Assembly: GCA_016124575.1 (NCBI GenBank)
Contig: WGNM01000039.1
Coordinates: 1-64,000 of the forward strand
Length of the DNA stretch: 64,000 nt
Direction of reading: 5' to 3'
Source of the DNA: Cryomorphaceae bacterium
Lineage (GTDB): Bacteria > Bacteroidota > Bacteroidia > Flavobacteriales_D > Sanyastnellaceae
Under the pieces are notes generated by a model. That model was not told the DNA's origin, made no database searches, and worked only from the letters and a program-made list of their open reading frames with translations. The translations under genes were made by a program, and so were the position numbers. Of this stretch, positions 1 to 64,000 are shown one piece after another (the stretch's first letter is position 1; each line of letters begins with the position of its first letter).

Positions 1-3000
1 ACGCGCAGACTGGTTACCACAGTTGTCTGTAGCTGTCCATGTGTAAACTTCTGTCCAACTGTTAGGACAATCTCCTGGGATAGTCTCTACAGATGGTGTG
101 ATCTCTACGTTGTCGTCACAGTTATCAGTAGCTGTTGGTGCTACAAGGTTGATCGACGCGCTGCACTCGATAGTTGTTTCTTCATCTTGTCCTGAAAGAA
201 CTGGTGAAACTGTATCGATGATGGTAATCACTTGATCACATGATGACTCATTACCACATGCATCAACTGCAGTCCATGTACGTGTGAAAGTGTACGGACA
301 ATCACCTGTTGTTGCACCATCTACGTATAAGATAGTTGGTGTTGAACAATCGTCGGTTGCTGTCGCAGATCCTGTGTTTGATGGATCAGTTGACTCGGTG
401 CACTCGATGGTAACATCACTTGGACATGCGATAGCTGGTGCTGCGAAGTCGTTGATAGTGATGATCTGAACACATGATGATTCGTTTCCACATGCATCAA
501 CTGCAGTCCATGTACGCTCGAAGCTAGCAGGACAATCTGTTCCGGCTACTCCGTCTGCATAAGACACAGTGAATGTTGAACAGTTGTCTGTTACTACAGG
601 CTCTCCTGCAAACTCAGGATCTGATGATCCATTGTCGCAGTTTACTGTGTAAGGAGCTGGACATGTGATTACTGGTGCTTCTGTATCTGTTACAGTCAAG
701 ACTTGAGTTGCAGAAACTTCGTTTCCACAATCATCAATCGCAGACCATGTGCGAGTGATTTCATAACCACAAGCAAGTTGTTCAGTAGTGGCTGAAAGCG
801 CTACGATAACGTTATCGTCGCAGTTGTCTTGCGCATATACAATCGCTGAAGGAATAGCATCGTTGCAGTTGATTGTTGCATCAGCAGGAACTCCGTAAAG
901 TACTGGTGCTGTAACATCCACAACGTGAATAACACTCGTAACTGTGGTAGAGTTACCACAATCATCGGTAGCAGTGCAAGACTGATAGAAGTCGTACAAA
1001 CAACCTACAGGAACCATCCAAGTAGTTACGGTAACTTCAATTGTCTGGTCACAGTTATCTGTGAATGTCATTCCAACAGCTGGAAGGTCTTCTTCGCAGC
1101 TGATAGTTATTTCCTGACCAACACCATCAGCAACTGGAGCGATGGTATCGTCGATAGTAATTGTTTGAACTTCGGTTGATGTGTTTCCACAAGGATCAAT
1201 GGCAGTCCATGTACGCTCAAAAGAGTAAGGACAAGATCCAGAAACAGGACCGTCTACATATGACACAACCGGAGTTGAGCAATCGTCAGAGGCGGTTGCT
1301 GAACCAGTAACACTTGGATCAGTAGATTCAGTGCATTCAATGGTGATATCTGAAGGTACAACCAGAACCGGTGCCAAGAAATCATTGATTGATATCATCT
1401 GAACATATACCGATTGATTGTTACAATTGTCAATGGCTGTCCACACACGCTCAAAGCTAGCAGGACAATCTGTTCCAGCAATTCCGTCAGCATAAGTTAA
1501 TGACACAGCATCGTCACAGTTATCGGTTACCACAGGCATGCCAGCAAATTGAGGATCAGACGATCCATTGTCACAATTCACAACGTAATCTTCTGGTACA
1601 AATGTGAATACTGGACTAGTGGTATCAACAACAGTAATTACTTGAGAAACAGTAGTCTCATTCTGACAATCGTCAATCGCTGTCCATGATTTATGGATTT
1701 CATAACCACACTCAAGTGCTATCTCTTCGTATGTTGGGATAACTTCCAAATCATCATCGCAGTTGTCTACGAAAGTTGGCATATCCGAAGGAATCACCTC
1801 ATCGCATTCAATGGTTACTGAAGCTGGAGTGAAAGTCGCCACTGGAGCAGTTGTATCGAGAACAGTAATGGTTACAGTTGCCTCATTCGAGTTACCACAG
1901 TCATCTGTTGCACGACACCACTTCACGTATTCGAATCCACAATCCAAATCATTCACCCAGTTGTCTACTTCTAGGTACAAATCATTATCGCAGTTGTCTA
2001 GGTATGTAACAACGATTTGAGGAATTTCCTGATCACACTCGATTGTTTGATCTGGAGTTTGGAAAGTAATAACTGGAGCTACGTTATCGATTACAGTGAT
2101 CGTTTGATCGACTATAGTTGTGTTTCCACATTCGTTAGTAGCAGTCCATGTGCGAACGATTTCGTGACCACAATCAAGGTCATTCTGAACAAACGTGAAG
2201 TTCACATCAGAAAGTCCGTAGATAAAGTCAGAGAAAGTCAAAATTGCAGCAACAGGAATAGTTGCATCACAGTTGATCGTCAGATCTTGTGGCTCAGCGC
2301 CTTCAAGAACTGGGTAAGGACAAGTTGTGATACCAGCATCGAAGCTTAGATCATCGTCTTGACCGTAAACAACAGTGAATGGTACAGTAGCTCCTGTTAA
2401 TGGATTTGCATCTGAATCTAGTTCGTCATCAGATTCTTTATCCAAAGCAGTGAATACGAAGTCGGTCGGAAGAGTCGTTGGATCAAATACAATGATGTAT
2501 TCACCAGCAAGAACATCTTCGAACAAGTAGAATCCATTTTCGTCGGTAGATTGAGTTGCAACGGTTACATCGTCATCAGTTCCGAAAACACCATCTGTGC
2601 CAGCGGTAACTAGATTAACTGTTACACCCTCTACTCCATTTTCACCAGCATCTTGGATACCGTCATTGTCGTTATCGTACCATACAAAGTTTCCAATGTT
2701 TGTTGGGATAAAGATACCAGCATCAAAATCGAGGTAATCTTCATCAATTCCAAGCTCGTAACAAGCGGTAGCTCCGTTCTCATCTGCGTCAGAATCTGAA
2801 GCATCATCAGCAGAGTTTGCTGTTGTGAAGTCATATCCAGCAGGAAGACCTGAGAATACTACGTAGTATGATACTCCTGGCTCAAGGTTAGAGAACAGGT
2901 AAAGTCCGTTAGCATCGGTTTCAGTAGACTGAATAGCATCTGTTTCTCCACAGATGAACAACTCAACCGTTACACCTTCAACGCCGTTTTCACCAGCATC

Positions 3001-6000
3001 TTGGAAACCGTCTTGGTCAATATCTTCCCAAACATAATTCCCTATTGAACCTGTTGGGTTGTTGATACCCGCATCGAGTGTATCGTTAAATTCACCTGGA
3101 GCTAATTCAACACATGCAGTTTCACCGTTCAGACCAGCGTCAGAATCGGTTGCATCGTTACCATTGTTTTGTGGTGAGAACACGTAGTCGGCAGGTAGAC
3201 CTGAGAATACTACGTAGTATGATACTCCTGGCTCAAGGTTAGAGAACAGGTAAAGTCCGTTAGAATCGGTTTCGGTAGACTGAATAGCATCTGTTTCTCC
3301 ACAGATGAACAACTCAACCGTTACACCTTCAACACCGTTTTCATCAGCATCTTGGATACCATCGCGATCAGTATCGAACCAAACGTAGTTACCTAGAGAG
3401 GCAACCGGCTGGTTGATACCCGCATCGAGTGTATCGTTAAACTCACCTGGTGCTAGTTCAACACATGCAGTTTCACCGTTCAGACCAGCGTCAGAATCGG
3501 TTGCATCGTTGCCATTGTTTTGTGGTGAGAACACGTAGTCGGCAGGAAGACCTGAGAATACTACGTAGTATGATACTCCTGGCTCAAGATTAGAGAACAG
3601 GTAAAGTCCGTTAGCATCGGTTTCGGTAGACTGAATAGCATCTGTTTCTCCACAGATGAACAACTCAACCGTTACACCTTCAACACCGTTTTCACCAGCA
3701 TCTTGGATACCATCGCGATCAGCATCGAACCATACGTAGTTGCCTAAAGAGGCACATTCAACAGCAGTGAGGGTGATTGGTCCAAGATCAACTGGACATT
3801 CATCATTACCCCATCTTACGAATAAGTTGTAAGTACCTGCCGAAAGGTTATTGAAAGAAGCTGAACCAGAGTTATCAGCAACGTTCAAAGGATATGTTAC
3901 ACCACCGTCAAGAGAGAACTCTATGCTTGAGCGGTTAGGATTATCGTTAAAAGAGAAAGTGATTGTCCCGTCATTTTCTAGACAAACAGGGTTTGTAGAA
4001 GAAACAGACACCTCAGGAAGTTCATGAATAGTAATCGTTACTTCATCTTGAGCAACACAACCTGCACAATCTGTTACAATCACAGAGTAAGTACCTGATT
4101 CGTCAACAACGATTGACTCAGTTGTTTCGCCTGTTGACCACACATAGGTTGTTTCAAGAGAAGGGATATCACAAGGAGTTAGGTTCGAGAACCATTCAGT
4201 GCAACCACCGAAGGTACCAGCAGTCCACGCACCCAAACCGAACTGGTTTGAGTTGAAGCCAGCACCATTTGCAAGGATATAGTGTTTTTCTGAAACTTTT
4301 TCTTCCACAGTAAACTCAGCACCATTGATGGTAATTGTGCCTAAAAAAGAAGTGTAAAATGATTCAGGGCCATTGATGTTATTCAAATAGCACGATGAAT
4401 TCCATGTAGTTCCGTTATTTGCTTTGTCATAGAGTACGACATCGACGATGCCTACTTGGCCGTTACGAGTAATAGAACCTGTAATACGAGCTGTATTGTC
4501 GGCAAACTCTGTCAATTTCAGATCGTTACCAGCCTGCCAAATTGAATGAGATCCAGCGCAACCGGCAGCTCTTTGGAAAATCACACCCGTTCCTGGTGTT
4601 GCGAAGCAGCTAGCTGGAGCAATCGCATTACCCATTGTGTAGCAAGCGATGATTTCATCACAAACGGTTTCACCTGCTGCATTTGCAGTAAGCGTAATTG
4701 ATTCGCCTTCACAAACAGAAAGGCCTGGTTCAGCATCGATTGAAACAGACAAGTCACAATCAGGGTTACAGTAATCTGGAGCCACGTTCCAAACTTGGTC
4801 TTCACAATCGATTACTGTGTATTGTTCGTCGAAAGCAGCTGTATTCCAGTTGTCGGCAACGATACGCCACATTGCACCTACGTGAGTAGTAACAATGATA
4901 TGCTCACCTGGGCCCAATTCGATAACGAACTGATCACCACTTGGAAGCCATTCGTAAACATCAACGATACAATTACCGAGGTTTTTGATTTCTAGTTCAG
5001 TTGGATCAACAGTTAAGTTTACCTCATCTGTTGCAGAGCAACCAGAGCAATCGGTAACAGTTACGGTGTAAGTTCCAGATGCATTTGCAACAACTGTAGC
5101 GCTGTTTGCAACACCTACGATACCCGGACCGCTCCATGTATAAGTAACATCATTTACAGGTGTGCCTTGCGTTGTATATTCAACATAGTCAACACGGAAA
5201 GCGCATGAGCCATTGTCTTGAACACGAATATAACGAGCAGGAGCTGCAAGAGTGTAGCAAAATTCTTGGTATGAGTTATTCGAGAACGTTTGAGCAGAAA
5301 CCACAGTAACGAAATCGCTATTTGGGTTTGTCGAAGCCTTAATTTTCGCGCTAGAATTGGTTGTTGTAGAACCATTGCAGTGTTCCAACTTCATGTTAGC
5401 ACAGATTTGAGTACCGGCTGGCACTACAACACCTAGGTCAAGCGTCACGAAAGAAGCACCTTGACCAGAGAGTGTCCACAATTTTGTTCCAGCGTTATCG
5501 CCACAAACGGCAGAAGCGCTTGGGTTTTCTAACCAACCACCGGTTACACCGAGCGTGTGGTTACAATCGCTATTAGATTCAGTAGAGCAATCAGCGGCAC
5601 CAGCGACAGTTGCAGTAAAAGATGCCTCAGCGACACCACAAGCAACTTGATCGTCACCAGCATTTACAGACAGCGTGCTATTTACACAAGGGTCACAAGA
5701 AGTTGTATTGAACGCCAACTCAATGTTAGCAACACATACATCCTGAAGAATACCATTATCGTTACCGAATTGATAGAAGTTAGAATCGAAAGTATTCAGA
5801 CCACCGTAGTTGTAGTTGAAAGTGGCTGGATCAACATTGAAGGTTACTGTTTTCGAACCTTCTGGCTCACAAACATTGCAGATGTAAGGTAACTCAGTTG
5901 GATCGTAGTAACCGATCACTTGACCATTTATTTCGATTGGGTAGGCTGTCGCAATTTGTTGAACACTGTTCCAGCTTTGAGAAAGGCTGTAATCAGCCGC

Positions 6001-8109
6001 AGCCACATTGAACGTGATCGTGATAGACGAAACACATTCGTTCGGGTTACAAACAGGGTCTTGGAATTGGATTACGTCACCAGCGTTGCCGCCGTATGCA
6101 GCAAGAATGGTTGAAGTAAAGCCATCGCTACAGATGTAGCAGTTATAATTATTATCCCACTGATCAAGCACTACGAAATCGCAGTTACCACAATCTTGGT
6201 TTTCAGCAATATTGAAAGGTCCAGCTTGTGTTTGAGAGCAACCTGTAGCGTCTGTGAAAACTAAATTCGTGTAGGCGCCTGGTTCGAGTCCAGATATTGA
6301 GATAGGATCAGCCGTATTGAAAGGTCCAGCGCTAAACGTATTTCCGTTAAACGTGTATGTCAGCGTATAAGGCAGTGCAGTGTTCGAGCCCAAAGCAGGA
6401 CAAACGATCAAAGAACCATCATTGGCATTACAAGCAGTTTCGTTGGTTGTAGTTGTGAGAGTGAAGTCACAAGTTGGCGGACAAGTAATTGTTCCATTCA
6501 AATCACCATGACCAGAGTTAGTTCCCACGTGGTCGAACCACATTGAAATACCATTTGCGTTTGCGTTCAGGGCATTCGCACCGTCACCGATTTGAAGACC
6601 GAAGTTGTTATCCATTTCATGGATGTATAGCAATTGACCAGCGTGACCACCTAGACCTTGAAGGTAGGAAACGCGCACTTCGTCGTGCATGTAGAACGTC
6701 CAAGTTGATTCATCACCAAGTTGAGGTTCTTTTGCTTGTTTACCAGCAGCTAACCATTCCGCATAGTTTGATTCGTTATTGAACCAAATAGACACTTTGA
6801 ACTTGTTGTTTGTGTTCGCAGCGCTTTCGATTGTACCATAGATATGGGCGGAACCGTCTGCGTATTTAGCAAAAGAAAGTCCCGCACCACTGTTACGGTA
6901 GTCCGTAGCGAAGTTCGGGATCCAAAATACTCTACCATTGGTTGCCTGATATCCATCCAACGTACAGATCGTTTCTGGGTCACCATTTGTGATGATATCA
7001 ATGTACTGATCTTCACATTGATTGTCCCACCATGTATTGCAGCAATAAGAATCAGCTGCAATAACTTGCTGGAATATTGGATCATTTTCTTGGTAAGGAG
7101 AAGAGCCGTTTGAGATTGACACGCAAGTAGCATCTACGATACTGAAGTTGATTGCTTCAACATCACATTGCTGACCTGCGGCATTGTCTTGTAAGAATGA
7201 AGTTGCCGTGATGTTAAAAGAACCAATTCCACCATTCCAGTTAGTGCCTGAATCGGCACCGCTTGGGAAGGTGTACGGCAATGCGTTTTCAACAATTTGA
7301 TTGCCATTTAGGTTAAAGCGAACACTTTCAGCATTCCCGCTTAGTTCGGCTACCAAATAGTAATTTGCAGGAAGCGACCCCAAGTCGATTTCCATACCAT
7401 TGTAGAGAGCAGGAAGACCTGCTGCACGAGCATCGGTGGCCTGGTCATAAATATAAATACCGGTGATTGAACCGGTACAAGTAGCAGGATCGACGTAAAC
7501 ATCATTTCCTTCGTATATTGTTGAGCAACCTACCTTCCGAACACAGATACGGAAGTTACCTGCAGATGACGGACACCAAGACAGCGACTGCGTTGTCGAG
7601 AAACCTGTGAGCCCAACAATGCTGCCATTGATATTCTGAGCCCACATCCATTCTACCGAACCACCGCAAACTGCAGTAGGGGCGCCACTCAATTGAGCGC
7701 AGCCATTGACAGCAGAAATTGACGGAAGATTCACTTCACAACAGCTCGGGTTAACGTAGACATCTGAGCTTTCGTAGATGGTTGAACAACCGATTACACG
7801 TGCACAGATTCTGAAGTTTCCTGCTGCGCTCGGACACCATGCAGTCAGTTGGCTGGTTGAGAAACCAGTTAAACCAACAATGCTTCCATTGACGTTTTGA
7901 GCCCACATCCATTCAACTTGATCGCCACATTGTCCGACTGGAATTGATCCGAGCGTCGCACAACCGTTTTGAGCAGTCATGGAAGGGAAGTTAACATTGC
8001 AGCATGTTGCATCTGCGTTGTTCCAAGAAAATAAGAAAAGGAACAAAGGTAAAATGAGCGCCATCCAAGGTCGGGAAAGGCCATTCAAGGTTTTGTAGAC
8101 ATTCGTCAT
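1..8109 (-). CDS. Giant secreted multidomain adhesin (3' end outside the window)
   Basis: One open frame of 2703 codons runs from an ATG at 8109 to the left edge without a stop; the frame was checked at several points. A signal peptide (residues 1-30) is followed by two tandem cysteine-containing repeats of 87 residues. Then come a T9SS-cargo beta domain (about 210-330), a CC-x3-WD-x2-C motif (about 353), a discoidin-like domain (about 850-980), a VHL-beta-like stretch (about 1035-1105) and Ig-like/PKD-like modules. Four SdrD-B-type domains (about 1447-1926) precede ten HYR-like units ending in motifs such as WTAVDACGN (1927 to the edge). Very long cysteine-rich cargo of this kind in Bacteroidota is usually T9SS-exported and used for adhesion or gliding, as with SprB. 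The sorting signal would be beyond the window, so export by T9SS is inferred. Confidence 0.85.
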   Translation of the reverse strand, partial: MTNVYKTLNGLSRPWMALILPLFLFLFSWNNADATCCNVNFPSMTAQNGCATLGSIPVGQCGDQVEWMWAQNVNGSIVGLTGFSTSQLTAWCPSAAGNFRICARVIGCSTIYESSDVYVNPSCCEVNLPSISAVNGCAQLSGAPTAVCGGSVEWMWAQNINGSIVGLTGFSTTQSLSWCPSSAGNFRICVRKVGCSTIYEGNDVYVDPATCTGSITGIYIYDQATDARAAGLPALYNGMEIDLGSLPANYYLVAELSGNAESVRFNLNGNQIVENALPYTFPSGADSGTNWNGGIGSFNITATSFLQDNAAGQQCDVEAINFSIVDATCVSISNGSSPYQENDPIFQQVIAADSYCCNTWWDNQCEDQYIDIITNGDPETICTLDGYQATNGRVFWIPNFATDYRNSGAGLSFAKYADGSAHIYGTIESAANTNNKFKVSIWFNNESNYAEWLAAGKQAKEPQLGDESTWTFYMHDEVRVSYLQGLGGHAGQLLYIHEMDNNFGLQIGDGANALNANANGISMWFDHVGTNSGHGDLNGTITCPPTCDFTLTTTTNETACNANDGSLIVCPALGSNTALPYTLTYTFNGNTFSAGPFNTADPISISGLEPGAYTNLVFTDATGCSQTQAGPFNIAENQDCGNCDFVVLDQWDNNYNCYICSDGFTSTILAAYGGNAGDVIQFQDPVCNPNECVSSITITFNVAAADYSLSQSWNSVQQIATAYPIEINGQVIGYYDPTELPYICNVCEPEGSKTVTFNVDPATFNYNYGGLNTFDSNFYQFGNDNGILQDVCVANIELAFNTTSCDPCVNSTLSVNAGDDQVACGVAEASFTATVAGAADCSTESNSDCNHTLGVTGGWLENPSASAVCGDNAGTKLWTLSGQGASFVTLDLGVVVPAGTQICANMKLEHCNGSTTTNSSAKIKASTNPNSDFVTVVSAQTFSNNSYQEFCYTLAAPARYIRVQDNGSCAFRVDYVEYTTQGTPVNDVTYTWSGPGIVGVANSATVVANASGTYTVTVTDCSGCSATDEVNLTVDPTELEIKNLGNCIVDVYEWLPSGDQFVIELGPGEHIIVTTHVGAMWRIVADNWNTAAFDEQYTVIDCEDQVWNVAPDYCNPDCDLSVSIDAEPGLSVCEGESITLTANAAGETVCDEIIACYTMGNAIAPASCFATPGTGVIFQRAAGCAGSHSIWQAGNDLKLTEFADNTARITGSITRNGQVGIVDVVLYDKANNGTTWNSSCYLNNINGPESFYTSFLGTITINGAEFTVEEKVSEKHYILANGAGFNSNQFGLGAWTAGTFGGCTEWFSNLTPCDIPSLETTYVWSTGETTESIVVDESGTYSVIVTDCAGCVAQDEVTITIHELPEVSVSSTNPVCLENDGTITFSFNDNPNRSSIEFSLDGGVTYPLNVADNSGSASFNNLSAGTYNLFVRWGNDECPVDLGPITLTAVECASLGNYVWFDADRDGIQDAGENGVEGVTVELFICGETDAIQSTETDANGLYLFSNLEPGVSYYVVFSGLPADYVFSPQNNGNDATDSDAGLNGETACVELAPGEFNDTLDAGINQPVASLGNYVWFDTDRDGIQDADENGVEGVTVELFICGETDAIQSTETDSNGLYLFSNLEPGVSYYVVFSGLPADYVFSPQNNGNDATDSDAGLNGETACVELAPGEFNDTLDAGINNPTGSIGNYVWEDIDQDGFQDAGENGVEGVTVELFICGETDAIQSTETDANGLYLFSNLEPGVSYYVVFSGLPAGYDFTTANSADDASDSDADENGATACYELGIDEDYLDFDAGIFIPTNIGNFVWYDNDNDGIQDAGENGVEGVTVNLVTAGTDGVFGTDDDVTVATQSTDENGFYLFEDVLAGEYIIVFDPTTLPTDFVFTALDKESDDELDSDANPLTGATVPFTVVYGQDDDLSFDAGITTCPYPVLEGAEPQDLTINCDATIPVAAILTFSDFIYGLSDVNFTFVQNDLDCGHEIVRTWTATNECGNTTIVDQTITVIDNVAPVITFQTPDQTIECDQEIPQIVVTYLDNCDNDLYLEVDNWVNDLDCGFEYVKWCRATDDCGNSNEATVTITVLDTTAPVATFTPASVTIECDEVIPSDMPTFVDNCDDDLEVIPTYEEIALECGYEIHKSWTAIDDCQNETTVSQVITVVDTTSPVFTFVPEDYVVNCDNGSSDPQFAGMPVVTDNCDDAVSLTYADGIAGTDCPASFERVWTAIDNCNNQSVYVQMISINDFLAPVLVVPSDITIECTESTDPSVTGSATASDDCSTPVVSYVDGPVSGSCPYSFERTWTAIDPCGNTSTEVQTITIDDTIAPVADGVGQEITISCEEDLPAVGMTFTDNCDQTIEVTVTTWMVPVGCLYDFYQSCTATDDCGNSTTVTSVIHVVDVTAPVLYGVPADATINCNDAIPSAIVYAQDNCDDNVIVALSATTEQLACGYEITRTWSAIDDCGNEVSATQVLTVTDTEAPVITCPAPYTVNCDNGSSDPEFAGEPVVTDNCSTFTVSYADGVAGTDCPASFERTWTAVDACGNESSCVQIITINDFAAPAIACPSDVTIECTESTDPSNTGSATATDDCSTPTILYVDGATTGDCPYTFTRTWTAVDACGNESSCDQVITIIDTVSPVLSGQDEETTIECSASINLVAPTATDNCDDNVEITPSVETIPGDCPNSWTEVYTWTATDNCGNQSAR
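2716..3768 (-). repeat. Three tandem 351-bp SdrD-B-type repeats
   Basis: The same sequence block (for example the coding for PGVSYYVVFSGLP) recurs exactly 351 bases apart, at about 2851, 3202 and 3553. The two right-hand units are almost identical at nucleotide level and the left one is more diverged. A fourth, weaker unit occupies about 2330-2715. Each unit has the pattern of SdrD-B/Cna-B-like domains: GNYVWFD, DRDGIQDAGE, GVTVELF and DANGLYLF. Near-identity suggests recent duplication or gene conversion, so copy number may vary between strains. Confidence 0.85.
7483..8004 (-). repeat. Two tandem 261-bp coding repeats, N-terminal part of the adhesin
   Basis: Two consecutive 87-residue units each begin with Cys-Cys, contain the segment VEWMWAQN followed by GSIVGLTGFST, and end with GCSTIYE followed by DVYV. 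The strong similarity of the two units points to duplication of a small disulfide-stabilised module directly after the signal peptide. Confidence 0.8.
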
Positions 8110-8169
8110 AGTAGTAGTATTGCTATACAACTTGGTTAGGTATTGTGCAAAAAAACACAATTAGTCGTG

Positions 8170-8199
8170 CAAATTTAACAAATCATCTACATATTACAA
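8170..8199 (-). promoter_or_regulatory. Bacteroidota-type promoter of the adhesin gene
   Basis: On the minus strand TTG (8199-8197) is followed after 19 bases by TAAATTTG (8177-8170). This matches the Bacteroidota primary sigma consensus TTG-N17..23-TAnnTTTG exactly. It lies about 60 bases before the adhesin ATG. Confidence 0.55.
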
Positions 8200-8254
8200 C
8201 CATTCGTCTATATTTTTTTTATATTAATTTTAAAAGAACAGACATCTGATCAAT

Positions 8255-8281
8255 CTAAATCCCCTATTCATCGGGATTTAG
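8255..8281 (-). terminator. Hairpin downstream of rpe
   Basis: A perfect 9-bp stem CTAAATCCC / GGGATTTAG encloses a 9-base loop 16 bases after the rpe stop. No U-run follows immediately, but the region becomes T-rich further on, so termination by this hairpin is plausible rather than certain. Confidence 0.5.
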
Positions 8282-8297
8282 CCGCAATTCAGCGAAA

Positions 8298-8945
8298 TTA
8301 CTTTTTTAGTTCGTCGATCATATTCAACGGGTTATCAGCAGAAAAAACAGCATTACCGGCCACAAGCACATTTGCTCCATGGTCGACAAGTTTTTTAATG
8401 TTGGAAATACCCACTCCCCCATCAACCTCGATCAGACAGTTTGCATTTTTAGATCTTATTAAGTCTTTAATTTCAGAAAGTTTCGAATATGTATTTTCAA
8501 TAAATTTTTGTCCGCCAAAACCCGGATTGACACTCATAATGAGCACAAGATCTAGGTCAGCGACAACATCATTTAATAAATGGACAGGAGTATGAGGATT
8601 TAGTGCCACACCAGCTTTGCACCCGAGCTGTTTAATTGCTTGAATTGTTCTATGCAAGTGAGTGCATGCCTCATAATGAACAGTAATGACGGCAGCTCCT
8701 AAATCGGCAAACGTTTTCAGATAACGATCAGGATCAACGATCATTAGATGCACATCAAGAGGTTTTTTCGCATGTCTGTTGATAGCTTCGACTACAGGCA
8801 TTCCGAAGGAAATATTTGGAACAAATACACCATCCATGACATCGATATGAAACCAATCCGCATTGCTATTGTTGATCATTTCGATATCACGTTGCAGGTT
8901 AGCGAAATCGGAAGCGAGGATAGAAGGAGCAATTAAATGAGACAT
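8298..8945 (-). CDS. rpe: Ribulose-phosphate 3-epimerase
   Basis: This 215-residue cytoplasmic protein interconverts D-ribulose 5-phosphate and D-xylulose 5-phosphate in the pentose phosphate pathway. It has the full family length and the expected TIM-barrel motifs: APSILASDF at the N-terminus, HIDVMDGVFVPNISFG with metal-binding His and catalytic Asp, HLMI, the phosphate loop segment NPGFGGQKF, and EVDGGV with the second catalytic Asp. It is divergent from coaE, separated by 88 bases. Confidence 0.96.
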   Translation of the reverse strand: MSHLIAPSILASDFANLQRDIEMINNSNADWFHIDVMDGVFVPNISFGMPVVEAINRHAKKPLDVHLMIVDPDRYLKTFADLGAAVITVHYEACTHLHRTIQAIKQLGCKAGVALNPHTPVHLLNDVVADLDLVLIMSVNPGFGGQKFIENTYSKLSEIKDLIRSKNANCLIEVDGGVGISNIKKLVDHGANVLVAGNAVFSADNPLNMIDELKK

Positions 8946-9013
8946 GAAAGAGGTGTTAATATTTTTGCAAAGAACGGCAGATTAAACGAAAGCCGAAAAG
9001 TATTTTTCAGAGA

Positions 9014-9027
9014 AAAGGTGCACCTTT
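9014..9027. promoter_or_regulatory. Perfect 14-bp palindrome between rpe and coaE
   Basis: AAAGGTGCACCTTT is a perfect inverted repeat in the 88-base divergent intergenic region, just before the coaE GTG start. Its right half forms CACCTTTG, close to the TAnnTTTG -7 element. It could therefore be an operator or part of a coaE promoter; no convincing -33 element is visible. Confidence 0.35.
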
Positions 9028-9033
9028 GAATAA

Positions 9034-9642
9034 GTGAAACGACCCTTTATAATCGGATTGACCGGAGGTATCGGCAGCGGAAAATCTACCGTTGCAAAGA
9101 TATTGGTGTCTATAGGTTTTTGTTGGTACCAAGCAGATCAAGTAGCAAAAGAGCTTTATGAAACCGACATCGCTTTAAGACGAGCGTTGGAAGATACTTT
9201 TGGCGAACAGGTTTATAGCGACAACAAGTTGGATAGAGGATTTTTAGCCAAAATTGTTTTTGAAGACACGAATGCATTAAACAAACTAAATCAGCTAGTA
9301 CATCCCGCGGTTAAGCGGCATTTTGAAAAATTTGCACAAGAACATTCACAGTGTATTATAGTAAGAGAAGCCGCTATATTGTTTGAGAGTGGCAGCGACA
9401 AAGACTGTGATTTAATTGTCACCGTTGCTTGTCCGGAAGACACACGCATCGCACGTGTTCAAAAGCGAGATCGACTTTCGGTAGACGAGATTACGAAGCG
9501 AATAAAAAGTCAGATGACAGATCCACAAAGGGCTGAAAAATCGGATGAGGAGATAATTAACGACGGACAAGTCTTATTGATACCGCAGGTAGTGGAACTA
9601 TTGGAGCGGCATGGGGTTATTTGGTCAAAGCAAATTCATTGA
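9034..9642 (+). CDS. coaE: Dephospho-CoA kinase (GTG start)
   Basis: This 202-residue protein carries out the last step of coenzyme A synthesis, ATP-dependent phosphorylation of the 3'-hydroxyl of dephospho-CoA. The N-terminus GLTGGIGSGKSTVA is the P-loop, FCWYQADQVAKELY holds the conserved Asp of the CoA-binding region, and HPAVKRHF and REAAILFESG are typical family motifs. The start is GTG: a stop codon lies directly upstream and the P-loop begins about ten residues in. The last 26 bases overlap the convergent gene's 3' end. Confidence 0.94.
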   Translation: MKRPFIIGLTGGIGSGKSTVAKILVSIGFCWYQADQVAKELYETDIALRRALEDTFGEQVYSDNKLDRGFLAKIVFEDTNALNKLNQLVHPAVKRHFEKFAQEHSQCIIVREAAILFESGSDKDCDLIVTVACPEDTRIARVQKRDRLSVDEITKRIKSQMTDPQRAEKSDEEIINDGQVLLIPQVVELLERHGVIWSKQIH

Positions 9643-10957
9643 CCTTGTCTGCAATTTCATGTCCGATAAACTCCAGAAACATCGTGATTTGCTCAGCTTC
9701 AGACAATCTAATTCTTGGAGCCGTCAGCAAATCATCGAGAACACGTTTTCCTTGTTCAGAAGGGTAGATCAAATCTTGAAAAACATCGCCAGTTTCTGAA
9801 GGATCGATTGGGTATAAGTTCGATGCATCGCCGCTATATTGCGCATAGTGTAATTCATTTTTATAGTTGAAAGGAATATTTTCGGCCGCCACCACTTCAC
9901 CTGTTTCGGCATCCATCAGATGATACCTATATATAATAGAGAACGAATTATCGACGAATACCTCTTGGTATTGGACTTTCCTTGCTAGTCTGGTTTTACC
10001 TAGAAACCCCATTTTATTTACCACTTGCGGCTCAGGTTGGTGGTTACTAAACGAAATTACTTCACCAACGATAATGAATTCAGCCCCCAGTAGTTTACCT
10101 GCTTCTACGATTTTGTTTTGATCGAAAGACGCCGACATAGCATTTTGCTGTTCCGAGATTATGACATCCAATTGCTCTCGCGAGACAAGTTTCACGAACG
10201 GATTTTTGCACGCCAGAATCTCTTGTTTCACGCTAGTAGAGATTGCTTGTTCTAGCGCTGCTGGAGCCATTTGAGAAGGCACCGTTAAATAAGAGAGCGT
10301 AAACGAAGCCTTATCCTTACATTCTTTCAGTAAATTTAGCACATCACCGAAATCGGCGTCTTTATTGGCAACCACATCGAAATACAAAAAAGCATCACGA
10401 TACAATCCCAGCTCCATCGCTTTTAGTCCCTTCTTATACGTAGGCAAAAAGCCCAGCACCCTTTGAAGGTATTTCGCCTCCTCGTGATTTGGTTGATTTC
10501 GGAACACCTTTTCCAGGTACATTTTCGCATCTGAATAGCGATCATTCCGGGCTGCTTCATCCGCTTTAGCGTAATATTGAGCTGCAATATTTGATTTACA
10601 CTCAGACCTCAAAGACTCTGCGTAGAAAGGCATAGCTACACCAAGCCATTGGTTTTCAAAGACGAATGCTTCAGCTTTATTCAATGCCTCAATTGCAGAT
10701 TCATAATTTCCCCTTCCCGCCAGTATTTGAGCTTCGGAGAAATTTTTATTTGACATCGTTTGAGCGACAGATGCAAGAGCGATGTGAGCATCAGTTGAAT
10801 TCGACTCTTGGTAAATAGACAAGTACTTATTGAAAGCCTCTTGATAGAGCCCCGAGTCAGCATATTTCTGAGCATCCATCATCGCATTCTTTTGCACATT
10901 GCAACCGAAAGTGGCGATAACAAAAGTCAGAAAAAGACATTTTAGAAGAGTGTTCAT
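9617..10957 (-). CDS. TPR lipoprotein with CsgG-like domain
   Basis: The start is taken at the ATG at 10957, giving MNTLLKCLFLTFVIATFGC, a lipoprotein signal with the lipobox Cys at residue 19; an upstream in-frame ATG would bury this signal. The protein has 446 residues. After the Cys come helical TPR-like repeats (about 30-230: QKYADSGLYQEAFNKYL, AARNDRYSDAKMYLEKVF, AMELGLYRDAFLYFD). A segment resembling CsgG/FlgO-type domains follows (LVSREQLDVIISEQQ, then GKLLGAEFIIVGEV). CsgG-like proteins are envelope lipoproteins linked to export or assembly. The role here is not known. Confidence 0.72.
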   Translation of the reverse strand: MNTLLKCLFLTFVIATFGCNVQKNAMMDAQKYADSGLYQEAFNKYLSIYQESNSTDAHIALASVAQTMSNKNFSEAQILAGRGNYESAIEALNKAEAFVFENQWLGVAMPFYAESLRSECKSNIAAQYYAKADEAARNDRYSDAKMYLEKVFRNQPNHEEAKYLQRVLGFLPTYKKGLKAMELGLYRDAFLYFDVVANKDADFGDVLNLLKECKDKASFTLSYLTVPSQMAPAALEQAISTSVKQEILACKNPFVKLVSREQLDVIISEQQNAMSASFDQNKIVEAGKLLGAEFIIVGEVISFSNHQPEPQVVNKMGFLGKTRLARKVQYQEVFVDNSFSIIYRYHLMDAETGEVVAAENIPFNYKNELHYAQYSGDASNLYPIDPSETGDVFQDLIYPSEQGKRVLDDLLTAPRIRLSEAEQITMFLEFIGHEIADKVNEFALTK

Positions 10958-11021
10958 CGTGGCTCGCTTTAGTGTTGGAAGAGCAAGTTTCGTTCCAAGT
11001 CGAAAATATGAATCGACCGGT

Positions 11022-11498
11022 TCAATAACTGATACCAAGTTTTCTGTATACAAAGCTAAGCAACCAAGCAGGACCTATCAAAAGGAACTTTAGATCATCG
11101 AAAAAAGAAGGTTTTTTGCCCTCGATTTTGTGACCAACGAATTGACCTATCCAAGCAATAGAGAAAGATAATAGGAATAATAGTAGAGCACTTTCGGGGT
11201 AGTTATTGTTTACGAAATTCACCGCGAACAAAGAAGAAATGGCAACCAGCAGCATACCTATAGTTAGGCTAAGGCTCAAACGCAGGTAGAAAAGCAGACC
11301 GAATAGCAACAAGACCGTGCCTAAGTGTGAGAACGGTCTCCATCCATCAGAAAGAAAACCATTGGGAACAGGAACTAGAGAAAGTAATCCAACCAGAGAG
11401 ACAAAGATGACAGGCACACATATCCAATGAACAGCTTTATTGAACTTATTCAAATGACTTTCGCCGTATGCATCTAACCAATCTTGCATAGTTTTCAT
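11022..11498 (-). CDS. Mpo1-like (DUF962) membrane protein
   Basis: This is a 158-residue membrane protein of the Mpo1/YGL010w family, whose yeast member is an iron-dependent dioxygenase acting on 2-hydroxy fatty acids. The family histidines are present near the N-terminus (YGESHLNKFNKAVHWICVP) and again in FVGHKIEGKKPSFF. Hydrophobic segments such as VPVIFVSLVGLLSLVP, LGTVLLLFGLLFYLRL and LLLFLLSFSIAWIG suggest four or more membrane helices. The start at 11498 (MKTMQDWLDAYGE) is preferred because the longer form would begin upstream of the likely promoter. The bacterial substrate is unknown. Confidence 0.8.
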   Translation of the reverse strand: MKTMQDWLDAYGESHLNKFNKAVHWICVPVIFVSLVGLLSLVPVPNGFLSDGWRPFSHLGTVLLLFGLLFYLRLSLSLTIGMLLVAISSLFAVNFVNNNYPESALLLFLLSFSIAWIGQFVGHKIEGKKPSFFDDLKFLLIGPAWLLSFVYRKLGISY

Positions 11499-11513
11499 AG
11501 ACAACCTTTTCGG

Positions 11514-11545
11514 CGAAAGTACGACACACATATAACACTCCCAAA
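11514..11545 (-). promoter_or_regulatory. Likely promoter of the Mpo1-like gene
   Basis: On the minus strand TTTG (11545-11542), a 20-base spacer and TACTTTCG (11521-11514, one mismatch to TAnnTTTG) lie about 16 bases before the chosen ATG at 11498. Confidence 0.4.
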
Positions 11546-11594
11546 CCCCCACCCCATTTGTTCATAAAGGAAAACCAAGCCATTAACAGTCCAT

Positions 11595-12893
11595 TTGAAT
11601 GTCTTAATTTCGGCTTTTAATAGGCACAAACAGCAACATAAAGCATTGAACCAGCGAACATTTAGGAAAGTTATAGGGCCCGGCATCTTGTTTGCGAGCA
11701 CAGCAATAGGCGTATCGCATTTAGTGCAATCAACCAGGGCCGGAGCCACTTATGGCATGGGTTTATTGGCAGCTGTCGTTTTATCGAACCTCTTTAAATA
11801 TCCCTTTTTCGAATATGGGTCGAGGTATTCGAATTCGACGGGAAAGAGCTTGATAGAAGGATACAAATCGATAGGTCGCGGTGTATTGATAGCTTATATC
11901 ATCGTTACCCTTTCATCCATGTTTTTCGTTGCAGCGGCTGTTGGATCAGTTACTTCAGGGTTTATGCAATCATTGTTTGGACTTGATGGGATTTTTGGGG
12001 GATATACATCGGAAGTAGTTACGGGAGTTTTGTTTTTTGGGTGTATTGGATTGTTGGCTAGGGGAAGTTATCCGCTATTGGACCAAGGAATAAAAATCAT
12101 AGGAGCAGTTCTGTTTATTTCCACCATAACAGCCTTTATTTTAGTAATGGTTCGCGGACCAGAGGAGCAGATACTTTGGGTAATACCAGAAATATCATTT
12201 GGTAGTGCCGCCCTTCCATTTGTGATATCATTGATGGGCTGGATGCCAACCGCTGTAGATTTGAGCGTGTGGAATAGCTTGTGGACATTGGAGCGGATCA
12301 AACAAACCGGCTACAAACCAACGTTGAAAGAAACGCTAATTGATTTTCGACTTGGCTACCTTATCTCTGCCATACTGGCTATTTTATTCCTCGTGATAGG
12401 AGCATGGATGATGTATGGCACGGGCATAGAATTGGTAAATAGTCCGGCGGGATTTGCCATTCAAATCACCACCCTTTTCACCACCTTGATGGGATCTTGG
12501 AGTTGGGTTATTATAGCCGCTTCAGCGTTCACTATCATGTTCGGCACCTGTATCGCTGTTTTTGATGGATACTCAAGATCTATGAACCGAGCAATTGGAC
12601 ATTTCACAAACAAGCTAACGGGACATAACTTATGGCTGATCATTTTGGGAGTTGGCTCCTTGATAATAGTGTTGATGGCTGGCGGCAAACTCAAAGGATT
12701 GGTTGATTTAGCGACAGCCATTTCGTTCATCATAGCACCTATTGTTGCGATAGCGAATTTTTATTTAGTGACAGGAAATCGCATAGCGAAGAAAGATCAG
12801 CCTGGAAAGATATTGCGTGTAATGTCGGTTACGGGGATTGTGTTTTTGGTGGTGTTTAGTGCTGTGTTTTTGATGGATTTGGTTTTGGAGTGA
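11595..12893 (+). CDS. Nramp-like membrane transporter lacking the metal-site motifs
   Basis: A protein of up to 432 residues with about eleven hydrophobic helices and the Nramp (MntH) fold signature around GPGILFASTAIGVSHLV and RAGATYG. The helix-1 motif DPGN, which binds Mn/Fe in canonical Nramps, is replaced by residues aligning as G-V-S-H. The helix-6 motif MPHN is replaced by MPTA (LMGWMPTAVDLSVW). It therefore belongs to a Nramp-related branch whose substrate cannot be assumed to be manganese or iron. No ATG exists between the upstream stop (11565) and the conserved region. The start is probably TTG at 11595, or TTG at 11646. It is divergent from the Mpo1-like gene and converges on the phosphoesterase. 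Confidence 0.8.
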   Translation: MNVLISAFNRHKQQHKALNQRTFRKVIGPGILFASTAIGVSHLVQSTRAGATYGMGLLAAVVLSNLFKYPFFEYGSRYSNSTGKSLIEGYKSIGRGVLIAYIIVTLSSMFFVAAAVGSVTSGFMQSLFGLDGIFGGYTSEVVTGVLFFGCIGLLARGSYPLLDQGIKIIGAVLFISTITAFILVMVRGPEEQILWVIPEISFGSAALPFVISLMGWMPTAVDLSVWNSLWTLERIKQTGYKPTLKETLIDFRLGYLISAILAILFLVIGAWMMYGTGIELVNSPAGFAIQITTLFTTLMGSWSWVIIAASAFTIMFGTCIAVFDGYSRSMNRAIGHFTNKLTGHNLWLIILGVGSLIIVLMAGGKLKGLVDLATAISFIIAPIVAIANFYLVTGNRIAKKDQPGKILRVMSVTGIVFLVVFSAVFLMDLVLE

Positions 12894-12916
12894 CGTTGAT
12901 TCACTATCAAAAAAAT

Positions 12917-12955
12917 TATCCGCAATTGAACCAGCCAAGAGGTCAAAAGCGGATA
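12917..12955. repeat. Palindromic intergenic repeat, copy A
   Basis: Left arm TATCCGCAATTGAACC, loop of 8 bases, right arm GGTCAAAAGCGGATA. Same family as the copies at 17319, 17423, 18614, 37876 and 37994. It lies between two convergent genes, where the hairpin could also act as a bidirectional terminator. Confidence 0.8.
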
Positions 12956-12977
12956 GGTATTTATTGCGCATCGCAGG

Positions 12978-13967
12978 TTAAAAAACGCCTTGCAAATCTG
13001 CACTCCGAAGTTCAATCCTCTTACCATCCCTACTCCATTTGATTAGTTTAATTTGACCGTTGTCGATTTCAATACCTGTAATATCTCCGTCCTCAAACGA
13101 ACAACATCCCGAATTGAAGTAACAGGATTGTCTATCACCCCCAACCTTCACGTGAGTTTGCGAAGCCCTCACCCGGTTCATTTCACTCACAATTTGCGCC
13201 TGTTCTTGAATATCTTCTGTGTTTCGCAGCAATTCCTCCAAGTAGTCAATATGTGAGCTTGAACTAAAAACTGCCTGATGCGTATGTCCGGCAATTAATA
13301 TTGCACGTTCCCTGGGCTTAATCCATTTATAGAGCAGTTCATCTGTTCGAGAACGTCGCTCAAGATTTCGACTTGCCGTCGAAAGTTTCGCACCTGTGAT
13401 TTTCTGCCACGGGCGCCACAACCATCGAACAAAAAACCGACTGATGGTAGCAAAACGATCACTAGCTAGACTACCTTGATGTCCGTGTAAAAAAACTATT
13501 TCACCTATTTCTCTTCCATCGTCACAGACTTCCATAATCAAAGACTCATGCACCGAAAGTCCTTTAAAGTACTTCCCTTGATATCTATTAAAAATGGACT
13601 TTTCTCTCCAGAAGTCATCGTGATTTCCCCAAATTCGGATCAGGCTATCTTTCAAGAAAAACTCCCGTTCTAGTTTTTGCACTTCTTCGTATTGAGAGCT
13701 GAAATGAGAAAGAGGATTCTCCCATAACTCTTCAACATCGCCGAGAAGTAACAATTTATAATTTGCTGACAAATAATAAGATAGAGCCTGCTTATAAGTC
13801 GATTCGCATTGAACAAAATCATCGGCGTCATCTTTCATACCTCGATGTTGGTCGGAGAAAACGACCAACTTCAATTCAGACAATTCAGTTTTTAACCTAG
13901 CGGCTTTAGTAGCTGCCTTGGACAACGATTTATGTGTTCTACTTTCTAGCGACATTCTTGAGCTCAA
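12978..13967 (-). CDS. Calcineurin-like metallophosphoesterase
   Basis: A 329-residue cytoplasmic protein with the five metal-ligand blocks of the calcineurin-like superfamily in order: VVFSDQHRG (D-x-H), LLLGDVEELW (GD), IWGNHDDFW (GNHD), FLHGHQG (GH) and IAGHTHQAV (GHTH). A Trp-rich stretch FFVRWLWRPWQKI lies between blocks 4 and 5. The superfamily includes LpxH-type UDP-2,3-diacylglucosamine hydrolases and nucleotide phosphatases; the substrate cannot be fixed from sequence. An alternative start is Met5 at 13955. It is divergent from the aldehyde dehydrogenase gene by 27 bases. Confidence 0.85.
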   Translation of the reverse strand: MSSRMSLESRTHKSLSKAATKAARLKTELSELKLVVFSDQHRGMKDDADDFVQCESTYKQALSYYLSANYKLLLLGDVEELWENPLSHFSSQYEEVQKLEREFFLKDSLIRIWGNHDDFWREKSIFNRYQGKYFKGLSVHESLIMEVCDDGREIGEIVFLHGHQGSLASDRFATISRFFVRWLWRPWQKITGAKLSTASRNLERRSRTDELLYKWIKPRERAILIAGHTHQAVFSSSSHIDYLEELLRNTEDIQEQAQIVSEMNRVRASQTHVKVGGDRQSCYFNSGCCSFEDGDITGIEIDNGQIKLIKWSRDGKRIELRSADLQGVF

Positions 13968-13990
13968 ACAGCGATTGATTCATACATTTA
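13958..13990 (+). promoter_or_regulatory. Possible promoter of the aldehyde dehydrogenase gene
   Basis: TTG (13958-13960), 22-base spacer, TACATTTA (13983-13990, one mismatch to TAnnTTTG). Transcription would start near the first ATG at 13995, which implies a leaderless message or use of the second ATG at 14007. The element sits inside the 5' end of the divergent phosphoesterase gene. Confidence 0.35.
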
Positions 13991-13994
13991 GGAT

Positions 13995-15410
13995 ATGAAC
14001 GAGATTATGAAAAAAGAATCAATAATAGACATTTTTGAATCTCAGAAAGCCAATTACATAAAAGTTGGTTCACGAGACGTTCGCGAGAGAAGGAAGGATT
14101 TAATAAGTCTTCGTCAGTCAGTTTTAGCCAATCGCCAAGAAATACTGGATGCCTTATTCAAAGACCTTGGCAAACCAACCTTGGAGGCCGAGATAAGCGA
14201 CATCTATACCATTAAGACCGAAATCAACCATATTTTAAAGCACTTATCTACATGGATGCATCCGCGCCGTGTGCGCGCACCTTTGAGTTTAAGAGGGACA
14301 ACAGGTTATATTCGTCCAGAATCGAAGGGAGTTGTTCTAATAATTTCACCCTGGAATTTCCCCTTTAACTTGTCGTTGGGTCCACTGGCCCTGGCTTTGG
14401 CTGCTGGAAATTGTGTCGTTTTGAAGCCATCGGAGCACACACCTCACAGCAACAAAGTGATGGAAAAGATCATCAGTGAGAATTTTGAAAAAAATCACAT
14501 TTGTTTGATAGAAGGTGAAGCAGAAACGAGTCAAATCCTAACATCACTTCCATTTCACCATATTTTTTTCACTGGCAGTCCGGCGGTGGGTCGACAAGTT
14601 ATGCTTGCTGCTGCTAAAAATTTGTGCAGTGTTACGTTAGAATTGGGTGGCAAAAACCCTGCAATAATAGATCGTGATAGCGATTTGAATGATGCAATAA
14701 AGCGAATTGTTTGGGGCAAACTGTTCAATTGCGGACAGGTTTGCATCAGTCCGGATTACCTGATAGTACCTGAGGAAAAGCTCGAAGAAATATGCGACCG
14801 CATAAAATCTCAAATAACAGATTGGTATGGTGAATCGCCAATTGAGAATAAAGATCTCGGATGTATAATCAACACCAGTCATTATGACAGGATAGAAAAG
14901 TTATTGATTGATAGTGCGAGTAAAGGAGCTATTGTAAAGCATGGAGGCAAGGGGGATCGATCCAAACTAAAATTTGAGCCTACTGTATTGATCAATGTCG
15001 ATTCTTCAATGATGATTATGAATGAAGAGATTTTTGGTCCTATTCTTCCCATCTTAACTTATAAGCATAACGACGAAGTCAACAGCATCATTCAGCAGCA
15101 GGATCGGCCTTTGGCATACTACATATTTTCGAAGAATCAGGTCAACATTCGAAATTGGATTTACGGTTCACGATCAGGCACAACAGGCATTAACGAAACA
15201 TTTGTTCAATTCATTTTTCCTGGTTTACCATTTGGCGGAATCAATGCAAGCGGAATTGGCAAATCACATGGTCAAGCCGGCTTTGAGACCTTTTCGAATT
15301 TAAGAAGTTTCGTAAAGCAGCGCAGCACACTCAATATGGTTCAAATGATCTTCCCACCTTACAGCAACTTCAAGGAGGTCATTTCCCGGTTGACCACCAA
15401 ATGGTTGTAG
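13995..15410 (+). CDS. Aldehyde dehydrogenase, class 3-like
   Basis: A 471-residue NAD(P)-dependent aldehyde dehydrogenase. Key motifs are ISPWNFPFNLSLGPLALAL, the nucleotide-binding lysine in VVLKPSEHTP, FFTGSPAVGRQV, the general-base glutamate in TLELGGKNPAI, and the nucleophilic cysteine in NCGQVCISPDY. The short length and the C-terminal pattern LPFGGINASGIGKSHG followed by FSNLRSFVKQ resemble class 3 (fatty/aromatic aldehyde) enzymes. The physiological substrate is not evident from the neighbours. The start could also be Met5 (14007), which fits the promoter better. Confidence 0.92.
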   Translation: MNEIMKKESIIDIFESQKANYIKVGSRDVRERRKDLISLRQSVLANRQEILDALFKDLGKPTLEAEISDIYTIKTEINHILKHLSTWMHPRRVRAPLSLRGTTGYIRPESKGVVLIISPWNFPFNLSLGPLALALAAGNCVVLKPSEHTPHSNKVMEKIISENFEKNHICLIEGEAETSQILTSLPFHHIFFTGSPAVGRQVMLAAAKNLCSVTLELGGKNPAIIDRDSDLNDAIKRIVWGKLFNCGQVCISPDYLIVPEEKLEEICDRIKSQITDWYGESPIENKDLGCIINTSHYDRIEKLLIDSASKGAIVKHGGKGDRSKLKFEPTVLINVDSSMMIMNEEIFGPILPILTYKHNDEVNSIIQQQDRPLAYYIFSKNQVNIRNWIYGSRSGTTGINETFVQFIFPGLPFGGINASGIGKSHGQAGFETFSNLRSFVKQRSTLNMVQMIFPPYSNFKEVISRLTTKWL

Positions 15411-15472
15411 AAGGAAATCGGATAAGAAATTTGTTTAAAAATTAATACATTCGCTTTACAATCGCTTGCTGA

Positions 15473-16543
15473 ATGCTTGTCCAAACTTATTACCCCCAAA
15501 GGTTGTCGCCATCTCGGTATGACATATTCCTCGCTTCCGGATGGTTTCGTGGGTCGGTAATGCTGTACAAGATGGATTTACTTTGTTTAGACAAGGAGAT
15601 TTATTCAGTTGTAAATATCCGACTCAACCTCGAGCGATTCAGTTTGAGAAAGAGTCAACGGAAAATCGTGAAGAAGGTAGAAGAACGATTTCACGTAAAA
15701 ATTTCGAATGCCTTTCCAAATGAGCAAAAGGAGTTGCTTTACCAGAAGCAGAAGCACAAATTTCAAGGCTTTATACATCCATCTTTGAGTGACTACCTGA
15801 ACAGTTCATTACCGACTTCAGTTTTCGACACCCGCGAGGTATGTGTTTATGATGGTGACAAACTTATAGCCGTTAGTTTTTTCGATTTGGGAGAACGTTC
15901 AATAGCTAGTTTGCTATGTCTATATGACGCCAGCTATTCGGCATACAGCTTAGGGGTGTACACCATGCTAAAGGAAGTCGATTTCGGTATAAAAAAAGGG
16001 ATGAAGTGGTACTATCCCGGTTATGTATTGGATTCGGACAGCGGCTTTAATTATAAGTTGCGACTAGGAGATTTTGAATATTACAACTCCAATAAGCGGT
16101 GGGCAAATTTCGAAAATTTCGATTCTGAAGAAAGTATTGGAAAATTATTTAAAAGTAAAATGGCCCGACTGAAGGAACTTTTCGATCAGTTGGGTGTGCC
16201 ATACACGTACACCTTGTATCCATTTTTCTCAATGGGATATGTCGGATTTTGGAGTGTTGAATTTGTGAAGTTCCCCGGTTTTTATGAATTATCGATAGAG
16301 GAAGACGAGACAAAATTGATAGTCAGTTTTGATTTAGACAATCTCGTTTTCGTGGTATCGAAAGTTGTTTTCGCATCCAGTTATGACCATTTGGTAAACA
16401 TGGAAGTTTCGGAGGACTTTGCAGAGAGTGATAAGTACTTAATGCGGTTATTAATGATTAGTGAAGACATGGCTGTTGAGAATGACGCAGTGAGTATAAT
16501 AGGTTGGCTAACACAAAAGAAATTGATAAAAATAGAAGACTGA
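15473..16543 (+). CDS. Arginyl-tRNA-protein transferase (ATE/Bpt)-like protein
   Basis: A 356-residue protein resembling the catalytic part of Ate1/Bpt aminoacyl-tRNA-protein transferases, which attach an amino acid to protein N-termini as a degradation signal. Similarity is clearest at LSPSRYDIFLASGWFRGS, LRKSQRKIVKKV, and ASLLCLYDASYSAYSLGVYT followed by KGMKWYYPGYVLDS and YKLRLGDFEYY. The N-terminal cysteine cluster (C-x2-C-x2-C) of typical members is missing: the region reads YKMDLLCLDKEIYSVVNIRL with a single Cys. A further domain of about 120 residues follows at the C-terminus. One base separates its stop from the xth start, so the two genes are probably co-transcribed. Confidence 0.75.
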   Translation: MLVQTYYPQRLSPSRYDIFLASGWFRGSVMLYKMDLLCLDKEIYSVVNIRLNLERFSLRKSQRKIVKKVEERFHVKISNAFPNEQKELLYQKQKHKFQGFIHPSLSDYLNSSLPTSVFDTREVCVYDGDKLIAVSFFDLGERSIASLLCLYDASYSAYSLGVYTMLKEVDFGIKKGMKWYYPGYVLDSDSGFNYKLRLGDFEYYNSNKRWANFENFDSEESIGKLFKSKMARLKELFDQLGVPYTYTLYPFFSMGYVGFWSVEFVKFPGFYELSIEEDETKLIVSFDLDNLVFVVSKVVFASSYDHLVNMEVSEDFAESDKYLMRLLMISEDMAVENDAVSIIGWLTQKKLIKIED

Positions 16544-16544
16544 A

Positions 16545-17312
16545 ATGAGGTTGATTTCATGGAATGTTAATGGGATTCGGTCATTAGAATCTAAAGGGTT
16601 GATAGGGATAATTGGTGGAATTTTGGATTCACCCGATATTATTTGTTTTCAAGAAACGAAGGCTCAAGACGATCAAGTGCGCGAGGCGCTCAAAGAATTA
16701 GATGGTTATCATATATATAGCAATTCAGCGGAGAAAAAGGGATATAGTGGCGTTGCTCTTTTGACCAAAGAAAAGCCTGTTAATATCTATTTTGGTATTG
16801 GCCAAGAGGAACATGATTCGGAGGGTAGAGTTTTGACTGCGGAGTATGCAGATTACTATGTGGTAACAGTATACACGCCAAATTCTCAAAACGAGCTTGC
16901 CAGGTTGGACTACAGAAAAAAGTGGGATTTAGATTTCGGGAATTATTTAGAGAGGTTGTCTATTAGTAAACCTGTTATATGCTGTGGTGATTTGAATGTA
17001 GCGCATACAGAGAAAGATTTAGCTCGTCCGAAATCGAATTTCAACAAGACGGCAGGTTATACTCAGGTTGAGATAGATGGATTTAGTTCACTTCTAGAAC
17101 GTGGTTTTATAGATAGTTTTCGATTGAAGCACCCAGATGAAATTTCATATTCTTGGTGGAGTTACAGAATGAATGCTCGAGAGAAGAACATTGGTTGGCG
17201 AATAGATTACTTTATTGTCAATGAAAGCTTGAAAGGGAGAGTCTTGGAAAGTGGCATTCTGGGTGAAGTAGGGGGGTCGGATCATTGTCCGGTGTTTTTA
17301 GAATTGACATAA
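16545..17312 (+). CDS. xth: Exodeoxyribonuclease III
   Basis: A 255-residue AP endonuclease/3'-exonuclease of base excision repair. All active-site blocks are present: LISWNVNGIRS (metal-binding Asn), ICFQETKAQ (Glu), GYSGVALLTK, VTVYTPNSQ, CGDLNVAHTEKDLARPKSN (catalytic Asp/Asn), YSWWSYR, WRIDYFIV and GSDHCPVFLEL (catalytic Asp-His). It begins one base after the ATE-like gene. Confidence 0.95.
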   Translation: MRLISWNVNGIRSLESKGLIGIIGGILDSPDIICFQETKAQDDQVREALKELDGYHIYSNSAEKKGYSGVALLTKEKPVNIYFGIGQEEHDSEGRVLTAEYADYYVVTVYTPNSQNELARLDYRKKWDLDFGNYLERLSISKPVICCGDLNVAHTEKDLARPKSNFNKTAGYTQVEIDGFSSLLERGFIDSFRLKHPDEISYSWWSYRMNAREKNIGWRIDYFIVNESLKGRVLESGILGEVGGSDHCPVFLELT

Positions 17313-17318
17313 TTCATA

Positions 17319-17358
17319 TATCCGCTTTTGAACTGTGCAATTAGTGCAATTGCGGATA
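17319..17358. repeat. Palindromic intergenic repeat, copy B
   Basis: TATCCGCTTTTGAAC on the left and GTGCAATTGCGGATA on the right, 40 bases in total. It directly follows the xth stop. The bases after it (GATTATTGAAATTTCAG) are repeated after copy C, so B and C are a duplication about 104 bases apart. The rest of the gap from 17313 to 17621 shows no gene. Confidence 0.8.
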
Positions 17359-17422
17359 GATTATTGAAATTTCAGAAACCAAGGATTTTCGTTCTATTTT
17401 TAAGCAATTGCTATGACCCATT

Positions 17423-17462
17423 TATCCGCTTTTAAACTGTTCAAATAGTGCAATTGCGGATA
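17423..17462. repeat. Palindromic intergenic repeat, copy C
   Basis: TATCCGCTTTTAAAC on the left and GTGCAATTGCGGATA on the right, 40 bases. Together with its downstream flank (GATTATTGAATTTTCAG) it duplicates copy B. It lies 160 bases from the 3' end of the transposase gene. Confidence 0.8.
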
Positions 17463-17621
17463 GATTATTGAATTTTCAGGAACTAATATTCTTCATTTTC
17501 ACTTGTCCCAACGAAACCACATCAAATTCAAAGAAAACACACGTCAAAGTGACAAAAACCGAAATTGAAACCTGACCTAAAAATTTGTACCAATTCATTT
17601 AGAAATAATCACTCTCAAATG

Positions 17622-18491
17622 CTACCAGGCGGTTGTCATCACCAGCTTTAAAAGTATTTCCGCCGATTGTCGTCTCTTTACAAAAGCATTGAAATAATTA
17701 AACTCCTGCAAATATTGCTGAACGTACCTCATCGAAACTCCTCTATGGACACGTAATAATTTATTTTTCACCTTGTGAAACAATGCCGATTTGAATTGAC
17801 GTTCCACGAGAAGATGTTTACTAAACTGATCTTGATGTTTCACATTCTGACTCGTTATCTTTTTAAGAGCGAATCGTCGTCTAGGGTGATCCTTTTCGCA
17901 AGGACTTAGTTCATGTAACACGATATATTTCGGCTCATTAAGAATTAATATTTTCAACCGTTTGTTAGCGTTCTCAACTGGTAGCTCTGTAATTTTAGCT
18001 TTTGTCTGCTGAGTACTGGCCCATTCGCATAGACATCCCGTAGCATGTTTTGGGATCTTAACTTCCTTGACATCCAAGAAACCAGAGAAGGCAACATCTT
18101 CGGGGATAACTGAGCATTTAGAATCTTGTATATAAACGCCAATTGCAGACCTTAGTTTATGAAGCAAATACCAGGCAGGTTCGTATCGTTTGAAACCTAA
18201 TCTACTCTTCAAAGACAAAGCAGATATCTCGCCGCATTCCTGAGTGAACAAATTCATAGCTTTCAACCACAGACTAATTGGAAGATTGCTATTCTTCATT
18301 ATTGTACCACCCTTCAAGGTAATCGTATTGCTGCATTTCTTGCACTGCCATCTCCACCTGGCTTGCATCCAATTGAATTTTTTACACCCACAATTAGTGC
18401 ATTCGAGACCTATGGACTCTCTCAATTCTTTGACGAAAAGTCTCGATTTGGTTTCCGATCTCAAGATCGATTGGTTTAGCTTTTTACACAT
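17622..18491 (-). CDS. Degenerate IS1595-like transposase
   Basis: A 289-residue protein matching the layout of IS1595-family transposases. A zinc ribbon comes first (CTNCGCKKFNW, then RWRWQCKKC, about residues 32-53). A helical DNA-binding segment follows (GGTIMKNSNLPISLWLKAMN, then AWYLLHKLRSAIG), then the region of the ISXO2-like DDE domain. The tail GVSMRYVQQYLQEFNYF matches the family C-terminus. The first catalytic block, normally VDETY preceded by EVE, reads FLDVKEV, so the catalytic Asp appears replaced by Lys, and I cannot find the second Asp. The frame is intact. Palindromic repeats flank it on both sides (copies B/C and D). It may be a dead transposase under decay or a domesticated DNA-binding protein. 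Confidence 0.7.
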   Translation of the reverse strand: MCKKLNQSILRSETKSRLFVKELRESIGLECTNCGCKKFNWMQARWRWQCKKCSNTITLKGGTIMKNSNLPISLWLKAMNLFTQECGEISALSLKSRLGFKRYEPAWYLLHKLRSAIGVYIQDSKCSVIPEDVAFSGFLDVKEVKIPKHATGCLCEWASTQQTKAKITELPVENANKRLKILILNEPKYIVLHELSPCEKDHPRRRFALKKITSQNVKHQDQFSKHLLVERQFKSALFHKVKNKLLRVHRGVSMRYVQQYLQEFNYFNAFVKRRQSAEILLKLVMTTAW

Positions 18492-18613
18492 TGAATTTTA
18501 GTTTAAAACCATGAATTAAATAATTTATCCAATGCTATCACAAGCAACTTTGTGGATGAGCAATTCTATTTTACGAATGCAGATTTATCTGTAATTTTTC
18601 GCTAATTTCAACC

Positions 18614-18652
18614 TATCCGCAATTGGACAGGCCCATAGTTCAATTGCGGATA
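18614..18652. repeat. Palindromic intergenic repeat, copy D
   Basis: TATCCGCAATTGGAC on the left, 9-base loop, GTTCAATTGCGGATA on the right. It sits between the divergent transposase gene and the secreted-protein gene at 18673. The transposase gene is thus enclosed between copies C and D. Confidence 0.85.
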
Positions 18653-18672
18653 GAAATTTATAATCCATAACC

Positions 18673-19710
18673 ATGAAACTACTCTTATCCTTCCTCCTAC
18701 TCACATCCCTGAACTCAATAGCACAATCTAGTTGCACCAATATCTGGGCACTCAATTTCAATCCTCTTGCAAGTATTGATGACGGCTCTTGTGAATCATT
18801 CCAATCAATCGTCTCTTACAATGCACAATTGAACGACCCGATTTCTGTAGGGACTGGAATCAGCAACCTGCATGCTGCCATATTAGACCATGGACCAGTG
18901 CAACTCGGACTAAAAGTAAACAAGCGCTTCGTCGCTGATGTTGTACCAACTAACAATAATGAATACCATGTACTGACAGGATATAGTCAGACAAGTTTTT
19001 TCGACCCTACTCCAGTGCCCGGAATTGGGACATGGGATTTCATCTATAGCATCAATCTCGGTGAGTACACTTTCGAAGATCTTCAAATTTATGTGAGCAT
19101 TGACTTCGATCCAATTGATGGACCAACTCAATCTGCTGCTTTCGATCTGCCTGTATCAGCGGTCATGGCGAGCATCGGACAATCATCAGCTTCCTTCAGG
19201 CAAGGTTCCGAGAATTTGGGCTTTAACTATTGGTTAGCCATTGCCGGACCGTCGGCCTCAAATTATGACCCTCTTTCACCAGGTGTCTATGACATCTCTA
19301 TTCGGGTCGAAAACTTGGCATTCAATGTTCTTGGAAGTGCACAAATCAAAGTAATTGCTGACGATCCAATTGATGGTTGTACAGATCCAGAAGCCTGCAA
19401 CTACAATGCTTCTGCTAATGTTGATGACAACACTTGTGTTTTTCCAACGGCTTACGCCGATTGTAATGGGAATTGTTTGAACGACTTCAATAACAACGGT
19501 ATATGCGATGATCTTGAGGTTGTTGGTTGCACCTACGAAACTGCCGTCAACTATTCGTCACTAGCAACGATGGATGACGGAACCTGCACTTTTGACGGTT
19601 GCGATTTGTCTGATTGCGCCGCAGCAGATTTCAATAATGACGGAATCGTAGGTGTTAGCGATCTTTTTATATTTCTCAGTCTCTACAATACTACTTGTTC
19701 TGTAGAATAA
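18673..19710 (+). CDS. Secreted protein with Cys/Asp repeats and dockerin-like C-terminus
   Basis: A 345-residue protein with a signal peptide (LLLSFLLLTSLNSIAQS). Three copies of the motif C-T-x-A-x-NYN-x-A-x3-DDG-x-C, common in secreted proteins of marine Bacteroidota, are visible: one right after the signal (SSCTNIWALNFNP) and two near residues 236 and 290 (GCTDPEACNYNASANVDDN, GCTYETAVNYSSLATMDDG). A beta-rich region fills the middle. The C-terminus ADFNNDGIVGVSDLFIFLS has the calcium-loop pattern of a type I dockerin/EF-hand half. Function unknown. It converges on the GH65 gene with a 2-base gap. Confidence 0.75.
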   Translation: MKLLLSFLLLTSLNSIAQSSCTNIWALNFNPLASIDDGSCESFQSIVSYNAQLNDPISVGTGISNLHAAILDHGPVQLGLKVNKRFVADVVPTNNNEYHVLTGYSQTSFFDPTPVPGIGTWDFIYSINLGEYTFEDLQIYVSIDFDPIDGPTQSAAFDLPVSAVMASIGQSSASFRQGSENLGFNYWLAIAGPSASNYDPLSPGVYDISIRVENLAFNVLGSAQIKVIADDPIDGCTDPEACNYNASANVDDNTCVFPTAYADCNGNCLNDFNNNGICDDLEVVGCTYETAVNYSSLATMDDGTCTFDGCDLSDCAAADFNNDGIVGVSDLFIFLSLYNTTCSVE

Positions 19711-19712
19711 AC

Positions 19713-21974
19713 TTATAATCTGATCAATTGTCCGTTTAATTCAATTTCCAAAGACTCACCCGTTTCTAAACTTACTTTCGTTTCATCCTGGCTTACTTCA
19801 ACGAGAAGGGTGCGCTCTCTGAATGAAATTCTGAACGAGTAAGCCTTCCAAGCTTTTGGCAAAACAGGAGACAACTTTATTAGCCCATCGCGGAATCGAA
19901 GTCCGCCGAAACCTTCTACAACAGACATCCATGTACCAGCCATTGCTGTTATGTGCAAGCCCTGATATGCTTCGTGATTGTAGTCATCTAAATCCAAACG
20001 TGCTGTCCGTAAATACAGTTCATAAGCTTTATCTAACTCGCCTATTTTCGCTGCTAAAATAACGTGTACACATGGGGATAAACTAGACTCATGGACAGTT
20101 CTCGGCTCATAAAATTCAAAATTATCTCTGATCGTTTCTAAATCAAAATGATGCTCGAAAAGATAGATTCCTTGTAAAACATCCGCCTGCTTTATATACG
20201 GGGAACGTAAAATTCTATCCCACGACCATTTTTGATTAATCGGTCTATCAGAATCCTTTAGATCAGAAACCAAAAGCTGGTCCTTATCCAAATATCCGTC
20301 TTGCTGAAGCCTGATATTCGTCCCTTCTACTTGTGGTAAATAAATTGACTCTATTATTTCAGCCCACTTACTCGTCTCTTCAGCCTCATTAAAACTCCAC
20401 TTTTCGGTTTTTTCAGAGTACAATTGCGGATAAGTCTCCTTCAAGAAAATAATCGACTTCAAACCGTAAGTCAAACACCACTTCGCCAAATAATTCGTAT
20501 ACCAATTGTTATTTACATTGTTCTCATACTCATTCGGACCTGTAACTCCCAACATCACATAAGCATTCTTTTCGGCGCTCCAATTCACTCGTTGCGCCCA
20601 AAACCTGCAAATCCCTAGCATTACATCAAACCCATACTCGGCCATGTATTTGCGATCTCCTGTGTGTCGTATATAATTGTATATCCCAAAAGCAATGGCG
20701 CCGTTGCGATGGATCTCCTCAAAGGTAATCTCCCACTCGTTATGGCACTCTTCACCATTCATAGTGACCATCGGATATAAGGCAGCTCCGCCACTAAATC
20801 CAAGTTTCTCGGCGTTCTCAATGGCCTTACCAAGTTGGTTGTATCGATAAACCAACAGCTGACGTCCGACATCTGACGGATGTGTGTTAAGATAAAATGG
20901 TAGACAATACGCCTCGGTATCCCAATAAGTCGACCCCCCGTACTTCTCTCCAGTAAATCCTTTTGGACCAATATTTAGTCGAGCATCTTCACCGGTGTAG
21001 GTCTGGTTCAAATGGAAAATATTGAATCGTATCCCCTGCTGTGCAGGGATGTCTCCTTCTATTTTGATATCACCATTCGCCCATATCTTGTCCCAAAACT
21101 GTCCGTGAAACTCGCGGGCTGACTCAAATCCTATTTCGCTTATTCGCTTCGCGGATGTTTGAGATGCCGATAACAACTCAGTTTCTGTATAATTCAGAGA
21201 GTTAACGATTCCAACAAACTTCTCCACATGCAACTCTTCTCCCGCTTCCAGATGCTTTGAATATGTTTGTTCAGCAAAAAAACCTCGAGATGAAGCATCT
21301 TGAGGTAACTCTCCATTGAACCGTGTAATCATAGAGGCTGCAACCAAAAAGCCTGTTTTCTTGGTCTCTACTGCTACACTCGCCAAACGGGTGTCGGCCT
21401 GAGCTCCCCGATCCAACCAGAATCTTTCGTCCCAATTGGTATCTTCATTCGCAACGTCGCCATTGAGATATGACTGCACGCGCAACTGCGCAGACTCCTT
21501 GGCCGTAACTCTGTATGAAATAGCAGCAGTTTCGTCATCGCTCATGGAGCAGAATCGACTTGCTTTGACAGCAATTCTCTTCCCGTTCGAGAGTTTAACT
21601 TCAAAACTGCGGTGAAGCATACCCGATTTCATGTCCAACTCCCGCCAAAATGATAGCACTTCACAAGTATTCAGATCAAGCTCAATCTCGTCGACGAAAA
21701 CACGAATACCAATCCAATTGATGCTATTTAGAACTTTGGCGAAATATTCTGGATAACCGTTCTTCCACCAACCTACTCTGGTTTTATCAGGATAATAAAC
21801 ACCTGCGATATAACTCCCCTGAAGATGATCTCCACTGTATGTTTCTTCGAAATTGGCGCGCTGTCCGAAACGACCGTTCCCGATCGAAAAAATTGACTCT
21901 GAGCTGCGCTGATACTGAGGATGGAATCGATCTTCTATGACCTTCCATTCATCTTCTAAAAGATATTTGATCAT
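19713..21974 (-). CDS. Glycoside hydrolase family 65 phosphorylase (maltose phosphorylase-like)
   Basis: A 753-residue cytoplasmic enzyme without signal peptide. GH65 phosphorylases split alpha-glucosides with phosphate to give beta-glucose 1-phosphate. Visible motifs: YGGSTYWDTEAYCLPFYLNT in the (alpha/alpha)6 barrel, GAALYPMVTMNGEECHNEWE, the general-acid glutamate in VTGPNEYENNVNNNW, and the phosphate-site region RTVHESSLSPCVHV followed by AYQGLHITAMAGTW. Pairing with pgmB, which uses beta-glucose 1-phosphate, favours maltose, trehalose or kojibiose phosphorylase; the adjacent starch locus favours maltose. It is the last gene of the six-gene operon, 12 bases after pgmB. A single repeat-like arm (TATCCGCAATTGTAC) lies in its coding sequence near 20432. 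Confidence 0.9.
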   Translation of the reverse strand: MIKYLLEDEWKVIEDRFHPQYQRSSESIFSIGNGRFGQRANFEETYSGDHLQGSYIAGVYYPDKTRVGWWKNGYPEYFAKVLNSINWIGIRVFVDEIELDLNTCEVLSFWRELDMKSGMLHRSFEVKLSNGKRIAVKASRFCSMSDDETAAISYRVTAKESAQLRVQSYLNGDVANEDTNWDERFWLDRGAQADTRLASVAVETKKTGFLVAASMITRFNGELPQDASSRGFFAEQTYSKHLEAGEELHVEKFVGIVNSLNYTETELLSASQTSAKRISEIGFESAREFHGQFWDKIWANGDIKIEGDIPAQQGIRFNIFHLNQTYTGEDARLNIGPKGFTGEKYGGSTYWDTEAYCLPFYLNTHPSDVGRQLLVYRYNQLGKAIENAEKLGFSGGAALYPMVTMNGEECHNEWEITFEEIHRNGAIAFGIYNYIRHTGDRKYMAEYGFDVMLGICRFWAQRVNWSAEKNAYVMLGVTGPNEYENNVNNNWYTNYLAKWCLTYGLKSIIFLKETYPQLYSEKTEKWSFNEAEETSKWAEIIESIYLPQVEGTNIRLQQDGYLDKDQLLVSDLKDSDRPINQKWSWDRILRSPYIKQADVLQGIYLFEHHFDLETIRDNFEFYEPRTVHESSLSPCVHVILAAKIGELDKAYELYLRTARLDLDDYNHEAYQGLHITAMAGTWMSVVEGFGGLRFRDGLIKLSPVLPKAWKAYSFRISFRERTLLVEVSQDETKVSLETGESLEIELNGQLIRL

Positions 21975-21986
21975 GATTATTTCAAA

Positions 21987-22646
21987 TCAAAGGTTGAGCA
22001 TTGTACGGACATCCGAGGGTGTTAATCCTTCAAAAGTACGAATCACTCCTTCAGCTTTCGACAAAACATTGACGTCGCCAACACCAATAACATGAAATCC
22101 GCCAGATAAGGCTGCGTCTACACCTGCCTCAGCATCTTCGAACACAACAACCTCAGATGGTAAAACATTCAATTGACGCGCTCCATTGATAAAGACTTCG
22201 GGGTCAGGCTTTGAAAATGTTACTTGGTTGCCGTCGACAACGACATCAAAAAATGGAGCCAATTTGGTTTTATCAAGAATCATCTGAGCATTCTTGCTAG
22301 ATGAACCCAAACCGATTTTAACCCCTTCCTCTTTCAACATCACCAGAAATTCTTTTACGCCAGGTAAAACCTCTTCAGGCCTCATATCTGATATAAACTC
22401 AAGGTACCACTTGTTCTTTTTCTCCATCAGAACTTCTTTGGTGTTGTTGTCCAATAAAAGTCCACCCTTGATTAAAATACGTTCCAAGCTATCTACCCTG
22501 CTCAAGCCTTTCAAGGCCTCATTGTCGTGATGATCAAAATCGATGCTCAACTCTTCAGCAAGACGCTGCCAAGCGAGGAAATGGTACTTCGCAGAGTCTA
22601 CAATGACTCCATCCATATCAAAAATACATGCTTTCATTGTAGCCAT
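21987..22646 (-). CDS. pgmB: Beta-phosphoglucomutase
   Basis: A 219-residue HAD-superfamily enzyme that converts beta-glucose 1-phosphate to glucose 6-phosphate. The nucleophile motif is CIFDMDGVIVDSAKYHF with the two Asp residues of beta-PGM. The cap contains LKGLSRVDSLERIL, motif II is IGLGSSSKNAQMIL, and motif III/IV is FSKPDPEVF followed by VFEDAEAGVDAAL. It starts directly at the stop of the methylglyoxal-synthase-like gene and ends 12 bases before GH65, consistent with one transcript. Start may be Met1 or Met4. Confidence 0.93.
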   Translation of the reverse strand: MATMKACIFDMDGVIVDSAKYHFLAWQRLAEELSIDFDHHDNEALKGLSRVDSLERILIKGGLLLDNNTKEVLMEKKNKWYLEFISDMRPEEVLPGVKEFLVMLKEEGVKIGLGSSSKNAQMILDKTKLAPFFDVVVDGNQVTFSKPDPEVFINGARQLNVLPSEVVVFEDAEAGVDAALSGGFHVIGVGDVNVLSKAEGVIRTFEGLTPSDVRTMLNL

Positions 22647-23066
22647 TTAGACTTGTCCTGCCCTGTTGCGAATCTTCTCCGAGGCCTCCATTTTAATCAA
22701 ACCCAGTATGATCAATTCCGCACTCGACGGATTCGTGGCAAGTGGTATATTTTGTCTATTACATTCTTTCAGAAATTCGGTTACTTCTTGCTCATAGTCT
22801 TGAACAATCTCCGGATCTCTGAAAAAGATAACCATGCTAACATTCCCATTCGAAACGAGCTCTCTCAATTGAGAATACCCTCCTTCCTTTCCTGGATTTA
22901 GGTGGGTAACTTTTACCTTAAAGCCCTCTTGTTCCACAAAATCTGCAGTCAACCCCGTTGCCAATATTTCTCTACCCCAAAGCCAGTCTTCTCGTTCTTT
23001 GAGAAATTCGACCATCAAGGGCTTCATCTTATTGTGGGCAATGACAGCTATTTTGGAGAGTTTCAT
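22647..23066 (-). CDS. Methylglyoxal synthase-like protein with altered catalytic residues
   Basis: A 139-residue protein of the MGS-like domain fold. It aligns with E. coli MgsA along its length: KIAVIAHNKMK, ILATGLTADF, SMVIFFRDP and NIPLATNPSSAELIILG. In MgsA the catalytic bases are Asp71 (in GGD) and Asp101; by my alignment these are Tyr (EGGYSQL) and Glu here. Conversion of dihydroxyacetone phosphate to methylglyoxal is therefore doubtful, and a triose-phosphate-sensing or other role is possible. It overlaps the kinase gene by four bases (ATGA) and abuts pgmB. Confidence 0.7.
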   Translation of the reverse strand: MKLSKIAVIAHNKMKPLMVEFLKEREDWLWGREILATGLTADFVEQEGFKVKVTHLNPGKEGGYSQLRELVSNGNVSMVIFFRDPEIVQDYEQEVTEFLKECNRQNIPLATNPSSAELIILGLIKMEASEKIRNRAGQV

Positions 23067-23932
23067 GATTTCTGCAGTTGCGGTAACAGGTAGTTAATAT
23101 GATAATCTGCCAATCGTTCAATTGGTTTGCGAATGATCATTCCGAGTTGCACTCCTTCTTGCTCACATACTTTCTTAAGCATATCGCTAAAATAGAAGCC
23201 GATTGAACCCACAAAGTGTGTCTTCACATCTCGGTAATTCGGGAAACACTCGACATGAATTTTTAGAAAGGTAAGCAAACCATCCTGAACCCATGCTTGA
23301 ACATGGGGATGAGTGGCGTGCTTTCCTATGAAACGAGTGAAACCTGCGAGATAAACATTTGCATTTGGCTCATTGTAAATCTTCCGCATGATCTCTTCCT
23401 TGCTTGATTGGAAAGTTGCGTCGAAATCAGTTCGTATCTCTTCCGGCAACTTTTTGTAAAAATAATCCCTCAAAAGCATTTTACCGAACCAACTGCCGCT
23501 TGCTTCATCGCCTAATATATAAGCCAATGCAGGCACTTCTTCTACTACCGATTCACCATCGAAATAACACGAATTAGAACCTGTACCAATGATACAGGAA
23601 ATGGCAGGCTCTCCTTCGTAAGTGGAGTATGCAGCAGCTACCAAATCGTGATCTACAAGAATGCCGGCTTCGGTAAAAACAACCTCTAAGCCTCGTTTCA
23701 CAATCGCACATAGTTTCTCTGAAGAAGCTCCCGCTCCGTAGAAAAATACGTGATGTATTGTATCCGCAATATCGATAAGACCTTCACAAGTCCGCACCGC
23801 ATTCTCTATTATCGCCTCGTTATGGAAATAAGGATTCAAACCCATGGTGTGAAACTCCCCTTTTTTATTTCCTTGTCGATCAATTAACAACCAGTCGCAC
23901 TTCGTGCTACCGCTATCAGCTATTAGAATCAT
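23063..23932 (-). CDS. BadF/BadG-type sugar kinase (N-acetylglucosamine kinase-like)
   Basis: A 289-residue ASKHA-fold kinase. The phosphate-1 motif is ILIADSGSTKCDWLLID, followed by GLNPYF. The phosphate-2 region is CIIGTGSNSCYFDG, and AYILGDEASGSWFGKMLL is typical of glucosamine/N-acetylglucosamine kinases of the BadF/BadG family. The C-terminal adenosine region includes HFVGSIGFYF. The operon context suggests a hexose or hexosamine feeding glycolysis, but the substrate is inferred. It overlaps the next gene by four bases. Confidence 0.8.
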   Translation of the reverse strand: MILIADSGSTKCDWLLIDRQGNKKGEFHTMGLNPYFHNEAIIENAVRTCEGLIDIADTIHHVFFYGAGASSEKLCAIVKRGLEVVFTEAGILVDHDLVAAAYSTYEGEPAISCIIGTGSNSCYFDGESVVEEVPALAYILGDEASGSWFGKMLLRDYFYKKLPEEIRTDFDATFQSSKEEIMRKIYNEPNANVYLAGFTRFIGKHATHPHVQAWVQDGLLTFLKIHVECFPNYRDVKTHFVGSIGFYFSDMLKKVCEQEGVQLGMIIRKPIERLADYHINYLLPQLQKS

Positions 23933-23952
23933 TGTCTAAGCTTCAAAAGGCC

Positions 23953-24954
<1,002 letters not shown>

Positions 24955-25938
24955 TTAAATCGAAAGTATTTTTGCAATGCGAAGCTCAGTTTTGTTTAAT
25001 CTGAACTTCTCTTTTATAGCTTCTGAAAGCGGAGTATATGTTTCTATATCGTTACAAATACCAATCATGACATCTGTTCGTCCTTCTATTAATCCCTCTA
25101 CAGCAGCAACACCCATGCGACTAGCCAAAACGCGATCCCAACAACTAGGCGTCCCCCCTCTTTGTATATGCCCGAGAACGGTCACCCTGGTCTCGTATTG
25201 AGCATATCGCTCGTTCACTTTTCTTGCTACTTCGTAAGCACCACCATTGGCATCGCCTTCGGCAACGATAACGATGCTGCTTGTCTTATTGCTTTCTGCA
25301 CTTTTCTCGAGAACTCCTATCAAGTCGTCAATGCTCATCTCCTCTTCAGACAGCAAAACAGCAATGGCACCCGTGGCTATTCCTGCACGCAGCGCAATGA
25401 AACCCGAATCACGACCCATCACTTCAACAAAAAATAAGCGGTTGTGACTGTTGGCAGTATCTCGTATTTTATCAACAGCCTCAACAACAGTGTTTGTGGC
25501 TGTGTCAAACCCAATGGTGCTATCTGTACCGTATAAATCATTGTCGATCGTACCCGGAATACCCATCACAGGAATCCCATACTCTTCGGTGAAAATATGC
25601 GCCCCAGTGAACGTACCATTTCCTCCGATAGTAATCAAGGCATCGATTTCTCGCTCCTTTAAATTCTCGAACGCTTTTCGGCGCCCCTCAACAGTGCGAA
25701 ACTCTTCAGAACGGGCAGATTTTAGTATTGTACCGCCGCGTTCAATGATTTTTGCAACTGAGCGTACATTCAATCTTTTAAAGTCACCACGTATTAATCC
25801 GTCATAACCTTGAAAGATTCCGTCTACTTCAATGTCGTTATAAACAGCAGCGCGCACCACGGCGCGGATGGCAGCATTCATTCCAGGCGAGTCTCCACCG
25901 GAAGTCAACACCCCTATTTTTCTTAACTTTTTTGTCAT
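24955..25938 (-). CDS. pfkA: 6-phosphofructokinase
   Basis: A 327-residue ATP-dependent PFK of the bacterial PfkA type, converting fructose 6-phosphate to the 1,6-bisphosphate. Motifs are VLTSGGDSPGMNAAIRAVVR (ATP loop), GYDGLIRGD, the catalytic segment GIPGTIDNDLYGTDSTIGFD, EVMGRDSGFIA and LGHIQRGGTPS. It is the first gene of the leftward operon and lies divergent to the Nudix-type regulator, which is a plausible controller. Confidence 0.97.
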   Translation of the reverse strand: MTKKLRKIGVLTSGGDSPGMNAAIRAVVRAAVYNDIEVDGIFQGYDGLIRGDFKRLNVRSVAKIIERGGTILKSARSEEFRTVEGRRKAFENLKEREIDALITIGGNGTFTGAHIFTEEYGIPVMGIPGTIDNDLYGTDSTIGFDTATNTVVEAVDKIRDTANSHNRLFFVEVMGRDSGFIALRAGIATGAIAVLLSEEEMSIDDLIGVLEKSAESNKTSSIVIVAEGDANGGAYEVARKVNERYAQYETRVTVLGHIQRGGTPSCWDRVLASRMGVAAVEGLIEGRTDVMIGICNDIETYTPLSEAIKEKFRLNKTELRIAKILSI

Positions 25939-26018
25939 AACCTTATCTTTCGCTAAGTTAGTGTATATTTTACACTTTTCAAGTTTTCCATATTTTTTTT
26001 CAAACTACGCAACTGAGT

Positions 26019-26026
26019 CAAAGGTA
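26019..26026 (-). promoter_or_regulatory. -7 element of the pfkA operon
   Basis: TACCTTTG on the minus strand is an exact TAnnTTTG match 81 bases before the pfkA ATG. No TTG is seen at the usual -33 spacing, so activation by a regulator is possible. Confidence 0.4.
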
Positions 26027-26068
26027 ATAATCAAGCAATAAGCTTAGTATAATTAATGTACGAATGCT

Positions 26069-26076
26069 TAGTTTTG
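26069..26076 (+). promoter_or_regulatory. -7 element of the Nudix-type regulator gene
   Basis: TAGTTTTG matches TAnnTTTG exactly and lies 16 bases before the ATG at 26093. The pfkA-operon -7 element is 43 bases away on the other strand, so the two promoters face away from each other in a short shared control region. No clear -33 element. Confidence 0.4.
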
Positions 26077-26092
26077 CGTCACCAAGGAAGCT

Positions 26093-26815
26093 ATGGAAAA
26101 AGATAAGACAACAGAAATCGACGTATCAGTTGACTGCGTGCTATTTGGCTTTGATGGCGAGGAATTAAAAGTTCTCCTTATCGAACAGAAAAACCCTGCC
26201 GATGGCTCGCTTTCCAAAGAACAACTTCAGATGGCGCTACCAGGAAACTTGGTCGACACAGAAGAAAGCTTAGACGATAGTGCTGCACGTGTTTTGTATG
26301 AACTTACTTCGCTCGACGGCATTTACCTTAAGCAGTTCTATACGTTTGGCGACCCCGATCGCGTTCGTGGATTAAAAGACCAAGAATGGCTGCGGAATTT
26401 TAGAGCACACCCTGAACGCCGAGTTATTACCGTAGCTTACTACTCTTTGGTGAAAATGGATGAGTATCAGCCACAAGCATCTTCTTTCGCTGGTGAAGCG
26501 AAATGGGTTGAGATTAACGCAGTGCCTCAATTGGCATTTGACCACAACGAAATCGTTGACCAAGGCTTAGCGGCATTGCGAGAAGAACTTACAACGAAGC
26601 ATATCGGTTTCGAATTGTTGCCAGAAAAATTCACCTTGAGTCAGCTTCAATTGCTTTATGAAGTAATTTTAGACAAGAAGTTAGATAAAAGGAACTTCAG
26701 GAAGAACATCAAGAAAATGGATCAAGTAATTCCTCTTGATGAAAAGCAAAAAGGTGTGCTCCATAAGCCAGCACAACTTTTCCGCTTTGAGCGTGATGAA
26801 AACGAGGAAATCTAA
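26093..26815 (+). CDS. NrtR-type regulator with Nudix-like sensor domain
   Basis: A 240-residue protein with an N-terminal Nudix fold (DVSVDCVLFGFDGEELKVLL, then LPGNLVDTEESLDDSAARVL) and a C-terminal winged helix (FTLSQLQLLYEVILDKKLDK, then FRKNIKKMD and GVLHKPAQLFRF), as in NrtR and the Bacteroides arabinose regulator AraR. The Nudix box GX5EX7REUXEEXGU is degraded: the REUXEE part reads RVLYEL, so hydrolase activity is unlikely and the domain probably senses a sugar or phosphosugar. It sits between the leftward glycolysis/phosphorylase operon and the rightward starch genes, and could regulate both. That target assignment is inference. Confidence 0.85.
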   Translation: MEKDKTTEIDVSVDCVLFGFDGEELKVLLIEQKNPADGSLSKEQLQMALPGNLVDTEESLDDSAARVLYELTSLDGIYLKQFYTFGDPDRVRGLKDQEWLRNFRAHPERRVITVAYYSLVKMDEYQPQASSFAGEAKWVEINAVPQLAFDHNEIVDQGLAALREELTTKHIGFELLPEKFTLSQLQLLYEVILDKKLDKRNFRKNIKKMDQVIPLDEKQKGVLHKPAQLFRFERDENEEI

Positions 26816-26833
26816 TCCTCCTAAAAATAATTC

Positions 26834-29068
26834 ATGAGAACTTTCAGCTTTTTGCTGTTGTTTGCTTTTGGTATCTGCACCTTAAGCGCTCAATGGTCTG
26901 CACCTTCTTGGGGAGAAGTATTTCTCCAAAATGAAATACCTGAGGTGCACATTGATATCGCTCAAGAATCTCTTGATTTATTGCTTCACCCTGACAGTGT
27001 TTACAGCGACTTCGAGCATGAAGCTTCTTTCACTTTCATAAGTTCCCTTGGCACTGAAACGGTGGGCAACATCGGCTTTCGTCTGCGTGGAAATACTTCT
27101 CGACTGGCTGCGAAAAAATCGTTCAAAGTGAGCTTTAATACGTTCACGGCTGGTGGCGAGTGGCACGGATTGGAGAAACTCAATCTCAATGGTGAGCACA
27201 ACGACCCCTCTATCCTGCGTAGCAGAATAAATTGGGAAATGGCCGATCAAGCTGGATTGACATACTCACGTTGCGGACATGTCAAACTATTCATTAACGA
27301 CTCGTATGTTGGACTATACCTAAATGTAGAACACATCGATGAGAATTTTATCTCCGATCGATTTGGCTCTGACGCTAGAAACTTCTACAAATGCTATTAT
27401 GGAGCCAACTTGGATTTTATAAGTAACAACCAGGAAGATTACAAGCAGGCACCTTGGGGGACGAGGACATACGAATTGAAGAACAATGGCGTTGCCGACG
27501 ACTATGCGGAACTTGTCCACTTTATAGACATACTCAACAACTCATCAAACAGTCAGCTGCCATGTGCCATTGAGCAAGTTTTCGACGTCGATCTGTATTT
27601 GAGAACACTGGCCTTCGAAGTGCTAATCGGACATTGGGATGGATACGCATGGAACAACAACAATTATTACCTCGTTCAACGCACGCAAGACAATAAATTC
27701 ACTTTCGTTGAATACGACTTAGACAACACCCTCGGGATCGATTGGATCGGAATTGATTGGAGCGCTCGAAACATTTACAACTGGGCACAAAACAATCGTC
27801 CACTCGCAAACCGACTATTGCAAAATGCTGAATATCGAAATCGATACACATATTATTTCGATAAGTACATGAACGAAGTATTAACGGAAGAAGCTATTTC
27901 AGTCCGGCTTGATGAATTGTTAGAACTTATAACACCCGACGCTCTGTTGGATGAATACAGAACTTTTGACTACGGATTTGATGACGATGCATTTATGGCT
28001 TCTCTCGACGAAGGCTGGGGCGGTCATGTTTCGCAGGGCTTAAAACAATATATCCAAGAAAGATACAATAGCGCTTCTCAACAGTTGGAGTCTTTCAATA
28101 ACCCATTGGTTATCGACATCCCTGTTCCAACGCCGCGAATCGACAACAATATCTTCATTAAAGCGAGTGTTTTAAACGGTTCTGACAATCTGAACAGTTT
28201 AATAGCGGATATATCTTGGGACAACGGCTTTCAAGAGCAGGTAACCCTCAACGACTCAGGCGCAAACGGTGATTTAGTCGCGGGAGACAACATCTGGAGC
28301 ACGCTACTGCCCGCATCATCAGACCTGGCAACCTTCAACATCCTTGCTGTAGCAAGCGGAAACACCTTTGAAGTGAGCTGCAGTGAGCGCAAAGCATGGA
28401 CTTCAATCGGACAGGCCTCACTCGTTATCAATGAGTTAATGTCGGATAATGCTACGACCATTTCAGATGCTACTGGCGAGTTTGCTGATTGGATTGAGTG
28501 CTATAACAACCTCGCTACCGGAGTTCAGTTTTCAGATTATCGTTTGACGGATAACCTCGAAATCCCCGAGCTCTTCAAAGCCCCAAATCAAGTCGTCAGC
28601 GGGAATGGATTTACCTTCACATGGGCTGATAACGACCACAATGATGGTGCAAATCACGCTGCGTTCAGACTATCGAATGGTGGCGAGAACCTGTATCTTT
28701 TACGACTGCAAAATGGCGCTTTCAGAGTAGTCGACCACATTGCATCTCCCCCTTTGCTATCAGACCAGAGCTACGGGAGAGCAGAAGACGGTAACAACAC
28801 ATGGATTCTTTTTGATACACCCACGCCAAATGAATCGAATCATCTCGTGTATATTGACGAGTCATACACCGACCTCATTGCTGTTTACCCAAATCCAACA
28901 CGCGGCATTGTAACTTTTTCGGAAAGTAATTGTTATCAACTAATGAACACGAGCGGACAACTCCTGAAAAGCGACTGCAACGCAGTGATGATTGACATTT
29001 CCGAAATGGAAACGGGTATCTACTTGTTGAAAATCGAAGAAAGGATTGTTAGAATCGTTAAGATTTAG
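26834..29068 (+). CDS. Secreted CotH-like protein with lamin-tail domain and T9SS signal
   Basis: A 744-residue protein: signal peptide (FSFLLLFAFGICTLSAQ), CotH kinase-like domain (about 30-420), lamin-tail domain (about 535-650) and a type A T9SS sorting domain (about 675-744). CotH motifs include FRLRGNTSRLAAKKSFKVSF, LNGEHNDPSILRSRI and FVEYDLDNTLG. The lamin-tail domain shows LVINELMSDNATT and GEFADWIECYNN. The T9SS end shows VYPNPTRGIVTF, ISEMETGIYLLKIE and IVRIVKI. CotH proteins are atypical kinases in spores; function on Bacteroidota surfaces is not established. It starts 18 bases after the regulator gene. Confidence 0.85.
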   Translation: MRTFSFLLLFAFGICTLSAQWSAPSWGEVFLQNEIPEVHIDIAQESLDLLLHPDSVYSDFEHEASFTFISSLGTETVGNIGFRLRGNTSRLAAKKSFKVSFNTFTAGGEWHGLEKLNLNGEHNDPSILRSRINWEMADQAGLTYSRCGHVKLFINDSYVGLYLNVEHIDENFISDRFGSDARNFYKCYYGANLDFISNNQEDYKQAPWGTRTYELKNNGVADDYAELVHFIDILNNSSNSQLPCAIEQVFDVDLYLRTLAFEVLIGHWDGYAWNNNNYYLVQRTQDNKFTFVEYDLDNTLGIDWIGIDWSARNIYNWAQNNRPLANRLLQNAEYRNRYTYYFDKYMNEVLTEEAISVRLDELLELITPDALLDEYRTFDYGFDDDAFMASLDEGWGGHVSQGLKQYIQERYNSASQQLESFNNPLVIDIPVPTPRIDNNIFIKASVLNGSDNLNSLIADISWDNGFQEQVTLNDSGANGDLVAGDNIWSTLLPASSDLATFNILAVASGNTFEVSCSERKAWTSIGQASLVINELMSDNATTISDATGEFADWIECYNNLATGVQFSDYRLTDNLEIPELFKAPNQVVSGNGFTFTWADNDHNDGANHAAFRLSNGGENLYLLRLQNGAFRVVDHIASPPLLSDQSYGRAEDGNNTWILFDTPTPNESNHLVYIDESYTDLIAVYPNPTRGIVTFSESNCYQLMNTSGQLLKSDCNAVMIDISEMETGIYLLKIEERIVRIVKI

Positions 29069-29070
29069 AT

Positions 29071-29087
29071 AGTGTCTTATTGACACT
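29071..29087 (+). terminator. Hairpin after the CotH-like gene
   Basis: AGTGTC-TTATT-GACACT is a perfect 6-bp stem two bases after the stop codon, followed by TTCTTTATATT. It is a modest intrinsic terminator separating this gene from the amylase. Confidence 0.5.
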
Positions 29088-29092
29088 TTCTT

Positions 29093-29100
29093 TATATTTG
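29093..29100 (+). promoter_or_regulatory. -7 element before the GH13 amylase gene
   Basis: TATATTTG is an exact TAnnTTTG match, 21 bases before the ATG at 29122 and right after the hairpin. A clear -33 TTG at 17-23 bases is not present. Confidence 0.35.
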
Positions 29101-29121
29101 ACAGAATTCAAATCCAAAAAC

Positions 29122-31944
29122 ATGAAGTCGACGGTCATAACCATCTTGCTATCAGCCTGTTACACCTTATCATTTGGACAAATTGTATGGACTGAGCCTG
29201 CATTTCCAACTCAAAACGATCAAGTAACATTGTTTTATGATGCAACTGAGGGCAATGGTGACCTGGAAAACGTAGTCCCTGTTTACATCCACACTGGAGT
29301 TATAACCAACTTATCTTCAGGCCTTTCAGACTGGCAACATGTCCAAGGCAACTGGGGCACGGCCGATGCGAATGTATTGATGAGTCCGGAAGGGAACAAC
29401 ATACACAGTTTTGATTTTGGCGGACAAACACTAGCTCAATTTTACGGACTTACAGGCGGTGAGACCATCGAACAATTATCGATGGTATTTCGCAACCAGT
29501 CGGGCGGCCTTGTCGGAAGAGAAGCTGATGGAGGAGACATCTATTTCAGCATTTCTGATGGCAGCTTTTCAGCTTTATTTTTGACACCTGCAGCATCAAG
29601 TTTAGCCATTCTTCCCGGTGCAATGGTAGATTTGACAGGCCAGAGTTCTGAATCCGCAGACCTTTCAATATTAATCAATGGCAGTGTAGTTGCTTCAGCA
29701 GCTTCAGCTACCAGCATTGATTACACCTTTGAAGAAATGGCTGAGGGAGAATACCTCGTTACATTGAGTGCCGACAACGGTTCAACATCCATCGAAGATG
29801 AAATCATTATCATAGTACTTCCTACCCTATCAGCAACGAGTGCACCAGGAGGAACCATTGATGGTATTAACTACCTTTCGGGGACAAGCGTCGTTTTACA
29901 AATACACGCTCCCTTTAAAGATCACATTTTTGTAGTTGGTGATTTCAACGACTGGCAATTCGACCTCGATTATTTGATGACACCAGTACCTGGTGGACAG
30001 CGCTATTGGTTGCAGATTGATGGGTTGACACCTGGACAAGAATACCGTTTCCAATACCACATCTTACCAGATAACATGCGCGTTGCGGATGTCTACACAG
30101 AGAAAATACTCGACTATTGGAACGACGGTTTTATACCAGAAATAACGTATCCCAACCTGATAGACTTCCCGATAGATGGAACAGGCCAAGATGCGGTATC
30201 TGTATTGCAGACAAACCAAACACCATTTTCATGGACCGATCAGAGCTATGAAAAGCCACCGAAAGAGCGCTTAGTGATTTATGAATTGTTACTCCGCGAC
30301 TGGGTAGAACGTCATGACTACGAGACGCTTCGCGATTCTTTAGACTACCTTCAAAACCTTGGCGTTTCAGCAGTACAATTAATGCCAATCAATGAATTTG
30401 AAGGCAACATCAGCTGGGGCTATAACTCTGCCTTCTTCTTTGCTCCCGACAAATACTACGGAACAGAAGAAGCGCTGAAAATGCTCGTTGATGAGTGTCA
30501 CAACAGAGGAATGGCTGTAATCATGGATATCGCATTGAATCACAGTTTCGGATCGAATCCACAGGTACGCATGTATTTCGACCCTTCGGCCGGACAATGG
30601 GGACAGCCATCTGCTCAAAACCCTTGGTTTAACGAGACACCTCGTCACGACTTCAATGTAGGCTATGATTATGACCACAGCAGCGGCGCGACCAAAGACT
30701 TTGTAAAACGAGTTTTCAAATATTGGGTAGATGAATACCATATTGATGGCTACCGACTAGACTTGAGCAAAGGCTACACACAGAACAACACCCTTGGCAA
30801 TATTGGTGCATGGAATGCTTACGATCAAAGTCGAATAGACATTTTGACAGACTATGCGAATGACACATGGAACTCGTTTCCAGATACCTATTTCATTCTT
30901 GAGCACTTTGCAGATAATAGCGAAGAAACCGTACTTTCTAATTTAGGTTTCATGCTTTGGGGCAATATGAACCACGATTACAATGAAGCATCAATGGGCT
31001 ACCCTTCAAACTTAAGCTGGGGTGTTCACACTTCACGCGGTTGGGGTGCCCCTCACCTTATAACCTATGCTGAAAGTCACGACGAAGAGCGTTTGATGTA
31101 CAAAAATTTGTTGTTCGGAAATTCAAACGGATCATACAACATCACACAGTTGAACACAGCATTGGCCCGCATGGAATTGGTGCATTGCTTCTTACTTCCC
31201 CTTCCAGGTCCGAAAATGCTTTGGCAATTCGGCGAACTTGGTTATGAATTCAGCATCAATTACTGCAACAACGGCACTATCAATGAAAGTTGCAGAACAG
31301 ATCCGAAACCGATTCGCTGGGATTACCTAGATGTTCAAGCCCGCAAGCGCCTGTATAAAGTAACTGCAGCGCTAGCCAATCTCAAGGCTGATTATCCCGT
31401 ATTTATGACCTCTGATTTCAATATCGACTTGGGTGGATTTGGAAAGCGTGTCCATCTGAATAGCAACGACATGAAAGTAACCATTGTAGGGAATTTCGAC
31501 GTGAGCACAATCAACATGGTTCCTGGTTTTCAACATACAGGAACATGGTATGACTACTTAACCGGAAATTCTATAAGCGTTTCCGACTTGAATGCAACAA
31601 TGTCGTTTGCGCCAGGAGAATACCACATCTACACGGATGCACTGCTGCCAACACCAGATTTGAGCACCGAACTTGATGAGATCATTGTTGCTCAAGACAT
31701 GATAGTGTTCCCAAACCCAAGCAATGGAGACATCAACTTCCACATCCCAGGAGCGACCGGAAAGAATCTCCTCATACAGGTTTATGACATTACAGGAAGA
31801 AGTGTGTTCAACATCCGCCAAAATGGAACTGACAACCTCGGCGGAAACTACCTTACCCTTCCTGCGCTTAATGATGGAACATATCTATTGGAAGTTTTTG
31901 ATGGAATTTCTAGACGCACTGCACGCATCGTGATTAAAAACTAA
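29122..31944 (+). CDS. Secreted alpha-amylase family (GH13) enzyme with T9SS signal
   Basis: The start at 29122 gives a clean signal peptide (MKSTVITILLSACYTLSFGQ), so the protein has 940 residues. An N-terminal Ig/carbohydrate-binding-like region precedes an E-set/CBM48-like module (HIFVVGDFNDWQFDLDYLMT). The GH13 barrel follows, with AVIMDIALNHSFG (region I), DGYRLDLSKGYTQ (nucleophile Asp), YFILEHFADN (acid/base Glu) and YAESHDEERLMY (region IV). The C-terminus is a type A T9SS domain (VFPNPSNGDINFH, then LNDGTYLLEVFDG). It should hydrolyse alpha-1,4-glucans outside the cell or on its surface, feeding the SusC/SusD pair encoded next. Confidence 0.93.
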   Translation: MKSTVITILLSACYTLSFGQIVWTEPAFPTQNDQVTLFYDATEGNGDLENVVPVYIHTGVITNLSSGLSDWQHVQGNWGTADANVLMSPEGNNIHSFDFGGQTLAQFYGLTGGETIEQLSMVFRNQSGGLVGREADGGDIYFSISDGSFSALFLTPAASSLAILPGAMVDLTGQSSESADLSILINGSVVASAASATSIDYTFEEMAEGEYLVTLSADNGSTSIEDEIIIIVLPTLSATSAPGGTIDGINYLSGTSVVLQIHAPFKDHIFVVGDFNDWQFDLDYLMTPVPGGQRYWLQIDGLTPGQEYRFQYHILPDNMRVADVYTEKILDYWNDGFIPEITYPNLIDFPIDGTGQDAVSVLQTNQTPFSWTDQSYEKPPKERLVIYELLLRDWVERHDYETLRDSLDYLQNLGVSAVQLMPINEFEGNISWGYNSAFFFAPDKYYGTEEALKMLVDECHNRGMAVIMDIALNHSFGSNPQVRMYFDPSAGQWGQPSAQNPWFNETPRHDFNVGYDYDHSSGATKDFVKRVFKYWVDEYHIDGYRLDLSKGYTQNNTLGNIGAWNAYDQSRIDILTDYANDTWNSFPDTYFILEHFADNSEETVLSNLGFMLWGNMNHDYNEASMGYPSNLSWGVHTSRGWGAPHLITYAESHDEERLMYKNLLFGNSNGSYNITQLNTALARMELVHCFLLPLPGPKMLWQFGELGYEFSINYCNNGTINESCRTDPKPIRWDYLDVQARKRLYKVTAALANLKADYPVFMTSDFNIDLGGFGKRVHLNSNDMKVTIVGNFDVSTINMVPGFQHTGTWYDYLTGNSISVSDLNATMSFAPGEYHIYTDALLPTPDLSTELDEIIVAQDMIVFPNPSNGDINFHIPGATGKNLLIQVYDITGRSVFNIRQNGTDNLGGNYLTLPALNDGTYLLEVFDGISRRTARIVIKN

Positions 31945-31976
31945 TCTTCGGAAGTGCAGTTCAAGCACCTTTATAT

Positions 31977-31984
31977 TAAGTTTG
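31977..31984 (+). promoter_or_regulatory. -7 element of the susC-susD operon
   Basis: TAAGTTTG is an exact TAnnTTTG match 23 bases before the susC ATG at 32008. The -33 position lacks a good TTG. Confidence 0.4.
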
Positions 31985-32007
31985 AGAAGCCTTATAAACC
32001 AAAACTA

Positions 32008-35000
32008 ATGAATCGATTAAGAATAGTATTGAGCATCTTTTTCGTGCTGTTTGCTGCTGGAATGTCAGCCCAAACAGTTAAAGGTGTCATTTCAGATGCA
32101 AAAGGTCCATTGCCTGGAGCCAGCGTCGTACTTTCCGGGACCACAACCGGAGCGTCAACCGGCATTGATGGCTCGTACGAACTGAAAGTCAAACCAGGAA
32201 AGAATGTTATTGACGTAACGTTCGTCGGTTACACCAAGCAATCCAAAGAGTTTACTGTTGGGGTTGGAGAAACAGTGACATTGAATGTAACACTCAAAGA
32301 AGATGCAATCTTCCTTGACGACGTTGTTGTCGTTGGATATGGGGTTCAGCGCAAACGCGAAGTAACAGGATCCATAGCAAAGATTGAGAGTAAGGCCATT
32401 ACATCAATGCCGACACCTTCTTTTGAAGCAGCGTTGCAAGGACAGGCAGCGGGAGTGCAAGTATCACAAGGATCGGGAGTTGCAGGAGCTGGGTCACTCA
32501 TTCGAGTGCGCGGTGTGGCCTCCGTTTCAGCTGGTGGAGACCCACTGTATGTTGTAGATGGTATTCCGATCACACAAGATTACTTTTTACGCGGAAACAG
32601 CGGCGCATTGAACAACAATCCACTTGCTACCATCAATCCAAACGACATAGAATCTGTCGAGATTTTGAAAGATGCAGCTGCTACCGGTATTTACGGATCT
32701 CGCGGTGCGAATGGTGTTATACTTATTACCACAAAAAGAGGTACCCAAGGAACGCAGTACGACTTTAGTTCTCGTTTTGGTATCTCTACGCCCGCGTCGT
32801 TACCAAACATGCTGACTACCGATGAGTACCTCACCCTACGTCAAGAAGCTTGGGAAAATGATGGTGGAACAGGGTATGTCTGGCTGCCAAACTTCTCTTC
32901 TGCAAGCGACGACGCCGAAACACGTGAATTGGCATTTAAGAAAGCACAGAAAACCAATACAAACTGGGTCGACGAGACCATAGGAGTTGGTTTCAAGCAA
33001 GCCTACAATTTTGGAGTGCGCAAAGGCGGAAAAAAGTACGCCTTGTATGCCGGTATCTCTTACGACGATAACAGCTCATTTCTTCAAGGAAACAGCTACG
33101 AGCGCATAAGTGGTAGGTTGAACTTCGACTACACCGTGAATAAATACCTGAAAGTGCTATTTTCTACCAGCGCCAGTCGTGGATTGAATCACCGCGTAGA
33201 TGTGGCTTGGTCAGGTGGCTTAGGAGATGCAATGTCGACAGCACTGCCCTACTACCCTATTCAGTACGAAGAAGATGAATTGGATGCTGATGGCAATGTG
33301 GTTCACGAAGCTGGCGAATACTTCTTGTTTTCAGGTAAAAACCCCGTTGCGGTTCAAAACCTAAAAAAATGGCGCAACACCGAAGACCGCTCAATTAACA
33401 ACTTGAGTGCATTGATAACGCCAATAAAAAATCTAACAATCAAGCTTAGCGGTGGTTTCGACTACATGCATTTACGTGAGGATGTTTACAATCCTGGCGC
33501 GCTATCACAATCATCAGACCTTGGGTCAACCAACCGCTATGCCAACTACGTATTGAATTGGAACTACAGCGGAACGGCTAACTATCTGTGGGACTTAGGA
33601 GAAGATCACAAATTCAACTTCCTTATTGGTAGCGAATTCCAACGCTCCGACAGTTACGGATATGGATTGTTCTTCCAAGATGTTACAGGTCCAATTTATG
33701 AAGTTGACTCATTGCGAGAAAACCTTGACGCAGCGCTGCGCACCGCCAACAACCCATCTCAATGGTCATTCCTATCGTATTTTGGTCGTGTTAATTACAC
33801 CTTGAAAAACAAGTACGTTTTCCAAGGAACAGCGCGAGTGGACGGTTCTTCACGATTTGGACGTAACAACCGTTATGGATTCTTTCCATCGCTTTCAGCG
33901 GGATGGATCATCAGCGAGGAAAACTTCATGAAAGGAATTGAGCGAATCAACTTCATGAAACTACGTGCAAGCTATGGAATCACTGGTAATGCTGCGATTC
34001 CTGATTACGCGCGTTTTGGAACCTTCTCTCAGGTTGACAACGGTATACTTTATAATCAACAGCCGATCACCTTTCCGCTTCAGCTAGCGAACCCTGATTT
34101 GAGGTGGGAAACATCTCGAACCTTCGATATGGCTTTAGAAATGGGAATGTTTAACGACCGTGTTAGTTTCGAACTTTCTTACTACCACAAAATGAGTCGC
34201 GACGTTCTTTTGAATGTGAACGTTCCGCCAAGCACCGGATTCACAAACTACTGGGATAACGTAGCGCAAATTCTAAACCGTGGGGTAGAATTTGCGGTGA
34301 AGACGCGCAACATTGTAGGTAAGTTTAATTGGACAACAGACTTTAACATCGCCCGCAACTACAACGAGCTTGTAGACATAGGCAATTACACACCAGATGC
34401 AGTATCAGGCGGCACCAACGACTCACGCGTAATTGTTGGAAAACCAGTAGGATCATTTTACCTCGTAGAATTTTCACATGTAGATCCCGACAATGGTTTA
34501 CCTGTGTATATTGACCTAGAAGGAAATGAAACCTACGACTACGATAACGCAATACGCAAATACGTAGGAGACGGTTTACCTGACGCCGTGGGCGGTATTA
34601 CAAACACCTTTAGCTGGAAGAATTGGGATCTTACCGCATTGATGACATACAGCATTGGTGCAAAAATATTTGACTCCTCTTCGAAGCGCCAATTAGGTGT
34701 TGTTACCGATTGGAATATGCGCACCGAAGTTTTAGACAGATGGAGACAGCCTGGAGACGTTTCAACCTTCCCAATGCTAACGCTTGATGAAACAACCTAT
34801 GGCTTGCCTTCAGGATTCCCTTGGTGGAACACAAGCTTGTTTGTTTACGATGCCTCATACATCCGCTTGCGCAATTTATCTTTGGGCTACAACATCCCCA
34901 ATGTGAAGATCAAGAACTTTAAGTTTAGCTCGTTCAGAGTCGTTTTCAACGTTACCAACTTGTTTACGCTTACAAACTTCCCTGGACTTGATCCAGAAGT

Positions 35001-35109
35001 GGTGCGTGACTTTGAAAATGCGCAAGACAGAAACTTAAGTCCGAACGTTACCTACTTGACACCACCTCAAGAGCGTTCTTACAACTTGAGCATAAACTTC
35101 TCATTCTAA
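32008..35109 (+). CDS. susC: SusC-type TonB-dependent receptor
   Basis: The start at 32008 gives the signal peptide MNRLRIVLSIFFVLFAAGMS ending in AQ; the protein has 1033 residues. It has the SusC/RagA layout: a carboxypeptidase regulatory-like N-terminal domain (GVISDAKGPLPGASVVLSGT), the TonB box/linker (DDVVVVGYGVQRKREVTGS), the plug (ALQGQAAGVQVSQGSGVAG, VRGVASVSAGGDPLYVVDG, then LKDAAATGIYGSRGANGVIL) and a long barrel ending in a Phe (YNLSINFSF). With SusD it imports oligosaccharides across the outer membrane; starch/maltodextrin is inferred from the neighbouring GH13 genes. Confidence 0.95.
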   Translation: MNRLRIVLSIFFVLFAAGMSAQTVKGVISDAKGPLPGASVVLSGTTTGASTGIDGSYELKVKPGKNVIDVTFVGYTKQSKEFTVGVGETVTLNVTLKEDAIFLDDVVVVGYGVQRKREVTGSIAKIESKAITSMPTPSFEAALQGQAAGVQVSQGSGVAGAGSLIRVRGVASVSAGGDPLYVVDGIPITQDYFLRGNSGALNNNPLATINPNDIESVEILKDAAATGIYGSRGANGVILITTKRGTQGTQYDFSSRFGISTPASLPNMLTTDEYLTLRQEAWENDGGTGYVWLPNFSSASDDAETRELAFKKAQKTNTNWVDETIGVGFKQAYNFGVRKGGKKYALYAGISYDDNSSFLQGNSYERISGRLNFDYTVNKYLKVLFSTSASRGLNHRVDVAWSGGLGDAMSTALPYYPIQYEEDELDADGNVVHEAGEYFLFSGKNPVAVQNLKKWRNTEDRSINNLSALITPIKNLTIKLSGGFDYMHLREDVYNPGALSQSSDLGSTNRYANYVLNWNYSGTANYLWDLGEDHKFNFLIGSEFQRSDSYGYGLFFQDVTGPIYEVDSLRENLDAALRTANNPSQWSFLSYFGRVNYTLKNKYVFQGTARVDGSSRFGRNNRYGFFPSLSAGWIISEENFMKGIERINFMKLRASYGITGNAAIPDYARFGTFSQVDNGILYNQQPITFPLQLANPDLRWETSRTFDMALEMGMFNDRVSFELSYYHKMSRDVLLNVNVPPSTGFTNYWDNVAQILNRGVEFAVKTRNIVGKFNWTTDFNIARNYNELVDIGNYTPDAVSGGTNDSRVIVGKPVGSFYLVEFSHVDPDNGLPVYIDLEGNETYDYDNAIRKYVGDGLPDAVGGITNTFSWKNWDLTALMTYSIGAKIFDSSSKRQLGVVTDWNMRTEVLDRWRQPGDVSTFPMLTLDETTYGLPSGFPWWNTSLFVYDASYIRLRNLSLGYNIPNVKIKNFKFSSFRVVFNVTNLFTLTNFPGLDPEVVRDFENAQDRNLSPNVTYLTPPQERSYNLSINFSF

Positions 35110-35119
35110 TCTTACTGCT

Positions 35120-36484
35120 ATGAAAATCAATCATTTAATCATATCATTGACCGCAGTAGTTACAATGACTAGCTGCGACAAATTGCTCGAATTCGAGCCA
35201 GGTGACGTTGTTATTGCAGCAGACGCGCTTCAAACAGCGGATGACGCACAACGCATGCTTAATTCGAACTACGACGTATTGGGAAACCTCTATGACGGAA
35301 GAGTTCAAAACGTTGGAGAATTGTTGACAGAGAACCTAGCAATTCCAGAAAACAACAACGATTTTGTTTCGGTTTGGAACCGTGAGACAAACTTCTTCAC
35401 ATCGTTTACAAACGGTGTCTACACCGATTTCTATCGAGCAGTATACCGCGGAAACGCCTTGTTAGACAACTTCGATTTGATTGAAGACCTATCGTCATCG
35501 GAAAAGACAAGAATGGAAGCTGAAGTGCGATTCATCCGCGCCTTATGTCATTTTCAGGTAGTTAAATTATGGGCACAGCCATACAACTACACAGCCGACA
35601 ACAGTCATCTGGGCATTCCGATTCGTCGAGTAGCTAGCCAAGAGCCTCTGCCACGTTCTACTGTGAAAGAAGTTTACGACTTCATCATTGAAGATTTAGA
35701 GTTCGCTCGCGCCAACTTACCGCTTAGCAACGGCGTTTATGCAAATAAGCATGCCGCTTCAGCCCTATTGGCTCAGGTGTATTTCCAAATGTCTGACTAT
35801 ACCACTTCAGTATCCTATGCTAACGAAGTAATCGGCTCAAACGCTTTCACCTTGGATACTGACCTTGATCGCTACGAGCAAGATGCTATTAACAGTGAAA
35901 CCATCTTCGGGATTGTGAGCAACATATTGGACATTCGGAGTGAAGGGTTTAGAGACAACTATCGATCAGACAACAATGCCAATCCGACATTGACATTCAG
36001 CGGATCGGTTGTTACAACCATGCAGCAAACCCCTTCGGATGCGCGAAACGACTGGTTTTCGAGCGACGGCGCTTTTCATAAAGTTACCCGCTTCAACAAC
36101 AAAGAGTACTATAACATCCCTGTGATTCATTTAACAGGCTTGCTGATGATAAGGGCTGAGGCGCTCGGACATTTGAATCAGGATTTAGATATTGCAATTG
36201 ACGACATCAATTCGATTCGAGACCGTGCTTTTGGCGAAGGTTTGTTTGATGTAGATCCTAGCGCCAGCGGCGCGGATGTGGTTGAATTCGCAAGATTGGA
36301 ACTATGGAAAGAAACACTGTGTGAAGGCACATGGATAGATCAATTGAAAAGAAGAGGAACACAAGGAGAAGCAATTACCGTTCGCAACGCACCTTGGGAC
36401 TGTCCGGGTATGGCATTGCAATTCCCAAATGGTGAAACATCTGCCGCAGGCTTTATTTTAAACGAAGAAGGTGGCTGTAACTAA
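35120..36484 (+). CDS. susD: SusD-type glycan-binding lipoprotein
   Basis: A 454-residue outer-membrane lipoprotein; the signal LIISLTAVVTMTSC ends in the lipobox Cys. The SusD/RagB family TPR fold is recognised from EAEVRFIRALCHFQVVKLWA, KEVYDFIIEDLEFARANLP, NKHAASALLAQVYFQ and the C-terminal LLMIRAEALGHL followed by INSIRDRA. It caps SusC and captures the glycan. It starts 10 bases after the susC stop. Confidence 0.94.
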   Translation: MKINHLIISLTAVVTMTSCDKLLEFEPGDVVIAADALQTADDAQRMLNSNYDVLGNLYDGRVQNVGELLTENLAIPENNNDFVSVWNRETNFFTSFTNGVYTDFYRAVYRGNALLDNFDLIEDLSSSEKTRMEAEVRFIRALCHFQVVKLWAQPYNYTADNSHLGIPIRRVASQEPLPRSTVKEVYDFIIEDLEFARANLPLSNGVYANKHAASALLAQVYFQMSDYTTSVSYANEVIGSNAFTLDTDLDRYEQDAINSETIFGIVSNILDIRSEGFRDNYRSDNNANPTLTFSGSVVTTMQQTPSDARNDWFSSDGAFHKVTRFNNKEYYNIPVIHLTGLLMIRAEALGHLNQDLDIAIDDINSIRDRAFGEGLFDVDPSASGADVVEFARLELWKETLCEGTWIDQLKRRGTQGEAITVRNAPWDCPGMALQFPNGETSAAGFILNEEGGCN

Positions 36485-36491
36485 GAGAATT

Positions 36492-36992
36492 ATGAAAACA
36501 CAGATATCCATTTTATTCATTCTACTTGGAGTTCTTTCAATGAGCTCATGTAAGAAGACAATTGAAGGTGAGCTAGGTGAACCATTCGATAAAGTTTCAG
36601 GTATGGCTGGCAAGTGGCAACTGACATCATTCAGCCAAACCGATTTGAACAACCCCATTCAAGAAAAGCGCGATTTGAGTCGCTTTTACATCAAAGATGG
36701 GATCACACCTTTGGAGATCACTTTTACCACCGCAGGCCGCACCTATGAAACAGCCATAGAATATGGTAAAAACTACTTCGGGACATCAGGCACTTGGGGA
36801 TTTGACGACGAAGAATACCCGAGTTACTTGCTACTTTATGGCGAAACAGACACCTTGCAATTCAACTTGGGAAGTGTGGTTCGTTCTTTTGACCAAACCA
36901 TGAGCATTGAATTGCCACGTGGTTGCAGTTTGAACACAGCCAATGCCATTCCAACAGTGATTTACACATTTGAATTCACAAGACAAGACTAA
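36492..36992 (+). CDS. Small surface lipoprotein (DUF5004-like)
   Basis: A 166-residue lipoprotein; the start at 36492 gives MKTQISILFILLGVLSMSSC with the lipobox Cys at residue 20. The mature part (GMAGKWQLTSFSQTDLNNP, then LEITFTTAGRTYETAIEYG) looks like a small beta-barrel domain of the lipocalin-like/DUF5004 kind often encoded after susD in marine Bacteroidota. Seven bases separate it from susD. A glycan-binding or assembly role in the Sus complex is inferred from position only. Confidence 0.7.
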   Translation: MKTQISILFILLGVLSMSSCKKTIEGELGEPFDKVSGMAGKWQLTSFSQTDLNNPIQEKRDLSRFYIKDGITPLEITFTTAGRTYETAIEYGKNYFGTSGTWGFDDEEYPSYLLLYGETDTLQFNLGSVVRSFDQTMSIELPRGCSLNTANAIPTVIYTFEFTRQD

Positions 36993-36997
36993 GCGAC

Positions 36998-37843
36998 ATG
37001 AAAAATATCATAGCACTACCCTTGATGTTTGTATCGTTCATTGCTGGCGCTCAAACAGCTTATGTTCTTCCCTCGCCAACAGATGCCTCTGAAGAGGTTA
37101 CGATATACATCGACATGAATCAATCGACTGATGGCACCCAAAACAATGCTTTGAAAGCGATGTTGACAGACCATCCAGATGATGACGTATACCTTTGGAC
37201 ATGGCAGCCCGCCGGTCCAGTTGGAGGAAACGGCGATTGGGGCAATTCCAATGAAGACAACAAAATGACGAAAATTGGTGAGTTGTTGTACACACTATCG
37301 TTTGTGCCTACCGAGTTTTATGGTGTGGATGGCGCTCAACTTTTCGCCAATGGTATTTCATGTCTCGCCAAGCTAAAAGACGGAAACGCATATCCCGGAG
37401 AATACGAAGGCGAAGCGAAAAGCGAAGATTTAACAATTGTGGTCATCCCAAAACTCTGTGATCGCAGGGTATGCGTTTTTCCTGAGATTAAGCAGGAAGA
37501 CGACTTCATTAGCATAACCTACGACAACACGCAAGAGACCATTGCAGGATTGCAGAACATGACAGACGATGAATGTTATGTATACCTAGCTGCAAAGTCA
37601 GGCATATTCAACATCTACCCTTATGCTGCTGAGGCCATGACCACCAGCATTCCCGAGCTGCAGATGGAACCAATAGCTGGGGAACCCGGTAAATTCAGGT
37701 TTATATTCATTGCACGCGATTTTTTCGAGGCCGTGCCGGCAGATATGCAGATAGATGAAATCATCATGCGCGTGTATCGACCAGGATTTACGTATTCTGG
37801 TTTGCCATTGACCGAGAATATTTCGATTTTAAATTGTAACTAA
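36998..37843 (+). CDS. Secreted SusE-position protein of the starch locus
   Basis: A 281-residue protein with signal peptide MKNIIALPLMFVSFIAGAQ and no lipobox Cys. The N-terminal part (YVLPSPTDASEEVTIYIDMN, then VYLWTWQPAGPVGGNGDW) resembles the Ig-like starch-binding N-domain found in T9SS amylases and SusE-type proteins, and also the start of the GH13 protein at 29122. It lies 5 bases after the lipoprotein gene and before a strong terminator, so it ends the susCD transcript. A glucan-binding role is inferred. Confidence 0.65.
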   Translation: MKNIIALPLMFVSFIAGAQTAYVLPSPTDASEEVTIYIDMNQSTDGTQNNALKAMLTDHPDDDVYLWTWQPAGPVGGNGDWGNSNEDNKMTKIGELLYTLSFVPTEFYGVDGAQLFANGISCLAKLKDGNAYPGEYEGEAKSEDLTIVVIPKLCDRRVCVFPEIKQEDDFISITYDNTQETIAGLQNMTDDECYVYLAAKSGIFNIYPYAAEAMTTSIPELQMEPIAGEPGKFRFIFIARDFFEAVPADMQIDEIIMRVYRPGFTYSGLPLTENISILNCN

Positions 37844-37847
37844 CTGA

Positions 37848-37874
37848 ATGGCTGCTTTTTAAGCAGCCATTTTA
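37848..37874 (+). terminator. Intrinsic terminator of the susCD operon
   Basis: ATGGCTGCTT, a TTT loop and AAGCAGCCAT form a perfect 10-bp stem followed by TTTA. It begins five bases after the stop codon and is the clearest rho-independent terminator in the window. Confidence 0.85.
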
Positions 37875-37875
37875 T

Positions 37876-37918
37876 TATCCGCAATTGAACGTGTGAACGT
37901 CCAGTTCAATTGCGGATA
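37876..37918. repeat. Palindromic intergenic repeat, copy E
   Basis: TATCCGCAATTGAAC on the left, 13-base loop, GTTCAATTGCGGATA on the right: arms are perfect complements and extend two bases further on each side (37874-37920). It lies immediately behind the terminator hairpin. Confidence 0.9.
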
Positions 37919-37993
37919 ATAGTCATTACCCCCCCCTTTATTTTGACGGTTTTGCACCAACTTAAACACCCCTCGATATACAAACTTTAAACC

Positions 37994-38037
37994 TATCCGC
38001 AATCGAACCAGCCCCCCGCGCAGTTCAATTGCGGATA
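37994..38037. repeat. Palindromic intergenic repeat, copy F
   Basis: TATCCGCAATCGAAC on the left, 14-base GC-rich loop, GTTCAATTGCGGATA on the right. It lies 75 bases from copy E, in the same gap between two same-strand genes, 25 bases before the GH13 lipoprotein ATG. Confidence 0.9.
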
Positions 38038-38062
38038 ACAATTTGAATACCCCTCACAGACA

Positions 38063-40390
38063 ATGCACAAACTCCTCATCCCTCTCCTAGCTCTCGTGGC
38101 CTGCTCTTCTCCACAAATCTTAACACCAGAAACATACGCCGACGAACTTCCTGGACTTGCATCACCAATCCGCTTGCAGCCCGATACAACGGTGATTTAT
38201 CTCTCCGACTATTTCGCAAACACTGGACCTTTTGTCGCTGTTTTCAATAACGATACGCTGGTGGTCGATTCGCTTGGAATAATAAACTTTTCACAAAATC
38301 CAAAAACGCCCATCTCTGCTCTGGAGGTGACATACAACAAATCGACCTACCAAATCCCTGTCTTCAAATCGAAGAAGGTTACTTTCGAATTCTCTTACTT
38401 CCCAACAAGCCCAAAAGTGAAAACTGTTGCCTTGGCTGGAAGCATGAACGGTTGGAATCCTTCGGCGACGCCGCTGACTTTTGATGGCACTGCGTGGACA
38501 ACCTCGCTGACTCTAGACCCTGCGGTGTACCAATACAAAATTGTGGAAGATGGCAATTGGATGTTGGATCCAAACAATGAAAATCAATTGGATAATGGAC
38601 AAGGAGCCATGAATTCGGCTCTTACCATTGGAAATCCAAATGAGAAACGTCCGGCTCTTGATGTTGCAATAGAAAACGATTCTTTGAAAATATCAAGTGA
38701 TATGGACGGTACCACTTTCATTTGGTGGGAAGATAAATTGATACTCTCAGCTCAAGTTGCTAAAAATGAGGTTCTTACGATGTCCATTCCTGCTTTGTCG
38801 AAAAATCTAGAACGCAGCACCATCCGGATATGGACATGCACAGACAAAACAATTGGTGACGATGTTATCATACCACTTCATTTTGATAAGCCAATTTTGA
38901 ATGCCGACGATTTAACGCGCGGCGACCTTCACAATTCTATCATGTATTTCCTTATGGTTGATCGCTTCGCGGATGGTGATAGCACAAACAACAACCCTGT
39001 AGAAGATCCGACAATAAACGAAAAAGCCAATCACAAAGGCGGCGACTTCACTGGAGTCAATTACCAAGTTAATACGGGGTATTTTGATAGTCTGGGAATC
39101 AACACCTTATGGATTTCGCCAATCACTTTGAATGCTGAGGGGGCCTGGGGGTTGTGGAACAAGGGCATTACCAGCACCTTTTCAGGCTATCATGGGTACT
39201 GGCCAGTGTCGTCGTCGAAAATAGATCCACATTTTGGAACCGATCAGTCTTTTCGGTCGTTGATTGATGAGGTCCATAACCACGATATGAATATTATCGT
39301 CGACTATGTCGCCAACCACGTCCACCAAGATCACCCCGTTTACAAATTGCATCCAGATTGGGCGACTTCCCTTTATCTGCCTGACGGCACCATGAATACA
39401 GAAAGATGGGATGAGTATCGTTTGACGACATGGTTCGATACCTTTTTAGCGACGTTGGACTTGGAGAATCCGATTGTAGCTGAAGCGATGACGGATAGTG
39501 CGATGTTTTGGATTGAGAACTATCCTCTCGATGGATTCAGACACGATGCTACGAAACACATACCTGAAAATTTCTGGCGCAGCTTAACCATGAAGGTGAA
39601 GTCTAACATCCTTGCCGCTGGCAAGAACAAAACTATTTTTCAAATCGGTGAGACCTACGGTAACCCCGAGTTGATAAGTAGCTACGTTTCTTCAGGCATG
39701 TTGGATGCCCAATTCGACTTCAACCTCTACGACGCTGCTGTGGATGCGTTTGCCAATCCGAACGCTGGATTTACAAACCTCTCTCGCGTATTGAACGAAG
39801 GTCTACAAGCCTATGGAACGCATCACTTGATGGGTAACATCTCAGGAAACCAAGATCGTGCGCGATTTATTTCGTACGCCGATGGATCGGTGAAATTTGG
39901 GGAAGATGCCAAGCTAGCAGGTTGGACAAGAGAAATCAACAACGTAGGAAGCAAAGGATTTGATGAGATGCGCTCGTTGATTGCCTTTATTATGACTACC
40001 CCAGGGATACCATGTGTGTATTACGGCGATGAAATCGGAATGCCTGGAGGCAATGATCCAGATAACAGACGTGTCATGCAGTTCGATAACCTGAATGAAG
40101 ATCAGCAGGCATTGAGGAATGCGACTAGCGCTTTGGCGAAACTGCGCAGAAACAGAATGAGCTTGATGTACGGCGGGACAAAAATCATTCAATCAGATGA
40201 TCAAGCGTTGGTATTTGAACGCAATTATCTCGGCGAGATAACAACAGTTATGTTTGCTAAAAAACCGACATCGATTTCATTGCAGAACAATAAAAATCCA
40301 AATCCACAGCTTCTAGAAGGCAATAATTGCTCATTGATTGGCTATGATATGTCTTTTTCAGGTTACGGATTTGCCATTGTTGCGCAATAA
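38063..40390 (+). CDS. Lipoprotein alpha-amylase family (GH13) enzyme
   Basis: A 775-residue protein with lipoprotein signal MHKLLIPLLALVAC (Cys14). An E-set/CBM48-like module (KTVALAGSMNGWNPSATPL, then YQYKIVEDGNWMLDPNNE) precedes the GH13 barrel: MNIIVDYVANHVH (region I), DGFRHDATKHIPENF (nucleophile Asp), FQIGETYGNPELI (acid/base Glu) and GNISGNQDRARFIS (region IV, with Gln where His-Asp is usual in part of the motif). The order of domains resembles neopullulanase/cyclomaltodextrinase-type enzymes such as SusA/SusG. It probably works at the outer membrane or in the periplasm on maltodextrins. Confidence 0.9.
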   Translation: MHKLLIPLLALVACSSPQILTPETYADELPGLASPIRLQPDTTVIYLSDYFANTGPFVAVFNNDTLVVDSLGIINFSQNPKTPISALEVTYNKSTYQIPVFKSKKVTFEFSYFPTSPKVKTVALAGSMNGWNPSATPLTFDGTAWTTSLTLDPAVYQYKIVEDGNWMLDPNNENQLDNGQGAMNSALTIGNPNEKRPALDVAIENDSLKISSDMDGTTFIWWEDKLILSAQVAKNEVLTMSIPALSKNLERSTIRIWTCTDKTIGDDVIIPLHFDKPILNADDLTRGDLHNSIMYFLMVDRFADGDSTNNNPVEDPTINEKANHKGGDFTGVNYQVNTGYFDSLGINTLWISPITLNAEGAWGLWNKGITSTFSGYHGYWPVSSSKIDPHFGTDQSFRSLIDEVHNHDMNIIVDYVANHVHQDHPVYKLHPDWATSLYLPDGTMNTERWDEYRLTTWFDTFLATLDLENPIVAEAMTDSAMFWIENYPLDGFRHDATKHIPENFWRSLTMKVKSNILAAGKNKTIFQIGETYGNPELISSYVSSGMLDAQFDFNLYDAAVDAFANPNAGFTNLSRVLNEGLQAYGTHHLMGNISGNQDRARFISYADGSVKFGEDAKLAGWTREINNVGSKGFDEMRSLIAFIMTTPGIPCVYYGDEIGMPGGNDPDNRRVMQFDNLNEDQQALRNATSALAKLRRNRMSLMYGGTKIIQSDDQALVFERNYLGEITTVMFAKKPTSISLQNNKNPNPQLLEGNNCSLIGYDMSFSGYGFAIVAQ

Positions 40391-40465
40391 TTAAAGTAAA
40401 TCATACCAAGTTTAACAAGATGTCGTTATAGTACCGTCTTTCAAAATTTGGTAGCTTCGCCGGCG

Positions 40466-43015
40466 ATGAATAGGATTCTGACGCTTTTCTTTGTTTTATC
40501 TGCTTTTTTATCAATCGGCCAAAATGCCATTGTAGAAGGAGTTGTGAGTGATCGCGATGGATTGCTTATTCCGGGTGCCAATGTGGTTGTAAAAGACAAC
40601 AAGCAATTAGGTACCTCTACAAATCCTGACGGACAGTACCGTCTTGAATTACCCCCTGGAAACTACACCCTGATTATCAGCTTTGTGGGTTATTCGACAC
40701 GCGAGCTCGATTTAAAACTCGAAACTGGACAGCGCGTTATAAAAAACATCCAGCTTTTAAAAGGTGTTACGATTACAACCATTGAAATTCTTGGAGAGGG
40801 CGAGCGTTCACAACCAATTCAACGCATCGAACCCAAAGTAGCAGCAAGGATACCATCTCCGCGAGGCACGATTGAAGATTTGTTGATGCAAGCGCCCGTT
40901 AGTTTCACGAGTGAGCTTAGCTCTTCGTACAACGTCCGGGGAGGTAGCTTCGATGAAAACCTCGTTTACGTAAACGACATTCAAGTATATCGTCCGTTTT
41001 TGGTGCGGGCTGGTCAGCAGGAAGGCTTGTCGTTTCCGAATCCAGACATGGTTGACAACATTCTATTCTCTGCAGGCGGTTTCGAATCGAAATACGGCGA
41101 CCGCATGTCGTCGGTATTGGATATCAAATACCGAAAACCTACAGATTTTGGTGGTGCTGTGACGATGGGATTGATGGGCCTTTCGGTGCAACTCGAAGAC
41201 ATCAACAAGAAAAAAACCTTCAGTCACAACAGCGGATTCAGATACCGGAATAACTCATACGTCCTCGGTACTTTGGATGAACGCGGAGACTACAACCCCA
41301 CTTACCTTGATTTTCAAACTTACCTCACATGGAATCCAGATGAGCATGGCCCGTGGGAGTTCCATTTTCTTGGTAACATCAGCAGAAACCGATACAACTT
41401 CATTCCGCAAACAAGAGAGACGGATGTGGGGACGATTAATGAAGCTCTGCGATTGACCGTGTTTTTTGACGGACAAGAGAACACAGGATTTAACACCTTT
41501 TTCGGTGCCTTTTCGGCAGATCGTATTTCAGATGTCTCGAAGCTTACCTTCATAGCTTCAGCTTTTCAGACCTATGAATACGAGACCTTCGACATAAACG
41601 GACAATACTCATTGGACGAGTTAGAGCGCGATCTCGGATCAGATGGTTTTGGCGAAGTGCTCGCCAATAGAGGCGTTGGAGGGTTCTTAAACCATGCGCG
41701 AAATGATTTGGATGCTACCGTTTTCAATTTCACGCACAAAGGATCTTTGGAAGTTGGCAACAGACGTCACTTTCTTGAGTGGGGCGCTACAGCGCAGATA
41801 GAAAGTATCAACGATAGGTTAAGTGAGTGGTCGTTACTAGATAGCGCAGGATACAATCAACCCTATCCGAACGACAGCATTGGATACGAAACCCCAGGAT
41901 TGGTGAATGATCAGGAAATCATCTTGACAAACGTTGTGAAAGCCACTAATGATGTTTCTTCTCTGCGCGCAATGGCATACATCCAAAACACCTGGAGCAG
42001 GAAAAATGCAAAAGGTGAAGATTGGAACTTCAATTTTGGATTGAGAGGTAACTACTGGACCTTTAATAACGAATTCGTTGGTGGACCACGCGCTCACCTT
42101 TCCTACATTCCTAAATGGCATAAAGACGGAAACGACACCTTGAAATTAAGAGATGTAGTTTTCAATCTTGCTGGTGGTTACTATTATCAACCAGCCTTTT
42201 ATCGCGAGATGCGTGGCTATGACGGAACTGTAAACGCAAACATTGAAGCTCAACGTTCAATTCACGTTGTTGGTGGTGTGAACTACATTTTTACCGCCTT
42301 CGACCGTCCGTTTAAACTGGTCGGAGAGGTGTATTACAAAGGGTTAAACAACATCATTCCTTACGAAGTAGACAACGTTCGTTTGCGATATACGGCCCGC
42401 AATGAAGCCCGTGGATTTGCGACAGGTATGGACATAATGTTAAACGGAGAGTTTATACCAGGCATTCAAAGTTGGATGAGAATGTCGGTTTTACGCACTG
42501 CAGAAAACATAGACAACGACAATTACTACCAGTACATCAATTCAGATGGAGAAACAATTGTTGCAGGATTTACGAGCAATAATGTTGCTGTAGACAGCAC
42601 ACTTGTAGACCCAGGCTTTATACCACGTCCCACAGATCAGCGATTTAACATCAGCATGCTTTTCCAAGATGAGATGCCAAAATGGCCTGAATACAAAGTA
42701 TTTGTTAGTTTATTTTTCGGGACTGGTCTGCCTTTCGGACCGCCGAATTCACCCCGTTATCTTGATGTATTGCGCACCAATTCATATCGCCGTGTAGACA
42801 TCGGCTTTTCTCGCGATTTGTTCCTCAAGCCAAGCGATGAAAGAAAAATGAAATGGGTAAAATCTGGATTTATAGCGCTGGAAATATTCAATATTTTAGG
42901 CATTAACAACACCATTAATCACACGTGGATAGAAGATGTGAATGGCAGGCAGTATGGCATACCGAACTTTTTGACCGGACGTCGACTGAACGTGAAGTTC
43001 TCTTTCAACTTCTAA
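40466..43015 (+). CDS. TonB-dependent receptor with carboxypeptidase-like N-domain
   Basis: Starting at 40466 gives the signal peptide MNRILTLFFVLSAFLSIGQ; the protein has 849 residues. The N-terminal regulatory-like domain (VVSDRDGLLIPGANVVVKDN, then VGYSTRELDL) is followed by a plug (PSPRGTIEDLLMQAPVSF, YNVRGGSFDENLVYVNDIQV) and a barrel ending in RRLNVKFSFNF. It is not of the SusC type and no SusD follows. The substrate is unknown. The last 11 bases overlap the convergent patatin gene. Confidence 0.9.
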   Translation: MNRILTLFFVLSAFLSIGQNAIVEGVVSDRDGLLIPGANVVVKDNKQLGTSTNPDGQYRLELPPGNYTLIISFVGYSTRELDLKLETGQRVIKNIQLLKGVTITTIEILGEGERSQPIQRIEPKVAARIPSPRGTIEDLLMQAPVSFTSELSSSYNVRGGSFDENLVYVNDIQVYRPFLVRAGQQEGLSFPNPDMVDNILFSAGGFESKYGDRMSSVLDIKYRKPTDFGGAVTMGLMGLSVQLEDINKKKTFSHNSGFRYRNNSYVLGTLDERGDYNPTYLDFQTYLTWNPDEHGPWEFHFLGNISRNRYNFIPQTRETDVGTINEALRLTVFFDGQENTGFNTFFGAFSADRISDVSKLTFIASAFQTYEYETFDINGQYSLDELERDLGSDGFGEVLANRGVGGFLNHARNDLDATVFNFTHKGSLEVGNRRHFLEWGATAQIESINDRLSEWSLLDSAGYNQPYPNDSIGYETPGLVNDQEIILTNVVKATNDVSSLRAMAYIQNTWSRKNAKGEDWNFNFGLRGNYWTFNNEFVGGPRAHLSYIPKWHKDGNDTLKLRDVVFNLAGGYYYQPAFYREMRGYDGTVNANIEAQRSIHVVGGVNYIFTAFDRPFKLVGEVYYKGLNNIIPYEVDNVRLRYTARNEARGFATGMDIMLNGEFIPGIQSWMRMSVLRTAENIDNDNYYQYINSDGETIVAGFTSNNVAVDSTLVDPGFIPRPTDQRFNISMLFQDEMPKWPEYKVFVSLFFGTGLPFGPPNSPRYLDVLRTNSYRRVDIGFSRDLFLKPSDERKMKWVKSGFIALEIFNILGINNTINHTWIEDVNGRQYGIPNFLTGRRLNVKFSFNF

Positions 43016-43991
43016 ACTCTACCCAGCCACGATACCCCATTTCGAGCAGTGCACTTTTATCTTTCGCACTCAACCGCCTAACCTTCGGCCCGATGCCCGC
43101 AGATGACACAGATATTGTTCGCGCCCAATCTTCAGGCGTCAGTGTGCTGCGATTCATCGTTTCGAGAACAAGCACATAAAGCGATTCTACATAGCTTTCA
43201 AAAGAATCTATTCTCCTTTCTACAAGCATACCTCCTTTTCTGTTCGCCTCAATTTGGTCGTTCTCATCTATTCGAATTCCCTGCACATGAGGATTCACAA
43301 TCCGATTTCCATGCTCATCGGTTTCATCAAAAATTGAAATCGGGAAGTTTGCTAAAAGGCCGCCATCAAGCATGACATCCCTGCCGTTGGCAGGTTCATC
43401 GAAAACATGTCCGTTGGTATCAACAAAAATGGCCCGGTAGTAAAAAGGAATCGCACAAGAGATGTGAACAGCATCGCGAACCAACATATCGGGATACGAC
43501 TCATGCGACAGCACAACCATCGTTTGTTTGTTCAGACAAGTTGCCACGCAATACAAATCAGGATAGCCCAAGAGGTGAAGCTCTTCAAAAGTGATGTCGG
43601 CATTGTTTGTTTTCGCATAAATCGCCTCACCAAGCCATGCATTCAGCTCATCACCTTTGTACCAACCAAACTGATTCTTCAGTCGGTACAGTCCGCCAGG
43701 AAAGTAGTATTCACCATCATTGAACGATTCGAAAGACGTGTTGCTAAGTAGATCGAATATCTCGTTGGAGTTGTAGCCCAATGTCAGCAACATAGCCATA
43801 ATGGCTCCCGCCGATGTCCCACCAAACTTTTCAATTTGATCGAGCTCTTGCCGTTCTTCCATTGCTTGAACCACACCTGCATAAGCGATTCCACGCATGC
43901 CGGCACCTTCAAAAATTAGCGCAGTAGTTTGAGCATAGACCGATGAGGCAAGTCCAAAAAAAACGAAAACTGAATAGAGAAGAATCTTCAC
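43005..43991 (-). CDS. Secreted patatin-like phospholipase
   Basis: A 328-residue protein with signal peptide (ILLYSVFVFFGLASSVYAQ). The patatin fold is shown by the oxyanion motif FEGAGMRGIAYAGV, the nucleophile serine in FGGTSAGAIMAM (G-x-S-x-G) and the catalytic aspartate in VMLDGGLLANFPI (DGG). Patatins are lipid acyl hydrolases; the signal peptide places this one outside the cytoplasm. No sorting domain is visible. Confidence 0.9.
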   Translation of the reverse strand: MKILLYSVFVFFGLASSVYAQTTALIFEGAGMRGIAYAGVVQAMEERQELDQIEKFGGTSAGAIMAMLLTLGYNSNEIFDLLSNTSFESFNDGEYYFPGGLYRLKNQFGWYKGDELNAWLGEAIYAKTNNADITFEELHLLGYPDLYCVATCLNKQTMVVLSHESYPDMLVRDAVHISCAIPFYYRAIFVDTNGHVFDEPANGRDVMLDGGLLANFPISIFDETDEHGNRIVNPHVQGIRIDENDQIEANRKGGMLVERRIDSFESYVESLYVLVLETMNRSTLTPEDWARTISVSSAGIGPKVRRLSAKDKSALLEMGYRGWVEFRS

Positions 43992-44034
43992 GAAGCCTTT
44001 TTCATCAAAGACAAAAAAAGCTTTAAAAGTTGCA

Positions 44035-44952
44035 TTACTTCACAATCAATCGCGTTGAACGTGCTCCATCATTCAACATGTAGACACCCGACTTCAGATT
44101 GATTGATAAACTGCCGCTGTGCTTCGACAATTGCACCAGGCGACCACTTAGATCATAGATTTGTACTTTTCCAGGCGATGAGAAGTTCAAAAGTTGTCCG
44201 CCCTCTATCGGGTTTGGATACACGCTCAACGGCTCAACTATTTCAGCAACACCCACACTGCAGCCGTCCCAAACTTCAAAATTTCCACTTATTTCGGTTT
44301 CACCTTGGTTTCCAATAACATTGAAAAACTGAAAAAATCCTGTTTGTCCGCCCACCAGCTCTATGTAAACCTGACTGCTAAACACACCCGAAGTAGTCAC
44401 AGCAGAAAAAGAATAGCACCCCGGTACCAGGCAAACAGGATTGCTAATGATAGTGTTCGCACTGGTCAAAGCGATATCAGTTTCTAGGAAAATAGAATTC
44501 GTGTTCTCTTCTTCGAGTGTGATTTGAAAATTACTTCCACCTCCAGAGCCGTATACTGTTAAAATCAGCGGGAAACATTCAGTGGTTAGGTATGGTACAC
44601 CAGTGTACTCAATTGAGCAAGCCAAATTGCCATAAAAATTTGTCCATAACTCCAAAGTGTAGCTTACCTCTTCTCCTTCTGCAGGCATTTCGCTCAAAAT
44701 AATCCGAGAAGTTGATTCTGCGCCGAGACCGAAGAAAAGCACATTTTCTTCACCTATTTGAACACCATCTTTGAAAATACGAAAACCCGGATAATTGAAT
44801 TTTTGAAATTCAGGGTTAGAAACATAGATCAGCATTTCGCTGGTATTGAACGGGTTCACCTGCAATTCTATACCGAGCAGAGAACAATCGGCTTGCGCAT
44901 TGACAACGAACGATGCCAAAAACAAATACAATAAAAGTAGACTATGTTTCAT
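44035..44952 (-). CDS. Secreted T9SS cargo protein of unknown function
   Basis: A 305-residue protein with signal peptide (MKHSLLLLYLFLASFVVNAQ) starting at the second Met, a beta-rich middle and a type A T9SS sorting domain at the C-terminus (LSVYPNPIEGGQLLNFSS, then VQIYDLSGRLVQLSK, NLKSGVYMLNDG and RLIVK). No catalytic motif is recognised. It is divergent from the DUF3810 gene. Confidence 0.75.
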   Translation of the reverse strand: MKHSLLLLYLFLASFVVNAQADCSLLGIELQVNPFNTSEMLIYVSNPEFQKFNYPGFRIFKDGVQIGEENVLFFGLGAESTSRIILSEMPAEGEEVSYTLELWTNFYGNLACSIEYTGVPYLTTECFPLILTVYGSGGGSNFQITLEEENTNSIFLETDIALTSANTIISNPVCLVPGCYSFSAVTTSGVFSSQVYIELVGGQTGFFQFFNVIGNQGETEISGNFEVWDGCSVGVAEIVEPLSVYPNPIEGGQLLNFSSPGKVQIYDLSGRLVQLSKHSGSLSINLKSGVYMLNDGARSTRLIVK

Positions 44953-44977
44953 AAACAATTGGTTAGAGACTGTAGTA

Positions 44978-44985
44978 CAAAGTTA
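44978..44985 (-). promoter_or_regulatory. -7 element of the T9SS cargo gene
   Basis: TAACTTTG on the minus strand matches TAnnTTTG exactly and lies 26 bases before the ATG at 44952. No -33 TTG at normal spacing. Confidence 0.35.
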
Positions 44986-45033
44986 GGCCCTTTTGCCCAC
45001 CTTCTATTTTCGTGCAACTATTGGTTTTCAATA

Positions 45034-45063
45034 TTGAGACCTTGCTGCAAACGCATACCTTTA
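45034..45063 (+). promoter_or_regulatory. Promoter of the DUF3810 gene
   Basis: TTG (45034-45036), 19-base spacer, TACCTTTA (45056-45063, one mismatch). The -7 element ends only four bases before the ATG at 45068, so the transcript is probably leaderless. Confidence 0.5.
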
Positions 45064-45067
45064 CGTC

Positions 45068-46117
45068 ATGTTCAAGAAATTGATTCATCGGCTTCAAGGA
45101 TACCACCCTACTTTGGTTGGCTTGTGTGCGTTTTTGTTGTCGTTGGTTCTTCGAAATTTCCCAGAAACAACTCACCAAATCTATCGCAACCGATTGTTTT
45201 CCGGATTTCGATGGGTTCACGATGCTATTTTTGGCTACTTACCTTTTCCGATCATCACAGCCGTGTTCATTGCGGGAACTACAGTAGCCATTTATGTATT
45301 CATCACCCGACGCCATTTCTACCGTCCGTTTTACCGCCCCATTCTCAACATACTTGGAATCTTAATCACTTGGTTTTATATCACTTGGGGGTTCAATTAC
45401 AGCGCAACCGATGTCAAAACCATGCTCGAGCTCGAACCAACATCTCTTTCAGCAGATCAAAAAACGCGACTACTCAATACCTCATTGGGTTTCGCGCAAG
45501 CAGCGCGGATGTTGAGTGATACCAATGCTTTTTTTCATAGCGACGCCGCAGACCTGTTGCCAGCCATACACAGCTCAGTGCGAGAAGAACTGCGAAGAAT
45601 TGGTTTTGAAACACCTGGAAATGTCACCATGCGCAGAATTAGTGAAGCGGGATGGCTCAGAAGAATTGGTATTTCGGGTATTTACCTTCCTTTTTCAGGC
45701 GAAGCACATGCCGATGCATCTTACCTGCCACTGCGATCATGGTTCATTATGGCGCATGAATATTCTCATGGCTACGGCATAACGACCGAAGGCGAATGTG
45801 ATTTTATAGCTTTTATGGCATTGAAAAACAGCGGAGTGCCCGAATTGGAATACGCAGCATGGTTTGAAATGGCCAATAGTGTCCGCATGCCACGATACGA
45901 CAGCCTCGCATTTGATTCGCTGCCAGCGTTTTTCACAAGAGACCTCGACACCTTGCGGGCCGACATCATGAAATACCCCCCGTGGTTTGGGAATGCTGCC
46001 AATTACACCAACGACTTCTACCTGAAAATAAACGGCATAGAAGAAGGAATTGCTTCGTACAATTTATTGCCATCTTATTTTATAGCCACCGGCTACACCC
46101 AAGCCAATCAGGAATGA
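45068..46117 (+). CDS. DUF3810 membrane-anchored zincin-like protein
   Basis: A 349-residue protein with three N-terminal hydrophobic helices (TLVGLCAFLLSLVLR, FPIITAVFIAGTTVAIYVF, ILNILGILITWFYITWGF) and an extracytoplasmic C-terminal domain. The domain contains HEYSHGYGITTEGECDF, a zinc-protease HExxH motif with a downstream Glu, and ISGIYLPFSGEAHAD just before it. This is the DUF3810 family pattern. Protease activity is inferred; no substrate is known. Confidence 0.82.
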   Translation: MFKKLIHRLQGYHPTLVGLCAFLLSLVLRNFPETTHQIYRNRLFSGFRWVHDAIFGYLPFPIITAVFIAGTTVAIYVFITRRHFYRPFYRPILNILGILITWFYITWGFNYSATDVKTMLELEPTSLSADQKTRLLNTSLGFAQAARMLSDTNAFFHSDAADLLPAIHSSVREELRRIGFETPGNVTMRRISEAGWLRRIGISGIYLPFSGEAHADASYLPLRSWFIMAHEYSHGYGITTEGECDFIAFMALKNSGVPELEYAAWFEMANSVRMPRYDSLAFDSLPAFFTRDLDTLRADIMKYPPWFGNAANYTNDFYLKINGIEEGIASYNLLPSYFIATGYTQANQE

Positions 46118-46167
46118 TAGAAGACAAAAAAAGAGCGATTTAAAGTAGTCGGAACCATTTAAAACAC

Positions 46168-46250
46168 TACCCCCGCGCCAGCGCGGAGCTGAAAAGCCCG
46201 CAGCGCAGCGAGGACTTGCAAGCGCAGAGCGACCCCGCACACGCTTCAAA
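46168..46250. other. GC-rich intergenic block
   Basis: Between the DUF3810 gene and the lectin gene about 80 bases are strongly GC-rich in an otherwise AT-rich background. The block contains a short hairpin CCGCG-CCAG-CGCGG and two related words, GCGCAGCGAGGAC and GCGCAGAGCGACC. It looks like a dispersed repeat or remnant; no gene is recognised. Confidence 0.4.
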
Positions 46251-46360
46251 AAACACAAGAAGTATGATCGGGGTGGCGCCCAAATAAGTTAAAATAACAT
46301 TCGCAATCTTACACATCTAAACCCATGTTATTCATATCTTTCAGCTGTGAATGACTAGCT

Positions 46361-48319
46361 ATGCGACTAATTTTATCAAGCTTATTGATTTTTCTAGCCT
46401 CTCAAGTATTTGCTCAGACCTATTTTTTGAATGGTACAGCAACAGACATTGGAAATGACTGCTACCGACTGACTACAGAAGCCCCAAATCAAAACGGAGC
46501 AGTTTGGTATGCCGACCAAATAGATTTGACACAACCTTTTGATTTACAGTTCAGTATGAACTTCGGGGACATCGACCCGAACGGCGCTGACGGGATAATG
46601 TTTGTCTTGCAAACCGTTGGCACGAATGCCTTGGGGCAATCAGGAGGGGGACTCGGATTTCTTGGATTTTCGCCATCTTTTGGAATTGAATTCGATACCT
46701 GGTGGAACCAAGACTATGCAGATTTGACAGGTGATCACATCGCCATGGTTTCGAACGGCGTAGTGGATCATAACAGTCCGAATTCACTCGCTGGCCCTGT
46801 GCAAGCCAGTGCGACCAGCATCAACATTGAAGACGGGCTAGACCACACAGTGCGCATTGTTTGGAATCCATTGCAGCAAGAAATGATCGTATATTTTGAC
46901 TGTGACCTCAGATTGGCTCACACTATAGATTTAGCTAACGACATTTTCAACGGACAAAGTTTAGTTTATTGGGGATTTACCGCAGGTACAGGAGGTTCTT
47001 TCAACAACCAAATAGTATGTCTTTCAGAAGACATCTTATCGCCTGTACAATCTGTTACAACTTGTCCGAACGGCGCCATAACCCTCGATGCGGGCGGCGA
47101 CCCCTCTGGCACTTATTTGTGGGAGCCAGCTGATTTTCTCGATGACCCAACAGCAGCGACACCCGTGTGCACGCCCCCATCAGACATCACATACACCGTT
47201 ACTTTTACAGATTTGTGTGGGTTCAACACAGTGCAAAACATAGAAGTATCTGTTGTAGAAATGACTGCTACAATTGCAGGATTGGCATATATCAATTGTG
47301 CAGACCCCACCACCGTGATGAGTGGCACCAACAACTTCGGAAATCCAGCGGTTTACGAATGGACAGGCGACCCCACTATGTTTGGGGGCGCGACGAATAA
47401 CAACACATGCAGCATTGTAGCAGGTGGTGACCTTACATTAACAGTTATATACAATCAAGTTTGTGAGGCAACCACCACCGTTTTCATCGATTCAGATTTT
47501 TCTCCAATCGACGTTGCAGCCATATCATCAGGCGACATCACCTGTTATGACCCTACAGCTCAACTCGTTGCCACAGTAGACGTTTCAGGCGCCACCATAC
47601 AATGGTCGAGTCCGAACGGAGTATTTGGTACTCCCACCAACGCTGCTGAAACCATTGCTGATGCACCGGGGACGTACAACGTGCTAGTGACTCACCCCAC
47701 CAGCGGATGTACCGATGCCGATCAAGTAATTGTTGCCAACATGGTTTACTACCCGGAAATCACAATGGGAATTCCTGACACATTAACATGTAAAAACCCT
47801 GTTGGGAGCATAACAGGCACCTTGGTAACACCAGAGAACAGCGTTTTAACGTGGACGACTATAACGGGCACATTGCTCGACGGGACAACTACTCTGGAGC
47901 CCATGTTTGCCGACACAGGCTTTTACTTTTTAACCGCCACCATACCCGAAAATGGGTGTGTTTCGAATAGTGAAGTTTTCGTAGCAGCCGATGAGAATAT
48001 CTTCATTGATGTCACCAGCCTCGTTTTCCCTAACGTATTTTCGCCTAACAACGACGGTGTAAACGACAAATTTCACCCCTACTTATTGGAAGAGCCCGAG
48101 TTAGACTTGACACAATTTATGGGACACTATCAGCTATCCGTTTACAACAGATGGGGTGCACAAGTTTTTGACAGCAATAGCACACCTGTAGATTGGGATG
48201 GCAAAAACAACGGAGAAGTATTGACAGATGGCGTTTACTACTACCTAGTGGAATATGAAATTGTTTGCGACGGACTTGGTAGATTGTACAACAAAGGAGA
48301 ATTTCAGGTTTTAAAGTAA
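46361..48319 (+). CDS. Secreted L-type lectin with type B T9SS (gliding-associated) C-terminus
   Basis: A 652-residue protein: signal peptide (LILSSLLIFLASQVFAQ), legume-lectin-like domain (about 20-230; GADGIMFVLQ, GIEFDTWWNQDYADLTGDH, TVRIVWNPLQQEMIVYFD), several PKD/Ig-like repeats (about 235-550) and a CHU-C/type B sorting domain (VFPNVFSPNNDGVNDKFHP, then YNRWGAQVFDS, WDGKNNGEVLTDGVYYYLVE). It is probably exported by T9SS and binds carbohydrate on the cell surface. It precedes the peroxidase gene by 12 bases. Confidence 0.88.
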   Translation: MRLILSSLLIFLASQVFAQTYFLNGTATDIGNDCYRLTTEAPNQNGAVWYADQIDLTQPFDLQFSMNFGDIDPNGADGIMFVLQTVGTNALGQSGGGLGFLGFSPSFGIEFDTWWNQDYADLTGDHIAMVSNGVVDHNSPNSLAGPVQASATSINIEDGLDHTVRIVWNPLQQEMIVYFDCDLRLAHTIDLANDIFNGQSLVYWGFTAGTGGSFNNQIVCLSEDILSPVQSVTTCPNGAITLDAGGDPSGTYLWEPADFLDDPTAATPVCTPPSDITYTVTFTDLCGFNTVQNIEVSVVEMTATIAGLAYINCADPTTVMSGTNNFGNPAVYEWTGDPTMFGGATNNNTCSIVAGGDLTLTVIYNQVCEATTTVFIDSDFSPIDVAAISSGDITCYDPTAQLVATVDVSGATIQWSSPNGVFGTPTNAAETIADAPGTYNVLVTHPTSGCTDADQVIVANMVYYPEITMGIPDTLTCKNPVGSITGTLVTPENSVLTWTTITGTLLDGTTTLEPMFADTGFYFLTATIPENGCVSNSEVFVAADENIFIDVTSLVFPNVFSPNNDGVNDKFHPYLLEEPELDLTQFMGHYQLSVYNRWGAQVFDSNSTPVDWDGKNNGEVLTDGVYYYLVEYEIVCDGLGRLYNKGEFQVLK

Positions 48320-48331
48320 TACACTAGAGCA

Positions 48332-49471
48332 ATGATCTTTTCAAAGCGAAGTTTCAGCGTTATAATTCTTCTCATGCCCGCGGCATGGATGGTAGTTGGG
48401 ATGAGTGCTTGCAAAAAAGACAAAGATCAGATAGATGTTGTAGAGATTGAAAGGAAACCAACCCTGCCTCAGACCTCATTCAATTACAGTCAGATTGACC
48501 TGCCAGATCATTTTTCGAGTGGCGTTTTGAGTTTTTTCGAGAGCATACCCACCTCTAACCCAACCACCGACGCTGGTGCGACCTTGGGGCGGGTACTTTT
48601 TTATGACACCGAATTGTCGGCCGACCACACAGTGAGCTGTGCCAGTTGTCACCACCAAACGAACGCCTTTGCGGCAAACACTGCTTTGAGCGAAGGCATA
48701 GGCGGAGCCTCAACCGTAAGGAACAGCATGGCCTTGTTTAATTTACGTTATAGCCGAAGGTTTTTTTGGGATCGGCGAACCAACGGATTAGAGGCTCAGG
48801 TTTTGATACCTATAGAGCACCCAGACGAGCAAGCCTTGGATTTGGACAATGCCGTAGAGCGCATTTCTTCCATTTCGTATTATCCCCCATTGTTTGAAGC
48901 AGCCTTTGGAGATGCTGCGGTGACAAGCGATAGGATATCGAAAGCGCTGTCGCAATTCATCCGATCAATGTTATCGTACCGTTCGAAGTACGACAGCGGA
49001 TTAGCGAATAATTTTGTTGATTTTACAGAACAAGAGCTCCTTGGTAAGGATTTGTTTTTCAATGGTGAGACACGTTGCAATCAGTGTCATATGACCGCAT
49101 TGTTTTACACCCCGGGGTCGATGAATAACGGATTGGAGTATCCGTATACGGATTTGGGAGTTGGGGCTGTTACTGGCAACGCATCAGACAACGGCAAGTT
49201 CAAGGTTGTAACACTTCGAAATCTAAGTTATACAGCCCCCTATATGCACGACGGCCGATTTGCAACATTGGAGGAGGTTGTAAATCATTACAATGGCAAT
49301 ATCGTCCAACAGGCCAATTTAGATGATCGTTTGACTGTAGGATTTGTGCCTGGCGGCACGCCGATAGACCCAGGTTTGGGGGAGGCTGAAGTTGCTGCAT
49401 TGGTTTCTTTTTTGCGGACTTTGGACGATGTGTTTTTCGTGAGCGACGACAAGTATTCAGACCCTTTTTGA
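48332..49471 (+). CDS. Di-haem cytochrome c peroxidase (MauG/CCP family) lipoprotein
   Basis: A 379-residue protein with a lipoprotein signal ending in VVGMSAC. Two haem-c motifs are visible, CASCH (SCASCHHQTNAFA) and CNQCH (TRCNQCHMT), spaced as in bacterial cytochrome c peroxidases. Family segments include GRVLFYDTELSADHTVSC, STVRNSMALFNL, FFWDRRTNGLEAQ and TLRNLSYTAPYMHDGRF. It would reduce hydrogen peroxide or oxidise a substrate in the envelope. The 12-base gap suggests co-transcription with the lectin. Confidence 0.92.
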   Translation: MIFSKRSFSVIILLMPAAWMVVGMSACKKDKDQIDVVEIERKPTLPQTSFNYSQIDLPDHFSSGVLSFFESIPTSNPTTDAGATLGRVLFYDTELSADHTVSCASCHHQTNAFAANTALSEGIGGASTVRNSMALFNLRYSRRFFWDRRTNGLEAQVLIPIEHPDEQALDLDNAVERISSISYYPPLFEAAFGDAAVTSDRISKALSQFIRSMLSYRSKYDSGLANNFVDFTEQELLGKDLFFNGETRCNQCHMTALFYTPGSMNNGLEYPYTDLGVGAVTGNASDNGKFKVVTLRNLSYTAPYMHDGRFATLEEVVNHYNGNIVQQANLDDRLTVGFVPGGTPIDPGLGEAEVAALVSFLRTLDDVFFVSDDKYSDPF

Positions 49472-50005
49472 ATTATACGCATGTTTACAAATGCGGAAAG
49501 GAAATAAAGCGAAATCGTTAATAAAAAAATCACAAATAACTGTATACCAGAGACTTATTCACCATTGCTTATTGTACGTATGTTTGCAAAACGAACCCGA
49601 TTTTTACGGTTTTGCAACTTTCCGTATAAATTAATTCCACTTCAAATTAATGTCTCCTAATACGCCCCAATCAACAACAAACCGCCATTAAATTAGCTCA
49701 GAAATAAACCGAAATTTGAAAATTTGCAAACTCCCGTATAATTATTTTTGTCCACCTATTTGATTTCTCACTTCTCCTTCGCAACTTCGTTCTAACAAAC
49801 CCCCATGAGGAACTGCCTTCCAATAGCGCTGCCATGCGCCCGAAAGGCGAAACAAATACGGAAATCTACCCCGAAAGCCGCTGAATCGGCAACCATCTAA
49901 TTGACCTCAGGTCGAAACCGGTTGAAAATTCAAAACCCCAAACAATCTTTTTCCTAGTATAAACCTCTAGCAGTTTTTCTTAATCTGCTACTTATCTATG
50001 CAAGC
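49472..50005. other. 534-base gap without a recognised gene; hairpin-rich second half
   Basis: The first half is AT-rich and holds imperfect direct repeats: TACGCATGTTTACAAA (49476) and TACGTATGTTTGCAAA (about 49575), and TTTGCAACTTTCCGTATAA (about 49613) and TTTGCAAACTCCCGTATAA (about 49723). The stretch 49805-49925 is more GC-rich and can form several short hairpins in series: GGAA/TTCC, GCGC/GCGC, GCC/GGC, GCCG/CGGC and GACC/GGTC. It may encode a structured RNA or be the leader of the SET-domain gene. I recognise no known RNA family. Confidence 0.35.
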
Positions 50006-50611
50006 ATGATCCATCCAAACACGGAACTACGCTTCATTAGCCCTGAAGTGGGCTACGGTGTCGTGGCGCGTGAATTCATACCCAAAGGCACTATCACTTG
50101 GGTGCTCGATGAACTTGATCGCGAGTTCACTCCCGAACAATTCAATGCCTTCGATCCAGCATACCAAGAAATTCTCGATACATACTGCTTTCGAAACAAC
50201 AAAGGAAACCTCGTACTCTGCTGGGATCACGCCCGATACGTAAACCATAGCTTTAATGCCAATTGCCTCAGCACGGCGTACGACTTTGAAATCGCTATTC
50301 GTGATATAAATCCAGGTGAACAACTCACCGACGACTACGGATACCTCAATATAAACCGACCTTTCCGCGGAATTGAAGAAGGTACGAAACGAAAAACAGT
50401 ATACCCCGACGACTTGGTGAGATACCATAAAGTATGGGACAAAAAAGTAATCGCTGCCTTCCCTTCAATAAATAAGGTAAACCAACCTCTGGCACACCTG
50501 CTTTCGGACGTAGAAAAAGATCGAATAACCAAAATCATAGCAGGTGAAGACCAACTTACTTCGATACTTTCATGCTACTACTCAGAGAATTTGGTAAATA
50601 ACCACTATTAA
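50006..50611 (+). CDS. SET-domain protein
   Basis: A 201-residue cytoplasmic protein with a SET-type lysine methyltransferase fold: GYGVVAREFIPKGTITW at the N-terminus, the AdoMet-binding motif RYVNHSFNANCLST (NHS) and the catalytic tyrosine segment IAIRDINPGEQLTDDYGY. No post-SET cysteines are seen; a helical tail of about 75 residues follows. Bacterial SET proteins modify ribosomal, DNA-binding or other proteins; the target here is unknown. A terminator hairpin follows directly. Confidence 0.85.
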   Translation: MIHPNTELRFISPEVGYGVVAREFIPKGTITWVLDELDREFTPEQFNAFDPAYQEILDTYCFRNNKGNLVLCWDHARYVNHSFNANCLSTAYDFEIAIRDINPGEQLTDDYGYLNINRPFRGIEEGTKRKTVYPDDLVRYHKVWDKKVIAAFPSINKVNQPLAHLLSDVEKDRITKIIAGEDQLTSILSCYYSENLVNNHY

Positions 50612-50616
50612 AAATA

Positions 50617-50667
50617 AAGAGGGTTTTGTCGGTGGTGTATCGTTGACAAAACCTTCTTACTTTTTCC
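50617..50667 (+). terminator. Intrinsic terminator after the SET-domain gene
   Basis: AAGAGGGTTTTGTC and GACAAAACCTTCTT form a 14-bp stem with one G-T pair and a 14-base loop, followed by ACTTTTTCC. Confidence 0.8.
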
Positions 50668-50680
50668 TCTGCTGAAATGT

Positions 50681-50909
50681 TTGTCGCACATTCAATACTT
50701 GACCAATGCGGCAGAGCTGACACTTCACATTAACAAGGAGTCTCTTACAAATGGAGGGCAATATGATTCTCTTCGCCCCAACGGGTCGGATGTTGAACGT
50801 CTACAACTTAAGAGCTGGAGACAATTTCATCGATCTTTCGGCATTCTCCTCTGGCATCTATCTGATGCAAATGCCCGATGGAAGCACTGTGAAGTTGATG
50901 CGAGATTAA
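50681..50909 (+). pseudogene. Frameshifted remnant of a T9SS C-terminal sorting domain
   Basis: From 50763 one frame reads MILFAPTGRMLNVYNL, then NFIDLSAFSSGIYLMQMPDG and STVKLMRD before a stop at 50907. This is a typical type A T9SS sorting-domain end. Just upstream another frame reads TNAAELTLHINKESLTN, which fits the preceding strand of the same domain, so a frameshift lies near 50750-50765. No start codon, signal peptide or cargo domain is attached, so this is the decayed tail of a lost secreted-protein gene. It stops where the convergent PorE-like gene ends. Confidence 0.7.
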
Positions 50910-52846
50910 AGAATCTCGATCTCTGTCCGCCGGTTCATGGCTCTTCCAGCCTCTGTGCCATTGCTAGCTATCGGTTTCGATTCGCCATATCCTTTCGAAA
51001 TCAAACGCGATTTGTCTATGCCTTTTGAAACCAAATACGCGACCACAGCTGCTGCACGGTTTTCTGAAAGTGTCTGATTCGCCGTTTCTGAACCTACATC
51101 ATCGGTGTGTCCGCTGATCTCAATCCTCAATCCAACATTCGTATCCAAAAGCGATTTCAATCGATCAAGTTCTGATTGTGACGCTGGCTTTAAAACGTAT
51201 GAATCGGTGTCGAAGAAAACGTTGTTCAATACGACTTTGCTTCCAGGCTTTAACTTTTCAAGGGGAATTTCTAAGGTAAAGGGTGTAGATGCATCCTGAG
51301 CCATCAATGAAAAGTGATCGCTGTAGAACAAATAACCCGGACGAGATACGTTTAAAGCATAATCTCTGTTTGGTGGTAAACAAACCAAGAATGTACCTGT
51401 CTCAGAGTCCGAATAGGATTCAATTGCTACAAGTCCGGAAGATAGGTCAATGAGCTCAAAACGAGCTTCGAGTTTCTTGAAAGACTTTGCATCAAATACG
51501 TTTCCAGCGAGGTATGTCACGGCATTGGGTCTTACTTCTTTTGGAAGTTCAAACTGATACATGTCTAAATCTCCAAAGCCGCCTTTTCGATCAGAAGCAA
51601 AATAGGCCAGCACGCCGTCGGCAGATACGAGCAATGAATTTTCATCACCTCCTGTGTTTATGGGATAACCCAAATTTCTCGGTTCTCCCCATGTACCATC
51701 GGCTTGTTTCTTGCTCATGAAAATATCCAATCCACCAAAACCTGGATGTCCGTTCGAACTGAAATACAAGGTCTCACCATCTGGGTGTATCATCACCGAT
51801 TCTTCTTCAAACATGGTATTTACTTTGCCCGGTATGCGCGTAGGTTTGCTCCAAGCGCCGTCAACCTGTATCTCAGAGAAATAAATATCTTGTTCTTGAA
51901 TTCCGTTTGGACTTGATTTTCCTCTTACGAAATACAGTGTTCTGCCATCTGCTGAAAACGATGGTTGAGAATCCCAATTGAATGAGTTTACGGCTTTTAC
52001 GTTCTGAGCTTTACCCCAATGTCCGCCTACTTTTCGCGATAAAAACAAATCACAACTAGCCATTCCTTCATACGGCCCCCATTGTCCGCCAGCAGCTTCA
52101 CACGCCGTAAAAAACAATATCTGTCCGTCAGCTGATATGGTCGGCGCTCCTTCATTAAAAACGGTATTGATTTCACTCACGGGCGTAGCCAACTCCCATT
52201 GGTTTTCTGTTTTCTGGGCGACGTAAAAATCTTCTTGCTTTCCGCCTTTGACGCGGTTATCAGAAACCAGGCGGGTAAACAACAGTGTTCTGCCATCTGC
52301 CGTAAGGCAAGGAAAATATTCGGCAGCTTCTGTATTTACTTGTGGACCTAAATTCTTGGGTTCAAAGGGCACAGGAGAATGGATGGCTCGCGCTGCATAT
52401 TGCGAACTTGCGATCATCAATGTCGCACGCTTGGTTAGATTTTCGTTTTGAGATCCATATTCTTTAAAGCTTAGGAAAGATTTTTCTGCCATGTCGTAAT
52501 TTTCAGCCCTCATGCGCAATTCACCAAGGAAAAAGAAGGCATCTGGAAATTTTCGAGGATTCATGGCAGTAACCTTCTCCAAATCGGCCATTGCTGCATC
52601 AAAATTTCCCCTATCACTCGAAATCTGAGCTTTTAATAAATATGCTTCACCAAATTCAGGTGCGCGATCAATGGCTTTTGAGAGCAGATCTATCGACTCG
52701 TCGACGAGTCCCAATTCATAAGTCCGAATCGCTTCTTCAAAATATCCAATGGCCTTTTTATCATCGATGGAATATCGAAATGCGGGTTGCGCAAATGACG
52801 CTGTCACTGAAATAAAAAAGGCGAATAGGGTGAAAAAACGGATCAT
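50906..52846 (-). CDS. PorE-like TPR / beta-propeller / OmpA protein
   Basis: A 646-residue envelope protein with signal peptide (FFTLFAFFISVTASFAQ). TPR repeats come first (about 30-150: GYFEEAIRTYELGLVDESID, AAMADLEKVTAMNP). A PD40/WD40-like propeller follows (about 170-430: FPCLTADGRTLLFTR, APTISADGQILFFTA, IHPDGETLYFSSNG), then a carboxypeptidase regulatory-like domain (about 440-530: LAGNVFDAKSFKKLEAR) and a C-terminal OmpA peptidoglycan-binding domain (IEISGHTDDVGSETANQTLS, then LISKGYGESKP). This order matches PorE, a peptidoglycan-anchored accessory of T9SS, but similar proteins with other roles exist. Confidence 0.82.
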   Translation of the reverse strand: MIRFFTLFAFFISVTASFAQPAFRYSIDDKKAIGYFEEAIRTYELGLVDESIDLLSKAIDRAPEFGEAYLLKAQISSDRGNFDAAMADLEKVTAMNPRKFPDAFFFLGELRMRAENYDMAEKSFLSFKEYGSQNENLTKRATLMIASSQYAARAIHSPVPFEPKNLGPQVNTEAAEYFPCLTADGRTLLFTRLVSDNRVKGGKQEDFYVAQKTENQWELATPVSEINTVFNEGAPTISADGQILFFTACEAAGGQWGPYEGMASCDLFLSRKVGGHWGKAQNVKAVNSFNWDSQPSFSADGRTLYFVRGKSSPNGIQEQDIYFSEIQVDGAWSKPTRIPGKVNTMFEEESVMIHPDGETLYFSSNGHPGFGGLDIFMSKKQADGTWGEPRNLGYPINTGGDENSLLVSADGVLAYFASDRKGGFGDLDMYQFELPKEVRPNAVTYLAGNVFDAKSFKKLEARFELIDLSSGLVAIESYSDSETGTFLVCLPPNRDYALNVSRPGYLFYSDHFSLMAQDASTPFTLEIPLEKLKPGSKVVLNNVFFDTDSYVLKPASQSELDRLKSLLDTNVGLRIEISGHTDDVGSETANQTLSENRAAAVVAYLVSKGIDKSRLISKGYGESKPIASNGTEAGRAMNRRTEIEIL

Positions 52847-52917
52847 ACTAGAAATTTAGGTGTGAAGTTATAATAATCGACGAAGACAATTACCTTGCCA
52901 CGCATTACCTTCGCAAA

Positions 52918-53430
52918 ATGGTACGGATTGGCTTGTTGAGCGATACACACGGACACATTGATGAACGCATGATTCACCATCTCAAAGATTGTGATGAGAT
53001 ATGGCACGCTGGCGATATAGGCACCGCAGCCGTATCGGATGCGTTGGCAGCAATAAAGCCTTACAGGGCCGTTTATGGAAATATCGATGGACATGTGCTT
53101 CGACGTATGCATCCTCTTGAACAGTATTTTGAGCTAGAAGGTTTCACTATTTTGATGACGCATATCGCAGGTAAGCCCTATGTTTATTCAAAAGGCATTC
53201 CTGAACTGATAAAACTTCGCAAACCAGACATTCTGATTTGCGGCCACTCTCACATCTTGCGCGTTGAGCGCGATAAGAAATTCAATTTCCTATATATGAA
53301 TCCAGGTGCCGCGGGCTATCATGGATTTCATAAGATGCGAACCTTGCTCCGATTTAACTTAAATGCCGGAAAAATTGAAAACATGGAAGTTGTAGAGCTG
53401 GGGCCACGTACTCAGTTGATGCCTGAATAA
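52918..53430 (+). CDS. YfcE/MJ0936-type metallophosphoesterase
   Basis: A 170-residue single-domain phosphodiesterase. Motifs in order: GLLSDTHGHID (D-x-H), WHAGDIGT (GD), VYGNIDGHV (GN), LMTHIAGKP (H) and ICGHSHILR (GHSH). The family hydrolyses phosphodiesters in vitro; the cellular substrate is unknown. A near-consensus -7 element TACCTTCG (52906-52913) lies directly before the ATG. The last 19 bases overlap the convergent lipoprotein gene. Confidence 0.88.
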   Translation: MVRIGLLSDTHGHIDERMIHHLKDCDEIWHAGDIGTAAVSDALAAIKPYRAVYGNIDGHVLRRMHPLEQYFELEGFTILMTHIAGKPYVYSKGIPELIKLRKPDILICGHSHILRVERDKKFNFLYMNPGAAGYHGFHKMRTLLRFNLNAGKIENMEVVELGPRTQLMPE

Positions 53431-54269
53431 AAAAGCCGTTCATCGCTGCGAAAAACCCCCATGATACTGTCCAATTGAGGAAAAATCGCCTCTACCATGA
53501 TGACGTCATGCCTTTCCACAATGAATGGCCCAACATAAAACCCCTCTTCCGGTCGTGCTACTTCATAGCGATTGTGTGCATTGTTCAATCCTGTGAGCTT
53601 GGATAGGAGCACTTTTCGATTCAATTCCATTTCAGAAAGTGGCAAATATGCCTTTCTGAACTGATCACTCCGGTTGTCCCAGCCCTGATCATTCAGCACC
53701 GCACGAGCCGCTGCAATACGCAAATTCTGCACGCTCAGACTGTCTTCCCAAGAAATAATGCGTGCAACCAGACTCTCAGCATAATTCGAGTGACTGATAA
53801 ACCGAATTCCGAATTTCTCAATGGTTGAACGGTAGCGATTTTCATAAACGCGAAATTCAGCATCGTACGCAGAAGCCGAGTCGTTGTAAGCTCGCAATCG
53901 TAGCTGTAAATCTTCGAATACCGATTCGGGAACTTTCTTGCCTCGCTTTAGTGTCGATTCCAAGTCTTCCCTCACCTTCAAGTTTTGATTGTAAAACCGA
54001 GCCCTCGATGCGTTCATCTTGTTCATGACAAAACGCATGGAGTCGAGATCGACAATCAGATCTGGGTAAGGGGTGCTATCTCTTTGCAGACATTCAGTCA
54101 GCAGATCATTGTGAAATTCTTGTAGGGAAAAGTAATTTTCGAGGACGTGGTGTTCTGCAGTCACAAGCACCAAGTGGTCATCCTTCATGCTTTGATCCAA
54201 CAAAGAAAAATCAACGCTAGCGCAGGATGCCAAGGCAAAGAATAAAAACCAACGAAGATGCTGCATCAA
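53412..54269 (-). CDS. Lipoprotein of unknown function
   Basis: A 285-residue protein with a lipoprotein signal (MMQHLRWFLFFALASC, lipobox Cys at 16). The rest is mostly helical and charged, with likely coiled-coil stretches (FVMNKMNASRARFYNQNLK, then VREDLESTLKRG). I do not recognise a family. It starts inside the last four bases of the DUF4293 gene (ATGA overlap), so the two are translationally coupled. Confidence 0.7.
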   Translation of the reverse strand: MMQHLRWFLFFALASCASVDFSLLDQSMKDDHLVLVTAEHHVLENYFSLQEFHNDLLTECLQRDSTPYPDLIVDLDSMRFVMNKMNASRARFYNQNLKVREDLESTLKRGKKVPESVFEDLQLRLRAYNDSASAYDAEFRVYENRYRSTIEKFGIRFISHSNYAESLVARIISWEDSLSVQNLRIAAARAVLNDQGWDNRSDQFRKAYLPLSEMELNRKVLLSKLTGLNNAHNRYEVARPEEGFYVGPFIVERHDVIMVEAIFPQLDSIMGVFRSDERLFYSGIN

Positions 54270-54739
54270 CGCAAACGATCTAATGAGCGCACCAAATCTT
54301 CATCTTGTTTGATGCTGCGATTGGCCAACCATGTAAAAGCAATTGCTGCGAAAGGAAGATAAAACCCTACGGAGTAATTGAACCCAAAACCAGCATACGT
54401 AGATGACCAGTAATTGGTATTGATGATCCACCACATGGCTGCCACAGAAAGCAGAATAAGGATATAAGACATTCTTGCAAGCTGCGTCTGACGACCCCTG
54501 TTGCGGTACTGCAAAACTGTAAACAACAACAAACCAATCGCAGAAGCAATTAAAATCACCGCTGGCATGCCATTTTGTACTTCCAAAGTTACTTCGTCTG
54601 TTACCGAATGAATCTTGTACAAATTGATTTCATACATCACAGCATTGCTGTCTTGAAAAGAAGCAATGTTGAATTCAAAAATACAGGCCATACAGGCCAG
54701 AGCAAGCAATAAATAAATGGTCTGAATGCGTTGTATCAT
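54266..54739 (-). CDS. DUF4293 membrane protein
   Basis: A 157-residue protein with four hydrophobic helices (TIYLLLALACMACIFEF, AVILIASAIGLLLFTVLQY, YILILLSVAAMWWIINT, FYLPFAAIAFTWLANRSI) and the typical DUF4293 ends MIQRIQTIYLLL and RSIKQDEDLVRSLDRLR. The family is found divergent to rho in many Bacteroidota, as here. The start at 54739 is preferred over 54757, which would overlap the -7 element. Function unknown. Confidence 0.85.
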   Translation of the reverse strand: MIQRIQTIYLLLALACMACIFEFNIASFQDSNAVMYEINLYKIHSVTDEVTLEVQNGMPAVILIASAIGLLLFTVLQYRNRGRQTQLARMSYILILLSVAAMWWIINTNYWSSTYAGFGFNYSVGFYLPFAAIAFTWLANRSIKQDEDLVRSLDRLR

Positions 54740-54754
54740 GGTAGAGATTTGTGA

Positions 54755-54762
54755 CAAATATA
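54755..54762 (-). promoter_or_regulatory. -7 element of the DUF4293 gene
   Basis: TATATTTG on the minus strand is an exact TAnnTTTG match 16 bases before the ATG at 54739. This placement decides the start codon. No -33 TTG at 17-23 bases. Confidence 0.4.
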
Positions 54763-54914
54763 CATTTTCAGACCAATCGCTGTGCTGTTAACCAACGAAG
54801 TGTTGATTAAATCAGCGAATGATGTCAGGCAGACAAAAAAAAACTGTAATATTGCGACGTCGCATCCGACATTGAGACTTCATCCTGTTTCACATCAAAA
54901 AAATTTCCGGTAGA

Positions 54915-54922
54915 TACCTTTG
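54915..54922 (+). promoter_or_regulatory. -7 element of rho
   Basis: TACCTTTG matches TAnnTTTG exactly; the rho ATG is 45 bases downstream. The -33 region (AAAAAAATTTCC) lacks TTG. Confidence 0.45.
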
Positions 54923-54966
54923 CTGATGAGCACTGTGTATTCCGATTTTCGATTTAAACCCCCTTT

Positions 54967-56937
54967 ATGTTCGACATAATTGAGCTGAATAGCAAGAAAG
55001 TTGCTGAGTTGCGTGAGATTGCTAAAGACTTGGAAATCAAGCAATTTGACAAACTAAAAAAGCAAGACCTTATTTACCAAATCCTTGATGAACAAGCTGT
55101 AAAGCCTGTTAAAGGTCAAGTGAAGGTAGAGACCCCAAAAGCAGAAGCACCTGCTAAATCAAGAAACACGAGAAAGCCTGCAGAGACTAAGACCGAAGAG
55201 ATTGCCTTTCCGGAAGAAAAACCAGCAGTTGACAAGCCTCGAAATGAACGACCTGCAGACCGTGAGCGCAGAGACAATCGCGCACGAAACGACAGACAAA
55301 ATGGTCCACGCGATGAGAATTCTCCACGCGAAGAAAGAGCGCCAAGAGAAGAAAGAGCACCTCGCGAAGATCGTGGTCAACGAGAAGAAAGAGCGACGCG
55401 CGAAGATCGTGGATTGAGAGAGCCTCGTGAGCCTCGTGAAGAAAGAGCACCGCGCGAAAACCGCGAACCGCGTGAAGGTCGTGACAATCGTGAACCGAGA
55501 AACAATCGCGACAACCGCGATCGTGAACCACGCGAAAACAGAGACAACCGCGAGCCGAGAGAAAACCGAGACAATCGCGAGCCGCGCGATAACCGTGAAC
55601 CGAGAGAAAATCGCGACAATCGCGAACCGCGTGAACCACGCGAGCCACGCGAAAACCGTGATCAAAATGATAACCGCGAGCGCAGAGACGACCGCAACCC
55701 CAATAGAAATCAAAATCCGAACCAGAACCCAAATCAGAACCCGAATCAGAACCCGAATCAGAACCCAAATCAGCGTCGAGAAGATCAACGCGTTGGAAAA
55801 GCTGATGAGCATGGGTACAACTTCGACGGACTAATCATTGCTGAAGGTGTCCTTGAAATGATGCCTGACGGTTATGGATTTATGCGATCTTCAGATTTCA
55901 ACTACTTGAACTCTCCTGACGACGTTTACGTTTCTCAATCGCAGGTAAAACTATACGGCTTGCAAACAGGTGACACCATCCGTGGTGCCGTTCGTCCGCC
56001 TAGAGAAGGTGAAAAATACTTCCCTCTCATCAAGGTAGATAAAATCAACGGAAGAGATCCTGCTTTTGTCCGCGACCGCGTACCGTTTAAATTCCTTACA
56101 CCCCTCTTCCCTACTGAGCGCTTCCACTTGGCAGATAAAAACAGCAACGTATCGATGCGCATCATGGATTTGTTTGCACCAATAGGAAAAGGACAACGTG
56201 GAATGATTGTATCGCAGCCGAAGACAGGTAAAACGACCTTGTTGAAAGACGTTGCGAATGCGATTGCTAAAAACCACCCCGAAGTTTATTTGATCATTTT
56301 GCTGATTGATGAACGTCCGGAAGAAGTTACCGATATGAAACGCAGCGTAAATGCTGAAGTTATCGCCTCAACATTCGATGAGCCGGCAGACCGCCACGTG
56401 AAAATCGCAAACCTTGTTTTGGAGAAAGCGAAACGTATGGTTGAGTGCGGACACGACGTGTGCATCTTGCTTGATAGCATCACACGTTTGGCAAGAGCCT
56501 ACAACACTGTATCTCCAGCATCTGGTAAAGTGCTTACTGGTGGTGTTGATGCAAATGCGCTACACAAACCGAAACGCTTCTTTGGAGCTGCTAGAAACAT
56601 CGAGAATGGTGGTTCGTTGTCTATCATCGCTACTGCGCTTACAGATACCGGATCGAAAATGGACGAAGTGATCTTCGAAGAATTTAAAGGAACGGGTAAC
56701 ATGGAATTGCAACTAGATCGTCGGATTTCGAACCGTCGCATCTATCCTGCAATCGATATCCTCACTTCTGGAACGCGTCGTGAAGATTTGCTGCTTGAAA
56801 AAGACGTGCTACAGCGCATTTGGATTTTGAGAAAGCACTTGGCCGACATGAATCCTATTGAAGCCATGGAATTCATAAAAGACCGCATCACGAGCACGAA
56901 GAGCAACGAAGAGTTCCTCATTTCGATGAATAGCTAA
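54967..56937 (+). CDS. rho: Transcription termination factor Rho with a long disordered insertion
   Basis: A 656-residue hexameric RNA helicase. The Rho N domain (1-45: [20 protein letters not shown]) is followed by a disordered, highly charged insertion (about 50-275) made of Arg/Glu/Asp/Asn repeats ([27 protein letters not shown]) and a run of NPNQ units. The cold-shock-type RNA-binding domain (about 280-360: [20 protein letters not shown]) and RecA-like ATPase follow, with Walker [15 protein letters not shown], Walker [17 protein letters not shown] and the Q/R-loop segments ([23 protein letters not shown]). E. coli Rho has 419 residues. Such insertions in Bacteroides Rho promote phase separation; the same role here is inference. 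Confidence 0.96.
55712..55773 (+). repeat. 12-bp tandem repeat encoding NPNQ units in rho
   Basis: About five copies of a 12-base unit (AATCAGAACCCG and close variants) follow one another in frame. Slippage would change the insertion length by four residues without disrupting the frame. Confidence 0.8.
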
Positions 56938-56940
56938 GGA

Positions 56941-57489
56941 ATGTCTGAAAACAAACTAGTTCTGCTTTGCGCTGGCCTGTGGCTTCTCGTGAAAGTGGTA
57001 CTGAAATACACAGTATCCCTTGATCAAGGTGTTATGGTTGGGGTATTAATGAACCTGTTTTTCATTCTGCTCATAGCTGTTTTGTCTATCCGTAAGCACG
57101 TTATTGTTACACCAAAAAGCGAAAGCCATCTGCTCGACGACATACGTTCAACAGCGCGACCTGTTTTGAAATATGCCGTCCTCGCTGCACTGCTTATAGG
57201 TTTATACAACTACGTAATTGCCGCCGAAGAAACAGCGCAGCACGAACAAGCGTTCAGAGAGCAACTGCATGAACAATACAGCAACGTTGAATCTTACAAG
57301 GAGTTTCAACTAGCAAACCCTGCATTCACCGACGTTTCAGCCGAAGACGCAGAAGCATCAGCATTGGAAAGTTTTGAAAAGTTCAACCACCCCTTTGCTC
57401 AGGTTACTGTGTCTCTGATGGCGCTTGTATTAGCAGGATTGTTGTATGCCGGCTTTACTGCGGTAATCTGGAGAAAACTATTGGGCTAA
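56941..57489 (+). CDS. Membrane protein (DUF4199-like)
   Basis: A 182-residue protein with four hydrophobic helices (LVLLCAGLWLLVKVVLKY, GVLMNLFFILLIAVLSI, VLKYAVLAALLIGLYNYVI, VTVSLMALVLAGLLYAGF) and a soluble, acidic stretch of about 60 residues between the third and fourth. The layout resembles DUF4199 proteins of Bacteroidota. It starts three bases after the rho stop, so it is probably co-transcribed. Function unknown. Confidence 0.65.
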   Translation: MSENKLVLLCAGLWLLVKVVLKYTVSLDQGVMVGVLMNLFFILLIAVLSIRKHVIVTPKSESHLLDDIRSTARPVLKYAVLAALLIGLYNYVIAAEETAQHEQAFREQLHEQYSNVESYKEFQLANPAFTDVSAEDAEASALESFEKFNHPFAQVTVSLMALVLAGLLYAGFTAVIWRKLLG

Positions 57490-57535
57490 TTTAGTTGTTG
57501 TTAAAACGAACTAAAACAGCGATTCATTCGTTTAG

Positions 57536-57543
57536 TACCTTTG
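57536..57543 (+). promoter_or_regulatory. -7 element of porT
   Basis: TACCTTTG is an exact TAnnTTTG match. It overlaps a TTG at 57541 and lies 18 bases before the TTG at 57562, which supports the latter as the porT start. No -33 TTG at the normal spacing. Confidence 0.45.
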
Positions 57544-57561
57544 ACATCAAAACCATTTGAT

Positions 57562-58275
57562 TTGAAGCTGTTAAGATCCTTATTACTTCTTGTTGCCTTG
57601 ATTCAAGGAGGTGCGCTAATCGGCCAGTTGAAGCAGCGCAACCTTCCTGAATTCGACTACAAAAAGTATCACTTCGGATTTTTGCTGAGCGTGAATAATT
57701 CTGACTTCTATTTCGACTACAAGCCTGATTACACGTTCAGTGATTCATTGTACGGCATAGACAATCAGAAGCAACAAGGTTTCAACCTCGCTTTGCTCGC
57801 TTCATATAACTTAACTCCCAACATCCGCTTTCGATTCATACCCGGATTGAGCTTTCAGGATCGTGGATTGAATTATCGCTTTTTAGCGGCTGATGGAACC
57901 CAAGAATCTCAACTTAAGCGCACAGAATCGGTTTATCTTGATTTCCCGATACTTCTAAAATTGCGGACGAATCGGGTCAACAATTTTGCAGCCTACGCGT
58001 TAATTGGAGGGAAATACAGCAAAGACATGCAGTCTCAAAAAGATGTGAATAACGCTTTAGCAGCGGATGTGATCATAAAACTGAGAGACACCGACTATTC
58101 TTTGGATGTTGGTGGAGGGTTCGACTTCTTTCTACCGTTCTTTAAACTTAGTTTAGAAATGAAGGTGGCCAATGGATTTCCAAATGTGCTCATCCAAGAA
58201 AACACAATCTATTCGAACCCCATTGAAAAACTTCGTACACGCACAGTTATCTTCTCTGTGTGTTTTGAAGGATAG
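57562..58275 (+). CDS. porT: T9SS protein PorT (TTG start)
   Basis: A 237-residue outer-membrane beta-barrel protein required for the type IX secretion system (SprT in gliding flavobacteria). The start TTG at 57562 gives MKLLRSLLLLVALIQGGALIG as signal peptide; no ATG is available and the earlier TTG overlaps the promoter. Diagnostic segments are FDYKKYHFGFLLSVNNSDF, NLALLASYNLTPNIRFRFIP, YLDFPILLKLRTNRVNNF and LDVGGGFDFFLPFFKLSLE. It precedes the CapD-like gene by 14 bases. Confidence 0.85.
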   Translation: MKLLRSLLLLVALIQGGALIGQLKQRNLPEFDYKKYHFGFLLSVNNSDFYFDYKPDYTFSDSLYGIDNQKQQGFNLALLASYNLTPNIRFRFIPGLSFQDRGLNYRFLAADGTQESQLKRTESVYLDFPILLKLRTNRVNNFAAYALIGGKYSKDMQSQKDVNNALAADVIIKLRDTDYSLDVGGGFDFFLPFFKLSLEMKVANGFPNVLIQENTIYSNPIEKLRTRTVIFSVCFEG

Positions 58276-58289
58276 TCTATATTTGGGGC

Positions 58290-60164
58290 ATGATTTTGCC
58301 AAATAGAAATACTCCGAGGTGGTTGATTTTCACAATCGACCTAACGATTTGTTTCTTTTCACTTTCACTGGCTTACCTTCTGAGATTTGAATTCGCCCCT
58401 CCTAAATTGGAGATCGCACTGGCAATTGCTTTCCTGCCAATATTCTTGGTAGTAAGATCACTAACGTTCGTCATCTGGAAGACGTATGCCGGTATCATTC
58501 GATACACAAGCACGCAAGACTCTCAGCGCATCCTGATCACATTGTTAGCAGGTTCGGTTTTGTTTTACTCCTTGAACCTCTTCAAATTCCATTTTTTAGA
58601 TGGTGTGTATTTTGTCCCCAACTCAATCATCGTCATCGACTTTCTTGCGAGTTTGTTCATTATGATTTCAAGCAGAATTGCAGTAAAAGTCCTTTATCTG
58701 GAATTGAAAAGTCCGACCCGAGCGCGATCTAACATCGTTATTTTCGGCGCTGGAGAAGCGGGTGTAATCACGCAGCAAACATTGGAAAGAGATCGCGCCG
58801 CTGGACTTGCTGTAATCGCATTTATCGATGATGACAAGAATAAGTCGGGTAAAAAGATCAATGGCGCGTCGATCTATCACAGTTCAAAAGCTGAAGAATT
58901 TTTCAGTCAGGGCAAGGTTGATCAACTGATCATTAGCATTCAAGAGTTATCACCGGAGCGCAAAGCGCAGATGATTGATCTGGCATTAAAATACAATGTG
59001 CGCGTTATGAACGTTCCACCCGTGGGCAAATGGATCAACGGTGAATTGAGTGTTCGGCAATTGCGCGAGATAAACATTGAAGATTTACTTGGAAGAACGG
59101 CTATCAAACTCAACAACCCTGCGCTAAACAATGAGTTCAGAGGCGCCCGTATTTTGGTAACTGGAGCTGCAGGAAGCATTGGCAGCGAGCTAGCTCGACA
59201 ACTGATTGCACTTGAGCCCAAAGAGCTGGTTCTCCTAGACCAAGCTGAGACACCACTCTATGACTTGGAGCAAGAGTTTAGTCTGCTTCCAAACTACAAA
59301 GCTTGTCAGTTCGCTATCGCGGATGTTAGACAAAAAGACCGATTGCGACGCGCCTTTGAAAAATTCAAACCTGAATACGTTTTTCATGCAGCCGCCTATA
59401 AGCACGTTCCTTTGATGGAAGAAAATCCATCTGAAGCCATTCTCACAAATGTTTTGGGCACACGCAACCTCGCCGACTTGTCGAGCGAATTTAACGTCAA
59501 GCGCTTTGTCTTCATTTCTACCGACAAAGCCGTAAACCCGACAAGTGTCATGGGAGCGTCAAAACGGCTAGCCGAAATGTATGTTCAGGCATTGAATGGG
59601 AGCTCGAGCTGCGCCTTTATCACCACCCGATTCGGAAATGTATTGGGCTCCAATGGCTCTGTCATCCCGTTGTTTAAACGGCAAATAGAATCAGGCGGCC
59701 CATTGACCGTTACAGACCCTGAGATGACCCGCTTTTTCATGACGATACCCGAAGCGTCAGAGCTTGTGTTGGAAGCCTCAGTAATGGGCAAAGGGGGCGA
59801 AATATTCCTTTTCGACATGGGGGAAAGCGTTAAGATCATTGACCTTGCGAATAATATGATTAAGCTCTACGGGTTGGAATTGGATAGAGACATTGAAATA
59901 AAAATTACCGGACTGCGACCAGGTGAAAAAATGTACGAAGAGCTCTTCTTTTCAGGTGAAAACCACATTCCAACCCACCATAAGAAGATTTTAAAATTGG
60001 GCATGCAACCGCATGAATACAGCATTATAGGCGACGAAATCAATGCCCTAGCAGAACTATTCAGAGAGCAAGACAATGTAAAAATTGTCGCCAAAGTAAA
60101 ATCGTTGGTTCCTGAGTACCGCAGTAACAATAGCACATACGAGCAGCTCGACCACAAGGCATGA
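58290..60164 (+). CDS. CapD/WbpM-type nucleotide-sugar dehydratase
   Basis: A 624-residue membrane protein of the CapD/PglF/WbpM family, which makes 4-keto-6-deoxy sugar nucleotides (UDP-GlcNAc 4,6-dehydratase) for surface polysaccharides or glycoproteins. Four N-terminal helices (about 10-130) precede a first Rossmann-like domain (IVIFGAGEAGVITQQTL) and the catalytic SDR domain (ARILVTGAAGSIGSELARQL, AAYKHVPLMEENPSEAI, FISTDKAVNPTSVMGASKR). The Tyr of the usual SDR triad is replaced by Met (S-x-M-x3-K), as in WbpM. Confidence 0.92.
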   Translation: MILPNRNTPRWLIFTIDLTICFFSLSLAYLLRFEFAPPKLEIALAIAFLPIFLVVRSLTFVIWKTYAGIIRYTSTQDSQRILITLLAGSVLFYSLNLFKFHFLDGVYFVPNSIIVIDFLASLFIMISSRIAVKVLYLELKSPTRARSNIVIFGAGEAGVITQQTLERDRAAGLAVIAFIDDDKNKSGKKINGASIYHSSKAEEFFSQGKVDQLIISIQELSPERKAQMIDLALKYNVRVMNVPPVGKWINGELSVRQLREINIEDLLGRTAIKLNNPALNNEFRGARILVTGAAGSIGSELARQLIALEPKELVLLDQAETPLYDLEQEFSLLPNYKACQFAIADVRQKDRLRRAFEKFKPEYVFHAAAYKHVPLMEENPSEAILTNVLGTRNLADLSSEFNVKRFVFISTDKAVNPTSVMGASKRLAEMYVQALNGSSSCAFITTRFGNVLGSNGSVIPLFKRQIESGGPLTVTDPEMTRFFMTIPEASELVLEASVMGKGGEIFLFDMGESVKIIDLANNMIKLYGLELDRDIEIKITGLRPGEKMYEELFFSGENHIPTHHKKILKLGMQPHEYSIIGDEINALAELFREQDNVKIVAKVKSLVPEYRSNNSTYEQLDHKA

Positions 60165-60176
60165 AGTCAAATTTCG

Positions 60177-60184
60177 TACTTTTG
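60177..60184 (+). promoter_or_regulatory. -7 element before the gene at 60201
   Basis: TACTTTTG matches TAnnTTTG exactly and lies 16 bases before the ATG. The -33 region has no clear TTG. Confidence 0.4.
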
Positions 60185-60200
60185 AAAACACACAAATGAT

Positions 60201-60602
60201 ATGGCAGTAGATAAGCACATCGAAATGGCTCAGTTGCAAGCTGAGATCGGAGAATACATCGGACTGGGACAAAACAGTCTGATTTTCAACTACGAAGAGC
60301 GTCAAGGTGCGTTTATTTTGCGGCTAATCACTGTTAACCCACGTCACAATCAAAGCTTCTTATTTCATGTCTCTGAAGGCTCGTCGCAAATCGCTGCCTT
60401 AAAAGACATGTTGTCGTATGTCCGCGACTACAAAGACCGTGAAAGCTCGTACACCATCCAATGGTCGGTGAAAGGAGAGCAAATGTTGCACACCTCATAT
60501 TTCAGTGCGAAGAATATTTTAGGAGCGCTCGACAAGTTTTACTACGATCGCGACCCCAACAGCATCACTGTATTCAGTGTTATGCTCAACCCTATTTCTT
60601 AA
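60201..60602 (+). CDS. Small conserved-looking protein of unknown function
   Basis: A 133-residue soluble protein without signal peptide (AQLQAEIGEYIGLGQNSLIF, ITVNPRHNQSFLFHVSEGS, YTIQWSVKGEQMLHTSYFSA). I recognise no family. Its stop overlaps the ATG of the YigZ gene (TAATG), so the two are translationally coupled. Confidence 0.7.
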   Translation: MAVDKHIEMAQLQAEIGEYIGLGQNSLIFNYEERQGAFILRLITVNPRHNQSFLFHVSEGSSQIAALKDMLSYVRDYKDRESSYTIQWSVKGEQMLHTSYFSAKNILGALDKFYYDRDPNSITVFSVMLNPIS

Positions 60603-61204
60603 TGGCCGATTCCTTTCAAACCTTAATTGCTCCGAGTGAGAGTTTGTATAAGGTGAAAGGCAGCAAACACCTTGGGTACGCCTACCCTATTTCATCTGAA
60701 GAAGACGTAAAACCGTTGATTGATGCTTTGAAGAAAGACCACTTCAATGCGCGACATCATTGTTATGCATATCGCCTTGGGGCGGATGGTGAACGTTACC
60801 GTTCTAACGACGATGGTGAACCATCAGGAACGGCTGGCAAACCTATTTTGGGCCAATTACTATCCTTCGAAATAACCAACGTGCTGATTGTAGTTGTGCG
60901 CTACTTCGGTGGGACGAAGTTGGGAACTAGTGGATTGATTGATGCCTACAAAACAGCCGCTAAAATGGCCATAGAAGAAGGCACAATCGTGGAACGAAAA
61001 GTAATGAGGACATTCGAAATTCAATTTCCTTATGCTGCTATGGGTGCTGTAATGTCGGTTTTTAAGGCACAGACATTGGAAATGCTTCACCATTCATTCG
61101 ACAGCAGGTGTTACATTAAAAGTGAAACATCAAAAGAGAAGGCAGAAATCGCTGAGCAGCAACTATCTGAAATTGATCACGTTACCTTCGTTTGGGTGGT
61201 TTGA
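60602..61204 (+). CDS. YigZ/IMPACT family protein
   Basis: A 200-residue protein with the UPF0029/IMPACT N-terminal domain: SKHLGYAYPISSEEDVKPLI, HHCYAYRLGADGERYRSNDD, GEPSGTAGKPILGQL and VVVRYFGGTKLGTSGLIDAY. A C-terminal ferredoxin-like domain follows. The eukaryotic homologue IMPACT inhibits Gcn2; the bacterial role is unclear. The start ATG overlaps the preceding stop. It abuts the convergent methyltransferase gene with no gap. Confidence 0.9.
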   Translation: MADSFQTLIAPSESLYKVKGSKHLGYAYPISSEEDVKPLIDALKKDHFNARHHCYAYRLGADGERYRSNDDGEPSGTAGKPILGQLLSFEITNVLIVVVRYFGGTKLGTSGLIDAYKTAAKMAIEEGTIVERKVMRTFEIQFPYAAMGAVMSVFKAQTLEMLHHSFDSRCYIKSETSKEKAEIAEQQLSEIDHVTFVWVV

Positions 61205-61972
61205 CTATTTTTTTTCGCAGAAGTAAATGATTTCTTCAGGAGTAATGGCATATCGCTTTTGTAGCTCCACACCTAGCTCGCTTGCAAAATGTGATTCCGT
61301 TACAACGAACCCTGCTTTTCGCAAACGATCACCATAGTCACGTCCGAATAATCTTACGTGATCGCGTTGCCAATACAAACGTTCTCTTTCAGCAGGATTG
61401 GTGATCGACTTGTCTTCTTCCGTTTTCGGATTTGAGTAGTCGATTGGCACTTGAAAAATTCCCCACCCCCCTGGCTTCATTACCCGATAGAACTCGCGCA
61501 TCACCTGGGCATCATCCTCGACGTGCTCGAGCAAATGATTTGCCATTAAGACATCAAAAGAATTGTCTTCAAATGGAATTTCGTGGACATCAAAATGGTG
61601 ATCGGCCCAAGGAGAGACAAGGTCGCCTGTGACATACTCTAGGTTATTCATTTTTCTGAACAGACGCAAAAAGCAATATTCGGGAGCCATGTGCAACATT
61701 TTATGAGGCGCATTGAAAAAGTTGGTTCTCTCTTTCAAAAACAGCCATATCAAACGATGTCTTTCAAGCGACAAGCTATTCGGCGCCAGCGCATTTTCTC
61801 TAGGGGTAATTCTGCCATACGGCAAGATTTTCCGGTATGTTTTACCATTGATAGGATCTTCAATGTTGTTACCAAAGTAAAAAGGCGAAATCAGTCGCAG
61901 GCCTAGATGAGCTACTTGCTGCAGGTAGTGGCGTGGGACAAACCGCGTAACGATAGAAATAAGCGTATTCAT
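61205..61972 (-). CDS. SAM-dependent methyltransferase (class I)
   Basis: A 255-residue enzyme with the Methyltransf_11 pattern: MLHMAPEYCFLRLFRKM and VTGDLVSPWADHHFDVHEIP around motif I/II, FEDNSFDVLMANHLLEHVED (motif IV) and REFYRVMKPGGWGIFQVP (motif V). The first glycine-rich loop is replaced by HMAPE, as in several methyltransferases tied to surface-glycan pathways. The substrate is unknown. Confidence 0.85.
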   Translation of the reverse strand: MNTLISIVTRFVPRHYLQQVAHLGLRLISPFYFGNNIEDPINGKTYRKILPYGRITPRENALAPNSLSLERHRLIWLFLKERTNFFNAPHKMLHMAPEYCFLRLFRKMNNLEYVTGDLVSPWADHHFDVHEIPFEDNSFDVLMANHLLEHVEDDAQVMREFYRVMKPGGWGIFQVPIDYSNPKTEEDKSITNPAERERLYWQRDHVRLFGRDYGDRLRKAGFVVTESHFASELGVELQKRYAITPEEIIYFCEKK

Positions 61973-62032
61973 TGGTGCGAAGATAATGCGAATGAATGAA
62001 CCAAAGTGCTAAAGAACCAATAGACAAACAAA

Positions 62033-62058
62033 AACCCGCTTACCAAGGCAAGCGGGTT
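62033..62058 (-). terminator. Intrinsic terminator of the gene at 62100
   Basis: AACCCGCTT and AAGCGGGTT form a 9-bp stem with an 8-base loop; on the minus strand it is followed by TTTGTTTG. It ends the transcript of the T9SS cargo gene to its right. Confidence 0.8.
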
Positions 62059-62099
62059 CTTTATATGTTGAAGGGAGTTCCTCTCCCTATCTGAAAAAC

Positions 62100-64000
62100 T
62101 TATTTGATTATCACGCGGTAATTTGCACGTTGACCATCGATGGTCAGGTTCAAATTGTACACGCCAGCAGCAAGGTTTTTCACGTCTAGGGCTATGCTAT
62201 TTCTTCCGAAAGAAGCAGGCACCGCTTGTGATTCAACGATTCGACCAGCATTGTCGATAAACTGAATGTTTACCATTTCATTGCGGTTCAAATCGAATTG
62301 CAGAGTCATTGCTTCATCAGCAGGGTTCGGGAAGATATTCACCTCATTCAAACCTTCGATTTCTTCAATTCCAACAACAGTAATCACAACTTCAACACGA
62401 GGAGAAGCGCAAGTGAAAGAAGGTGTTGCAACAACCCAATCGTAGAAGAAGTAGTAGTAAGTTAACGCGCTTGCACCAGTGGCAGTGCTCTGTGTAACAG
62501 AACCAAGAGTGCCAAGTGCGTAAGGGTAGTTCACTGTACCATTGTTATCATCGCGCCACAAAAATGGAGCATTGTCGTTACATCTCATACCGTAATCAGA
62601 ACCAGCAGGAACGAAGAAGTCAACTTCTACAACGTTTTCTCCGGCAACCAGGTCGAACGTTCCTGAAGCGATTGAAACACCGTTTCCATCAACTACAGCG
62701 AAGGTGCGGGCACCTGCATCTTGAGCATATACCTTCACCGATTTGATAACCAAGTCTTCGAAAGCATCAAACAGCAACCAACGCGTTGAGTTGTTGTGGT
62801 AGGCTCCGTCTGCGGAGTTGTATGCAGGTTTCGCCCCATTTGCTTCTAAACCGCCGTATATAATCTGATCTTCAACCCAATAAGAAGTAGTAGAAGTCAA
62901 CAAAGGCGTTTGGAAGTTATCTCCAACGTAAATTGGTTCGGTAGCCATTTCAGCATCGTACCACGCCAAGTTGTTACCTGTTGCGCTAATTACAACATCA
63001 CCTGGAGCATTCAAAGTTGTTCCTGAAACAGCTGGCATATTTGGACTAGCGAAGAATTCAATGTAAACATCGTCACTCGAAGCAGTAAATCCACATGCAT
63101 CAGTTACAGAAACATAATACGTACCGGTTTCAGTAACAGAAATGCTTTGAGAGTTATCTGAAGTGTTCCAAGAGTAAGAAGCACCTTGAGAAGAAATCAA
63201 ATCAACGGCATAACCTTCACAACCTTGAAGTTCTCCATTAACTACAATGCTCGGCACTGTAGGGACAATGTTGGTGACACCAACGGTTGGCGCTTGGCCC
63301 ACACATCCTTCTACGTCGTATATATAACACGAGTAGTTACCACCAGTTGCTACTGTAATAGATTGAGTTGTTTCACCATTCGACCAAGCGTAGCTGCTGT
63401 ATCCTGCGGGAGCAGAAAGCGTAACCGACTGTCCTTCACAAAGTTGTGTAGACCCTGAAGATGTAATCGACAGACCATCTATCAGACAATCAGCTTCAAG
63501 AATTGAGTAATACTGGTTACCTTCAACGTTATCCAAAACTGTTTCGATTCCGCTTGGCCATTCGATTACTACTTGGTCGATGACATCAGAGGCACCAAGA
63601 CCGAAGTGACATCCGAAAGCGGTTACGATACCGTAGCTTTCGCCGGCTCTTACTTCTCGCACTTGCACTCCCCAATCGCCGTAGATTTTCACTTTCGCAC
63701 CAACCGCGTTTTTGTTTGATTGAATACCTTCAAGATCAAATACCACCCAGTTGTTATTGTTCCCATTGTTCATCCAAAGGATATCTGGGTTGCCAAAATC
63801 AGCTTCAACATATCCGTCTCCGTATGTAGCGTAAACGTCAAGAGAACCATCGCGGTTTAGATCACCAATTCCGAAGCTATGCATGGTATCACCTGAAGGG
63901 AAAAGGCCAGTCATTTCAGAGAAAGTTCCATCACCGTTGTTGTGAAAGAACTTGTTTGTTCCACCACCATAGATCAGGTCAACAAAACCATCATTATCAA
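62100..64000 (-). CDS. Large T9SS cargo protein with VCBS, ASPIC/UnbV and Ig-like domains (N-terminus outside the window)
   Basis: The frame is open to the right edge, so at least 632 residues are present and the N-terminus is missing. It begins in a VCBS/FG-GAP-like repeat (GFVDLIYGGGTNKFFHNNGD, then GDLNRDGSLDVYATYGDG). An ASPIC/UnbV domain follows (GAKVKIYGDWGVQVREV, GESYGIVTAFGCHFGLG). Then come Ig-like repeats (LCEGQSVTLSAPAGYSSYAW), a beta region and a type A T9SS signal (VNIFPNPADEAMTLQFD, then NLAAGVYNLNLTIDG and YRVIIK). VCBS-ASPIC proteins are surface adhesin-like cargo. The in-frame Met at 63914 is not taken as a start because the VCBS repeat continues upstream. Confidence 0.88.
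   Translation of the reverse strand, partial: DNDGFVDLIYGGGTNKFFHNNGDGTFSEMTGLFPSGDTMHSFGIGDLNRDGSLDVYATYGDGYVEADFGNPDILWMNNGNNNNWVVFDLEGIQSNKNAVGAKVKIYGDWGVQVREVRAGESYGIVTAFGCHFGLGASDVIDQVVIEWPSGIETVLDNVEGNQYYSILEADCLIDGLSITSSGSTQLCEGQSVTLSAPAGYSSYAWSNGETTQSITVATGGNYSCYIYDVEGCVGQAPTVGVTNIVPTVPSIVVNGELQGCEGYAVDLISSQGASYSWNTSDNSQSISVTETGTYYVSVTDACGFTASSDDVYIEFFASPNMPAVSGTTLNAPGDVVISATGNNLAWYDAEMATEPIYVGDNFQTPLLTSTTSYWVEDQIIYGGLEANGAKPAYNSADGAYHNNSTRWLLFDAFEDLVIKSVKVYAQDAGARTFAVVDGNGVSIASGTFDLVAGENVVEVDFFVPAGSDYGMRCNDNAPFLWRDDNNGTVNYPYALGTLGSVTQSTATGASALTYYYFFYDWVVATPSFTCASPRVEVVITVVGIEEIEGLNEVNIFPNPADEAMTLQFDLNRNEMVNIQFIDNAGRIVESQAVPASFGRNSIALDVKNLAAGVYNLNLTIDGQRANYRVIIK

Follow-up and report, generated by a model that had tools for sequence, protein, structure and literature searches.

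REP/REPIN palindromes and their RAYT (TnpA_REP) transposases (PMC2817692, PMC3116915, PMC8266576) are the closest described systems. RAYT genes are flanked by their own REPs (PMC2817692), and distinct single-copy RAYTs each lie next to their own REPIN family (PMC3116915). As enzymes, RAYTs belong to the HUH Y1 tyrosine transposases of the IS200/IS605 type and retain catalysis on single-stranded REPs; the REPs number in the hundreds, usually above 100. A further comparator is the IS1595 family of insertion sequences (PMC8101967), and a literature search, mainly of freely accessible papers, found no paper on a REP-like system linked to IS1595. The window analyzed here is a 64,000-nucleotide stretch on contig C44 of a draft genome (the source genome, G000; 3.68 Mb in 61 contigs), compared with a sister species represented by MAG JANRAA01 (G001; Flavobacteriales, draft, 85% complete), the only other genus genome examined, which is syntenic at about 85% nucleotide identity. 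Here, an IS1595-like gene and its paralogs are best explained, with a probability of roughly two in three, as encoding immobilized, probably catalytically dead IS1595-derived DNA-binding proteins whose cognate sites derive from the ends of the element.

The genus system resembles REP/RAYT pairs in that immobile, distinct, single-copy transposase-derived genes stand beside their own palindromic families, several cognate gene–repeat families share one genome, the repeats probably come from the ends of the ancestral element, and the two partners co-evolve with compensatory changes. It differs in that the protein is of the DDE/zinc-ribbon IS1595 type without catalytic aspartates, the arms are terminal inverted repeats (TIRs), and the sites are clustered, number only in the tens and keep their positions between species. 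Since the enzyme class is another and the catalytic residues are missing, the system is REP/RAYT-like in layout without being a member of that group.

The IS1595-like gene occupies positions 17622–18491 on the minus strand and encodes, by ORF call, a product of 289 aa; the interval 17319–18652 comprises this gene together with its enclosing palindromes. As the original prediction proposed, the gene sits between palindromes B/C (17318–17463) on one side and palindrome D (18613–18653) on the other. Its assignment as an IS1595-derived protein draws on the reading frame, sub-cutoff family matches, catalytic alignment columns, structural models and dN/dS. Specifically, the NCBIfam IS1595 model NF033547 matches the protein at 7e-16, under the model cutoff and over part of the profile, and the hits to two Pfam IS1595 domains stay sub-threshold (Zn_ribbon_IS1595, E = 0.0064). 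The four cysteines of an IS1595-type N-terminal zinc ribbon (C31, C34, C50 and C53) are present in the alignments, followed by HTH-like helices, a degenerate RNase H core lacking the catalytic aspartates D1 and D2, and conserved C-terminal helices. The protein is not of the HUH Y1 (IS200/IS605-like) type, its best family matches being IS1595 domains and its tree placement being among IS1595 transposases. No PADLOC defence family was matched.

D1 and D2 are invariant among 30 canonical relatives; both are present in 36 of 45 other relatives and in none of the 16 genus paralogs, which thus do not retain the DDE catalytic residues. In the predicted structure of a canonical relative, the RNase H strands carry D133 on the first strand and D227 just past the fourth, whereas the model of the window protein shows three strands and then helices, with β4 and β5, the D2-bearing strands of the canonical model, missing. 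A Foldseek search with the window protein returns no match at E ≤ 0.001; the weaker fold matches are DDE transposases (ISCth4 at Z 5.6 with an rmsd of 6.3 over 179; Hermes at Z 5.1 with an rmsd of 3.9 over 125), and these modeled similarities are compatible with DDE ancestry. The earlier description of the protein as DDE/zinc-ribbon in type is sound as to ancestry and fails as to the catalytic residues. Judged from its residues, the lineage is probably catalytically dead, although sequence alone leaves room to imagine that the genus paralogs may perform a chemistry other than DDE catalysis. The gene is nonetheless under purifying selection: against its sister-species ortholog, dN/dS is 0.19 overall, with 0.07 for residues 1–120 (zinc-ribbon/HTH part) and 0.33 for the middle part containing the catalytic remnant. 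Six ortholog pairs span 0.10–0.19 (0.10–0.17 for the five besides the window pair), and a neighboring housekeeping gene gives 0.10.

Palindrome D (18613–18653, core 18615–18651), made of two inverted TIR-like half-sites, lies 121 nt ahead of the start codon as the 5′ site; the sister species has it at the corresponding position with an altered loop. Between it and the gene lies a TIR-like element, TGCTCATCCACAAAGTTGCTTG (18541–18562, minus strand), which is kept in the ortholog alignment and scores weakly with the TIR weight matrix described below; it may represent a sub-terminal TIR, and an ATCC[AG]CAAA-type element is found again upstream of most genus paralogs. On the 3′ side, palindromes B (17318–17359) and C (17422–17463, core 17424–17461) are units 1 and 2 of a 104-bp tandem repeat, a position held by a single palindrome in the sister species. 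Palindrome B has outer stems ATCCGC...GCGGAT at 17320–17357 and asymmetric arms, CAAAA and CAATT, and palindrome C lies about 159 nt past the stop codon. Additional members of the window family are palindrome A (12916–12956), which sits between convergent genes, and palindromes E (37875–37919) and F (37993–38038), whose arms are identical to the sister species at 30/30 positions each and whose loops agree at 7/13 and 7/14, respectively. Farther along, half-sites at 49612–49629 and 49724–49741 (both plus strand), the second 112 bp beyond the first, open a stretch belonging to another family, cognate to the paralog C44:73164. The window also contains tandem repeats of about 234 and 351 bp at 1–4000, probably encoding a large repetitive protein, and low-complexity coding-type repeats at 55250–55780, with units of 18–27 bp and then 12 bp.

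The source genome encodes eight IS1595-like relatives including the window gene, one of them a contig-end fragment, and no catalytically intact IS1595 gene occurs among these eight matches. The sister species holds counterparts of seven of the eight together with further paralogs, and in a protein tree of IS1595 transposases all 16 genus sequences form one clade with support 99/99. Four paralogs (the window gene, C4:109916, C32:61443 and C44:73164) carry a palindrome 114–145 nt upstream of the start codon, as do their orthologs; the arms at C32:61443 are less perfect than those of the other types. The other four of the eight, like the canonical homologues, have no such palindrome, which speaks against the preferred explanation, and none was found beside the more distant genus paralogs. 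The outer stem reads (A/T)TCCGC, or ATCCG(T/C)G in the C44:73164 type, while the inner arms are gene-specific: ..CAATTGAAC for the window gene, ..CAATTGTACA for C4, ..CAATCGTATAA for C32 and ..GAAGTTGCAA for C44:73164. On the 3′ side, the flanking cognate repeats are palindromes B/C at the window gene; the C4 gene has one lone half-site there.

Each inner arm recurs at further sites within restricted parts of the genome. The window family, for instance, spans 12–38 kb of contig C44, and the C44:73164 family spans 49–94 kb of the same contig. By whole-genome pattern search, WTCCGCNNT-N10-40-ANNGCGGAW has 38 matches as opposed to 2 for the reversed control, and in the examined loci of both genus genomes there are 204 half-sites as opposed to 1 in reversed sequence. 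Clusters of at least two half-sites of each family fall on contigs totaling 5.5–9.8% of the genome, fractions that lean mainly on the genome-wide pattern searches because loci were chosen around known matches.

The palindrome arms can be traced to the IS1595 element itself. In other Bacteroidota, IS1595 relatives with intact catalytic residues carry ordinary TIRs with the core TCCG[CT]AAT, for example GACTATCCGTAATTAGTACT. A weight matrix built from these canonical TIRs alone was scanned over the regions upstream of the genus genes, and for nearly all paralogs its top match falls either on the arms of the palindrome or on one lone left TIR. Arms score 14.9 at the sister ortholog, 9.2 at C4 and 10.4 at C32; paralogs without a palindrome keep a single left TIR scoring 13.7, 16.9 and 12.3 (L028, L029 and L030), with 95% shuffle levels of 8–9. 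The arms of the window gene itself reach 8.0 and 7.0, slightly short of the 8.8 that marks the 95% shuffle level, and C44:73164-type arms receive no score; both observations count against the preferred explanation. The left end is the clearest, and the right end is mostly lost except at the C4 paralog, where the half-site also stands singly just past the stop codon, in the place of a right TIR. The TIR tips in the palindromes face outwards, so that each palindrome corresponds to left end, loop and right end. Read from its sequence, a palindrome is thus two opposed IS1595 TIRs separated by a short loop, the cargo gone. The initial view that the gene shares no other mobile-element features therefore fails, since the arms of its palindromes are TIRs of the IS1595 type. 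The flanks of 23 palindromes or arrays were compared for the matching 8-mers that an 8-bp target site duplication (TSD) would leave, and these were not clearly in excess.

Relative to IS1595 elements, the zinc ribbon, HTH-like helices, conserved C-terminal helices, TIR sequence and left TIR upstream of the gene are shared, whereas D1/D2 and TSDs are missing, each ortholog group is single-copy and vertically inherited, and the left TIR has become a TIR–loop–TIR palindrome in four paralogs. Relative to MITEs, the palindromes are likewise non-coding with two inverted TIRs; they differ in being about 37–65 bp long, essentially arms plus loop, in lacking a TSD, in the tie of each family to a degenerate resident gene and in showing no insertion polymorphism in two genomes, a partly biased sample.

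The sister species shares the palindrome-bearing genes and the palindromes with their positions and families. Across 13 orthologous palindromes, arms are identical at 370/390 positions (95%), loops at 131/176 (74%) and 40-nt flanks at 755/1040 (73%; p = 8e-24); in the subset reached via genes, the counts are 191/210 (arms) and 413/560 (flanks). Copy-specific arm variants such as AATCG at 37995 are common to both species, which makes homogenization unlikely as the sole cause of arm conservation, and at site C44:74079 both arm halves have altered together in a compensatory manner. These observations bear on two alternatives. That the locus is a decayed IS1595 element with MITE relics, functionless today, would accommodate the degenerate transposase domain, the TIR-like arms and the absent TSDs, yet it is highly improbable given the dN/dS values, the excess of arm over flank conservation and the compensatory changes. 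It is also quite unlikely that the palindromes act as RNA hairpins, terminators, mRNA stabilizers or sites of an unrelated factor, their link to the genes being merely historical: many are intergenic, some lie 20–60 nt past a stop codon, and stems are kept while loops vary, but neighboring genes occur in convergent, tandem and divergent orientation, Rfam returns no match for the palindromes, family identity tracks the nearby paralog in both species, and the arms keep their sequence and not their pairing alone.

Several sites are organized as tandem arrays of palindrome, spacer and palindrome. Palindromes of 42–65 bp alternate with spacers of 40–73 bp that are similar inside one array and unrelated from array to array; a CRISPR-like array is ruled out because spacers within one array are near-identical copies. 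The unit is 100–107 bp (117 bp in one case), as at G000:C4:74383-75149, C24:3-422, C9:49129-49407, C43:166388-166837, C8:13437-13593 and window 17318–17463. Palindrome and spacer lengths are inversely related (r = -0.94), and 295 of 100,000 permutations are equally tight, in a post hoc test that draws on eight arrays, including two orthologous ones. The array at C4:74k holds 8 palindromes and fewer in the sister species, where there is an assembly gap; copy number in tandem arrays is the only change in site content seen between the species. Flanks and spacers were compared to see whether the arrays arose by duplication of a long target or of a fixed flank, with mixed results. A unit near ten helical turns possibly reflects spacing for side-by-side binding, or else a duplication mechanism. 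A bolder reading, which we regard as rather unlikely, is a chromosome-territory system: through its private end-derived palindromes, every one of several dead IS1595 paralogs would bind and so label a separate chromosomal stretch, with a logic like that of ParB/parS or MatP/matS and an independent origin. This tentative reading extends to the arrays, whose unit of roughly ten helical turns (about 103 bp) would stay constant despite differing palindrome and spacer lengths.

Positional stability weighs on whether the sites still move. Wherever the flanks of a site with at least two half-sites were located in both genomes, both species carry the same family there, and two apparent empty sites, single half-sites with two mismatches, are most likely chance matches. 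No gain or loss of sites is seen between the two species at a gene dS of about 0.6–1.3, a degree of site-sharing that is biased upwards because many sister loci were chosen for bearing palindromes; 460 kb of contigs chosen regardless of palindromes contain one single-half-site match, probably due to chance. A true REP/RAYT-like selfish pair, in which the proteins or an active relative in trans still mobilize the palindromes as minimal non-autonomous elements, would account for the cognate families, the palindrome-flanked gene, the TIR–loop–TIR layout and the arrays that change copy number. Moreover, several C44:73164-family sites in the sister species have one shared new outer stem, which could reflect replacement by a spreading variant. 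We nevertheless consider ongoing mobilization unlikely, as the D1/D2 pair is missing in 16/16 genus paralogs, no site presence/absence difference accompanies that divergence, 8-bp target duplications are not seen, and the eight matches in the source genome include no intact IS1595 gene. The earlier suggestion of a REP-like system with an IS1595 relative as its partner is thus partly supported: its central idea agrees with the four cognate upstream palindromes kept in the sister species, while the missing catalytic residues and the absence of any sign of current mobility make a replicating REP/RAYT-type element unlikely. The C4 paralog in the sister MAG (L054, G001:C14:2840-3684) contains stops or a frameshift while its palindromes are intact; it may be a pseudogene, the gene then perhaps being dispensable, or a MAG error.

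Among 399 genomes of the order, core-type palindromes occur only in the two that bear the gene, as had been anticipated: TCCGCAATTG-N10-26-CAATTGCGGA is found in both genus genomes and in 0/397 others. The companion expectation, that homologues are always flanked by palindromes, is contradicted by canonical intact relatives, which have single TIRs, and by distant genus paralogs with a single left TIR. Degenerate relatives outside the genus, in Paenibacillus and other Bacteroidota, were searched as well, and no such palindromes were found next to them. The sister group of the genus clade (L073, L074 and L101, from other Bacteroidota) has degenerate catalytic sites, and L074 of Crocinitomix algicola, with L101 similar, has TIRs that match well (ATACGATTCTCCG..) at its two ends although its site is degenerate; the two are possibly an intermediate stage or elements moved in trans. 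Paenibacillus encodes IS1595-like proteins without either catalytic aspartate (L125, L126, L129, L130 and L131), with P. dendritiformis having a distinct pair (L126 and L129), and neither palindromes nor TIRs were found beside them; they possibly represent an independent domestication.

Collectively, the most economical account is a domestication in which an IS1595 lineage gave up transposition and retained end binding, with both partners under selection. Within one Flavobacteriales genus, a clade of IS1595-family genes would have ceased transposing and become resident DNA-binding proteins, and the palindromes would descend from the element's own ends as two TIRs across a short loop without cargo. 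The zinc-ribbon/HTH part is predicted to bind one half-site and a dimer the inverted pair, and a palindrome upstream of the gene may permit autoregulation. Dispersed sites would be retained for a local benefit of the bound protein, with regulation of nearby genes or organization and marking of the surrounding chromosome stretch as candidates beside autoregulation. Such sites may have spread earlier under an active ancestor and would now change by tandem duplication alone, in units of about 103 bp.

If this account is true, the system would be a second, independently evolved REP/RAYT-like case arising from an unrelated enzyme class. It would also mean that site binding alone can suffice to retain a protein–site pair, with the chemistry apparently gone and selection continuing. 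With four gene–site families in one genus and a sister species available, it would offer a clean comparative system.
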